Part shown: in pieces, positions 1-40,938 of the stretch
Position numbering within the stretch: the first letter of the stretch is position 1
Layout of the letters: the number at the start of each line of letters is the position of its first letter
DNA from: Myxococcales bacterium
GTDB lineage: Bacteria > Myxococcota_A > Polyangia > GCA-2747355
Direction of reading: 5' to 3'
Length of the DNA: 40,938 nucleotides
NCBI GenBank assembly: GCA_020431405.1
Contig: JAGQIK010000039.1
Span: 1-40,938, forward strand
Translations under genes and position numbers: made by a program
The notes under the pieces: model-generated
Databases searched by the model: none
What the model saw: the letters and a program-made list of their open reading frames with translations, nothing else
Told to the model about the DNA's origin: nothing

Positions 1-362
1 CAGGACGGCCGCGGGCAGAGCCTGCGCGCCAGCTGGGCGGCGAGGGCGCGTGCCGCCGCGCGCCCGCGAGGCACCCGCGGTCGCGCGCGAATGGCGCCAG
101 CGTAGGTGATCAAGATATGCGCGCCCGCCACCCGGCCGTGCGCCGCTGGGATGGGGCCGCTGGCGCGCCGAGGTCGCCGAAACGCGGTGGGCAGCCGCGG
201 CTTGGCCGCGGGCGACGGATCTGCGGCCGGCGAGCTGCGCGCCGGCTCGCGCCGATCGCGACGCGCTGTGGGCGGTGTCGGACGCGCGCTCGACGACGCG
301 GCGCCGCAGCCGGTGAGGCAGAGCGCTGCGAGGACGAGCACGCGTTGAAGGGTGGGGGCCAC
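1..362 (-). CDS. Parvulin-type (PpiC-like) peptidyl-prolyl isomerase lipoprotein, 3' end cut by window edge
   Basis: The start is a GTG at 362-360, directly after the flotillin stop and with an in-frame TAG six bases upstream, so no longer N-terminus is possible. The first 19 codons give a lipoprotein signal (RVLVLAALCLTGC), followed by a Ser/Pro/Ala-rich linker of roughly 70 residues. The sequence GAHILITYAGA then matches the first strand of PpiC/parvulin domains, which begin 'ashILi.y.ga', and is followed by an Arg/Ala helix as in that family. The rest of the domain lies outside the window, so catalytic residues cannot be checked. Parvulins of this kind fold envelope proteins by cis-trans isomerisation of prolyl bonds. 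The position as last gene of the NfeD/flotillin operon suggests a job in envelope quality control (inference). Confidence 0.6.
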   Translation of the reverse strand, partial: MAPTLQRVLVLAALCLTGCGAASSSARPTPPTARRDRREPARSSPAADPSPAAKPRLPTAFRRPRRASGPIPAAHGRVAGAHILITYAGAIRARPRVPRGRAAARALAAQLARRLCPRPS

Positions 363-365
363 GAG

Positions 366-1976
366 CTAGGCGATCATAACGCCCTCGTCGGTGGGCAGGG
401 CGACGTCCGCCTCGCCGTTTTTGCCCGACGTCCCCGCAGCGGCCGGAAGCGCAGGCTTGGCCGCCGCGCGCTTGGGCAGCTCGCCGAGCAGCTGCTGCAG
501 ATCGACGCCTGTCATCGTCGCCATCACTGCCGGCAGCTGCGCCATCACGTTGGTGACGCCGCGCGCCACGCGCTCCACGCCGCTCGAGGCGCTCGCACCC
601 GAGCCGTCAGCGCTCGCCCCACCGTGGTCGACGAGCACGATGCGGTCGATCTGCGACAGCGGCTTCGCGACGGCCTCTGCGACGGCGGGCAGGCGGTCGA
701 TGAGCAGCTCGGCTAGCGCGGCTGGGCTGTAGTGCTGCCACGCCTCGGCCTTGCGCTGCATCGCCTCGGTCTCGGCGTGCAGCTTGGCCGCCAGGCCGTC
801 GGCCTCGGCGAGGCGCTCGAGCCGCACCGCCTCGGCGCGCGCCTTACCCTCGGCGAGCGTGACCTCGGCGTGGGCCGCGCCGCGCATCCGCTCGGCCTCG
901 GCGGCCGCCTCGGCGAGCGCGCGCGTGCGCTCGGCCTCGACCTGCAGCAGCAGCTGCTGGCGATAGCGCTCGGCCTCGGCGGGACGGCGCACGGAGTGGT
1001 CGAGCTCGCGCTCGCGCCGCGCCACCTCGAGCGTCTCGAGCTCGATGTGCTTCTCGCGCTCGATCTTGCTCACGCCGAGCTGCTCCTCGACCAGCGTCTG
1101 CCGGCCGTGGGTCAGCTTGGTCTCGTAGGCGAGCTCGGACAGCGCGCGTGCTTCGGCGACGCGCGCCGCCAGCTCGTGCTTGCGCACGTCGCGCGCGGCG
1201 TCGGCGCTGGCGATGGCCAGCTCGGCGTCGATCTCGGCGCATTTGGACTGCTCGCGCGCCTTGGCTGCGCTCACCGAGGCCTCGCGATCGGCGACCGACT
1301 TGCCGACGGTGGCGTCGCGCTGCGCGTTGGCTTCACCGAGCACCGCCTGCTTCTGCACTTCGGCCAGCTGCGGGCGGCCGAGCGCCTGCAGGTAGCCCGA
1401 CGGATCGCGCACCTCGCGGATGGTGAAGCTCACCACCTGGATGCCCATGTTGGCGAGGTCGGCAGCGGTCAGCCGCTGCACCGTGCGCGCGAACGCCTCG
1501 GGGTTGGCGTGGATCTCTTCGAACGGCATGGTGCTGATCACCGCGCGCAGATGACCTTGCATCATCTGGTGCGCGATCTCGTTCATCTCCGCTTCGGTCT
1601 TGGAGAGAAACATCTCGGCTGCGGTGGCGGTGGCGGCCGGGTCATCGCTGAGCACTTTGATCTGCGCGATGGCGTCGACGACGATCGGCACGGCGAACTT
1701 GGTGAAGAACTCCGGCGTGCGCAGCTCGAGGGTCATCAGCTCGACAGACATGCGGTGTACGCGCTCGAGCACCGGCAGCACCAGCGCGCCGCCGCCGTGA
1801 TAGACGCGGAAGCTCTTTTCGACCACCTCACCGGTCGCGGCGTCGGTGTACTGGCCGCGACGGCCCGACACGATCAGCACCTCGTTGGGACCGACCTTGC
1901 GGTAGCACAGTGAAAGCGACACCACGGCAGCAGCGCCGGCACACAGAAGGATCACGCTCAAAGTCAGCCACGTCAT
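366..1976 (-). CDS. Flotillin family (SPFH/Band 7) membrane scaffold protein
   Basis: A 536-residue protein with an N-terminal membrane segment (about residues 4-24), an SPFH/Band 7 domain starting near VGPNEVLIVSG (about 28-210), and a long Ala/Glu/Arg-rich coiled coil (about 210-400) with EAERYRQQ- and AEAERMR-type heptads typical of the flotillin domain. The C-terminal part (about 410-500) is Ser/Gly- and hydrophobic-rich. Length and order match bacterial FloT/YuaG and YqiK. Flotillins oligomerise on the inner membrane and organise ordered-lipid microdomains. The ATG overlaps the TGA of the upstream NfeD-like frame (ATGA), so the two are translationally coupled, and a parvulin lipoprotein follows 3 bp after the stop. 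A sigma-54-like promoter lies upstream of the operon. Confidence 0.93.
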   Translation of the reverse strand: MTWLTLSVILLCAGAAAVVSLSLCYRKVGPNEVLIVSGRRGQYTDAATGEVVEKSFRVYHGGGALVLPVLERVHRMSVELMTLELRTPEFFTKFAVPIVVDAIAQIKVLSDDPAATATAAEMFLSKTEAEMNEIAHQMMQGHLRAVISTMPFEEIHANPEAFARTVQRLTAADLANMGIQVVSFTIREVRDPSGYLQALGRPQLAEVQKQAVLGEANAQRDATVGKSVADREASVSAAKAREQSKCAEIDAELAIASADAARDVRKHELAARVAEARALSELAYETKLTHGRQTLVEEQLGVSKIEREKHIELETLEVARRERELDHSVRRPAEAERYRQQLLLQVEAERTRALAEAAAEAERMRGAAHAEVTLAEGKARAEAVRLERLAEADGLAAKLHAETEAMQRKAEAWQHYSPAALAELLIDRLPAVAEAVAKPLSQIDRIVLVDHGGASADGSGASASSGVERVARGVTNVMAQLPAVMATMTGVDLQQLLGELPKRAAAKPALPAAAGTSGKNGEADVALPTDEGVMIA

Positions 1977-2315
1977 AGGTCACCTCCATCCGATGAGACG
2001 ATGTCGAGCGGCGCGACGCACACCGTGCGCGGCGAGACGAACGACAGCACGACCACTTCGCTGCCGAGCGCGGCGGCGCCGGCGCCATCGATGCGGGCGT
2101 CGAGCACCACGCGCCGCCCCTCGCGCCGCGTCGCGACACGAAACGGCGCCGTGCTGACGACCAGACCGATGTCGCCGCGGCGCGGAAGCGCTCGGCAGTG
2201 GCGTGTGCTCGCGGCGCAGGGCGTTGCGCAGCGCGCGCAGCCCCAGCACCAGCAGGCACGCCATCAGCACCAGCGCGGCCTCGGTCACCAGCGCGACCAG
2301 CAGCTTGCTTTCCAT
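1973..2315 (-). pseudogene. NfeD-like OB-fold membrane protein, split by an apparent frameshift
   Basis: The ATG at 2315 follows a strong Shine-Dalgarno (AAAGGAG, 7 nt spacing). The first frame encodes a membrane helix (KLLVALVTEAALVLMACLLV) and a basic segment up to about LPSASAP. The next frame (+1) then continues with GDIGLVVSTAPFRVATRREG and ends in VVLSFVSPRTVCVAPLDIV, a small beta-barrel of the type found in NfeD/YqiJ proteins, before a TGA that overlaps the flotillin ATG. The second frame has no start of its own and carries a TGA upstream at about 2259, so the two halves must be joined near 2165-2205 by one extra or two missing bases. NfeD-like proteins partner flotillins (YuaF-YuaG, YqiJ-YqiK). 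It could be a sequencing or assembly error, a genuine mutation or programmed frameshifting. The gene may be functional. Confidence 0.7.
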
Positions 2316-2348
2316 CTGTCGCTCCTTTCCGCGGGTGATGGCTGCCAT

Positions 2349-2364
2349 TGGAAGGGACGTGCCA
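2349..2364 (-). promoter_or_regulatory. Candidate sigma-54 (-24/-12) promoter for the NfeD-flotillin operon
   Basis: On the minus strand TGGCACGTCCCTTCCA matches the sigma-54 consensus TGGCACRNNNNTTGCW at every fixed position except the G of the -12 GC. Transcription would begin near 2338, upstream of the well-placed Shine-Dalgarno and ATG at 2315. The divergent gene encodes a sigma-54 activator, which makes the match more credible. The changed -12 G is the main weakness. Confidence 0.6.
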
Positions 2365-2444
2365 GCGGCGCAACCGCGCGAACTCGCTCGCGTCAGCCGC
2401 GCAGGCCCTAGCGAAAAGGCTCAGGAGGTGACAAAAATGCTCAC

Positions 2445-3824
<1,380 letters not shown>

Positions 3825-3838
3825 GCCACGCGTTACTG

Positions 3839-4987
3839 CTAGATGTGCTCGAGGATGGCGTCGGTGACCACCGACATGGGCGCGGCCTTCTCCTCGCCCA
3901 CCACGTCGTAGGTCAGCGGCTCGCCGCGCAGCAGCACAGCGCGCACGGCCTCGTCGATGGCGTCTGCCGCGGGCGCGAGCGACGCGATGCCCTTCTGCTC
4001 GCCGACCCAGCGCAGCGACTCGGCCACGGCGAGGATCATCGCCATCGGGTTGACCTTGTCCTTGCCGGCGTGGCGCGGCGCCGAGCCGTGGATCGGCTCG
4101 AACATGGCGTGCTTGTCGCCGATGTTGCAGCCCACCGCCATACCCATGCCGCCCTGCAGCACGCTCGCCAGGTCGGTGACGATGTCGCCGAACATGTTGG
4201 TCGTCACGCACACGTCGTAGTACTCGGGCTGGCCGACGAGCCACTGCGTGAAGGCGTCGACGATGGCGACGTCTTTTTCGATGTCGGGATACTGCTCGCC
4301 GACCTCGCGAAAGACCTCCGCGAAGAGCTTGCAGCCGCGCAGCACGTTGTCTTTGACGATGCAGGTGACGCGCTTTTTGCCGTCCTTGGGCGCGCCGCGC
4401 CCGCGGCGCTTGGCCAGCTCGAAGGCGTAGCGGATCACGCGCTCGCTCGACTTGCGCGTGATGACGCGAACGTCGGTGGCGAGCTGCGCCGTGCCCACCG
4501 AAGGCACCGCGCCGCCGATGCCGGCGTAGAGCCCTTCGGTGTTCTCGCGCACGATCACCATGTCGACCTTGTCGTCGTGCCAGACGCGCTTGCGCGCACC
4601 GTGCACGCGATGGCAGACGCCGGGCAGCAGCTTGACCGGCCTGACGTTGGCGTAGAGGTCGAGGCGCGTGCGGTTGCCGATCACCGGTGACCAGCCGGCC
4701 ATGCGCCCGTTGGCCATCGTCACCGGCGCGCCCTTGTCGTCGGGCCAACCCACCGCGCCGAGCAGCAGCACGTCGGCCGACGCGCAGCGCTCCTCGGCGC
4801 CTTCCGGCCAGTCGCGGCTGCCGTGCTCGAGGTAGTACTGCCCGCCGCAGGCGATCTCCTCGACGTCGTACTGCACGTTGGCTTTGGCGCACGCGGCTGC
4901 GAGCACGCGCAGCCCCTGAGCCATCACCTCTGGTCCGGTGCCATCACCCGGCAGCGCGACGACGTCGATCTTGGTTTTGTTGTCCAT
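3839..4987 (-). CDS. Isocitrate/isopropylmalate dehydrogenase family protein (isocitrate-type signature)
   Basis: A 382-residue NAD(P)-dependent beta-decarboxylating dehydrogenase. It has the N-terminal ALPGDGTGPEV, the substrate signature RENTEGLYAG, the Lys-containing KDNVLRG, the metal-site Asp region TNMFGDIVTDLASVLQGGMG and the cofactor loop EPIHGSAPRHAGK...NPMAMIL. 'RENTEG' is the form found in isocitrate, homoisocitrate and tartrate dehydrogenases, whereas LeuB enzymes carry a 'RELTGG'-type sequence, so isocitrate is the more likely substrate. Coenzyme choice cannot be settled by eye. The cell role would be 2-oxoglutarate supply or a related oxidation. The gene is monocistronic, converges with the sigma-54 regulator and has a TAGAGT box 9 nt before its ATG. 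Confidence 0.85.
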   Translation of the reverse strand: MDNKTKIDVVALPGDGTGPEVMAQGLRVLAAACAKANVQYDVEEIACGGQYYLEHGSRDWPEGAEERCASADVLLLGAVGWPDDKGAPVTMANGRMAGWSPVIGNRTRLDLYANVRPVKLLPGVCHRVHGARKRVWHDDKVDMVIVRENTEGLYAGIGGAVPSVGTAQLATDVRVITRKSSERVIRYAFELAKRRGRGAPKDGKKRVTCIVKDNVLRGCKLFAEVFREVGEQYPDIEKDVAIVDAFTQWLVGQPEYYDVCVTTNMFGDIVTDLASVLQGGMGMAVGCNIGDKHAMFEPIHGSAPRHAGKDKVNPMAMILAVAESLRWVGEQKGIASLAPAADAIDEAVRAVLLRGEPLTYDVVGEEKAAPMSVVTDAILEHI

Positions 4988-4996
4988 GGGGGGGCG

Positions 4997-5002
4997 ACTC
5001 TA
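4997..5002 (-). promoter_or_regulatory. -10 box TAGAGT, possible leaderless start
   Basis: TAGAGT (fits TAnnnT) lies 9 nt upstream of the ATG at 4987, leaving almost no room for a 5' leader or ribosome-binding site. It belongs to the recurrent pattern described in the findings. Confidence 0.4.
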
Positions 5003-5039
5003 GCACTGCAAGATGGGCGTCGACGAGCCCAGGCGCGAG

Positions 5040-6155
<1,116 letters not shown>

Positions 6156-6342
6156 CAAGGCTGCTCCCTCACCCCGGTGCTGCGAGCCGATGCAAGCGGC
6201 GCACCGTCGCCAACTGGGCGAAATGTCCACCTGGCGTGGGCGCATCGTCACCCACTGGTGGCGACTCGCCACCCGGATCGGGGTTTGCGCTGCTCAGCTC
6301 GCGCAGCGGCGGGTAGACTGCCGAGCGCACGGAGGAGCAAGC

Positions 6343-7752
6343 ATGATCAGCGCACTGAACGAGGGACTGCTGCGCCTCATCATCGGCGTCGCGATCGTGG
6401 CCGCTGGCTGCAGCAAAGGGCCCGGTGCTACGGGCAGCGCCTCGGGCAGCGCCGGCGCGACGACTGGCACTGCCGGCGCTGCGGGCACCGCGACGGGCAA
6501 GGCGGAGCCGCCCTCGAAGACGCTGGCAAAAAAGCCGGCGCCAACGGCGGCACCGGACGAGCGCGATCTGCTGCGGCTCGCGCGCGGCGCGCACGTGCGC
6601 CTGGCTGTCGGTCGCAAGAAGGCGATGGCGATCTTCGACAGCGACCCCAAGAGTGCCTTCTGTCTGTGGCGCTATCCGTTTTCTTTCACCGTGTGGCTGC
6701 CCGACGAGGCCAAGCCGGAGAAGCTCGAGCTCGTCGTGCACGCCCACGAGAAGATCGTCTCGAGCGCCAAGGGCAGCGTCGAGATCTCCGAGGGCAGCGG
6801 CAAGCCGATCAAACATGCCGTCAAGCTCGGCGCGAGCGACGCGCCCATCGCATTCGAGACGCCGAAACGCAGCAGCTTCCGCGTCAAGCTCGCCGGCCGT
6901 GGCTTCTGCATCGCGCGCCTGCGCGTGCTCGGCAGCGTCGCGCCGGCGTCGCGGAGAAAGCGTATCGCCGCACGCACCGCGCTGATCCTCGGTGCGCCGA
7001 CGTTGCGCTGCCCCAAGGGCAGCACGGCCACGCCGCTCGAGGTCGGCGAGACGGAGTCATCGGTCGGCTGCGTCGACGCCAAGGGCCAGAGGGTCGGGCT
7101 CTATCGCGCCTGGGACATCCACGGCTGGCTCAGCGTGATGGGGCGCTATCGCGAGGGCAAGCGCCACGGCTACTGGCGCATGCAGTCGGGGCGCAAGCTG
7201 GTCGAAGCCGGCGTCTACAAGCGCGGCGAGAAGCAGGGCTTTTGGAAGAAGGTGATCGAAGGCGGCATGTTCGAGGTCCAGCACGGCGAAGTCGGGGGGC
7301 GCGCGCCGCGCGCCGTGGCCGCCGCCGTCAAGGCGCTGGCCAGCGCGCCGGATAAGGTTGTCGTCGTCGCGCGCCTACGTGTCGAAGGCGTCGACGAGCT
7401 GCTCTACGTGCTCAGGGACGTGCCGCCAAAGGCCGAGCGTGCGGCGACGCCGTGGAAGAACGTCTACGTTGCGACGAAGCATCACGCCGTACACCTCGGG
7501 AAGCGCAAGCTCGGGCTCGCGGCTGACGTGGCGTTCGAGGTGACGCCGAGTATCACCAAGGCCAAGCAAGACCAGACGCCGCTCGTGGAGCTCGCCTCCG
7601 AGCAGCTCGAGCCCGCCAAGCAGGCGCTCGCACTGCCGTGTCTGGCGACCGCCACGCAGCCGATGCCACGCGAAAAGTGTCCAGCTGCGCCAGCGGCCGC
7701 ATCGCAGCCTGCGCCAGCCAGGGCGGCGCCATCCGCCGCCACGGCGCGCTGA
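6343..7752 (+). CDS. Lipoprotein with MORN-like repeats
   Basis: The ATG follows GGAGGAG at good spacing, and a TAGACT -10-like box lies at 6314-6319. The signal peptide ends in VAAGC (Cys23), followed by a Gly/Ala/Ser/Thr linker to about residue 60. A middle domain (about 75-210) contains a beta-rich segment with FCLWRYPFSFTVWLPDEA and no family I recognise. Residues about 253-310 hold three or four MORN-like units (VGLYRAWD, GRYREGKRHGYW, AGVYKRGEKQGFWKK), as in antitoxin- or wnt-like MORN proteins that bind partners or membranes. The C-terminus is Ala/Pro-rich. It is 469 residues long and probably periplasmic. The next gene begins 7 bp downstream, so the two may be co-transcribed. The molecular role is unknown. 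Confidence 0.75.
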   Translation: MISALNEGLLRLIIGVAIVAAGCSKGPGATGSASGSAGATTGTAGAAGTATGKAEPPSKTLAKKPAPTAAPDERDLLRLARGAHVRLAVGRKKAMAIFDSDPKSAFCLWRYPFSFTVWLPDEAKPEKLELVVHAHEKIVSSAKGSVEISEGSGKPIKHAVKLGASDAPIAFETPKRSSFRVKLAGRGFCIARLRVLGSVAPASRRKRIAARTALILGAPTLRCPKGSTATPLEVGETESSVGCVDAKGQRVGLYRAWDIHGWLSVMGRYREGKRHGYWRMQSGRKLVEAGVYKRGEKQGFWKKVIEGGMFEVQHGEVGGRAPRAVAAAVKALASAPDKVVVVARLRVEGVDELLYVLRDVPPKAERAATPWKNVYVATKHHAVHLGKRKLGLAADVAFEVTPSITKAKQDQTPLVELASEQLEPAKQALALPCLATATQPMPREKCPAAPAAASQPAPARAAPSAATAR

Positions 7753-7759
7753 GCGCCCG

Positions 7760-8662
7760 ATGCCCTACCGCGAGCACACCGAGACCATCGCTTCGCTCGC
7801 GCTGCCGATCTTCGACGCGGTGCACTCGCTCGCGCCGCTCGGTGCCCCCGAGGTGCGAGCCGTCGCACCCGGAGCCTTCGCAGCGCTCGAGCTGAGCGGT
7901 GCGTGGCGCCCGTACTTCCAGTACGTCACCTACACGCTGTTGTTCGCGCGCTACGAGCAGCACGTGCTGCTGTGCGTGCCGCCGCCGCCCGTGCTCGCCT
8001 CGGAGGCACGCGACGACGTCGACTACGACGCGCTCGAGGCCTACGCAGTGCCGCGCCCCGGCAGCGCCGACTGGGCAGGGTGGGTCGAGTTTCTGCGCTA
8101 CCGCTACGACGCGCTGCGCCCGCAGGGCAAGCGCCCCAAACCGATCGACCCGCCGCAGCCAGCGCTCGACCTGCGCTGGGCGATCGACTCGGAGCTGCGG
8201 CGCCGGCTGCACGGCGCAGAGAGCGCGGCGGCGATCTGCGCGCCGCTGCGCGGCCTCTACGCGCTGATGAACAGCGACGGCGCGGGCAGCGCCGATCTCG
8301 CCGCCCCCGTGTTCTACGCCGACCCCCACGAGCTGGCGCGCGCGCTCGAGCGCCTGCGCGACCACGTCCGCGCCGACGCGATCCACGCCACGCCGACGTT
8401 GCTCGACGGGCCCATCGCGCCCGTCGACGAGCTCGAGGCCGTCTGCTCGCTGCTGCGTGGCATGCCGCCCGGCGCGGCGCCGCTGCCGACCACGCGGCCG
8501 ACGCGCGTCAGCGCGTTCTGCTTCGTGCATCACGCCATCGACGGCACGTCGGGACACACGTCGAAGCTCGTGCGCGCAGACATCGTGCTCGCGCAGCGCG
8601 GCTACCGCTACGTCGAGATCGAGCTCTGGCAGCGCAGCGTCGAGGGCATCTACTTCAGCTGA
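7760..8662 (+). CDS. Protein of unknown function
   Basis: A 300-residue protein without signal peptide or membrane helix. It is rich in aromatic residues and in His/Asp/Glu (GAWRPYFQYVTYTLLFARYE; CFVHHAIDGTSGHTSK), and ends in VEIELWQRSVEGIYFS. I do not recognise a family. The ATG follows the preceding lipoprotein stop by 7 bp with no Shine-Dalgarno, so translation by re-initiation is likely. Codon use is typical of the window, with third positions nearly all G or C, which supports a real gene. It is probably cytoplasmic and in the same transcript as the MORN-like lipoprotein. Confidence 0.75.
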   Translation: MPYREHTETIASLALPIFDAVHSLAPLGAPEVRAVAPGAFAALELSGAWRPYFQYVTYTLLFARYEQHVLLCVPPPPVLASEARDDVDYDALEAYAVPRPGSADWAGWVEFLRYRYDALRPQGKRPKPIDPPQPALDLRWAIDSELRRRLHGAESAAAICAPLRGLYALMNSDGAGSADLAAPVFYADPHELARALERLRDHVRADAIHATPTLLDGPIAPVDELEAVCSLLRGMPPGAAPLPTTRPTRVSAFCFVHHAIDGTSGHTSKLVRADIVLAQRGYRYVEIELWQRSVEGIYFS

Positions 8663-8847
8663 GCCGGCGACGCTGCTGCCTAGCGCGGGAACGCATCTGC
8701 CCGCGGGGGGTGTGCACGCTCCAGCAGCGTCGCAGCCGCGGCACGAGATCGCTCGAGATCTGAAAATGGCTCGGACGTTGCTTCTGTTGATCCGCGCGAG
8801 ACGTCGGGGTGCAGCAGCCGACGGAGTTAGCGGAGAGAAAAACGTCG

Positions 8848-10137
8848 ATGTCGTCAAGGAACGCTCTACGAGCACTAGTACATGTTCTGCCACCTCTACT
8901 GCTGATCGGCTGCGCGCCCGACATGCCGGGCGCCGCCACCATCGTCGATGGCGATGAGCTGCGCGCCCCCTACATCGTCAACGGCACGCAATACAACGGC
9001 CGCGCCTCGGTGGGCATGCTCGAGATCACCGTCGCGCAGGGAGCCGGCATCTGTACGGGCACGCTCGTCGGCAGCCGCACCGTGCTCACCGCCGCACACT
9101 GCTTCGATGACGTCATCAGCGCGCGCTTTGTCGTCGGCGGCCAGAGCTACGAGCTCGTGCAGATGACACAGCACCCGTCGTACGACAAAAACACGCTCGA
9201 AGAAGATGTCGCCGTGGGACGGCTCGCCAGCGCACCCAACGTGCCACCCTCGGCAGCGTCGCAGTCGGCGCCAACGCAGGGCACGCAGGTGGTGCTGGTG
9301 GGATTCGGTCTCACTGCAACCGGAAAGAACGACACGGGCGTCAAGCGTGGCGCCACCGCGACCATCGGTCAGGTTGACGCCGAGCGCATCTTCTTGCTCG
9401 ACCCGACTCAGGGCTCGACCTGCAACGGTGATTCGGGCGGTCCAATGTTCGCGACCATCGCTGGGCGCGAGTACGTCATTGGCGTCCTCTCGGGAACGTA
9501 TAGCCCGACCTGCGGGCAGAACGCGATGTTCCGCCGCGTGGACACCTATCTGTCGTGGATCCAGAGCACGGCGCAAGGCGACATCAACCTCAACGGCACC
9601 ACGCCCGAGGCGCCGCCGCAGAGCTCGGCGCCCACCACGCCGACACCGCCCTCCAGCGGCGGCCAGACGCCGTCGTATCCGTCGAACCCAGGCTATCCCG
9701 GGCAAGGCGGCTACGGGGCGCCGTGCCAGAGCGGACAGTCCTGCCAGAGCAACCTCTGCGTGCACGATCAATTCGGCAGCGCCTTCTGCAGCCTGCCTTG
9801 CAGCAGCGCGCAGGACTGCGGCGGCGCGTCGTGTCTGCCGACGCAGGAGGGCGTGGGTGTCTGCGACGCGCGCGGCGGCGGCGGCAGCGGCGGCGGCGGC
9901 AGCGGCGGCGGCTCCTCGCCGCAGTACCCACAGTATCCGCAGTACCCGCAGTACCCCGTGGGCGGCTACATCGGCGCGCCGTGTCAGTCGTCGCAGCAGT
10001 GCGGCAGCGGCGGCGCTTGCATCCAGACGTCCTACGTCGGCGGGCAGTGCACGGTGATGTGCAGTGGCGGGTACGGCTGCCCGATGGGCATGTACTGCGT
10101 GCCCACCAACGTGCCGTACGTCTCGGTCTGTCTCTGA
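8848..10137 (+). CDS. Trypsin-like serine protease lipoprotein with Cys-rich C-terminus
   Basis: The start is ATG 8848. Its signal peptide ends in LLIGC (Cys22). The S1 chymotrypsin-fold domain covers about residues 43-255, with the triad visible as TAAHC (His84), EEDVAVG (Asp120) and CNGDSGGPM (Ser196), so it should be active. IVNGTQYN resembles the new N-terminus after zymogen processing. A Pro/Ser/Thr linker (about 262-285) leads to two Cys-rich modules separated by GGGGS and QYP repeats (about 345-370). Such modules look like small disulphide domains for surface binding. It is probably anchored in the outer membrane and acts on extracellular or envelope proteins. The substrate is unknown. 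Confidence 0.92.
   Translation: MSSRNALRALVHVLPPLLLIGCAPDMPGAATIVDGDELRAPYIVNGTQYNGRASVGMLEITVAQGAGICTGTLVGSRTVLTAAHCFDDVISARFVVGGQSYELVQMTQHPSYDKNTLEEDVAVGRLASAPNVPPSAASQSAPTQGTQVVLVGFGLTATGKNDTGVKRGATATIGQVDAERIFLLDPTQGSTCNGDSGGPMFATIAGREYVIGVLSGTYSPTCGQNAMFRRVDTYLSWIQSTAQGDINLNGTTPEAPPQSSAPTTPTPPSSGGQTPSYPSNPGYPGQGGYGAPCQSGQSCQSNLCVHDQFGSAFCSLPCSSAQDCGGASCLPTQEGVGVCDARGGGGSGGGGSGGGSSPQYPQYPQYPQYPVGGYIGAPCQSSQQCGSGGACIQTSYVGGQCTVMCSGGYGCPMGMYCVPTNVPYVSVCL
9922..9957 (+). repeat. 9-bp tandem repeat encoding Gln-Tyr-Pro
   Basis: Four units of cagtaccc(a/g/c) code for QYP repeats in the linker between the two Cys-rich modules of the protease. Confidence 0.8.
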
Positions 10138-10167
10138 CGCGCGTCCGAGGCGTCCGCGCGCGGTGCG

Positions 10168-11064
10168 CTACAGCGAGGGCAGGCCGAGCTCGCTTCGCTT
10201 GCGCGGCTGTTCGTCCTCTGCGCCCTGGCTGTAGTCGCCGAACGGCCCATCGCGCTCGACGACGGCGGCCTTGACGCCTTGCTCCATGGCCAGGTGCACG
10301 AAGGCGCGCCCCTCGCGCGTGTTGCGCATGGCGCCGTCGAGGATCGGGCCGAGTGTCTGCGTGCTCTGCAGGCCCATGTTGTCGTAGGCCTGGTTGACGA
10401 TCAGCTTCATGGAGACGAGCTGCGTGAGCGGGATCTTCGCCAGCTTGGCCGCCAGCGCGTCGACGCGCTGGTCGAGCTCTTCGAGCGGGTAGGAGAAGTT
10501 GATCAGACCGATCTCGCTCGCCTCCTTGCCGCTGACCCACTCGCCGGTGAGCGCGTAGTACTTGGCCTTGGCTAGACCGAGCCGGTAGACCCACATGCCG
10601 GTGAGGTGGCAGCCCCACACGCGCGCGTAGGGCGTGCCGAAGCGCGCGCAGTCGGAGGCGATGACCAGGTCGGCGCAGAGCGCCATCTCGGAGCCGCCGC
10701 CAACGCAGTAGCCATGCACTTTGGCGATGGTCGGCTTGAGGCCGCGCCACAGGCCCATAAACGCCGTCAGGTAGCTCGTGTACTGGTTGGTGACCATGTG
10801 GTGGTCGACACCCGGGTCGTATCCGTCCTCGGTGATGCCCGGGTAGTGCTCGAGCCCGCCCGAAAAGTCGAAGCCGCCGCAGAAGCTGTCGCCAGCGCCC
10901 TGCAGCACGATGACACGGATCTCGTCGTCGCGATTGGCATCGCGCAGCGCGTCGGAGAGGCGCTCGATCATCTCGAACCTGAGCGTGTTGTACTTGCTCG
11001 GGCGGTTGAGCGTGATGGTGGCGATGGCGCCCTCTTTGCGATACTTGATCGAGGCTTCGGACAT
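10168..11064 (-). CDS. Enoyl-CoA hydratase/isomerase (crotonase) family protein
   Basis: A 298-residue crotonase-fold protein. The N-terminal IATITLNRPSKYNTL, the oxyanion-hole segment FCGGFDFSGG and the second oxyanion/catalytic segment VHGYCVGGGSEMALCADLV are all present. Glu126 aligns with the first catalytic Glu of enoyl-CoA hydratase, but the position of the second Glu (in 'QPE') is Tyr146 (FGTPYARVWG). Classical two-Glu hydration is therefore doubtful, and isomerase, hydrolase or ring-opening chemistry on an acyl-CoA is possible. AAGGAG precedes the ATG by about 9 nt. The kinase gene upstream ends 13 bp away on the same strand, so the two could share a transcript. Confidence 0.88.
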   Translation of the reverse strand: MSEASIKYRKEGAIATITLNRPSKYNTLRFEMIERLSDALRDANRDDEIRVIVLQGAGDSFCGGFDFSGGLEHYPGITEDGYDPGVDHHMVTNQYTSYLTAFMGLWRGLKPTIAKVHGYCVGGGSEMALCADLVIASDCARFGTPYARVWGCHLTGMWVYRLGLAKAKYYALTGEWVSGKEASEIGLINFSYPLEELDQRVDALAAKLAKIPLTQLVSMKLIVNQAYDNMGLQSTQTLGPILDGAMRNTREGRAFVHLAMEQGVKAAVVERDGPFGDYSQGAEDEQPRKRSELGLPSL

Positions 11065-11077
11065 GCTGGGGGTCTCC

Positions 11078-12466
11078 TTATCGCTTCGAGCTGACGGCCT
11101 GTTCGAATCGTTGGTCGAGCTGCACGTAGCGCTGTGCGAGCGCGCGCACGAAGGGGCCGAGCCAGTTGTTGAGCACGACGCCCTCGTTGAGCGTGTCGGC
11201 GTCGACGACGGCGACCGTGACCTCGTCGACGGCCTCGACGGTGGCCGTGCGCGGCTTGGAGGCGAGCACCGCGGTCTCGCCGAAGACGTCGCCTTGCGAG
11301 AGGATGCCGAGCTCGATGCGCTCGCCGCCCACCTCCTTCCAGGCGCGGCAGGTGCCGAACTTGATCATGTACGCTTCGTCGCCGACGTCGCCTTGCTTGA
11401 CGACGATGCCGCCGGGCGGATAGGTGCGCAGCGGCAGATCGATGGCGCCGCGCTGGTAGTTGAGCAGGTCTTGTTTGAGCGCTTCGGCGCTCTGATAGCG
11501 CTCCTCGGGGTCATACGCCATCGCGCGCTCGGCGATGGCGCCGAGCCGCTGCGGCAGCGGGTGCGCGAGCTCCATCTCTTCGACCGGCGTGAACTTGGCA
11601 GCCTGCGCTCTGAGGACGCGCTCGCGCAGGTCGTCGCCGGCGAACGGCGCGCGGCCGGTGATCACGTGATAGAGCACCGCGCCGAGGGTGAAGACGTCGC
11701 TGCGTTCGTCGACCAAGTGGTTTTGCGCCTTGGCCTGCTCGGGCGGCATGTAGCTGATCGAGCCGGCGACCATGCCCTCCTCGTCGAGCTCGACGTTGTC
11801 GCGGTCGCGCGTGGTCGCGATGGGCCGCCGCGCGCGGCCGCTGCTGCCGCCGCTGTTGCGCGCGTTGATGATGCGCGCCAGCCCCCAGTCCATCACGTAG
11901 ACCTGGCCGTAGCTGCCGATCATGATGTTGGCTGGCTTGAGGTCGCGGTGCACCACGCCGCGACTGTGCGCGAACGAGATCGCGTCGCAGACCTTGACCA
12001 GCACGTCGAGGTAGGGCGCGACCATCTGCACCGAGCGCGGCCCGACGTCGCGAAAGAGCCAGCTCTCGAGCGTCTCGCCGACCACCAGCTTCATCGTGAA
12101 GTACAGCGCGCCGGCGTCGTCGACACCGAGCTCGTGCACTGGGACGATGTTGGGGTGGTCGAGCTGTCCGCCGATCTGTGCCTCTTCGAGGAAGCGCAGC
12201 CGGAACGACCCCTGCCGCGCGAGCTCCGGTGCGAGCACCTTCATCGCCGAGTGACGCAGCAGGTTGCGGTCGACCACGTGGTAGACAGTCGCCATCCCGC
12301 CACGGCCGATCTCGCCGCGGCTCTCGAAACGCTCGAGCAGGTCCGCCTTGGGACCCTCGCCATCCACCCGCGCCCGCGTCTCGCCCGATGTTGGCTGAAC
12401 GTGTGGCTGCGCAGCGTTGCCGCTGCCGCCGAAGAGCCAGCCCAAGATCCCGCGTTCTCGTTTCAT
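11078..12466 (-). CDS. Serine/threonine protein kinase with C-terminal cyclic-nucleotide-binding domain
   Basis: The start is ATG 12466, since an in-frame extension would overlap the divergent promoter. A Hanks-type kinase domain covers about residues 48-325: Gly-loop GRGGMATVYH, Lys in SAMKVL, catalytic HRDLKPANIM, metal-binding DWGLA (the DFG variant common in bacterial kinases) and PPEQA. A cNMP-binding domain follows (about 340-440), with the phosphate-binding cassette FGETAVLASKPRTATV including its Arg. No membrane helix is visible, so it is cytoplasmic and differs from PASTA kinases. The fusion suggests kinase activity gated by cAMP, cGMP or another nucleotide (inference). The C-terminal part of the activation segment is Ser/Arg-rich and may be an autophosphorylation site. 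A TAGACT box lies 7 nt upstream of the ATG. Confidence 0.93.
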   Translation of the reverse strand: MKRERGILGWLFGGSGNAAQPHVQPTSGETRARVDGEGPKADLLERFESRGEIGRGGMATVYHVVDRNLLRHSAMKVLAPELARQGSFRLRFLEEAQIGGQLDHPNIVPVHELGVDDAGALYFTMKLVVGETLESWLFRDVGPRSVQMVAPYLDVLVKVCDAISFAHSRGVVHRDLKPANIMIGSYGQVYVMDWGLARIINARNSGGSSGRARRPIATTRDRDNVELDEEGMVAGSISYMPPEQAKAQNHLVDERSDVFTLGAVLYHVITGRAPFAGDDLRERVLRAQAAKFTPVEEMELAHPLPQRLGAIAERAMAYDPEERYQSAEALKQDLLNYQRGAIDLPLRTYPPGGIVVKQGDVGDEAYMIKFGTCRAWKEVGGERIELGILSQGDVFGETAVLASKPRTATVEAVDEVTVAVVDADTLNEGVVLNNWLGPFVRALAQRYVQLDQRFEQAVSSKR

Positions 12467-12473
12467 GGCGGGC

Positions 12474-12479
12474 AGTCTA
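12474..12479 (-). promoter_or_regulatory. -10 box TAGACT of the kinase gene
   Basis: TAGACT on the minus strand lies 7 nt before the ATG at 12466. No Shine-Dalgarno is visible, consistent with a leaderless mRNA. Confidence 0.5.
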
Positions 12480-12543
12480 GCGCGTGTACGCTCGACCGGA
12501 GGCGCAGATGGTGCCCGTGGTGCTGCGGGCGCCACGCGCGCGC

Positions 12544-12549
12544 TATGAT
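12544..12549 (+). promoter_or_regulatory. -10 box TATGAT of the lipoprotein gene at 12559
   Basis: TATGAT (five of six bases of TATAAT) lies 9 nt before the ATG at 12559 with no Shine-Dalgarno. It faces away from the kinase -10 box, so the two divergent starts share about 90 bp. Confidence 0.5.
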
Positions 12550-12558
12550 GCTGCGGTG

Positions 12559-13263
12559 ATGGCGACGGTGACGGCGAGATCGCGTCTGCGTGCTGGGCGG
12601 CTGGCCTTGTGGCTCGCCGCCGCGCTCGCCGTCGCCGCCTGCGGCGGGCGCCGCGTCGGCTCGGATGCCGCCGAGGCTGGTGGGCAAGACCAGACGACGC
12701 GCGACATGGCGCAGCCGGACGACGCCACGCGTGACGCGCCCGCCAGCGACCGAGCGGTCCCGGATGCGGGACCGTTCTGCAACGTCGCGCCGAGGGCCGC
12801 TATCGGCGGACAGGACGTCGCCGTGCTCGACGTGCAGAGCGGCGGCGAGACGCAGCACAGCTGCTGCAACGACCTCGGCTGGGTCGCGGTGCGTCTACCC
12901 GAAGCGAACGGCCAGCGCGGCTATCTGATGCTCACGGTGCTGGTGTTCTTCGGCGGCTCGACGCCCACGCCGCCGCTCAGCGTCGACCTCGCCCAGCTGC
13001 CCGCAGGCTGGGGCCTCAAGCTCGAACGCTACATCTGTCCTGCGACGTGGACCGAGCCCTATCCTTGCTCGCGCGCGGGTGGTCTCGTCGACTCGCTCGA
13101 CAGCTCGAGCGGTGACACCTTCTCCGGCACGCTGCAGCTCGGCGGCAGCGCCGTCAGCGACCGCTACGCCACGGTGTGCCTCTCCGCCTCCGCCGGCGCC
13201 GGATCGCACCCGCAGCTGTCGAGCGCCCAGCTGTACGTCGACAAGGTCGACCTCTCACGTTAG
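12559..13263 (+). CDS. Lipoprotein of unknown function
   Basis: The start is ATG 12559, giving a signal peptide that ends in AVAAC and a lipidated Cys, followed by an Asp/Ala-rich linker (about 30-72) typical of myxococcal lipoproteins. The remaining 160 residues form a Cys-containing, beta-rich domain (HSCCNDLGW, RYICPATW, PYPCSRAGG, TVCLSASAGAG). I recognise no family. It is 234 residues long. It converges with the next gene so tightly that the stop codons overlap (TAG at 13261-13263 against TAA at 13262-13260), leaving no terminator between them. Confidence 0.8.
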   Translation: MATVTARSRLRAGRLALWLAAALAVAACGGRRVGSDAAEAGGQDQTTRDMAQPDDATRDAPASDRAVPDAGPFCNVAPRAAIGGQDVAVLDVQSGGETQHSCCNDLGWVAVRLPEANGQRGYLMLTVLVFFGGSTPTPPLSVDLAQLPAGWGLKLERYICPATWTEPYPCSRAGGLVDSLDSSSGDTFSGTLQLGGSAVSDRYATVCLSASAGAGSHPQLSSAQLYVDKVDLSR

Positions 13264-14675
13264 CGCGGCGTGAACGTGTTGGTGCGCACCCCGCTCACGC
13301 CAAATAGCTCGTGCGTTCGATAGCCATATTGCGTGTAGGCATCAAAGGCGTGCTTGTTGAGCGACGTGACGATGTTGCCCCAGTGGTAGCGGCGCTCGCC
13401 TTCGCGACCGCCGGTCTCGGCGCCACGCAGGAGGTTGGTCAGCAGGATGCGCGAGACAGCCGCGTAGTTGTTGAACCAGCCGACCTCCGTGTCGTTGACG
13501 ACGTCGGCGTTGGTCCAGCCCGAAGGGTCTGACGCGGTCGCCTTGTTCCGGAAGATCTGCTTGGTGTAGTACTCGTAGGTCCAGCACGCGCTCATGAAGA
13601 AGATCTGGTAGCGGTCCTTGGGGTAGGTCGAGGGTTCGTCGAGCAGGTCCAGTGAGCCATAGAAGGCGTGCCCTGCGTAGATGATGATCTCGTTGTTGTG
13701 GATCAGGCGTGCGAGCACGGCGGGATCGGCGTGAGGTTTTGCTAGGTCGTCGGGGCCGATGACGTTGACGGTTTCGGTCAAGCTCGCGCGCGTCCGCACG
13801 AAGCGTTCGCCCATGGCGCTGGCGTCATCCGCGGTGCCGCTGATGGCGAACCCGCGCGCGAGCAACGTCTCGCGAAACGCTCGCCACGCGCGCAGCCCCG
13901 CGTCGTGTGCCGAGACGCTGCCATCGTCGGCCGCGTGTGCGGCGCCGAAGTAGGCGGCGACGTCGATGCGCCCGTCCGCTGCGAGGCGATCGTATTCGGG
14001 ATAGGCGGTCTTCTTGGGCAACGTCGCGCGGATGCTGAACGCACCGCGAGTCAACGGGACGCGCTGCGCGCACGCCTGCTTCTTCGAATCGAAGTAGTAG
14101 AAGTAGTTCTCTTCGGTGAGGTCGTCGAGCGTCTTGTAGTTGCTCGCGCAGAGGGCGCCGGCGCGCGCGAAGACCTCGCGCGGATCAGCCGGCGCGTCGA
14201 AGCGAACGAGCTGGCCGGTGAGCTCGTCCGCCGAGCGGACACCTCCGGCCTCGAGGTCGGCCTTGGTGACGATCGTCTCGATCGCGATCTTGTAGACGAA
14301 TACGATCTTTCCGCCCTCGCGGCGCGGCGCCAGCACGTCGGCGTTGGCTGCGGTCAGATTGAGGTGCAGCCCGTAGGCCTTGAGCCCGTTTTTGGCGTAG
14401 CGCAGCTGCAGCTGCACGAGCGTGTCGCGAAACTCGGCGTCGTCGAGCGCGCGGCGACCGCTCGCGTCATCGGCAAGCTCGATCCGCCCGGCGATGGCAC
14501 CGTCGAGCTCGACAGCCACGTTGCTGTAGTAGCCGGTGTCTTGCTTGCCGCGCGCTTCGGGCGCGACGAGGTCTGACAGCTCGCCGGCAACGCCCGCGCC
14601 GGGCGGGCCGGCGGTGCCTTGGCCAGCCCCGCAGCTCGCCAACATCATCGTCATCACGATCAATCGCGTCCGCAT
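13260..14675 (-). CDS. Lipoprotein with a possible clan CD (caspase/gingipain-like) His-Cys pair
   Basis: The start is ATG 14675, preceded by GGAGGAG. The lipobox is MLASC (Cys15), then a Gly/Ala linker. The protein has 471 residues. The C-terminal half contains IIIYAGHAFYGS (His336) and YQIFFMSACWTYEYY (Cys364). Each follows a hydrophobic strand, the arrangement seen in caspase-, gingipain- and CHAT-type cysteine proteases. The His is followed by Ala instead of the usual Gly and the spacing (28 residues) is short, so protease activity is only a possibility. The N-terminal half (about 60-210) is beta-rich and unrecognised. It would be a periplasmic or surface lipoprotein. Confidence 0.7.
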   Translation of the reverse strand: MRTRLIVMTMMLASCGAGQGTAGPPGAGVAGELSDLVAPEARGKQDTGYYSNVAVELDGAIAGRIELADDASGRRALDDAEFRDTLVQLQLRYAKNGLKAYGLHLNLTAANADVLAPRREGGKIVFVYKIAIETIVTKADLEAGGVRSADELTGQLVRFDAPADPREVFARAGALCASNYKTLDDLTEENYFYYFDSKKQACAQRVPLTRGAFSIRATLPKKTAYPEYDRLAADGRIDVAAYFGAAHAADDGSVSAHDAGLRAWRAFRETLLARGFAISGTADDASAMGERFVRTRASLTETVNVIGPDDLAKPHADPAVLARLIHNNEIIIYAGHAFYGSLDLLDEPSTYPKDRYQIFFMSACWTYEYYTKQIFRNKATASDPSGWTNADVVNDTEVGWFNNYAAVSRILLTNLLRGAETGGREGERRYHWGNIVTSLNKHAFDAYTQYGYRTHELFGVSGVRTNTFTPR

Positions 14676-14793
14676 GGTTGCTCCTCCGATTCTCCTGAGC
14701 TCTGTTGGGAGGAGCCAACCGGCCTGCCCGAAGTCGCACGTCGCGACCCCGTTTTTCTTCAAGCAGCGGAAATGACACGCGCCATCTAGCGCG

Positions 14794-15549
14794 CTAGCGC
14801 GGCTGCGGCGCGAGCTGTGCCGCGATGCGGTCCTGCACCGAGCTGCTGTCGAGGATCGAGTTGTGCTCGGCGAAGATCACCGTGTGGTGGCGGCAGCTGG
14901 CGCAGGACCAGTGCGCGTTCCACCAGGGGAAGACGACCACATCGAAGGTGGCGGCGAACATCCAGGTGGTCGGCTGCGCGCCGCGGTTGAGCCAGCGCAG
15001 GTGGCTCGATCCGGGCGCGACCTGATCGCGCACGGGCGCAGCGAGCAGCCACCACCAGCCGGTGCCGCGATTGGGCGAGGCGATGGTGAAGACCTGACCG
15101 AGCGTCGTGCGCACGCCGTCGCCGAGGTCGCAGCGCTTGGCCTGCTCGCCGCAGTACGTCTTGACGAAGGTGCGCGCCACCATGCCGCCGAGCGAGTGAC
15201 CGACGAGCTCGATGCGCGCCGGTGCACGCGCGCGCAGGTCGTCGCGCAGGCGCTCGGCGTTGCGCTCGAGGCGCTCGTGGGTGACGCCGCTGTAGTCGAA
15301 GCGCACGATGCGTTCGGCCTCGACGCCGCGCGCGACCAGCGCACGTTCGAGCCCGACCATGCCGCCGGCGTCGCCGCCGTAGCCGTGGATCAGGACGACC
15401 AGCGAACGGCGGTGCGACGTCGCGGCGCGCGTGCCGTCGTCGTCGTCACCTGCAGTCGTGCTGCCGACGACGCCCGCGTCGCAGGCGCACGCCATCACCG
15501 CCGTCGAGGCGACGATTAGCGCCGCCACGGCCCGCTTCAGCTCGTGCAT
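14794..15549 (-). CDS. Alpha/beta-hydrolase (lipase/esterase-like) lipoprotein
   Basis: A 251-residue protein with a signal peptide and lipobox-like VMAC (Cys21), then an Asp-rich linker. The oxyanion strand VVLIHGYGG (His55-Gly56) and nucleophile elbow ELVGHSLGGMV (Ser119) are typical of triacylglycerol lipases and PGAP1-like esterases. The catalytic His is probably in the late AEHNSILDS. Four Cys residues (YCGEQAKRC, SCASC) may form disulphides. It would cleave an ester bond in the periplasm or outside the cell, with unknown substrate. GGAGA lies upstream of the ATG. The gene lies 118 bp upstream of the preceding minus-strand lipoprotein gene. Confidence 0.85.
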   Translation of the reverse strand: MHELKRAVAALIVASTAVMACACDAGVVGSTTAGDDDDGTRAATSHRRSLVVLIHGYGGDAGGMVGLERALVARGVEAERIVRFDYSGVTHERLERNAERLRDDLRARAPARIELVGHSLGGMVARTFVKTYCGEQAKRCDLGDGVRTTLGQVFTIASPNRGTGWWWLLAAPVRDQVAPGSSHLRWLNRGAQPTTWMFAATFDVVVFPWWNAHWSCASCRHHTVIFAEHNSILDSSSVQDRIAAQLAPQPR

Positions 15550-15717
15550 ATTGTCTCCAGCCCCGGCAAAGGCGACGACGAAGCACGCGCGGTGCCAGGA
15601 GGGCTGCCTGCGTGGTTTCAGGCACTTATGCCAGCCAGTTGGAGACAGTAGACCTGACCGGCGACGACATGGCTATGCCCGCTGGCCCCAGCGCGCGCAG
15701 CAACGCCACCAGCTGAG

Positions 15718-15746
15718 TTGAAGGCGCTCGCCTGGCTGCCTAGGAT
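15718..15746 (+). promoter_or_regulatory. Sigma-70-type promoter, TTGAAG-17-TAGGAT
   Basis: -35 TTGAAG at 15718-15723, a 17-bp spacer and -10 TAGGAT at 15741-15746. The ATG of the amidohydrolase is only 8 nt further, so the predicted transcript starts at or next to the start codon. Confidence 0.6.
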
Positions 15747-15754
15747 CGCAGCCG

Positions 15755-16858
15755 ATGGAAAGCAAGCTCCGCATCAACGCGCACTCGCACCTTCTGCCTT
15801 ACCCGGACGAGATCCCGCAGTACATGAAGGACAAGGAGATCTTCTGGGTCGACGACGCGCGCAAGTACATGCTGCAGCGAAACTGGAAGCGTCCCGTCAC
15901 CGACTCCAGCTTCTTTCTCAAGGAGAAGCTCGAGTGGATGGAGCGCTTCAAGATCGACCACGCCGTAGTGCTCAATCTCTCGCAGCTGTATGGCAACGGG
16001 CTGCGCTTGGAAGAGATGAAGCAGGCGCTGCGCTTCCAGAACGACTTCAACGCGCGCGTACAGCAGCAACACCCGAGCAAGTTCACCTGCGGCTTCGTGG
16101 TTCATCCGGGCTTCATCCGCGGCGCGCAGTGGGAGATCGAACGCTGCGTCGAGCAGCTCGGCATGCGATTGCTCTGTCTGCCGACGCACTTCATGGACAC
16201 GATCGGATCGTGGCGCTCGATCTTCGACGAAGAGAACGAGCCGATCTTCGAGATGGCCAACAACTACAACCTGGCCGTCGAGCTGCACCCCTACGACGGT
16301 GAGAAGTTCATCCTGCTGGAGAACTCCGCCTGGCGCTTCCATCTGATCTGGATGCTGGCGCAGTGCGCGGACGCCTATCACTTCTATACGCTCAAGGGCT
16401 ACCAGGAGAAGTTCCCTGGCATGCGCGTCTGCTTCGCGCACGGCGCCCAGCTCGCGCAGATCAACCTCGGGCGACGCATCCAGGGCTTCGATGGCCGCCC
16501 CGATCTCTTCGAGGGCATGAAGCACCCGCGCGCCGCGGTGGGCCACCCCAACATCTTCTTCGACACGCTGGTACATGACACCGGCTCGCTGAAGCTGCTG
16601 GTCGACAACCAGGGCGCCGCGCAAGTGGTGCTCGGTCTCGATGATCCCTATCCCCTCGGCGAGATGGAGAGCGAGCCCCAGTCGTCCTACCCCGGCAAGA
16701 TCCTCGACCTCGCCATCGAGCGCGACATCATCGATCAGGCCGAGTACGACGCCATGTGGAGCGACAACACCGTGCGCTGGCTGTGCGGCGACGACGCGGC
16801 CGCGCAGCAGGCGTTCGTGCAGAGAATCCGCGGCGACGAACACGTCGCGGCGACGTAG
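15755..16858 (+). CDS. Amidohydrolase family protein, ACMSD-like
   Basis: A 367-residue metal-dependent TIM-barrel protein. The N-terminal INAHSHLLP supplies the H-x-H metal ligands. VELHPYDG, RVCFAHGAQL and the late LGLDDPYPLGE give the further His and Asp expected in the amidohydrolase-2/ACMSD subfamily, which decarboxylates or hydrolyses cyclic or aromatic acids using a single Zn. The family runs about 300-370 residues, so this one is full length. The start is supported by a promoter whose -10 ends 8 nt upstream, with no ribosome-binding site. It stands alone, so context does not name the substrate. A role in aromatic or tryptophan-derived acid breakdown is an inference from the family. 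Confidence 0.87.
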   Translation: MESKLRINAHSHLLPYPDEIPQYMKDKEIFWVDDARKYMLQRNWKRPVTDSSFFLKEKLEWMERFKIDHAVVLNLSQLYGNGLRLEEMKQALRFQNDFNARVQQQHPSKFTCGFVVHPGFIRGAQWEIERCVEQLGMRLLCLPTHFMDTIGSWRSIFDEENEPIFEMANNYNLAVELHPYDGEKFILLENSAWRFHLIWMLAQCADAYHFYTLKGYQEKFPGMRVCFAHGAQLAQINLGRRIQGFDGRPDLFEGMKHPRAAVGHPNIFFDTLVHDTGSLKLLVDNQGAAQVVLGLDDPYPLGEMESEPQSSYPGKILDLAIERDIIDQAEYDAMWSDNTVRWLCGDDAAAQQAFVQRIRGDEHVAAT

Positions 16859-16997
16859 AAGAGTGACACGGTCGACGCGCCTGCCGTCGTCGGACCTGGT
16901 CACGTTGATCCTGATCTCGCCGCCGAGCAGGCCAGTGCGGACGCGCTTTCAGTGCGCTTGCACGCGATCGTTGCGGTTGTGGATGGCATGAAGCCTG

Positions 16998-17028
16998 CTT
17001 CCTTGCGAGCTTGACTACCGCAAGGAAG
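16998..17028 (+). promoter_or_regulatory. Hairpin overlapping the ribosome-binding site of the aldo-keto reductase gene
   Basis: CTTCCTTGCG at 16998-17007 and CGCAAGGAAG at 17019-17028 form a perfect 10-bp stem with an 11-nt loop. Its 3' arm covers the first half of the Shine-Dalgarno AAGGAG (17026-17031). It could hinder translation until opened. Confidence 0.55.
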
Positions 17029-17038
17029 GAGCTTCGCC

Positions 17039-17857
17039 ATGACGCCTGCACTCGATGAAGCCACGCGCGTAGATTTCGGCGAGCGTGTGCTCCCGGTCGT
17101 CAACAAGCGCGTGCATCCGCTCGGCCTGTCGTTCAATCGTGGAATCAGCGCCGAAGGCATCCAGTTCGCGCTCGATCACGGCATCAACTATCTCTTTTGG
17201 AACAGGTTGCGGCGCGGCGAGCAGCTCGAGGTCATCAAGGCAGCGCTCGCGCGAGACCGAGAGCGCTACGTGCTCGCCAGCGGAGGCGTGCTGACCTACT
17301 TCGGCTGCAGCGTTCGACGCAGCGCGGAGAAGATCCTGCGCGTCTTCGATATCGACTACATCGATGTCTTTCAGCTCTTCTGGCTGGGCAGAATGTCCGC
17401 TTGGACGCCGGCGGTGCAGCGCGAGCTGCTGAGGCTGAAGGAGGAAGGCCTCGTGCGTGCGATCGGCGTGTCGATTCACGACCGCAAACGTGCAGCGCGC
17501 CTCGCCGAGGACTCGCCGGTGGACCTGTTGATGATCCGCTACAACGCGGCGCACCCGGGCGCGGAGGCGGACATCTTTCCTAGCTACTCGGTGCGGCGCC
17601 CCGCGACCGTCGCGTACACGGCCACGTCGTGGCGCAAGCTGCTCGCGCGGCCGAGCGGTTGGGATGGTCCGGTGATGACGCCGGAGCAGTGTTACCGCTT
17701 CTGCCTCAGCAACCCGAACATCGACGTCGTGCTGTGCGGCGCGGAGAGTCTCGCTCAAGTCGACGAGAACCTGCGCGCACTGGCAAAGGGGCCGCTCACC
17801 GCGGAGGAGCAAGCCTGGATCCGCCCCTTCGGACGCGCCGTGCACGGCACCGCATGA
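17039..17857 (+). CDS. Aldo-keto reductase fold protein lacking the catalytic tetrad
   Basis: A 272-residue protein with aldo-keto reductase layout: GISAEGIQFALDHGINY, IDYIDVFQLFW, EEGLVRAIGVSIHDR and the C-terminal SNPNIDVVLCGAESLAQVDENL that binds the cofactor region. The tetrad is missing. The Asp of 'GINxxDTA' is replaced in GINYLFWN, no Tyr occupies the 'YG' site, the Lys strand reads VLASGG, and the His of 'iDl.qlH' is Phe (VFQLFWLG). It may bind NAD(P)H or act as a sensor, or use different chemistry. The start follows AAGGAG, which lies partly inside a hairpin. It converges with the antiporter gene. Confidence 0.85.
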   Translation: MTPALDEATRVDFGERVLPVVNKRVHPLGLSFNRGISAEGIQFALDHGINYLFWNRLRRGEQLEVIKAALARDRERYVLASGGVLTYFGCSVRRSAEKILRVFDIDYIDVFQLFWLGRMSAWTPAVQRELLRLKEEGLVRAIGVSIHDRKRAARLAEDSPVDLLMIRYNAAHPGAEADIFPSYSVRRPATVAYTATSWRKLLARPSGWDGPVMTPEQCYRFCLSNPNIDVVLCGAESLAQVDENLRALAKGPLTAEEQAWIRPFGRAVHGTA

Positions 17858-17877
17858 TCGACGTAACGTCGGCGCCG

Positions 17878-19110
17878 TCAGCCGACGATTTCCTGCACGG
17901 GCGACGCGACGCGACGGTCCACTACGCGGCGCAGCGCCAACGGACCGACGAGCTCGAAGAAGGCCACGGCGGCGAGCACCACGGCGCGCAGCAGCGCAGC
18001 CTGCGCGACGAGCTCGGGCCGGCCGCTCGTCGCCGCCACGGCGGTGGCGACATCCACGAGCGAGATCGCCAGCCCCGCTTGCGCGAGCATGCCTAGGCCG
18101 AGCCGCTCGTCGACACGCGCGTGCAGCAGTGCGGCGAGCGGTGTCGAAAGGGCTTTGCCGGCGCCGCGTCCCAGCACGTAGGCGATGGTCAGCGCCAGCG
18201 CGGCGGCGTTGCCCGATGCGGTGAAGAGGTCGAGGTGAAGGTGCGCCCCAGCGAGGGCGAAGAACAGCACCAGGATCGGGTAGTCGAGCCTGGCGAGGCT
18301 AGCCGCGACCTTGTCGCCGCAGTCGCCGCCGAGGTTGGCGAGGGCGGCGCCGTAGATCAGCGTCGCCGCCAGCGGCGCGGTGCCGAGCAGCTGCGCCGCG
18401 CCCCAACAGCCCAGCAGTCCTCCTAGACCGACGAGCAGCTTCTTCTGCTCGGTGCCCGCGAGGCGCAGCGGCACGAGCAGCAGCAGCCCGAAAGCGAGCC
18501 CGACCAGCGCGCCACGGCCGATGTCCAACAGCAGCGCGTACGGCCGGGGCAGCGCGAAGGCAGCGCCGAGCAAACCGACAAAGGCGACGAGGCTGGCCGT
18601 GTTGTCGAGCCCCACCAGCGGCAGGATGCGCGCCTTGATCGCTTCGCCAGCGCCCGCCTCGCGCAGCACCAACAGCGTCGCGGCCGGTGCGGTGGCGATG
18701 GCGACCGCGCCGAAGAGCATCGCCAGCGAGTAGTGCTCGGAGCCGAGCACGACCAGGCACGCGCTGGTGGCGAGCGCGAAGGTGAGCACGATATCGCTGA
18801 TGGCGTGTGCGGCGAGCGCGCCGCCGCCGCTGCGCAGGTTGCTCAGCTTGAGCCGCCGACCCACGGCGAACAGGATCAGCGCTTGCGCCAGCGCGCTGAT
18901 CGGCGCCAGCGAGGTGATCGCCGACGGCGTGAGCAGCAGCGGGCGCAACAGCGCGGGAAGGCGCGTGGGATCGGCGGCGAGCCCGCTCGGTCCGAGCAAC
19001 ACGCCGGCCCCGAGATAGCCGAGCACGCTCGGCACGCGCAGCCGTCGAGCGATTTCGCCGAGCAGCGCCGCGGCCAGCAGGACGACGCCGGCGCAGGTTA
19101 CAAGTTTCAT
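17878..19110 (-). CDS. Cation/proton antiporter, CPA2 (Kef-type) family
   Basis: About 410 residues with some twelve hydrophobic helices covering most of the length. The first helix is followed by RVPSVLGYLGAGVLLGPSG, the signature of CPA2 exchangers (KefB/KefC, GerN, NapA). The exchange-site region reads AIATAPAATLLVLREAGAG, and later VGLDNTASLVAF. No C-terminal RCK/TrkA nucleotide domain is present, so it is the short membrane-only form. It would exchange Na+ or K+ for H+ across the inner membrane. Ion choice cannot be read from the sequence. ATG 19110 is chosen, though a GTG at 19134 in frame would add eight residues. Confidence 0.88.
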   Translation of the reverse strand: MKLVTCAGVVLLAAALLGEIARRLRVPSVLGYLGAGVLLGPSGLAADPTRLPALLRPLLLTPSAITSLAPISALAQALILFAVGRRLKLSNLRSGGGALAAHAISDIVLTFALATSACLVVLGSEHYSLAMLFGAVAIATAPAATLLVLREAGAGEAIKARILPLVGLDNTASLVAFVGLLGAAFALPRPYALLLDIGRGALVGLAFGLLLLVPLRLAGTEQKKLLVGLGGLLGCWGAAQLLGTAPLAATLIYGAALANLGGDCGDKVAASLARLDYPILVLFFALAGAHLHLDLFTASGNAAALALTIAYVLGRGAGKALSTPLAALLHARVDERLGLGMLAQAGLAISLVDVATAVAATSGRPELVAQAALLRAVVLAAVAFFELVGPLALRRVVDRRVASPVQEIVG

Positions 19111-19224
19111 CTCTATCAACTTCCGCGACCGCACGACGCGTAGCGGGCGCGAATCGATCGCGTCCCGAGGCGAATCAAGGCCACGAGCTCGAAGGTTATT
19201 CGGACGGGTTTCGGGTCTGTGGCG

Positions 19225-19533
19225 CTAGCGCGCTGGTGGGCCCCGTAACGACGTCGAGGGGTGGGACTCGAGCGGGAGCTCGGCCACCAAGCGGCCCGGA
19301 AGCCGTCTTCCGCAGCGCCGGCATGGTCGCGTGCTCTGGTCGCGGGCTCGCCGGCGGTCGACGAGGAGGCCGTCGACGGTCTCGCGCAGCGCGAGCTTCT
19401 TGCTGGGCTTGGCTTCGCGCTCGCTGCGCTTCGACTTGGACTCGTCGCGCGAGGTGCGGGCCAGCGTGTCGACCGACGGACCGACGGACGACCAGCAAAG
19501 GCCGAGCGCGACTAAGACGGAGATGAACCGCAC
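19225..19533 (-). CDS. Possible small exported protein with CxxC motif
   Basis: The stretch 19111-19736 holds no well-supported gene. The best candidate is a 102-residue minus-strand frame from GTG 19533, with a hydrophobic N-terminus (VRFISVLVALGLCWSSVG), a Lys/Arg/Ser-rich middle and RPCRRCGRR near the end. Third codon positions are mainly G/C, as in real genes here, but there is no Shine-Dalgarno and no recognised family. Plus-strand frames in the same place look like shadows. Confidence 0.3.
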   Translation of the reverse strand: MRFISVLVALGLCWSSVGPSVDTLARTSRDESKSKRSEREAKPSKKLALRETVDGLLVDRRRARDQSTRPCRRCGRRLPGRLVAELPLESHPSTSLRGPPAR

Positions 19534-19736
19534 AGCTTGAACGTGACACGGGCGAGGCTGCGCGCCACCAATAATTCGGCGCAGACGCCTGGAAATGTCC
19601 TTGGTTTCGCTCAGGGCGAACGGTATGTGAGGTGCGGCGCGACGGAGCAGCCATGCGCCGCGGACGTGCACGCTCGTGCGAAAGTGGCAAGCTCTCGCCG
19701 ATCCCCCTTCACTCGCTTCCGACAAGGAGACAGCGC

Positions 19737-20822
19737 ATGACCTCGAAGCTGTTCGAACCGCTCACTATCGGCTCGTTCCAGACGACCAACCGCATCTTCA
19801 TGGCGCCGATGACGCGCGGTCGCGCGGACGCCGAGCGCGTGCCGACCGAGATCATGGCCACCTACTATCGGCAGCGCTCGGGCGCGGGCCTGATCGTCAC
19901 CGAAGGCACCTTCGTCTCGCAGCAAGGCGCCGGCTGGGTCAACGCGCCCGGCATCTGGAACGACGCGCAAGGCGAAGGCTGGCGCCCCGTCACCGACGCG
20001 GTGCACCAAGCAGGCGGGCGCATCTTCCTGCAGCTGTGGCACATGGGCCGCGTCTCGCACCCCGATTTCTACGGCGACGGCGCGTTGCCCGTCGGGCCCT
20101 CGGCGATCGCAGCCAAGGGCGAGTCGCACACGCCGAAGGGCAAGAAGGACTACGTCACGCCGCGCGCGCTCGAGGCATCCGAGCTGCCGGGCATCGTCGA
20201 TGACTTCCGCCGCGCCGCTGCACGCGCCGTCGCCGCGGGCTTCGACGGCGTGGAGATCCACGGCGCCAACGGCTATCTGATCGACCAGTTCATACGCGAC
20301 CGCGCCAACCAGCGCGACGACGACTTCGGCGGCAGCATCAAAAACCGCTGGCGCTTCCCGCTGCAGATCATCGACGCCGTCGCCGGAGAGGTCGGCGCGG
20401 AGCGCACCGCGATCCGCTTTTCGCCGGTCGGCCAGTACAACGACATGGCCGACAGCGATCCGGTCGCGTCGTACACGTACGGCGCCGAGCAGATCGCCGC
20501 CAAGCACGCGCTCGCCTACGTGCACCTCGTCGAGGCCATCGGCGGCATGATGCACAACGCCGACGCGCCGCCGATCCACCCGCACGTTCGCGCCGCGCTG
20601 GGCGCCACCCCGCTGCTGCTCAACGGCGGCTACGACTTCGCCAGCGCCAGCGCTGCCCTCGAAGAAGGTGTCGCCGACGCCATCACCTTCGGCGTCTTCT
20701 TCCTCGCCAACCCCGACCTGCCAGCGCGCTTCGAGAAGGGCTCGACCGAATTCAACGCCCCCGACTTCGCCACGCTCTACACCAACGACGCCAAGGGCTA
20801 CACCGACTATCCAGCGCTGTAG
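19737..20822 (+). CDS. NADH:flavin oxidoreductase, Old Yellow Enzyme family
   Basis: A 361-residue FMN-dependent TIM-barrel reductase. MAPMTRGRA, the FMN/substrate strand FLQLWHMGRVSHPDF, the paired substrate-binding His in DGVEIHGANGYLIDQF (H-x-x-N form), DDFGGSIKNRWRFPLQI and the C-terminal ITFGVFFLANPDLPARF are all classic for the NemA/OYE group, which reduces activated C=C bonds of enones, nitro-esters or maleimides with NAD(P)H. Thr in MTR is the class-1 type. AAGGAG precedes the ATG by 7 nt. It is a single gene, and the physiological substrate is unknown. Confidence 0.93.
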   Translation: MTSKLFEPLTIGSFQTTNRIFMAPMTRGRADAERVPTEIMATYYRQRSGAGLIVTEGTFVSQQGAGWVNAPGIWNDAQGEGWRPVTDAVHQAGGRIFLQLWHMGRVSHPDFYGDGALPVGPSAIAAKGESHTPKGKKDYVTPRALEASELPGIVDDFRRAAARAVAAGFDGVEIHGANGYLIDQFIRDRANQRDDDFGGSIKNRWRFPLQIIDAVAGEVGAERTAIRFSPVGQYNDMADSDPVASYTYGAEQIAAKHALAYVHLVEAIGGMMHNADAPPIHPHVRAALGATPLLLNGGYDFASASAALEEGVADAITFGVFFLANPDLPARFEKGSTEFNAPDFATLYTNDAKGYTDYPAL

Positions 20823-20837
20823 CGCCGGCGGTCGACA

Positions 20838-22022
20838 TCAGGGGCGCAGCAACAGCTGGCTCTGGGTCAGAAGCGTCGCGGTGGCGGAGCCTTCGGCGAT
20901 GCCTTTGGCCGTGAAGCTGGTGCTGTGGTGCTCGATGAGCACGATGGTGCTCGGACCTGTGGTGTCGAAGTTGGCGATGTAGCTCGCCGGCACGGTGAAC
21001 GAGCCGGTGTCCTCGACGCGACAGCGCACGTAGCTGCCGCTGCCGGTGTTGGCGTCATCGAGGATGTCGAGCAGCAGGTCGCCCTTGTTGGTCGCGCCGT
21101 TCCAGCTGACCGTCAGTGGTTGCGTACGCGTGTGCTGAGACATGTGCGCCGGGCCGATGATCTCGCGTCGTGTTGGGGCCTGCACTTTGACGCTGAAGGC
21201 GCCGTGCACGAGGTTGGCTCCGCTTCCGCTGAAGGTTAGAAGCTGACCCCAGGGGTAAAGCGTTGCCGGCAGCGCAGGCGTCGCGGCGTAGCCCTTGCCA
21301 GTGACGAAGCTCAGCGTGCGCGTGCCGCTCGGGATGCCGCTGGCGCTGATCGGACCGGCGTCGAAGTCGACGGCGCTGCCGCCCGACGAGGTGCCGAGTG
21401 GCTCCAGGCGGCAGGTGTTGAGCGCCTGTGGCGAGGTCGTCGGGCCGGCGGGCCCGGCGTTGTACGAGAAAGTCGCCCCCAGACCGCCGATGGTGCGCGT
21501 GGTGCGCGTGAAGGTGTCGTAGGCGATCTGCACGGTGGCGCTGATGTTGGCGACCACGCGCTGTGCTGCGAGGCAGACGCCCTTTTCGCAGCGCTGCTGG
21601 TCTGGGCACGCTTCGGCCGCCAAGTAGCCCGTGCCTTGTGCATTGCAGGCCCGCTTGCTCGCGAGGTCGACGCACTCGGAGACGTTGGGCGTGCAGGCTG
21701 TCGGACCACCTTGGTCGGCGTCGTCGCCTTGATCGTGGGCGACGACCGTGTCGGGTTTTGGCGCGATGCTGTCGGGCGTCGGACCGCCGTCGGCCGTCGT
21801 CACGTCGGGCGTCGCAACACCCGTGTCGCTGGCGTTGGGATTAAAACAGCGCTTCTCGGCGCCTGGCGCCGACATGCACTTCCATCCCCAGGTGCAATCT
21901 TGGTCGTCGTCGCAGCGATACAGTCCGCTGTTGATGTCGTCGGTGGCGCAGCCTGCTGCGAGCAGCAACAAGAGCGCCGCGCTGCCGAGCGCGCGATGTA
22001 GCGGTGTCTGCCGTGTGGTCAT
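20838..22022 (-). CDS. Lipoprotein of unknown function with Cys-rich N-terminal part
   Basis: A 394-residue protein with a signal peptide ending in LLAAGC, a short Cys module (YRCDDDQDCTWGWKC), an Asp/Pro/Thr linker (about 64-105), a second Cys module (CTPNVSECVDLASKRAC...ACPDQQRCEKGVC, a pattern common in Myxococcota lipoproteins) and a beta-rich C-terminal domain of about 240 residues resembling an immunoglobulin- or jelly-roll-type fold (inference). GGAG precedes the ATG. The downstream end converges with the Old Yellow Enzyme gene. The gene upstream on the same strand is the caspase-like protease, whose stop is 28 bp away, so it may be the fourth gene of the ECF sigma operon. Confidence 0.8.
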   Translation of the reverse strand: MTTRQTPLHRALGSAALLLLLAAGCATDDINSGLYRCDDDQDCTWGWKCMSAPGAEKRCFNPNASDTGVATPDVTTADGGPTPDSIAPKPDTVVAHDQGDDADQGGPTACTPNVSECVDLASKRACNAQGTGYLAAEACPDQQRCEKGVCLAAQRVVANISATVQIAYDTFTRTTRTIGGLGATFSYNAGPAGPTTSPQALNTCRLEPLGTSSGGSAVDFDAGPISASGIPSGTRTLSFVTGKGYAATPALPATLYPWGQLLTFSGSGANLVHGAFSVKVQAPTRREIIGPAHMSQHTRTQPLTVSWNGATNKGDLLLDILDDANTGSGSYVRCRVEDTGSFTVPASYIANFDTTGPSTIVLIEHHSTSFTAKGIAEGSATATLLTQSQLLLRP

Positions 22023-22050
22023 TATCTTATTCTCCGTAAATCGTTCTAGA

Positions 22051-23742
22051 TCAGAATGTCGTCGCGAACGTCAAGGCAGCGCCTCCAGGGCGCTGCGCGA
22101 CGGCGACGGAAGGGAGGCGCCAAGCCCGCGCGCCAGGCTTGGTGCGATCACGGTCGACCAAAAAGAGAACCAGAGACGAGATAGCAGCCGTCGCACCGAC
22201 GCCAAAAGCGACGCCGGCGACGGCTTGCCGTAGGTTGACTTGGCCCTGGAGCTCGACGGCGCGGACCATGGTGATGCCGCCGTCCGAGAGCTTGCTCGAC
22301 GCCGAAGCGGCGAGGACCTGCATCGTCACCCCGAGCGCGAGACCCGCGCCGGCGACACCAAGGCTTAGCCACTTCCACGTGCGTGCGCGGCTGTACCATG
22401 GCGGTGGCGCGTCGTCGCTGCTGTCGACACCAAGCTCGAGCGCGCTAGGCTGCGCTGCGTTGGCCGTCGAGTGACCAGCGGCAAACGCGCGGCCGAAGGG
22501 AAAAGCATAGAGGTCGCTGCGGAAGCTGCGCTCGACCGAGCCGCGCGCGCGCGCCTGCAATGGACGCTGCGTCAGCGTGCTCGCGTCGACGTCGCCGGCG
22601 CTGGCGAGGCGGATCATCGCCTCGCGTGCCGACGAGCGCAGGTAGTAGTAGGGGCGATCGAGCAGGGCGAGTCGCAGCGGTTGCTCGGCCGTCTTGTTGA
22701 AGTCGAGGTAGCGCACGCCGCGGTCGTCTTCGAGGTAGTAGTGGCCCTGCACGGTGCGTGGCACGACGAGAAACCCAGCGATACGCCCCGGCGCGGGACG
22801 ACGCTTGGCGCCGGCGGCGATACGCCGCAGGGTGTCGAGCTCGACCAGCGGTGCGCTGAGATCGGCGCGCGGTGCGCGCGCGTAGATCGAAAGCCGCGCG
22901 CGCGCGTCGCGTACGCGCAGATTGGCGGCGGCGACGTAGGCGGAGAGCTCGTGGTAGTCGACGCGATGGTCGCCGTCGACATCGGCAGCGCCGAGCAGCG
23001 CCGAGCGCAGCTGGTGGCTGAAGATGCCGCTGTGATAGCGCGACCATTCGTGCGTCTCGGCTTTGGTGGTTGTCGAGAGCACGACGCCGGTGTTGGGGTA
23101 GCGCGCCAGCGACTCGCGCGAGAGGAACGAGCGGATCGCGGCCTTGACCGACGCCGCTCGTTTTCCATCGCCGCGACGTCCGACCATGTAGTAGGCGTTG
23201 CAGGCGTCGATGATCACGTGATTGAGCGAGGCGGGCGAGCGCGCGATGACCTCGCGGTAGAGGTCGCTGCGGCGAAAACGCTGGTCGAGCAGGTTGATGT
23301 AGCCTTCGCGGCTGTTGTCCACACCGCCGTGGCCGGCGAAGTAGAAATAGAACACGGTGCGCTCGCCGGCGCGCTGAGCGCGCATCATCGCGCCGCGAAG
23401 CCGCGTCATCGCCGCGCGCAAGCCGTCGCGCGTGGGCGGACGCGACTGCTTGGCCAGACCGCTGAACGTGCGCTGCGTCTGAGCGTCGAGCACCGAGAGC
23501 AGCTCGACGCGTGCGCCGATGGCGCGCATCAGCTCGTAGAAGCGCGCGCCATCGTCGTCGGCATAACGCAGGGCCGCGAGCGAGGGGTCGAGGCTGCGGT
23601 TGTTGGCGACGACCAGCGCGAAGACGCGCGCGCGTGCCGTGGGGCTCGCGTCAGCGAGGGCCGGCGAACCGGCGAGGACGCTCGATGCGAGCACGAGCAG
23701 AGTTAGGGGGCGGCTAAGACAGAGCATCACGTTAGCGCTCAC
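22051..23742 (-). CDS. Exported caspase-family (C14-like) cysteine protease with EF-hand
   Basis: A 563-residue protein starting at GTG 23742, which overlaps the TGA of the anti-sigma gene (GTGA). It has a signal peptide (about 1-30, ending ALADA) and a caspase-like p20 domain (about 38-240) with VFYFYFAGHGG (His138) and LNHVIIDACNAYY (Cys181), the catalytic dyad of clan CD. A canonical EF-hand loop lies at Asp254-Glu265 (DVDGDHRVDYHE), suggesting calcium control. A further domain (about 310-420) precedes two hydrophobic helices (about 450-520) near the C-terminus. The protease domain should face the periplasm. Third gene of the ECF sigma operon; it may cleave the anti-sigma factor (inference). 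Confidence 0.9.
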   Translation of the reverse strand: MSANVMLCLSRPLTLLVLASSVLAGSPALADASPTARARVFALVVANNRSLDPSLAALRYADDDGARFYELMRAIGARVELLSVLDAQTQRTFSGLAKQSRPPTRDGLRAAMTRLRGAMMRAQRAGERTVFYFYFAGHGGVDNSREGYINLLDQRFRRSDLYREVIARSPASLNHVIIDACNAYYMVGRRGDGKRAASVKAAIRSFLSRESLARYPNTGVVLSTTTKAETHEWSRYHSGIFSHQLRSALLGAADVDGDHRVDYHELSAYVAAANLRVRDARARLSIYARAPRADLSAPLVELDTLRRIAAGAKRRPAPGRIAGFLVVPRTVQGHYYLEDDRGVRYLDFNKTAEQPLRLALLDRPYYYLRSSAREAMIRLASAGDVDASTLTQRPLQARARGSVERSFRSDLYAFPFGRAFAAGHSTANAAQPSALELGVDSSDDAPPPWYSRARTWKWLSLGVAGAGLALGVTMQVLAASASSKLSDGGITMVRAVELQGQVNLRQAVAGVAFGVGATAAISSLVLFLVDRDRTKPGARAWRLPSVAVAQRPGGAALTFATTF

Positions 23743-24734
23743 TCTCCGATGATCACGGCGGCGCGAAAGAAACGCGCGGCGCCGACACTGGGTGCAAAGA
23801 GGGCAGGATCTGCGAGGTCGCTGCGTCGCTCGACGGCGCGACGCAGGCGCTGGCGCTCGGCTGCAGTCAGCTCGCGCCGCGTGAAGACGCCGACGATATC
23901 GACGCGGCCGGCGCCGAGCGCGGCGAGCGGCTGCGCGACGGCGAGCGCGATGTTGTCACGAGCGGCAGCGAGCGGCTCGGCCGGCGCGTCGTCGGCGGGG
24001 TAGAGCAGCTTGGCCACACGGGTGTGATCGCCCGTGGCGACGACCAGCGTGAGGTAGACCGGGCGGTCGCCGTGATTGAACGCAGCGAAGCCGAGGAGGT
24101 CGCGCGTCGTGCAGCGCGGCGGCTCGCCAGCGAGCGGCTGCGTTCCGAGCGCGCGCACGCGCGCACGCTGTGGGGCCGCGGCCGCGTCGGCGTCCTGCCG
24201 AGCGCTCGCGATGCACAACGGACGCAGGCCGACGTCGGGCAGGGCAGCCGGCTCGGACGAGCCTCCAGCACCTCGGCTCTGCATACCGTCCGAGCGCTGC
24301 CCGCCACGGCCGCGCGAACCGACGCCGTAGTGCAGCAGCATCGCGGCCAGCAACGCGATGGTGGCCGCGCCGGCGAGCCAACTGACGAGCGGTCGTCGCC
24401 AGCGCCCCACGGCATCCATGGCGTCGCGCTGCGGTGTCGCGTCGGGCAGGATCTGGTGCAACAGCAGCGATTTCTCGAGCGGGCCGAGCAGTCTGTCTGG
24501 CGCCGCCGCACGCGCCGCATCTGTCGGCTCCGTCGTGGCGCCGAGCGCATGCTCGCTCGTGACGAGCATCGACTCCGCGTCGAAGAGCACGTCGTATGCG
24601 CGACGGCAGACGGCGCAGCGCTCGAGGTGCGGCGCGAGCTCGGCAAGCGCTGCCGCGTCGGCGGCGACATAGGCGCGCTCGAGCGACGCCCAGTGGGAAC
24701 AAGCTGGTCCTTGCAGTGGGCGCGGCGACGTCAT
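23739..24734 (-). CDS. Zinc-binding anti-sigma factor with extracytoplasmic DUF4384-like domain
   Basis: A 331-residue protein with an N-terminal zinc-binding anti-sigma motif (APHLERCAVC: His36, Cys40, Cys43, plus an earlier His14), a cytoplasmic linker, one membrane helix (about 115-137) and a C-terminal extracytoplasmic domain. The latter contains VYLTLVVATGDHTRVAKLLYP and RVDIVGVFTRRELT, which resembles DUF4384 domains often found beside caspase-like proteins (recognised by eye only). It should hold the ECF sigma factor at the membrane. The ATG overlaps the sigma stop (ATGA) and its own TGA overlaps the caspase GTG, so the three are made in a fixed ratio. Activation probably needs cleavage of the periplasmic part (inference). 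Confidence 0.87.
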   Translation of the reverse strand: MTSPRPLQGPACSHWASLERAYVAADAAALAELAPHLERCAVCRRAYDVLFDAESMLVTSEHALGATTEPTDAARAAAPDRLLGPLEKSLLLHQILPDATPQRDAMDAVGRWRRPLVSWLAGAATIALLAAMLLHYGVGSRGRGGQRSDGMQSRGAGGSSEPAALPDVGLRPLCIASARQDADAAAAPQRARVRALGTQPLAGEPPRCTTRDLLGFAAFNHGDRPVYLTLVVATGDHTRVAKLLYPADDAPAEPLAAARDNIALAVAQPLAALGAGRVDIVGVFTRRELTAAERQRLRRAVERRSDLADPALFAPSVGAARFFRAAVIIGE

Positions 24735-25381
24735 GGCAGCCCCCGCACGCCGGCGAGGTATCCGGTGCCGCGCAGCGCCTCGAGCAGCCTCGCGCGCAGC
24801 GTCTGCTCGAGCTTACGCACGCGCTTGCGGCTGATGCGAAGCTGGCTGGCGACTTGCTCTTGCGACAAACCCTGGCGGAAGCGCAGCTCGACGAAGTGTC
24901 GCTGCTTGCTGTCGAGCGCGGCGAAGAAGCGCGTCATCAACGCCCCGAGCTCGACCTGCTCGAGCGTCTCGGCAGCCGAGGCCGCCTCGTCGGCGAGCTC
25001 GCGCTCGACGCCGTCACTCGCGACATCGCCAGGCACCGCTGCCTGTGTGCCGAGCTGCTCGCGCGCGCCGCGACGCTGGCGATCGACGATGATGTTGCGC
25101 GCGATGGTGCGCAGGTACGCCCCGTACGGCGAAAGGCCGCTGTAGCCCAGACGTGCGCGCTCTTCGAACGCCTTGCGGAACGTCTCGGCGAGCACGTCGT
25201 GCAGCTCGCTGCGCTGGCGCACGCCGCTGACGTGCCGAAGCTCGCCGCCGGCGCGGTAGGCGAAGCCGCGCGCGAGATAGTGCGCGAGGTCATCGGCGTA
25301 GTGGTTGAATACGGTCGTCATCGCATCTCGGTCGCCGGCACGAAAGCGCCTCAGCAGTTGCTCGTCTTCGAGAAGCAGCAT
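24731..25381 (-). CDS. ECF-type RNA polymerase sigma factor
   Basis: A 216-residue sigma factor with region 2 (FNHYADDLAHYLARGF ... LHDVLAETFRKAFE ... YLRTIARNIIVDRQRR) and region 4 (DSKQRHFVELRFRQGLSQEQVASQL, RISRKRVRKLEQTLRARLLE) and no regions 1 or 3, as in ECF sigmas. An Ala/Glu linker joins them. It is the first gene of the operon with anti-sigma factor and caspase-like protease. Its promoter could not be assigned, but an imperfect palindrome GGAAA...TTTCC lies about 70-90 bp upstream. The target genes are unknown. The family is related to those working with membrane anti-sigma factors. Confidence 0.92.
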   Translation of the reverse strand: MLLLEDEQLLRRFRAGDRDAMTTVFNHYADDLAHYLARGFAYRAGGELRHVSGVRQRSELHDVLAETFRKAFEERARLGYSGLSPYGAYLRTIARNIIVDRQRRGAREQLGTQAAVPGDVASDGVERELADEAASAAETLEQVELGALMTRFFAALDSKQRHFVELRFRQGLSQEQVASQLRISRKRVRKLEQTLRARLLEALRGTGYLAGVRGLP

Positions 25382-25704
25382 TTGGCTCTCGTGCCTATAG
25401 GGACTGACGGCGCCCCTGACCCCTTCGGCCCATAAAAATCACAGCAGCCGGAAATCGATACGAAAGTTTTCCCCGCGCCTGCCTCGTGCGCCGGCGAATT
25501 ACCAGCCGCGCGCTAAGATCGCGGCACTTGGTCGCGGCGTAGAGGCTCGCCGTTCAGGCATGGCTGCCCCCACGCGGCCGCCGTAGCATCGAGGCAGATG
25601 GCGATGCGGCGCCGCTACGCGAGGCGCTCGGCCATCGCGGGGCTGTAAGCGCCAACTGCCGAGTGCGTTAATTACGCGGAGAGCGGGAGCGAGGAGAACT
25701 GGCG
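25382..25704. other. Intergenic region between divergent sigma operon and small lipoprotein
   Basis: No gene is supported in these 323 bases. They hold an imperfect palindrome, ggaaatcgatacgaaa followed by gttttcc (about 25450-25472), an AT-rich run (cataaaaatc, 25431-25440) and an inverted GCGTTAATTACGC sequence (about 25665-25677). These are plausible sites for the two divergent promoters, but neither -35/-10 pair is convincing. Confidence 0.5.
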
Positions 25705-26058
25705 ATGACTTTGATGACGCGCGCGAGGCTGGCTTTGATGCTGGTGCCGCTGCTGCTGCCGGCTGCGAGCCTTGGCGGCTGCCAGGCCTCGCGGCCGCCG
25801 ACGCGGCAGCCGACGCGGCGGCCTGCGCGGCCGAGCAGCCGACCTTCGGCGATGCCCGCGAGCATCGGGGTGGCGCACATGACGAGCGATGGGACGATCG
25901 TGCTGCAGCTGCGTGCCATCGGGCCGCGTGGCGCGATCGGCGAGTCGCTGGTGCGCTACAAGCGAGGCGACCCGCACTACGAGGAGGTCAAGCGCCACCT
26001 CGGCGGGCTACGCGTTGGCGAGCACAAGTCGGTGCCGCCATGGCCCGATGCCAAATGA
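25705..26058 (+). CDS. Small lipoprotein of unknown function
   Basis: A 117-residue protein from ATG 25705, with GAGGAG 9 nt upstream (a second ATG lies three codons in). The signal peptide ends in SLGGC, followed by an Arg/Pro/Thr/Ser linker (RPPTRQPTRRPARPSSRP) and a small domain (GTIVLQLRAIGPRGAIGESL, EEVKRHLGGLRVGEHKSVPP). I do not recognise the domain. The TGA lies inside the first unit of a 20-bp tandem repeat, so the C-terminus may have been altered by that duplication or by an old insertion event. Confidence 0.65.
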   Translation: MTLMTRARLALMLVPLLLPAASLGGCQASRPPTRQPTRRPARPSSRPSAMPASIGVAHMTSDGTIVLQLRAIGPRGAIGESLVRYKRGDPHYEEVKRHLGGLRVGEHKSVPPWPDAK

Positions 26059-26080
26059 AATGGTCCGATTCCAAGTGAAA
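26041..26080 (+). repeat. 20-bp imperfect tandem repeat
   Basis: Unit 1 is tggcccgatgccaaatgaaa and unit 2 is tggtccgattccaagtgaaa, matching at 17 of 20 positions. It overlaps the stop codon of the small lipoprotein gene. Confidence 0.75.
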
Positions 26081-26160
26081 GCGTCGCTCCACAGCCGCGC
26101 CTCGAGTGGGAGAATCGTCAGCCGCCTCCAGGCCCGCTCGCGACCGAGTGCCAGCTGCGC

Positions 26161-26166
26161 TAGTCT
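26161..26166 (+). promoter_or_regulatory. -10 box TAGTCT, possible leaderless start
   Basis: TAGTCT lies 6 nt before the GTG at 26173. No Shine-Dalgarno is present. Confidence 0.4.
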
Positions 26167-26172
26167 CGAAGC

Positions 26173-26703
26173 GTGTCTCGTGCCCTCGCAGCCGCAGCCC
26201 TGGCGCTAACAACCGTCGCCGCGCTCGCCAGCTGCGTGCGTCAGACGTTTCCAGAGGGCCTCGAATGCGACGGCGCCGAGGAACGCTGCCCGGAAGGCCA
26301 ACGTTGCGTGGCCGGACACTGCCGGCTCGTGTCGTCATTGGATGCTACGCCCGGCGACCTCGCCGACAGCGAGGCCGACGGCGAGACCGACGGCGCGGCC
26401 GACGCGCTGTGCCGCGGCAGCCCGTGCCCCTGCGTTCCGCTGGAGGTCGATCAATGCGATCCTGACTATGCCTGCTACATGCACACCGCCGGCACCGGTG
26501 TGTGCTTGCGCTTTGGAAGCCAGCGCTTCGGCGAGCCCTGCACGCAGCTCAATCAGTGTGTGCCCGGCTTCGGCTGTCACATCGGCGTCTGCCAGCAGTA
26601 CTGCGACCCGCGCTTGAACGGCCAACGCTGCACCGAGGTCGACAACGCGCTCTGCAAGCCGCTTAGCAGCAAGATCAACGTCGGCATCTGCCTGCCGCGC
26701 TAG
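26173..26703 (+). CDS. Cys-rich lipoprotein of unknown function
   Basis: A 176-residue protein with GTG start. The signal peptide ends in AALASC, followed by a Cys module (CDGAEERCPEGQRCVAGHC), an Asp/Ala/Thr linker (about 57-78) and a second Cys-rich region (CRGSPCPCVPLEVDQC..., CVPGFGCHIGVCQQYC). The pattern of paired Cys with G-x-C matches the many surface lipoproteins of Myxococcota. No enzymatic domain is visible. It is probably an outer-membrane or surface protein stabilised by disulphides. It converges with the PEGA/TPR gene, 10 bp apart. Confidence 0.75.
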   Translation: MSRALAAAALALTTVAALASCVRQTFPEGLECDGAEERCPEGQRCVAGHCRLVSSLDATPGDLADSEADGETDGAADALCRGSPCPCVPLEVDQCDPDYACYMHTAGTGVCLRFGSQRFGEPCTQLNQCVPGFGCHIGVCQQYCDPRLNGQRCTEVDNALCKPLSSKINVGICLPR

Positions 26704-26713
26704 TCGCCTCGAG

Positions 26714-27754
26714 CTAGAAACGCAGCCGAGCCGAAACGCTGGCGCCGCTGGGATGCGCGCCCACGCCGAAGCTGACCTTGCTGCTCGCCGGGCGCCGCAA
26801 GCTCAACAGGTACAACACCACGCACGCAGCGGCCGACACGCCCGCCGCGCCGAACAGCACCGCCATGCGCGTCTGCGCCGCGCTGGCCTCGTCGTGCAGG
26901 TCCTGTTTCCAGCGACCCGCGGCGATCTCGTCGTCGAGGGCGCTGTTTTTCTGCGCCATGTGCACCCCTTGCCAGACGCCCAGCCCCGTGAGTGTCACAC
27001 CCACGACGAGCGCCGCGGTGGCCGCGATGCGCAAAGCCCCCCAGCCGTCGGGGCGCGCGGGCGCGGGTGCCGGTCGCGCCTCTTTCCTGGCGATCGAGGT
27101 CTTGGCAATCGAGGTCTTGGCGATCGCGGTCTTGGCGACCACGGTCTTGGCGACCACGGCGACGAGGCGAACATCGACGCGATTGCGCTGGCCGGCCGCG
27201 ACATCGATGGTCGCCGACTTCGGGGTGTGCCCGGGCGCGCTCAAGCGCAGCGTGTGTCGGCCGAGCGGAAGGTTGACCGTCAGCGGAGCCAGCCCGAGCA
27301 CGCGCGCCCGACCGCCTTCGCCAAGCCGAGCCACGCTCGCGCCCGCCGGAAACACCGCGACGTGTACCGGCAGCCGCAGCGACGCGCGTAGCGCCACGAC
27401 GCGTTTGTGCGCAGCTGCGAGCAACTTGCTCTCGCTGGCAGGCGCCAGCTCGACGAAGCGCAGATACGCCGTGTAAGCGGCCTCGTGCTTACCGATGCGG
27501 TCGAGACAGAACGCGATGTTGTACGCCGTGCGCGCGTGCTTCACGAGCGCGAACGACGCGCGATAGCTGGCGAGCGCGTCACCATAGCGCCCCGCATCGA
27601 AGGCCACGTTGGCCTTGCGAAAGAGCGCCTTGGCGCGCTGCGTCTCGTCGGACGAAGCCTCGCCACGAGCGCCACCAGCGAACAGCAGCACCAGCGCCAC
27701 GCCCACGAGCAGCGCGATTGCGGAGTGCGAGACGATGCCCTTCGGAGATTCCAA
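26714..27754 (-). CDS. TPR and PEGA domain membrane protein
   Basis: A 346-residue protein. Only a TTG (27754) gives an N-terminus with a full signal/anchor helix (AIALLVGVALVLLFAGGARG). TPR-like helices follow (about 38-110: ALFRKANVAFDAGRYGDALASYRASFA), then a PEGA domain (about 128-195: VFPAGASV, LPLGRHTLRLSAPGH) that usually binds the cell envelope, a tandem Ala-Lys-Thr linker (about 200-225) and two hydrophobic helices (about 240-262 and 290-315). This architecture is common in Myxococcota. Immediately upstream lie the tRNA-Asn terminator and no clear promoter, so its transcription start is uncertain. Confidence 0.8.
   Translation of the reverse strand: MESPKGIVSHSAIALLVGVALVLLFAGGARGEASSDETQRAKALFRKANVAFDAGRYGDALASYRASFALVKHARTAYNIAFCLDRIGKHEAAYTAYLRFVELAPASESKLLAAAHKRVVALRASLRLPVHVAVFPAGASVARLGEGGRARVLGLAPLTVNLPLGRHTLRLSAPGHTPKSATIDVAAGQRNRVDVRLVAVVAKTVVAKTAIAKTSIAKTSIARKEARPAPAPARPDGWGALRIAATAALVVGVTLTGLGVWQGVHMAQKNSALDDEIAAGRWKQDLHDEASAAQTRMAVLFGAAGVSAAACVVLYLLSLRRPASSKVSFGVGAHPSGASVSARLRF
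27091..27150 (-). repeat. 15-bp tandem repeat coding for Ala-Lys-Thr units
   Basis: Four units of the type cgatcgaggtcttgg encode (V/I)AKT(S/A/V) repeats in the PEGA protein. It is a Lys-rich linker whose copy number can vary without a frameshift. Confidence 0.85.
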
Positions 27755-27780
27755 GATAAGAAAAGGCCCCTTGGAACTAA

Positions 27781-27808
27781 AAGGGGAGCCCGTGATGGGG
27801 CTCCCCTT
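27781..27808 (-). terminator. Intrinsic terminator of tRNA-Asn
   Basis: On the minus strand a perfect 11-bp stem (AAGGGGAGCCC against GGGCTCCCCTT) with a 6-nt loop starts just after the tRNA and is followed by TT AG, giving a run of four Ts. Confidence 0.85.
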
Positions 27809-27809
27809 A

Positions 27810-27882
<73 letters not shown>

Positions 27883-27897
27883 AAACTGCTTGTCTTC

Positions 27898-27921
27898 GTC
27901 AGGATACGATCAGTTCCTGAC
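27898..27921 (-). promoter_or_regulatory. Inverted repeat in the tRNA-Asn leader
   Basis: GTCAGGA and TCCTGAC form a perfect 7-bp inverted repeat with a 10-nt loop between the promoter and the tRNA. It may be a processing or regulatory hairpin. Confidence 0.4.
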
Positions 27922-27933
27922 TTCGAGCGACCC

Positions 27934-27961
27934 TTTATAGCAATGGGCGCGCAGCGGTCAA
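27934..27961 (-). promoter_or_regulatory. Sigma-70 promoter of tRNA-Asn, TTGACC-16-TATAAA
   Basis: On the minus strand -35 TTGACC (27961-27956) and -10 TATAAA (27939-27934) are separated by 16 bp, and transcription would start about 45 nt before the mature tRNA end. It is the best sigma-70 match in the window. Confidence 0.8.
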
Positions 27962-28014
27962 GAGGTCTGAGCAGTGGGGTCAGTCGAGGCTCGCCTGGGG
28001 TGTCCGCGGCGGCG

Positions 28015-29460
28015 CTAGAGCGCCTTGATCTCGGCGTTGATGTCGAGCAGCGCCTGCTTGGCGTCGGCGAACAGCATCATGGTGTTGTCGTGCTCGAAGA
28101 GCTTGTTCTTGATGCCGGCGTAGCCGGGGCTGAGGCTGCGCTTGATGACGATCACGTTGCGCGCCTCGTGGCAGTTGAGGATCGGCATGCCGTAGATCGG
28201 GCTCGCCGGGTCGTCGAGGGCCGCTGGGTTGGCGACGTCGTTGGCACCGACGACGATGGCGACATCGGCGTTTTTGAACTCGCCGTTGATCTGGTCGAGG
28301 TCGAAGAACTTCTCGTAGGGCACGTTGGCCTCGGCGAGCAGCACGTTCATGTGGCCCGGCATGCGGCCGGCCACCGGATGGATCGCGTAGCGCACGTCGA
28401 CGCCGCGCTCGGAGAGCATCTCGTCGAGCTCGGCGATGGCGTGCTGTGCTTGTGCCACGGCGAGGCCGTAGCCGGGCACGATGATCGCCAGGTCGATGCC
28501 GTCGAGCAGCATCGCCGCCTCTTCGGCGGAGAAGCGTTTGACGTTCTGATACTCGCTCGCGTCGCCCGCCGCGCCAGCGTCGGCTGTCTCGCCGAAGCCG
28601 CCCACCAGCACGTTGAGCAGCGAGCGATTCATCGCCTTGCACATGATGTTGGTCAAGATCAGGCCGCTGGCGCCGACCAGCGCGCCGGAGATGACGAGCA
28701 TGTAGGCGCTCGGCTCGTTGCGCACCAAAAGCACGAAGCCGGCCATCGAGGCGGCGATGCCCGAGTACGAGTTGAGCAGCGAGATCACCACCGGCATGTC
28801 GGCGCCGCCGATGGGGATCACCAAGAGCACGCCGAGCAGCGCGGCCGCGCCAACCACCACGAGCATCCACACGACGGTGGTCGTGGGCGTGCTGGCGACG
28901 TAGGCGCCGACGATCGCCGCGGCGAGCGTGCCGCCGAGCAGCACCAGCGTGATGACGTGGCGCGCGGGCAGCAGCACGGCGCGCCCGGGCAGCTTGCCTG
29001 CCAGCTTGCCGAAGGCGACGAGGCTGCCGGTGAGCGTGAGCATGCCGACGACGACGCTGAGAAACAGCACCAGGATGATGTAGCCGTCGATGACGCTGCT
29101 CAGCGTGGCGCCGCGCTTGATTTCGAGCGAGAAGAAGTAGGCCAAAGCGACAGCCGACGAGGCGGCGCCGCCCAGCCCGTTGAAGAAGGCGACCAGCTCC
29201 GGCATCTTCGTCATCTGCACCCAGCGGGCGAGCGCAGCGCCGACGATGCTGCCCGCGCCGAGCCCCGAGACGATCCAGATCCAGCCGATGTTGGTGGTGG
29301 CCGCCAGCGTGGCGATGACGGCGATGAGCATGCCGATGGCGGCGAGCAGGTTGCCCGAGCGCGCGGTCCTGACGCGCGCGAGCCGTCGCAGGCCGACGAC
29401 AAACATCGCCGCCGCGATGAGGTACGACGCGTGGATGGCGAAGAGCGGCTGTGCGTTCAT
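28015..29460 (-). CDS. pntB: NAD(P) transhydrogenase subunit beta
   Basis: A 481-residue protein. The first 270 residues carry about nine membrane helices that form the proton channel. The C-terminal dIII domain binds NADP(H): VIVPGYGLAVAQAQHAI, YAIHPVAGRMPGHMNVLLAEANVPY, DVAIVVGANDVANPAA, and the late KRSLSPGYAGIKN with FADAKQAL are standard PntB landmarks. It couples hydride transfer from NADH to NADP+ with inward proton flow, supplying NADPH. It is the last gene of the pntAA-pntAB-pntB operon, with a 19-bp gap after pntAB. Length and order are normal. Confidence 0.96.
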   Translation of the reverse strand: MNAQPLFAIHASYLIAAAMFVVGLRRLARVRTARSGNLLAAIGMLIAVIATLAATTNIGWIWIVSGLGAGSIVGAALARWVQMTKMPELVAFFNGLGGAASSAVALAYFFSLEIKRGATLSSVIDGYIILVLFLSVVVGMLTLTGSLVAFGKLAGKLPGRAVLLPARHVITLVLLGGTLAAAIVGAYVASTPTTTVVWMLVVVGAAALLGVLLVIPIGGADMPVVISLLNSYSGIAASMAGFVLLVRNEPSAYMLVISGALVGASGLILTNIMCKAMNRSLLNVLVGGFGETADAGAAGDASEYQNVKRFSAEEAAMLLDGIDLAIIVPGYGLAVAQAQHAIAELDEMLSERGVDVRYAIHPVAGRMPGHMNVLLAEANVPYEKFFDLDQINGEFKNADVAIVVGANDVANPAALDDPASPIYGMPILNCHEARNVIVIKRSLSPGYAGIKNKLFEHDNTMMLFADAKQALLDINAEIKAL

Positions 29461-29479
29461 GACTGGCCTCCTCCCGCCG

Positions 29480-29836
29480 TCAGGCGCCCTTCTGCTTCTT
29501 TTTGGGGCCGAACATCTTGAGCATGCGATCGGTGACGACGAAGCCGCCGACGACGTTGATCGTCGCCAGCAGCACGGCGACGAAGCCGAGGATGTTGCTC
29601 TTGGTGACGATGGCGCCGATGGTGCTGGCCAGCGCGCCGAGCACCGTGATGCCCGAGATCGCGTTGGCGCCCGACATCAGCGGCGTGTGCAGCGTCGGCG
29701 GCACCTTGGTGATGACCTCGAAGCCGAGGAAGATCGCCAACACGAAGGCGTAGAGGCCGTAGATCACGACCTCGAACGAGACTGACGTCAACGACGGCGC
29801 GGCGCCGGCGAGCAGCAGCGACGACCACGAGCTCAT
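29480..29836 (-). CDS. pntAB: NAD(P) transhydrogenase subunit alpha, membrane part
   Basis: A 118-residue protein with three membrane helices (VVIYGLYAFVLAIFLGFEVI; ITVLGALASTIGAIV; ILGFVAVLLATINVVGGFVV) and the sequence KVPPTLHTPLMSGANAISG conserved in dII of transhydrogenases. It corresponds to the C-terminal half of the fused PntA of Enterobacteria and is a separate gene here, as in many alpha- and deltaproteobacteria. Its ATG overlaps the TGA of the upstream gene (ATGA). The basic tail (KKKQKGA) faces the cytoplasm. Confidence 0.94.
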   Translation of the reverse strand: MSSWSSLLLAGAAPSLTSVSFEVVIYGLYAFVLAIFLGFEVITKVPPTLHTPLMSGANAISGITVLGALASTIGAIVTKSNILGFVAVLLATINVVGGFVVTDRMLKMFGPKKKQKGA

Positions 29837-30942
29837 GACTGACCTCCTTCGTCGTAGGCGACACGCGACTCGCGCTGCACCTCGTCTTCGAGGTCGAGCG
29901 CGAGCGTGCCTGTGGAGTCGATGATCTCTTCGACAAACGCCAGCACGTTGCGCGCGTAGAGCTCGCTGGCGTGGATCGGAACGGTGGCGGGCAGATTGCG
30001 CGGGCCGATGATCGTCACGCCGTGCTTGACGACCGACTCGCCCGCGACGGTGAGCTCGCAGTTTCCGCCCTGCTCGGCGGCGAGGTCGACGATCACGGCG
30101 CCGGGCGTCATGCGCGAGATAGTGTGCTCGCGCAGCAGCGTCGGCGCGCGCCGGCCAGGCACGAGCGCCGTGGTGATTACCGCGTGAGCGCTGGCGACGT
30201 GGTCGCCGACGATCTGTCGCTGCCGTTCGAGAAACTCGGGCGTGGCGGCCTTGGCGTAGCCGCGCTCGTCTTCGAGGTCTTCCATGCCGGGGACGTCGAT
30301 GAACTTCGCTGCCAGGCTCTCGACCTGCTCCTTGGCGGCGAGCCGCACGTCGCTGGCCCACACCTGGGCGCCCAGTCGTCTCGCCGTGGCGATGGCGGAG
30401 AGCCCCGCGACGCCCGCGCCCATCACGACGACCTTGGCTGGCTTGACGGTGCCTGCCGCCGTCATGAGCAGCGGGAAGTAGCGCGGCAGCGCGCCCGCCG
30501 CGATGAGCGCGGCCTTGTAGCCGGCGATGTTGGCCTGGGAGCTGAGCGCGTCCATCTTCTGCGCGCGCGTGATGCGCGGCACGAGGTTCATCGAAAAGCA
30601 CGTCACGTCGCGCTCGGCGAGCACATCGAGCAGCCCCGGCGCCTCGCCGGGCACCAGCATCGAGACGATCACCGCGCCGCGCTTGAGCAGCCGCGCCTCG
30701 TCGATGGTCGGCTCGCGCACCTTGAGCACGACGTCGGCCGCGCCGAGCGCCTTGTCGCGATCGCTCGCGATGTCGGCGCCGGCGCGCTTGAGCTGCTCGT
30801 CGCCGATGAACGAGCCGTCGCCCGCGCCGTGCTCGACCACCACGCCGACGCTGCGATTGCATAGCTTGTCGACTGTCTCGGGTGTGACGGCGACGCGCGT
30901 CTCGCCGGCGTGAGACTCCCTCGGTACGAAGACGGTAGTCAC
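29833..30942 (-). CDS. pntAA: NAD(P) transhydrogenase subunit alpha, NAD-binding part
   Basis: A 369-residue soluble dI domain starting at GTG 30942. It has ESHAGETRVAVTPETVDKL at the N-terminus, MSLVPR-like MNLVPRITRAQKMDALSSQANIAGY and the Rossmann loop VVVMGAGVAGLSAIATARRLGA, then VASAHAVITTALVPGRRAP, as in PntA and alanine dehydrogenase. It binds NAD(H) in the cytoplasm and passes hydride to PntB. It is the first gene of the operon. AGGGGG lies before the GTG, and a TACACT -10-like box lies about 30 nt upstream of the start. Confidence 0.95.
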   Translation of the reverse strand: MTTVFVPRESHAGETRVAVTPETVDKLCNRSVGVVVEHGAGDGSFIGDEQLKRAGADIASDRDKALGAADVVLKVREPTIDEARLLKRGAVIVSMLVPGEAPGLLDVLAERDVTCFSMNLVPRITRAQKMDALSSQANIAGYKAALIAAGALPRYFPLLMTAAGTVKPAKVVVMGAGVAGLSAIATARRLGAQVWASDVRLAAKEQVESLAAKFIDVPGMEDLEDERGYAKAATPEFLERQRQIVGDHVASAHAVITTALVPGRRAPTLLREHTISRMTPGAVIVDLAAEQGGNCELTVAGESVVKHGVTIIGPRNLPATVPIHASELYARNVLAFVEEIIDSTGTLALDLEDEVQRESRVAYDEGGQS

Positions 30943-31091
30943 GGGCGCCCCCTGTGTCTTGTCATGAGTGTAACGCGCTGCGGCATGGCGTACTAGCGCA
31001 GCGCGTCATTTTTCATGGTTCCGTAACTACACGACAAATGTCATAGCGTCGATGCCGCCGTAAGGGGATCAGAGGGCGGCACTGCATCGGC

Positions 31092-31097
31092 TAGACT
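31092..31097 (+). promoter_or_regulatory. -10 box TAGACT, possible leaderless start
   Basis: TAGACT lies 6 nt before the ATG at 31104. No Shine-Dalgarno is present. Confidence 0.5.
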
Positions 31098-31103
31098 GGC
31101 GTC

Positions 31104-32351
31104 ATGTCCGACGCACGGAGCGCTTCGTTGCTGTGTTTGGTTCTGGTCGGGGCCTCGCTGGGCTGTCCGCCGGACACGAGGCCGCTTGGCGGTGGGGCGT
31201 CGGCGAAGAAGGAGACGAGGAAGGCCACGAGGAAGGCCACGAGGAAGGCCGCGAGCAAGGCTGCGAGCAAGGCCGCGGCGGCGCCGAGGACGCGGCGGTT
31301 GGACCTGCCGTGCGGGCGGCCAATGCGCGTGGCGGCGGGTGACCTCGATGGCGTCGCCGGCGTCGAGATCGTGGTGGCCTGCGAGGACATGGTCGTGGCG
31401 CTCGACAGGCGCGGCAAGGTCGTCGCGCGTTTCGCGGCGCGCGGTTGGCCCCAGGTTCTGGCGGTCGCCGACCTCGATGGCGACAAGCGCGCCGAGGTTT
31501 ACGCCGGCTTTGGACGCAGCCGTCGCCGAGGGCAGGCGAAGGCGCAGCTTTGGCGGCTGCGCTTGCGGGGCGCCGCGTTCGAGTCGAACCTGGTGTTGCA
31601 GCCCGAGACGACGCGCGCCGAGCTGACGGCGCTGGTGCCGCGCCCGCGCGAGCGCGCGCTGCTGCTGGCCTACTACGAGAGCAAGTACCAGGTGCGGCAC
31701 GTGCGGCTGCGCGCCAAGGCGTCCGGCGGCGGCTTTGACAGCGAGCTGCTCGGGACCTTTCGCATGGCGACGTCCGTGGCGGCGTTTCGACCGCGTCGTG
31801 GTGCGGAGGTCTTGCACGTGGTCGGACGAATCTACGGCGACGCGCGCGGAACACCGGGCGACGCGTTCGTGCTGCGCGGCGCGAAGCGTGACGCCATTCC
31901 GACGGTCCGCGGCGTGCGTGCGCTGGCGGTGGCGCACCTCGATGGGCCAAGCGCCGAGCCGACGCTGCTGCTCGCCGACGGCTGGGCCCGCAACTACGGT
32001 CGCGACGCGCGGGCGCTGCTCGCGGCGGTGCGTGTGCGTGGGCCCGGCGCTCACGTTCGCGAGCCGCTGTTCGCGCTCTCGGGCGAGTTTGCCATCTTTC
32101 GTATGCGGCCCGTCGACATCGAAAACGATGGCCGTGACGAGCTGATCGTCATCGGCAGCAGCACGGTTCGCGTGCTCGCGTTCTCTGCGCGCGACCGCGC
32201 GGGACGGCGCCAGGTCACTGCGCGGGTGGTTGGCCAGCGCCAGGACGACGCGACCGCCGCCGATCTCGATGGCGATGGCCGAGCCGAGGTGATCGTCGTT
32301 GGAAGCGCGCCCGCCATCGTCTCGCTGCCCAGGCGTCAAGGCGAGCGATGA
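31104..32351 (+). CDS. FG-GAP/VCBS-like repeat lipoprotein
   Basis: A 415-residue protein. The signal peptide ends in GASLGC, followed by a Lys/Ala/Thr-rich linker made by 12-bp repeats (about residues 36-60). The rest resembles a beta-propeller with Ca-binding FG-GAP/VCBS loops: AAGDLDGVAGVEIVVA, AVADLDGDKRAEVYAG, VDIENDGRDELIVIG and AADLDGDGRAEVIVVG. These D-x-D-G-x-x-E/D loops usually lie in extracellular binding proteins. The ligand is unknown. The dioxygenase gene starts 51 bp downstream with its own promoter. Confidence 0.82.
   Translation: MSDARSASLLCLVLVGASLGCPPDTRPLGGGASAKKETRKATRKATRKAASKAASKAAAAPRTRRLDLPCGRPMRVAAGDLDGVAGVEIVVACEDMVVALDRRGKVVARFAARGWPQVLAVADLDGDKRAEVYAGFGRSRRRGQAKAQLWRLRLRGAAFESNLVLQPETTRAELTALVPRPRERALLLAYYESKYQVRHVRLRAKASGGGFDSELLGTFRMATSVAAFRPRRGAEVLHVVGRIYGDARGTPGDAFVLRGAKRDAIPTVRGVRALAVAHLDGPSAEPTLLLADGWARNYGRDARALLAAVRVRGPGAHVREPLFALSGEFAIFRMRPVDIENDGRDELIVIGSSTVRVLAFSARDRAGRRQVTARVVGQRQDDATAADLDGDGRAEVIVVGSAPAIVSLPRRQGER
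31215..31274 (+). repeat. 12-bp tandem repeat in lipoprotein linker
   Basis: Five units of acgaggaaggcc or gcgagcaaggcc encode (T/A)(R/S)KA repeats, a Lys/Arg-rich flexible linker. Confidence 0.8.
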
Positions 32352-32390
32352 GCCGGCGGGGCGGCGCGCTGCCACGCCTCGATGATGCGC

Positions 32391-32396
32391 TAGACT
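32391..32396 (+). promoter_or_regulatory. -10 box TAGACT, possible leaderless start
   Basis: TAGACT lies 6 nt before the ATG at 32403. No Shine-Dalgarno is present. Confidence 0.5.
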
Positions 32397-32402
32397 CTCG
32401 GC

Positions 32403-33368
32403 ATGTCGCAGCCGCGTCAGCTCTCGCGTCGCGCCGCGCTCGCCGGGATCGGTGGCGCTGCCGTCGGCGTGGCGCTCGGCGGCTGCCGGTGTTCGGCTCA
32501 GCGAAAGGCGCGCCCCGTGTCCAAACAAAGTGCCGGCTCGTCGTCGGCGAAGCGAATGCCGGCGGTGTTCCTCCCCCACGGCGGAGGGCCGTGGCCCTTC
32601 ATCGACGAGCGCGTCTTCGGTCTGCCGGGCATGTGGAACAAGATGCGCGAGTACATGATCAAGCTCGCGATGGCGCCGCCCGAAAAGCCCAAGGCCGTGC
32701 TGATGATCTCGGCGCACTGGGAGGAAGCGCTGCCCACGGTGAGCAGCGCCAAGTCGCCGCCGATGCTCTACGACTACTATGGCTTCCCCAAGGAGTCGTA
32801 CGAGGTCAAGTGGCCGGCGCCCGGCCAGCCGGAGCTGGCGCAGACAGTGCGCGATCTGCTCGAGCGCGCCGGCATGACCACGCGCGCCGACGACAAGCGC
32901 GGCTTCGATCACGGCACCTTCGTGCCGCTCAAGCTGACCTATCCCAACGCCGACATGCCGACGGTACAGCTGTCGCTGATGAAGAGCCTCGATCCCCGCA
33001 GCCACATCGCCATCGGTCGCGCCCTCGAGCCGCTGCGCAGCCAGGGCGTCTTCATCATCGGCAGCGGCATGAGCTATCACAACCTGCGCGAGCTGTTCGC
33101 CTCGATGAAGCGCCAGCAGAGCGTGGTCAACGAGGACTCGAAGCGCTTCGACGCGTGGCTCGGCGAGGCGATGGCGCGCGACGCGGCGGGCCGCGAGACG
33201 GCGCTGGTGGAGTGGCAGAAGGCGCCCTCGGCGCGCGCGTGTCACCCGCGCGAGGAGCATCTGCTGCCGCTGCACGTGATCGCTGGCGCGGCGGGCAACG
33301 ACGCGGCCACGCTGCCCTACCGCGACGTGGTGATGGGCGCGCACGTCTCTGCGGTGCACTTCGGCTGA
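32403..33368 (+). CDS. Extradiol ring-cleavage dioxygenase (DODA/LigB type), Tat-exported lipoprotein
   Basis: A 321-residue protein. The N-terminus has a twin-arginine motif (LSRRAAL, Arg9-Arg10) and a lipobox LGGC (Cys28), so it should be folded in the cytoplasm, exported and lipidated. The mature part is a class III extradiol dioxygenase: FLPHGGGPWPF (His59 metal ligand), MISAHWEEA (second His), GFDHGTFVPLKLTYPNADMPTVQLSL and the late GSGMSYHNLRE, as in 4,5-DOPA dioxygenase/YgiD. This family uses Fe(II) or Zn to open catechol rings. Relatives are normally cytosolic and about 260 residues long, so the export signal is unusual. The substrate is unknown. Confidence 0.88.
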   Translation: MSQPRQLSRRAALAGIGGAAVGVALGGCRCSAQRKARPVSKQSAGSSSAKRMPAVFLPHGGGPWPFIDERVFGLPGMWNKMREYMIKLAMAPPEKPKAVLMISAHWEEALPTVSSAKSPPMLYDYYGFPKESYEVKWPAPGQPELAQTVRDLLERAGMTTRADDKRGFDHGTFVPLKLTYPNADMPTVQLSLMKSLDPRSHIAIGRALEPLRSQGVFIIGSGMSYHNLRELFASMKRQQSVVNEDSKRFDAWLGEAMARDAAGRETALVEWQKAPSARACHPREEHLLPLHVIAGAAGNDAATLPYRDVVMGAHVSAVHFG

Positions 33369-33382
33369 GGGGAGGGTCTAGG

Positions 33383-34186
33383 ATGAGAGCGTGCTTCGCC
33401 GCGGCACTGGCCGCGCTTTCACTCGTGGCGTCAGCAGGGCTGGCGCGCGCCAAGCCCATGCGCACCGTGTTGCACGTGGAGACGCGCAAGCGCTCGCTGC
33501 CGCAGACCAACATCGAGCTCGATCCGAAGGGCGGCGGCTGGTCTGTTTCGCGCTTCGTCGGCAAGGCTGTCTACCTGACACTGTCGGGTCCGCCCGGCGG
33601 CCCGCTCGGCCTCGAGATTCGCGCCCACAGCGCGAAGGGAGCGGACCGCGCGGTGCTCGCGCAGCTCGCACGCCGGCATGACAAAGGCGCCGTGCTCGGC
33701 AAGCTGGTGCGCGTTACCTTCGCCGGCAAGAAGCGCGCGGCGCTTCCTTACGTCAAAGGCAGCCAGGCCGCGCACTCGAGCGGCTGCGTGGTGCTGATCC
33801 GCCGCGCGGGCCGCGGGCGCGGCATCTACGCTGATGCCTATGTGAGCGCCGGAGCGCGCACCCGCCCCTCGTGTAAAGCCGTCTTGGGCAACAAGCGGCT
33901 CGCGCCGACGCTGGCCACGCTGAAGATCGGCTACGCGCACATCCGCGCAGACCTCGCGCTGTTCTGCAAGACAGCCAAGCGCTTGGCGCGCATGAAGCAC
34001 TCGGGCAAGCGGCGCACGATGTTCGCGCGCACGGTCATGGCCAAGATGAAGTCGATCCCGCTGCGCACAGCGTTCGACGCCATCGCCGCGGTGGCCGACA
34101 AGCACAAGTACAAGCTGATGCTCCAGGCGGCCAAGGAGCTTGGTGTCGCCTGGACGTGCCCGGCCTACAAGCGCATCGTCCGCTAG
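33383..34186 (+). CDS. Exported protein of unknown function
   Basis: A 267-residue protein with a signal peptide (MRACFAAALAALSLVASAGLARA) and no lipobox, so it should be soluble in the periplasm or secreted. The mature part is basic and Lys/Arg-rich, with a beta-rich first half (LSGPPGGPLGLEI, KLVRVTFAGKKRAALPYV) and a helical C-terminus with three Cys. GGGGAGGG precedes the ATG. The start TAG at 34184 lies 17 bp from the end of the convergent selenoprotein gene. I recognise no family. Confidence 0.7.
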   Translation: MRACFAAALAALSLVASAGLARAKPMRTVLHVETRKRSLPQTNIELDPKGGGWSVSRFVGKAVYLTLSGPPGGPLGLEIRAHSAKGADRAVLAQLARRHDKGAVLGKLVRVTFAGKKRAALPYVKGSQAAHSSGCVVLIRRAGRGRGIYADAYVSAGARTRPSCKAVLGNKRLAPTLATLKIGYAHIRADLALFCKTAKRLARMKHSGKRRTMFARTVMAKMKSIPLRTAFDAIAAVADKHKYKLMLQAAKELGVAWTCPAYKRIVR

Positions 34187-34203
34187 CTAGCGCTGGGGTG
34201 CGG

Positions 34204-34989
34204 TCAGCGACGTCGTGCGAAGACGTTGACGCCGCTGACGGCGAACTTGCGCGTCACGGCCTCTTTGCTGGTGCCCTCGAACGGGGCGAACGTCTCGACG
34301 ACCTTGGCGCCTTCGAAGCCGCAGCTGGCGAGCGTCTCGAGCAGCTCTGCAACCTGCAGAGCGCCGGCAATTCAGCCGGTCCAGAGATCGATGTCGTTGC
34401 GTGCGCCCTCCGAGAGCGCCACACCGACGACGATGTCGGCGAGCTGCAGCCGACCGCCGGGCGCGAGCACGCGCGCGATCTCGCCGAAGGCTTTGTGCTT
34501 GTCGGTGGTGAGGTTGAGCACCCCGTTGGAGATCACGACGTCGGCGATGCCGTCGTCTACCGGCAGGCTCTCGGCGTCACCGCCGCGCACGTCGACGATC
34601 TCCGCGAGGCCCGCCTGTCGTGCGGCCGTCTGCGCGCGTTCGCGCATCGCCGCGGTCATGTCGACGCCGATGGCGCGCCCCGTGGGGCCGACCGCGCGCG
34701 CGGCGAGCAGCAGGTCCATGCCGGCGCCGCAGCCGACATCCACCACGGTCTCGCCGCGGGCGAGTGCCGCGATGCTGTGCGGGTTGCCGACGCCGGCGAA
34801 CGAGGCCGTGGCGGTGGCGGGAAGCTGCCGCAGCTGCTCGAGGTCGTAGCCGAGGCGCTCGGCGGCGTACTCGGGGCCGCGGTGAAAGTGAAAGTCGCCC
34901 TCGGGGTCGCTGGCGACGCGCTCGTAGATCGTCGAGATCTCCTCGCGCAGCTTGTGGGTGTCGAAGCCGACAGGGCAGCGGGTAGCCAT
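34204..34989 (-). CDS. Selenocysteine-containing SAM-dependent methyltransferase, ArsM-like (in-frame TGA at 34374-34372)
   Basis: A 261-residue protein if TGA at codon 206 is read as selenocysteine. The SAM-binding fold starts with GETVVDVGCGAGMDLLLAA (about 80-96), then AIGVDMT, IADVVISNGVLNL and VLAPGGRLQLADIV, as in ArsM-type methyltransferases. The frame then reads DIDLWTG-TGA-IAGAL, where relatives have '.lw.gCigGAL' with a conserved Cys, and continues 55 more codons in family-like sequence (ELLETLASCGFEGAKVVETF) to the true stop at 34206-34204. An 8-bp stem with a GGU loop follows the TGA. A promoter, TTGAGC-17-TAGCAT, lies 6 nt before the ATG. Stopping at the TGA would remove the C-terminal helix-strand unit. 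The substrate is unknown: the other ArsM Cys residues are not clearly kept. Confidence 0.85.
34344..34362 (-). promoter_or_regulatory. Candidate bacterial SECIS element
   Basis: In the mRNA, GCUCUGCA (34362-34355) pairs perfectly with UGCAGAGC (34351-34344) around a GGU loop. The UGA ends 17 nt before the loop. Bacterial SECIS elements have a 4-16 bp upper stem, a 3-14 nt loop with G in the first two positions, and 16-37 nt between UGA and loop. All three conditions are met. Confidence 0.8.
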
Positions 34990-34995
34990 CGGTTG

Positions 34996-35024
34996 ATGCT
35001 AGCGGCTGCATCGACGCAGCTCAA
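34996..35024 (-). promoter_or_regulatory. Sigma-70-type promoter of the selenoprotein gene, TTGAGC-17-TAGCAT
   Basis: -35 TTGAGC (35024-35019), a 17-bp spacer and -10 TAGCAT (35001-34996), with the ATG 6 nt further. The geometry points to a leaderless transcript. Confidence 0.6.
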
Positions 35025-35043
35025 CGCCCGAGCACGGATGCCG

Positions 35044-35886
35044 CTAGAAGTTGTAGGCAGCGGCCACGACGAGCGCCGCGCGTCCGCCGGTGGTGTAGAG
35101 CTTGCCAGTGTCGGTGATCGCGATGCGTGCGCCGGCGTCGATGTGCAGGTTGTCGATGGGGAAGAACTGCACGGCTGGCATCACCGAGAGGGCGACCTCG
35201 CCGCCGCTGGGCTCGATCGGCACGCCGATCTGCATCGCCACCTGCACGCCGAACATGCGGTGCAGCCGCGCCGCGCCGAAGATGTCGGCGTTGAAGAGCA
35301 CGATGTCAGTGTTACCGCCGCCGATCAGGGCAAAGGTGCCGAGCGCTGCGCCAAAGGTGGCGGGACCGATATTGCCGGTGGCCGCGAGGCCTGCTTGCAG
35401 CAGCACGAAGTCGCGCTGGATGTCGCCGCTGGTGGTGGGCAGCGTGGTGTTGGCGAAGGCCGAGAGCGCGAACATGCCGCGCGAGCTGCCCAGCAGCTTG
35501 ACCTTGACGTCGAGCCGGATGTTGCCGAGCTCGGTGTCGGCCGCCCCGGCGCCGAAGCTGGTCCAGCCGTGCACCAGGAACGGCAGGTTGATGCCGACCT
35601 CGACGATGTCTGCGAAGGCGTACTGCGCCTGCAAGCCGAGGTTCATCACGTTCAGATCGGCCGTGCCGCGAAGGCCGGTGAGCGTCGCGCGGGCGAAGCC
35701 GAACTGCAGGCCGACGTGGCTGCTCAGCGCCCCGATCTCCACCGGGAAGAGCATCACGTCGAGCGGCTGCGACATAGGGGCCGACGCTGTCTGACCGAGC
35801 GTGACCTGGGCCGACGCGACGCGCGGCGCCGCCACGACGGAGATCACCATCACCACGAATACCGCGGACAAAGCTCGCCTAGTCAT
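35044..35886 (-). CDS. Outer-membrane beta-barrel-like protein
   Basis: A 280-residue protein from ATG 35886, which has GAGGG upstream and gives a signal peptide (MTRRALSAVFVVMVISVVAAPRVASAQ; 35916 would add a poor N-terminus). The mature part is made of alternating amphipathic strands (LGLQAQYAFADIVEVGINLPF, GNIRLDVKVKLLG, VAMQIGVPIEP) and ends in Tyr-Asn-Phe, the aromatic C-terminus recognised by the BAM machinery. It is probably a 10-12 strand barrel of unknown function. The Cys-rich lipoprotein gene upstream on the same strand is 103 bp away. Confidence 0.8.
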   Translation of the reverse strand: MTRRALSAVFVVMVISVVAAPRVASAQVTLGQTASAPMSQPLDVMLFPVEIGALSSHVGLQFGFARATLTGLRGTADLNVMNLGLQAQYAFADIVEVGINLPFLVHGWTSFGAGAADTELGNIRLDVKVKLLGSSRGMFALSAFANTTLPTTSGDIQRDFVLLQAGLAATGNIGPATFGAALGTFALIGGGNTDIVLFNADIFGAARLHRMFGVQVAMQIGVPIEPSGGEVALSVMPAVQFFPIDNLHIDAGARIAITDTGKLYTTGGRAALVVAAAYNF

Positions 35887-35989
35887 AAGCACCCTCGTGC
35901 AGGTCGCGACGGTCACGCGGCTGTGAGGGTGTCAGGGTCGCGGGCGACGGTCTGTGATCGCGAGCAAGCTGTAGGCGATCGGCGATTTG

Positions 35990-36877
35990 CTAGAGACAGC
36001 CACTGCCTTGGCCGTTGCAGCACTCGAGCTTGGGATCTGGCAGCGGTGCGCAGTCGGCGTTGCTCTCGCAGCCCTCGCATAGGTTGTTGGCGCACTTGCC
36101 GGTGCCACGTCCGACGCAGTGTGCGTTGTAGAGACACTCGACACAGCGGCCGTGCAGCGGACTGCCAGCGGGCCTGTTGCAGTAGCGGCCGAGCCCCGAG
36201 TCGAGGCAGTCCTGGTCGGACCTGCAGGCATCGCAACGCCCGCCCCAGCAGTAGCCCGTGGTGCCGGTGCCCGCGGTGCAGTAGCTGTCGTCCGTACAAG
36301 CCGCGCATTGGCCGTTTCTGCAGGCGGCGCCGAGGCCAGCGTTGACGCAGTCGCTGTCACTGTCGCAGCGTTTGCAGGCGCCCGCGAGGCACTTTCCGGT
36401 GTTGTCAGGGCCCGCGGTGCAGTCGGAGTCTGCGACGCAGGCCATGCAGACACCGACGTTGTTGTTGTTGGTCAGCGCGCACTTCGGCCTGCTCGCGTCG
36501 GCGGTGCAGTCGGTGTCGCTCTTGCACTGACTGCAGTAGCCTTTGCTGCCGCAGAGGCGATAGCCCGGGATGTAGGTCGCGCAGTCGACGTCGGTGGTGC
36601 AGGTCTTTCCAGGGCCGCCGCCACCGCTCTGTGCGGGTGTGGGATCGAAGCAGCCGCGAAGCGTGATGCCGCTGCGCGCAGGATCGAGGTCGGCGTCGGC
36701 GATGGCGTCGGCTGTCGCTTCACCCGCCGTGTCGGCCGCCGCGTCGACGTCCTGTTGGAGGTCCGCCGAGGCGTCCGTGGCGCTTGCCGATGTGCTCGAG
36801 CAGGACGCGCCTGCGAGCAGCAGGCCGAGGGGCGCGATCGCTAGCCAGCTCGTCTTCGATCGGTTGTTGTTCTTCAT
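35990..36877 (-). CDS. Cys-rich repeat lipoprotein
   Basis: A 295-residue protein from ATG 36877 (another ATG at 36889 is possible). The signal peptide ends in LAGASC. An Asp/Ala linker follows (about 30-70), then eight repeats of the type C-x-x-D-x-D-C...C-x-x-G-x-C (CTTDVDC, CKSDTDC, CVADSDC, CDSDSDC, CTDDSYC, CRSDQDC, CLYNAHC, CESNADC), each spaced by about 28-32 residues with paired Cys. Such tandem disulphide modules are typical of myxobacterial surface lipoproteins and resemble EGF-like or TNF-receptor-like knots (inference). A role in adhesion or surface binding is plausible. Confidence 0.85.
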   Translation of the reverse strand: MKNNNRSKTSWLAIAPLGLLLAGASCSSTSASATDASADLQQDVDAAADTAGEATADAIADADLDPARSGITLRGCFDPTPAQSGGGGPGKTCTTDVDCATYIPGYRLCGSKGYCSQCKSDTDCTADASRPKCALTNNNNVGVCMACVADSDCTAGPDNTGKCLAGACKRCDSDSDCVNAGLGAACRNGQCAACTDDSYCTAGTGTTGYCWGGRCDACRSDQDCLDSGLGRYCNRPAGSPLHGRCVECLYNAHCVGRGTGKCANNLCEGCESNADCAPLPDPKLECCNGQGSGCL

Positions 36878-37000
36878 GGCGCCGTGCATTGCGAACGACG
36901 CACCACCGCAAGCGGTCGTAATCACGGCGCGGCTTAGAGAGTGTCACGCCAGCGATGCAAACGAAGAGGTTGCAGTGCCGCTGCGACGTGCGCACCGCGG

Positions 37001-38278
37001 CTACCCTTCGGCGGCGCGCAGCGCGTGAACCAGATCACGCTTGAGGTCGGAGAGGTGCTCGAGGCCGACGGACATGCGGATCAAGCCCGGCCCGACGCCG
37101 CGCGCTTCGAGCTCGGCGGGCGGGACGTCGGCGTGGGTCATGGTCATGGGGTGCTCGACGAGCGTCTCGGTGCCGCCGAGCGAGACGGCGAGGCGCGCGA
37201 CCTCGAAGCTGTCGAGCACGCGATAGGCCGCTGCCTGGCCGCCTTTGATGTGAAACGCGATCATCGATCCCGACCCTGTGCACTGCTTCTGCCACAGCGC
37301 GTGCTGCGGCTCGTTCGGCGCGAGCAGCCCCGGGTAGCTCACCGATTCGACCATCGGGTGCTCGGCGAGCAGCTGCGCCAGCGCGCGCGCGTTCTTCTGC
37401 TGGCGGCGCATGCGCACGGAGAGCGTCTCGAGCGAGCGCAGCAGCAGCCAGCCGTTGAAAGGCGTGGCGCCCGTGCCGAGGATCGTGCGCATGGAGAGCA
37501 CCTTGACCATCAGCTCGCGCGGCCCGCTGGCGACGCCGGCGATCAGATCGCTGTGGCCGCCGATGAACTTGGTGGCCGAGTAGATCACGATGTCGGCACC
37601 CATCGTGGCCGGCAGCTGAAATAGCGGGCCGAGCAGCGTGTTGTCGACCACGGTGGTGACGGCACCGCCGTGTGCAGCGCGCAGATCGGCGCCGAGCTGA
37701 GCGATGGCTGCGATGTCTGTGTGCACCAGGTTGGGGTTGGCGGGGGTCTCGAGGTACAGCACGCGCACGCGAGCGGCGCCGGCCTGCTCGGCCGCCTCGC
37801 GCATCCTGGCCGGCGCGTCGTCGCCAGCGGCGACGAGCCGTACGTCGATGCCGTACTCGCTGAGGATGTGGCGAAACAGATAGTAGGTGCCGCCGTAGAT
37901 CGGCTCGGTGGAGATCACCACGTCGCCAGGACGCAGCAGCGCCAGCATCGTCGTCGAGATCGCCGCCATGCCGGAGGCGAACGTGGCGCCGAGCTCGCAC
38001 TGATCCCAGGCCGCCATGCGCTCCTCGAAGATCTGCATGTTGGGGTTGTTGAGGCGGCTGTAGATCAGGCCTTGCTGCTCGCCGTCGTCGGGCTCGCGCA
38101 GCCCGTAGGCCAGCTCGAAGAAGCGCTTGCCGTCCTCGGCGCTGGCGAACTGAAACGTCGAGGTCAGAAAGACGGGCGGCTTGACCGCGCCTTCGGAGAG
38201 GCGCGGCTCGTAGCCGTATCCCAGCGCGAGCGTTTCGGGGTTGAAGGGCTTGCCGGTGCTGTGACTGCGCTTGCTCAT
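37001..38278 (-). CDS. Cys/Met metabolism PLP-dependent enzyme (cystathionine gamma-synthase or methionine gamma-lyase type)
   Basis: 425 residues from ATG 38278; an in-frame ATG 38326 would add 16 residues. The fold-type I landmarks are YSRLNNPNMQIFEERMAAWD, FASGMAAISTTMLALL, the PLP-binding Asp in VVDNTLLGPLF, the Schiff-base Lys in YSATKFIGGHSD, the Arg in ILGTGATPFNGWLLLRSLETL and the late VSLGGTETLVEHPMTMTHADV. These fit the MetB/MetC/MegL family, which makes or cleaves C-S bonds in cysteine, homocysteine and methionine metabolism. Which reaction cannot be decided by eye. It is divergent from the KASIII gene, with 272 bp between them. Confidence 0.93.
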   Translation of the reverse strand: MSKRSHSTGKPFNPETLALGYGYEPRLSEGAVKPPVFLTSTFQFASAEDGKRFFELAYGLREPDDGEQQGLIYSRLNNPNMQIFEERMAAWDQCELGATFASGMAAISTTMLALLRPGDVVISTEPIYGGTYYLFRHILSEYGIDVRLVAAGDDAPARMREAAEQAGAARVRVLYLETPANPNLVHTDIAAIAQLGADLRAAHGGAVTTVVDNTLLGPLFQLPATMGADIVIYSATKFIGGHSDLIAGVASGPRELMVKVLSMRTILGTGATPFNGWLLLRSLETLSVRMRRQQKNARALAQLLAEHPMVESVSYPGLLAPNEPQHALWQKQCTGSGSMIAFHIKGGQAAAYRVLDSFEVARLAVSLGGTETLVEHPMTMTHADVPPAELEARGVGPGLIRMSVGLEHLSDLKRDLVHALRAAEG

Positions 38279-38397
38279 GCGTCGACGGTCCGGCGTCGCT
38301 GGCAGTTCGTCAAGGGTAGGACGCATTGTTGCAGTGCGCCATTTTGGCCCGGTTCCCAGTCAGCCAACCTCGTGCATTTATTCTGAACGCCTCACAC

Positions 38398-38418
38398 AGG
38401 CCCCGCAAAGCGAGGCCT
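38398..38418. terminator. Hairpin in the intergenic region
   Basis: aggccccgc and gcgaggcct form a 9-bp stem with one G-U pair and a 3-nt loop. There is no U run, so it may be a regulatory or protein-binding hairpin rather than a terminator. The region around it is AT-richer than its flanks. Confidence 0.3.
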
Positions 38419-38506
38419 GAAGCCTATGCACATGCCCAATCTTTCTGTAATCGATAAGAAAAAGTCTGAGCATGTGACAGGTATGTTGCAATGCAGCAAA
38501 AAGTCA

Positions 38507-38535
38507 TTGACCGCGCATTGCTCTCGCACTAACAC
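38507..38535 (+). promoter_or_regulatory. Candidate promoter TTGACC-17-TAACAC for the KASIII gene
   Basis: -35 TTGACC (38507-38512), a 17-bp spacer and -10 TAACAC (38530-38535). The ATG at 38551 follows AAGGGG. The 100 bp upstream are AT-rich for this window, consistent with a regulated start. Confidence 0.55.
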
Positions 38536-38550
38536 CAAGGGGTGGGCGGG

Positions 38551-39576
38551 ATGAGCAGCCACGCGGTGATTCGAGGCACCGGCAGCTACGTGCCCGACGG
38601 CGAGCTCGACAACGAGGCGCTGCAGCGCGTGCTCGAGCAGGCAGGTGCGGTGCAAGCCGCGCCCGCGGGCGAGCGCTTTGTCGACAAGATGCACGCGCGC
38701 ACGGGGATCACCACGCGCCGCATCGCGCCCGACGGTTGGGCGGCGTCGGACGTCGCGCTGCCCGCCGCGCGCGCCGCGCTCGAGGCCGCCAGCTGGCGCG
38801 CCGAGGACGTCGACCTGATCATCGTCGGCACCGACTCGCCCGACTTCATCACGCCCGCCACGTCGGTGGTGCTGCAGCACAAGCTCGGCGCGCGCGCCGC
38901 CGGCACGTTCGATGTGGGGTGCGCCTGCGCGTCGTTCCCCACCGGGCTGGCGACGGCGGCCGGTCTGCTCGTTACCAACGCAGCGCTGCGGCGCGCGCTG
39001 GTTGTCGGCGTCTATCGCATGTCGGTGCTTGCCGACGCGCACGATCCGATGCGCTTCTTCTACAGCGACGGCGCTGGCGCCGCGGCGCTCGAGCGCGCCG
39101 ACGCGCCCGGTGTGATCGCCTCGGCGTTTGCCGCCGATGGATCGCTGCATCGCAACTGGGGCATCTTTGCCGGCGCCACCGCCGAGCCACCGAGCGTCGA
39201 GGCACTCGAGGCTGGCCGCATGCAGGTGCGGATGGTCGAGCGCTATCCGCCGGAGGTCAACGAAGAGGGGTGGCCGCGCCTGGTGCGCGAGCTCGCCGAG
39301 CGGGGCGGCTTCGCCGTGGGCGACATCGATCTGGCGATCTTCACGCAGGTGCGCCGGCCGACCATCGAGAAGGTGATGGCGACGCTCGAGCTGCCTCTCG
39401 AGCGCACGCACATGGTGATGGATCGCTTCGGCTATACCGGCAGCGCGTGTGTGCCGATGGCGCTTCACGACGCGGTGGCGCAGGGGCGGCTTCGCGCCGG
39501 TGATCTCGTCGTGCTGGTCGGCTCGGGCGTGGGCTACAACCAAGCCGGCGTAGCGCTGCGCTGGACGCAGGACTAG
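38551..39576 (+). CDS. Beta-ketoacyl-ACP synthase III (FabH/OleA-like) family protein without His/Asn
   Basis: 341 residues, thiolase fold. The active Cys is kept (FDVGCACASF, Cys126 by alignment with E. coli FabH Cys112), as are MHARTGITTRRIA and the late GSGVGYNQAGVALRW. The other two catalytic positions have changed: the 'HQAN' loop reads TQVR (IFTQVRRPTIEKV), so His is Thr, and the 'HGNTS' loop reads FGYTGSA, so Asn is Tyr. Decarboxylating condensation is unlikely. Transfer of an acyl group from Cys is more plausible. A predicted acyl-CoA ligase starts 3 bp after the stop and would supply activated acyl groups. It is the first gene of an operon running past the window edge. Confidence 0.9.
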   Translation: MSSHAVIRGTGSYVPDGELDNEALQRVLEQAGAVQAAPAGERFVDKMHARTGITTRRIAPDGWAASDVALPAARAALEAASWRAEDVDLIIVGTDSPDFITPATSVVLQHKLGARAAGTFDVGCACASFPTGLATAAGLLVTNAALRRALVVGVYRMSVLADAHDPMRFFYSDGAGAAALERADAPGVIASAFAADGSLHRNWGIFAGATAEPPSVEALEAGRMQVRMVERYPPEVNEEGWPRLVRELAERGGFAVGDIDLAIFTQVRRPTIEKVMATLELPLERTHMVMDRFGYTGSACVPMALHDAVAQGRLRAGDLVVLVGSGVGYNQAGVALRWTQD

Positions 39577-39579
39577 ACG

Positions 39580-40938
<1,359 letters not shown>

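Follow-up and report, generated by a model that had tools for sequence, protein, structure and literature searches.

Known methyltransferase selenoproteins

In the arsenite methyltransferase CmArsM, the cysteine residues that bind arsenite include Cys72, Cys174, and Cys224 (PMC5552862, PMC7248198), and a canonical ArsM is recognized by the presence of at least three of the four cysteine residues at positions 44, 72, 174, and 224 (PMC5552862). Few of the catalogued selenoproteins are methyltransferases. Among them is an arsenite methyltransferase (NF008823 / PRK11873) with a single selenocysteine (Sec) in a UxxG motif, which the catalogue, with reference to Fomenko et al. 2007, counts among the experimentally verified selenoproteins (PMC13188914). 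Sec-containing ArsM was represented by eight sequences in GOS (PMC2398784) and by 41 in bacteria (PMC5029168). The entries for three fusion selenoproteins, ArsM/AhpD (NF041537), ArsM/DUF2284 (NF041536), and methyltransferase/UXPK-star (NF047649), likewise give the motif UxxG (Haft and Tolstoy 2025, as cited in PMC13188914). Another selenoprotein with a methyltransferase domain, MduS, has the motif CxxU and two Sec residues (PMC13188914). Standard gene calling cuts such genes at the UGA codon, and they are thereby hidden.

A methyltransferase gene with an in-frame TGA

The window, by which we mean the whole 40,938-nucleotide stretch of DNA analyzed here, has on its minus strand a frame that begins with ATG at position 34989, runs for 205 codons to an in-frame TGA, and continues for 55 more codons to a stop, TGA, at 34206-34204. 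With the first UGA read as Sec, the product has 261 residues and is followed by the stop. The protein context at codon 206 is DIDLWTG-TGA-IAGAL; this is the only internal TGA in the gene, and the resulting motif, U-I-A-G, fits UxxG. On rereading the sequence, we found the frame, the TGA at codon 206 and its context, the 55-codon continuation, and the geometry of the hairpin that follows to be exactly as given in the original prediction. The features referred to below are these:

34204..34989, minus strand: predicted Sec-containing ArsM-like methyltransferase gene, full length (translation; relatives; AlphaFold model)
34372..34374, minus strand: proposed Sec codon, the in-frame TGA at codon 206 (TGA or Cys in relatives; alignment to 4fr0)
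34207..34371, minus strand: extension of 55 codons translated past the TGA (final two strands of the methyltransferase core)
34344..34362, minus strand: predicted bacterial SECIS hairpin, GCUCUGCA-GGU-UGCAGAGC (covariation; weaker or absent in Cys homologs; synonymous constraint)
34876..34893, minus strand: conserved FHFHRG segment, residues 33-38, near the place of CmArsM Cys44 (alignments)

The 261-residue product matched Pfam methyltransferase domains and over its whole length was 47-67% identical to 13 Sec- or Cys-containing relatives. An AlphaFold model of the protein had a pLDDT of 92.2 and a pTM of 0.91, and in this model the extension past the TGA would supply two strands of the core sheet, E225-234 and E252-260. 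The extension was 31-57% identical in amino acids to those of 11 Sec relatives over 54-55 residues, and its inclusion raised the NF008823 score from 178.5 to 211.2 bits. At the GC content of the window, an open frame that runs 55 codons past a TGA is unremarkable. The third codon positions beyond the TGA were just moderately more variable than the others, and because this difference is not decisive, we relied on amino acid conservation, stem covariation, and synonymous constraint.

Comparison with ArsM and with catalogued selenoproteins

The TGA had been predicted to stand where relatives have a conserved Cys, equivalent to an arsenic-binding Cys of ArsM. Both parts of this prediction agree with the alignments: homologs have Sec or Cys at this position, and in the alignment to 4fr0, Sec206 falls on Cys224 of CmArsM, the Cys of YGEC-LGGAL. 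The doubt that had been expressed over the remaining ArsM cysteine residues proved well founded, as Cys174 of CmArsM (in VISNC) corresponds to Gly156 of the window protein and Cys72 to Val67. The FHFHRG segment was placed against Cys44 from alignment ranges only, residue 32 of the model being paired with residue 39 of 6cx6_B at the start of the structural alignment. As judged from the sequence, Sec206 would be the sole conserved soft ligand position in the window protein. Among the sequences tabulated for the Cys174 position, a set without L108 and L113, Gly occupies it in every Sec form, and all proteins with Cys174 also have Cys at 224. An additional cysteine, Cys5 of an N-terminal MAxxCP motif, is nearly invariant in a 14-row alignment, being absent in L025 and replaced by Ser in L061 and L096.

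The solved folds closest to the model are arsenic methyltransferases, and the best match was ArsM with As(III) (6cx6; Z 26.3, 29% identity). The window protein thus has in common with canonical ArsM (CmArsM, 4fr0/6cx6; CrArsM, 5evj; human AS3MT, 8xt7) the ArsM fold with its SAM-binding methyltransferase domain and, as Sec, the residue at the Cys224 position. It differs in having Val67 for Cys72, Gly156 for Cys174, and FHFH near the place of Cys44, so that of the four cysteine positions by which a canonical ArsM is recognized, 224 alone is kept. A separate canonical ArsM, with cysteine residues in CC, GCGN, SNC, and CACLAGA, is encoded in the same genome (L098, G000:C518:9500-13000).

The nearest named models were those of the three fusion selenoproteins and PRK11873. 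With the catalogued Sec-ArsM, the window protein shares an ArsM-like methyltransferase, one Sec, and the motif UxxG (here UIAG) at the Cys224 position, but its 211.2 bits with NF008823 lie under the curated cut-off of 263, and the equivalents of Cys174, Cys72, and Cys44 are gone. The catalogued protein was compared by its description and may share the same Cys losses, in which case the window protein would simply be another member. The methyltransferase part of the three fusions, for which UxxG is also catalogued, aligns from residue 10 to residues 233-237 with 194-219 bits. The window protein, in contrast, ends after 261 residues and one domain, lacking a second Sec-bearing domain, and its scores fell far below the cut-offs of the fusion models (218.6 versus 510 bits for NF041537, 193.7 versus 575 bits for NF041536, and 200.2 versus 460 bits for NF047649). 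As it lacks the cysteine set and scores under both the NF008823 and the fusion cut-offs, we set the window protein apart from canonical ArsM and from the fusions.

Placement with MduS, which had been suggested at the outset, was abandoned. MduS also has a methyltransferase domain with Sec, but it was rejected on motif (UIAG versus CxxU) and on the number of Sec residues (one versus two), and none of the NCBIfam matches shown was to a model named MduS. The description of the protein as a new selenoprotein holds for the gene and its branch; it does not hold for the idea, a Sec-ArsM with UxxG having been catalogued already. The Sec site is therefore known, and novelty is confined to the window gene and the branch to which it belongs.

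The hairpin downstream of the TGA

The rules for bacterial SECIS elements call for a loop of 3-9 nt with G in the first two positions, a distance of 16-37 nt from the UGA, and 4-16 pairs (PMC13188914). The window hairpin agrees with all of these, starting 10 nt past the TGA with eight pairs, a GGU loop, and 17 nt between UGA and loop. The energy of its stem is -11.7 kcal/mol. By itself, this hairpin is within chance expectation: a G-loop hairpin of about equal energy or better was found for 34 of the 763 TGA triplets of the GC-rich window, and a single-sequence fold of 63 nt was uninformative (z = -0.13).

The hairpin had been singled out for checking, and across relatives its stem was found to be both conserved and covarying. 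In 24 Sec sequences, 97.4% of the stem cells were paired, and double changes were present at two of the eight stem pairs, with exchanges of G-C/C-G and of U-A/C-G/A-U. The stem covariation in this set was 0.168, as compared to 0.037 when shuffled and 0.000-0.084 with slid partners; it was also computed on an earlier set of 12 sequences. The Ala codon at U+4 was GCT in 24 of 24 sequences, and that at U+8 was GCA in all 22 having Ala there; elsewhere in the same genes, these two codons account for 8.4% and 10.4%, respectively, of the Ala codons. These codon counts carry less weight through shared ancestry, though the sequences span several phyla. The hairpin was much weaker or absent in seven Cys homologs, and the divergent Sec subclades L087, L088, L089, and L113 had other stem sequences with the same architecture (L113 as judged by eye). 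An Rfam scan of the region returned just sub-threshold chance matches, and a promoter and terminator scan was empty.

Conservation of the TGA and the selenocysteine machinery

TGA was present at the same codon in 28 Sec sequences from at least five phyla, the TGA forms coming from Myxococcota, Acidobacteriota, Latescibacterota, Thermomicrobiota, and Pseudomonadota. A GTDB genome scan yielded 14 relatives, of which eight share the TGA codon in its DIDLWTG-U-IAGAL context and the rest have Cys, and whole-genome searches revealed more Sec forms in Myxococcota. In a sample of 396 Acidobacteriota genomes, exactly one TGA was found in 14 of the 14 orthologs. The source genome (11.2 Mb) is a draft assembly of 733 contigs, and a TGA made by sequencing or assembly error might be imagined; this explanation is already contradicted by the occurrence of the same codon at the same place in independent assemblies, and we regard it as vanishingly improbable.

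Cys was found at the Sec position in ten sequences within the same Gly174 group. On the tree of this group, Sec and Cys forms are interleaved and sequences of different phyla intermingle, a pattern suggestive of horizontal transfer and of one or more exchanges between Sec and Cys. Of 16 genomes that encode Sec forms, 15 had a selA gene (the exception, with no selA match, being G406), as compared to 3 of the 10 genomes encoding Cys forms from the Gly174 group (Fisher p 0.0013, uncorrected for kinship). The source genome, whose sel genes had been named as a check on the prediction, has tRNA-Sec (68.9 bits; called by ARAGORN too), selA (553 bits), selB (353 bits), and selD (359 bits), all above family cut-offs.

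Because conservation across phyla extends to the TGA, its stem, and the protein sequence past it, and because the Sec machinery is present in the genome, we are nearly certain that the window gene is a real selenoprotein gene whose UGA is read as Sec. The beyond-chance signal is the retention of these three elements across phyla and not the window alone. Actual insertion of Sec at codon 206 is predicted from these comparisons. The reading of the TGA as an ordinary stop, or as a recent nonsense mutation, would end the protein at residue 205. Hairpins of this kind being common in the GC-rich window and open frames of 55 codons not rare, the locus alone would accommodate that reading, but it leaves the conservation across phyla unaccounted for, and the truncation would cost the fold two core strands. 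An ordinary stop or nonsense mutation is already strongly contradicted, and we consider it very improbable.

Several further observations were made in the course of these searches. The selD gene of the source genome (L031, G000:C59:2976-3902) is itself a selenoprotein gene, its in-frame TGA, in QCAG-U-ASKL, being the second one seen in this organism. The L087, L089, L088, and L113 sequences represent further divergent Sec-containing ArsM-like subclades with their own SECIS-like hairpins, and the contexts across them are WFA-U-IAGAKEGG, WSR-U-IAGAV, and WTA-U-IAGGLPCEGW. In one homolog, L099 (G354:C75), the Sec position is occupied by Gly, encoded by GGC, within WTSG-IAGAL; its genome has selA. 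A record titled as a Bordetella parapertussis MAG (L021) has a Sec-ArsM gene nearest that of a Burkholderiales MAG, and the species label looks doubtful. In the plasmid collection, all homologs were below 60% identity, and the annotation of those listed was that of ordinary methyltransferases. A search with NF041537 of 400 genomes from the phylum to which G409 belongs gave no match, and as no control gave one either, this absence carries no weight.

Gene neighborhood and proposed function

The window gene appears to stand alone, as no ArsR or exporter gene was found adjoining it, and the flanking genes at 35044-35916 (minus) and 33383-34186 (plus) had no Pfam match. In relatives, an ArsR-rhodanese regulator was found near the gene in L024, L092, and L093. 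Two of these loci, L024 and L093, also encode a rhodanese-metallo-beta-lactamase protein, for which L020 gave a partial match, and an MFS protein, which shows 58% identity across phyla and is partially matched in L103. The gene immediately upstream in L094 and L102 encodes a DsrE-like protein with 61% identity between phyla. The ArsR-rhodanese fusion gave a sub-threshold match to the sulfite-sensing BigR, and the rhodanese-metallo-beta-lactamase protein gave one to the sulfur transferase/dioxygenase Blh. Taken together, these neighbors suggest, for several relatives, a role in handling toxic soft species, either metalloid or reactive sulfur/selenium. The ArsR-rhodanese, rhodanese-metallo-beta-lactamase, and MFS exporter genes form an operon-like set beside the Sec gene that is common to phyla (L024:884-3972 and L093:562-4212). 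Downstream of the Sec gene in a Burkholderiales genome (L026:4804-6281) are genes for a DUF1326 protein and for a membrane protein, PpoB2, of the copper chaperone family.

We propose that the product is a class I SAM-dependent methyltransferase and that SelB and tRNA-Sec would decode its UGA codon 206 as Sec under the direction of the hairpin starting 10 nt downstream. The selenolate of Sec206, at the place of ArsM Cys224, would lie beside the methyl group of SAM, where it would most likely bind a soft toxic substrate and hold it for methylation. The likeliest substrate may be a trivalent arsenical or a similar metalloid species. The usual multi-thiolate arsenite pocket cannot form, because the equivalents of Cys174, Cys72, and Cys44 are Gly, Val, and the FHFH segment. 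Sec would then serve as the only soft protein ligand, perhaps with help from His34/His36 or from a small thiol attached to the metalloid. We infer the metalloid substrate and the ligand role of Sec206 from the fold match to ArsM with As(III) and from the ArsR-rhodanese regulator and MFS exporter beside relatives. The sub-cut-off score with the NF008823 arsenite methyltransferase model and the absence of any ArsR or exporter gene found beside the window gene argue against a metalloid, the neighbors found elsewhere fit reactive sulfur equally well, and arsenite methylation is already covered in this genome by the canonical four-Cys ArsM. We would give the whole reading, in which UGA-206 is decoded as Sec, Sec binds the acceptor, and the substrate is a metalloid, an even chance.

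The same selenoprotein might instead act on a reactive sulfur or selenium species, which we consider possible but doubtful. Sec206 could conceivably react with sulfide, persulfide, or selenide to form a selenopersulfide-like adduct that is then methylated from SAM, and methanethiol, methylselenol, or methyl disulfide are tentatively envisaged as the products, to be exported. The loss of the arsenite thiolate set, the presence of a four-Cys ArsM in the genome, the recurrence of BigR-like and Blh-like neighbors (both through sub-threshold matches), and the DsrE-like protein immediately upstream in two phyla are in keeping with such an acceptor. The nearest solved folds, however, are arsenic methyltransferases, and the neighbor sets occur in some loci only and are absent from the window.

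An improbable explanation is that Sec206 is real but has a redox or regulatory function, for example as a redox switch on the methyltransferase, with no binding of an acceptor. Many selenoproteins are redox enzymes (PMC13188914), and the nearly invariant Cys5 of MAxxCP might pair with Sec, but Cys5 is missing in L025 and is Ser in L061 and L096, and the position of Sec206 is that of an arsenic ligand in ArsM (PMC5552862).

We tentatively suggest that the window gene belongs to a widespread ArsM-like branch in which a single Sec is the acceptor ligand in place of a multi-thiol pocket, and which methylates a species other than arsenite. That acceptor could perhaps be a reactive sulfur/selenium species or another metalloid, and in some genomes the enzyme would belong to an operon that includes ArsR-rhodanese, rhodanese/metallo-beta-lactamase, and MFS exporter genes. 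With Sec as the one remaining soft ligand, and with natural Sec, Cys, and Gly (L099) versions in various phyla, the role of selenium in methyl transfer becomes directly testable.

Elsewhere in the window, a PLP-dependent enzyme of Cys/Met metabolism is encoded on the same strand approximately 2 kb upstream of the gene, two genes off (37001-38326, minus), and the sole tRNA is a tRNA-Asn(gtt) at 27809-27883 (minus).
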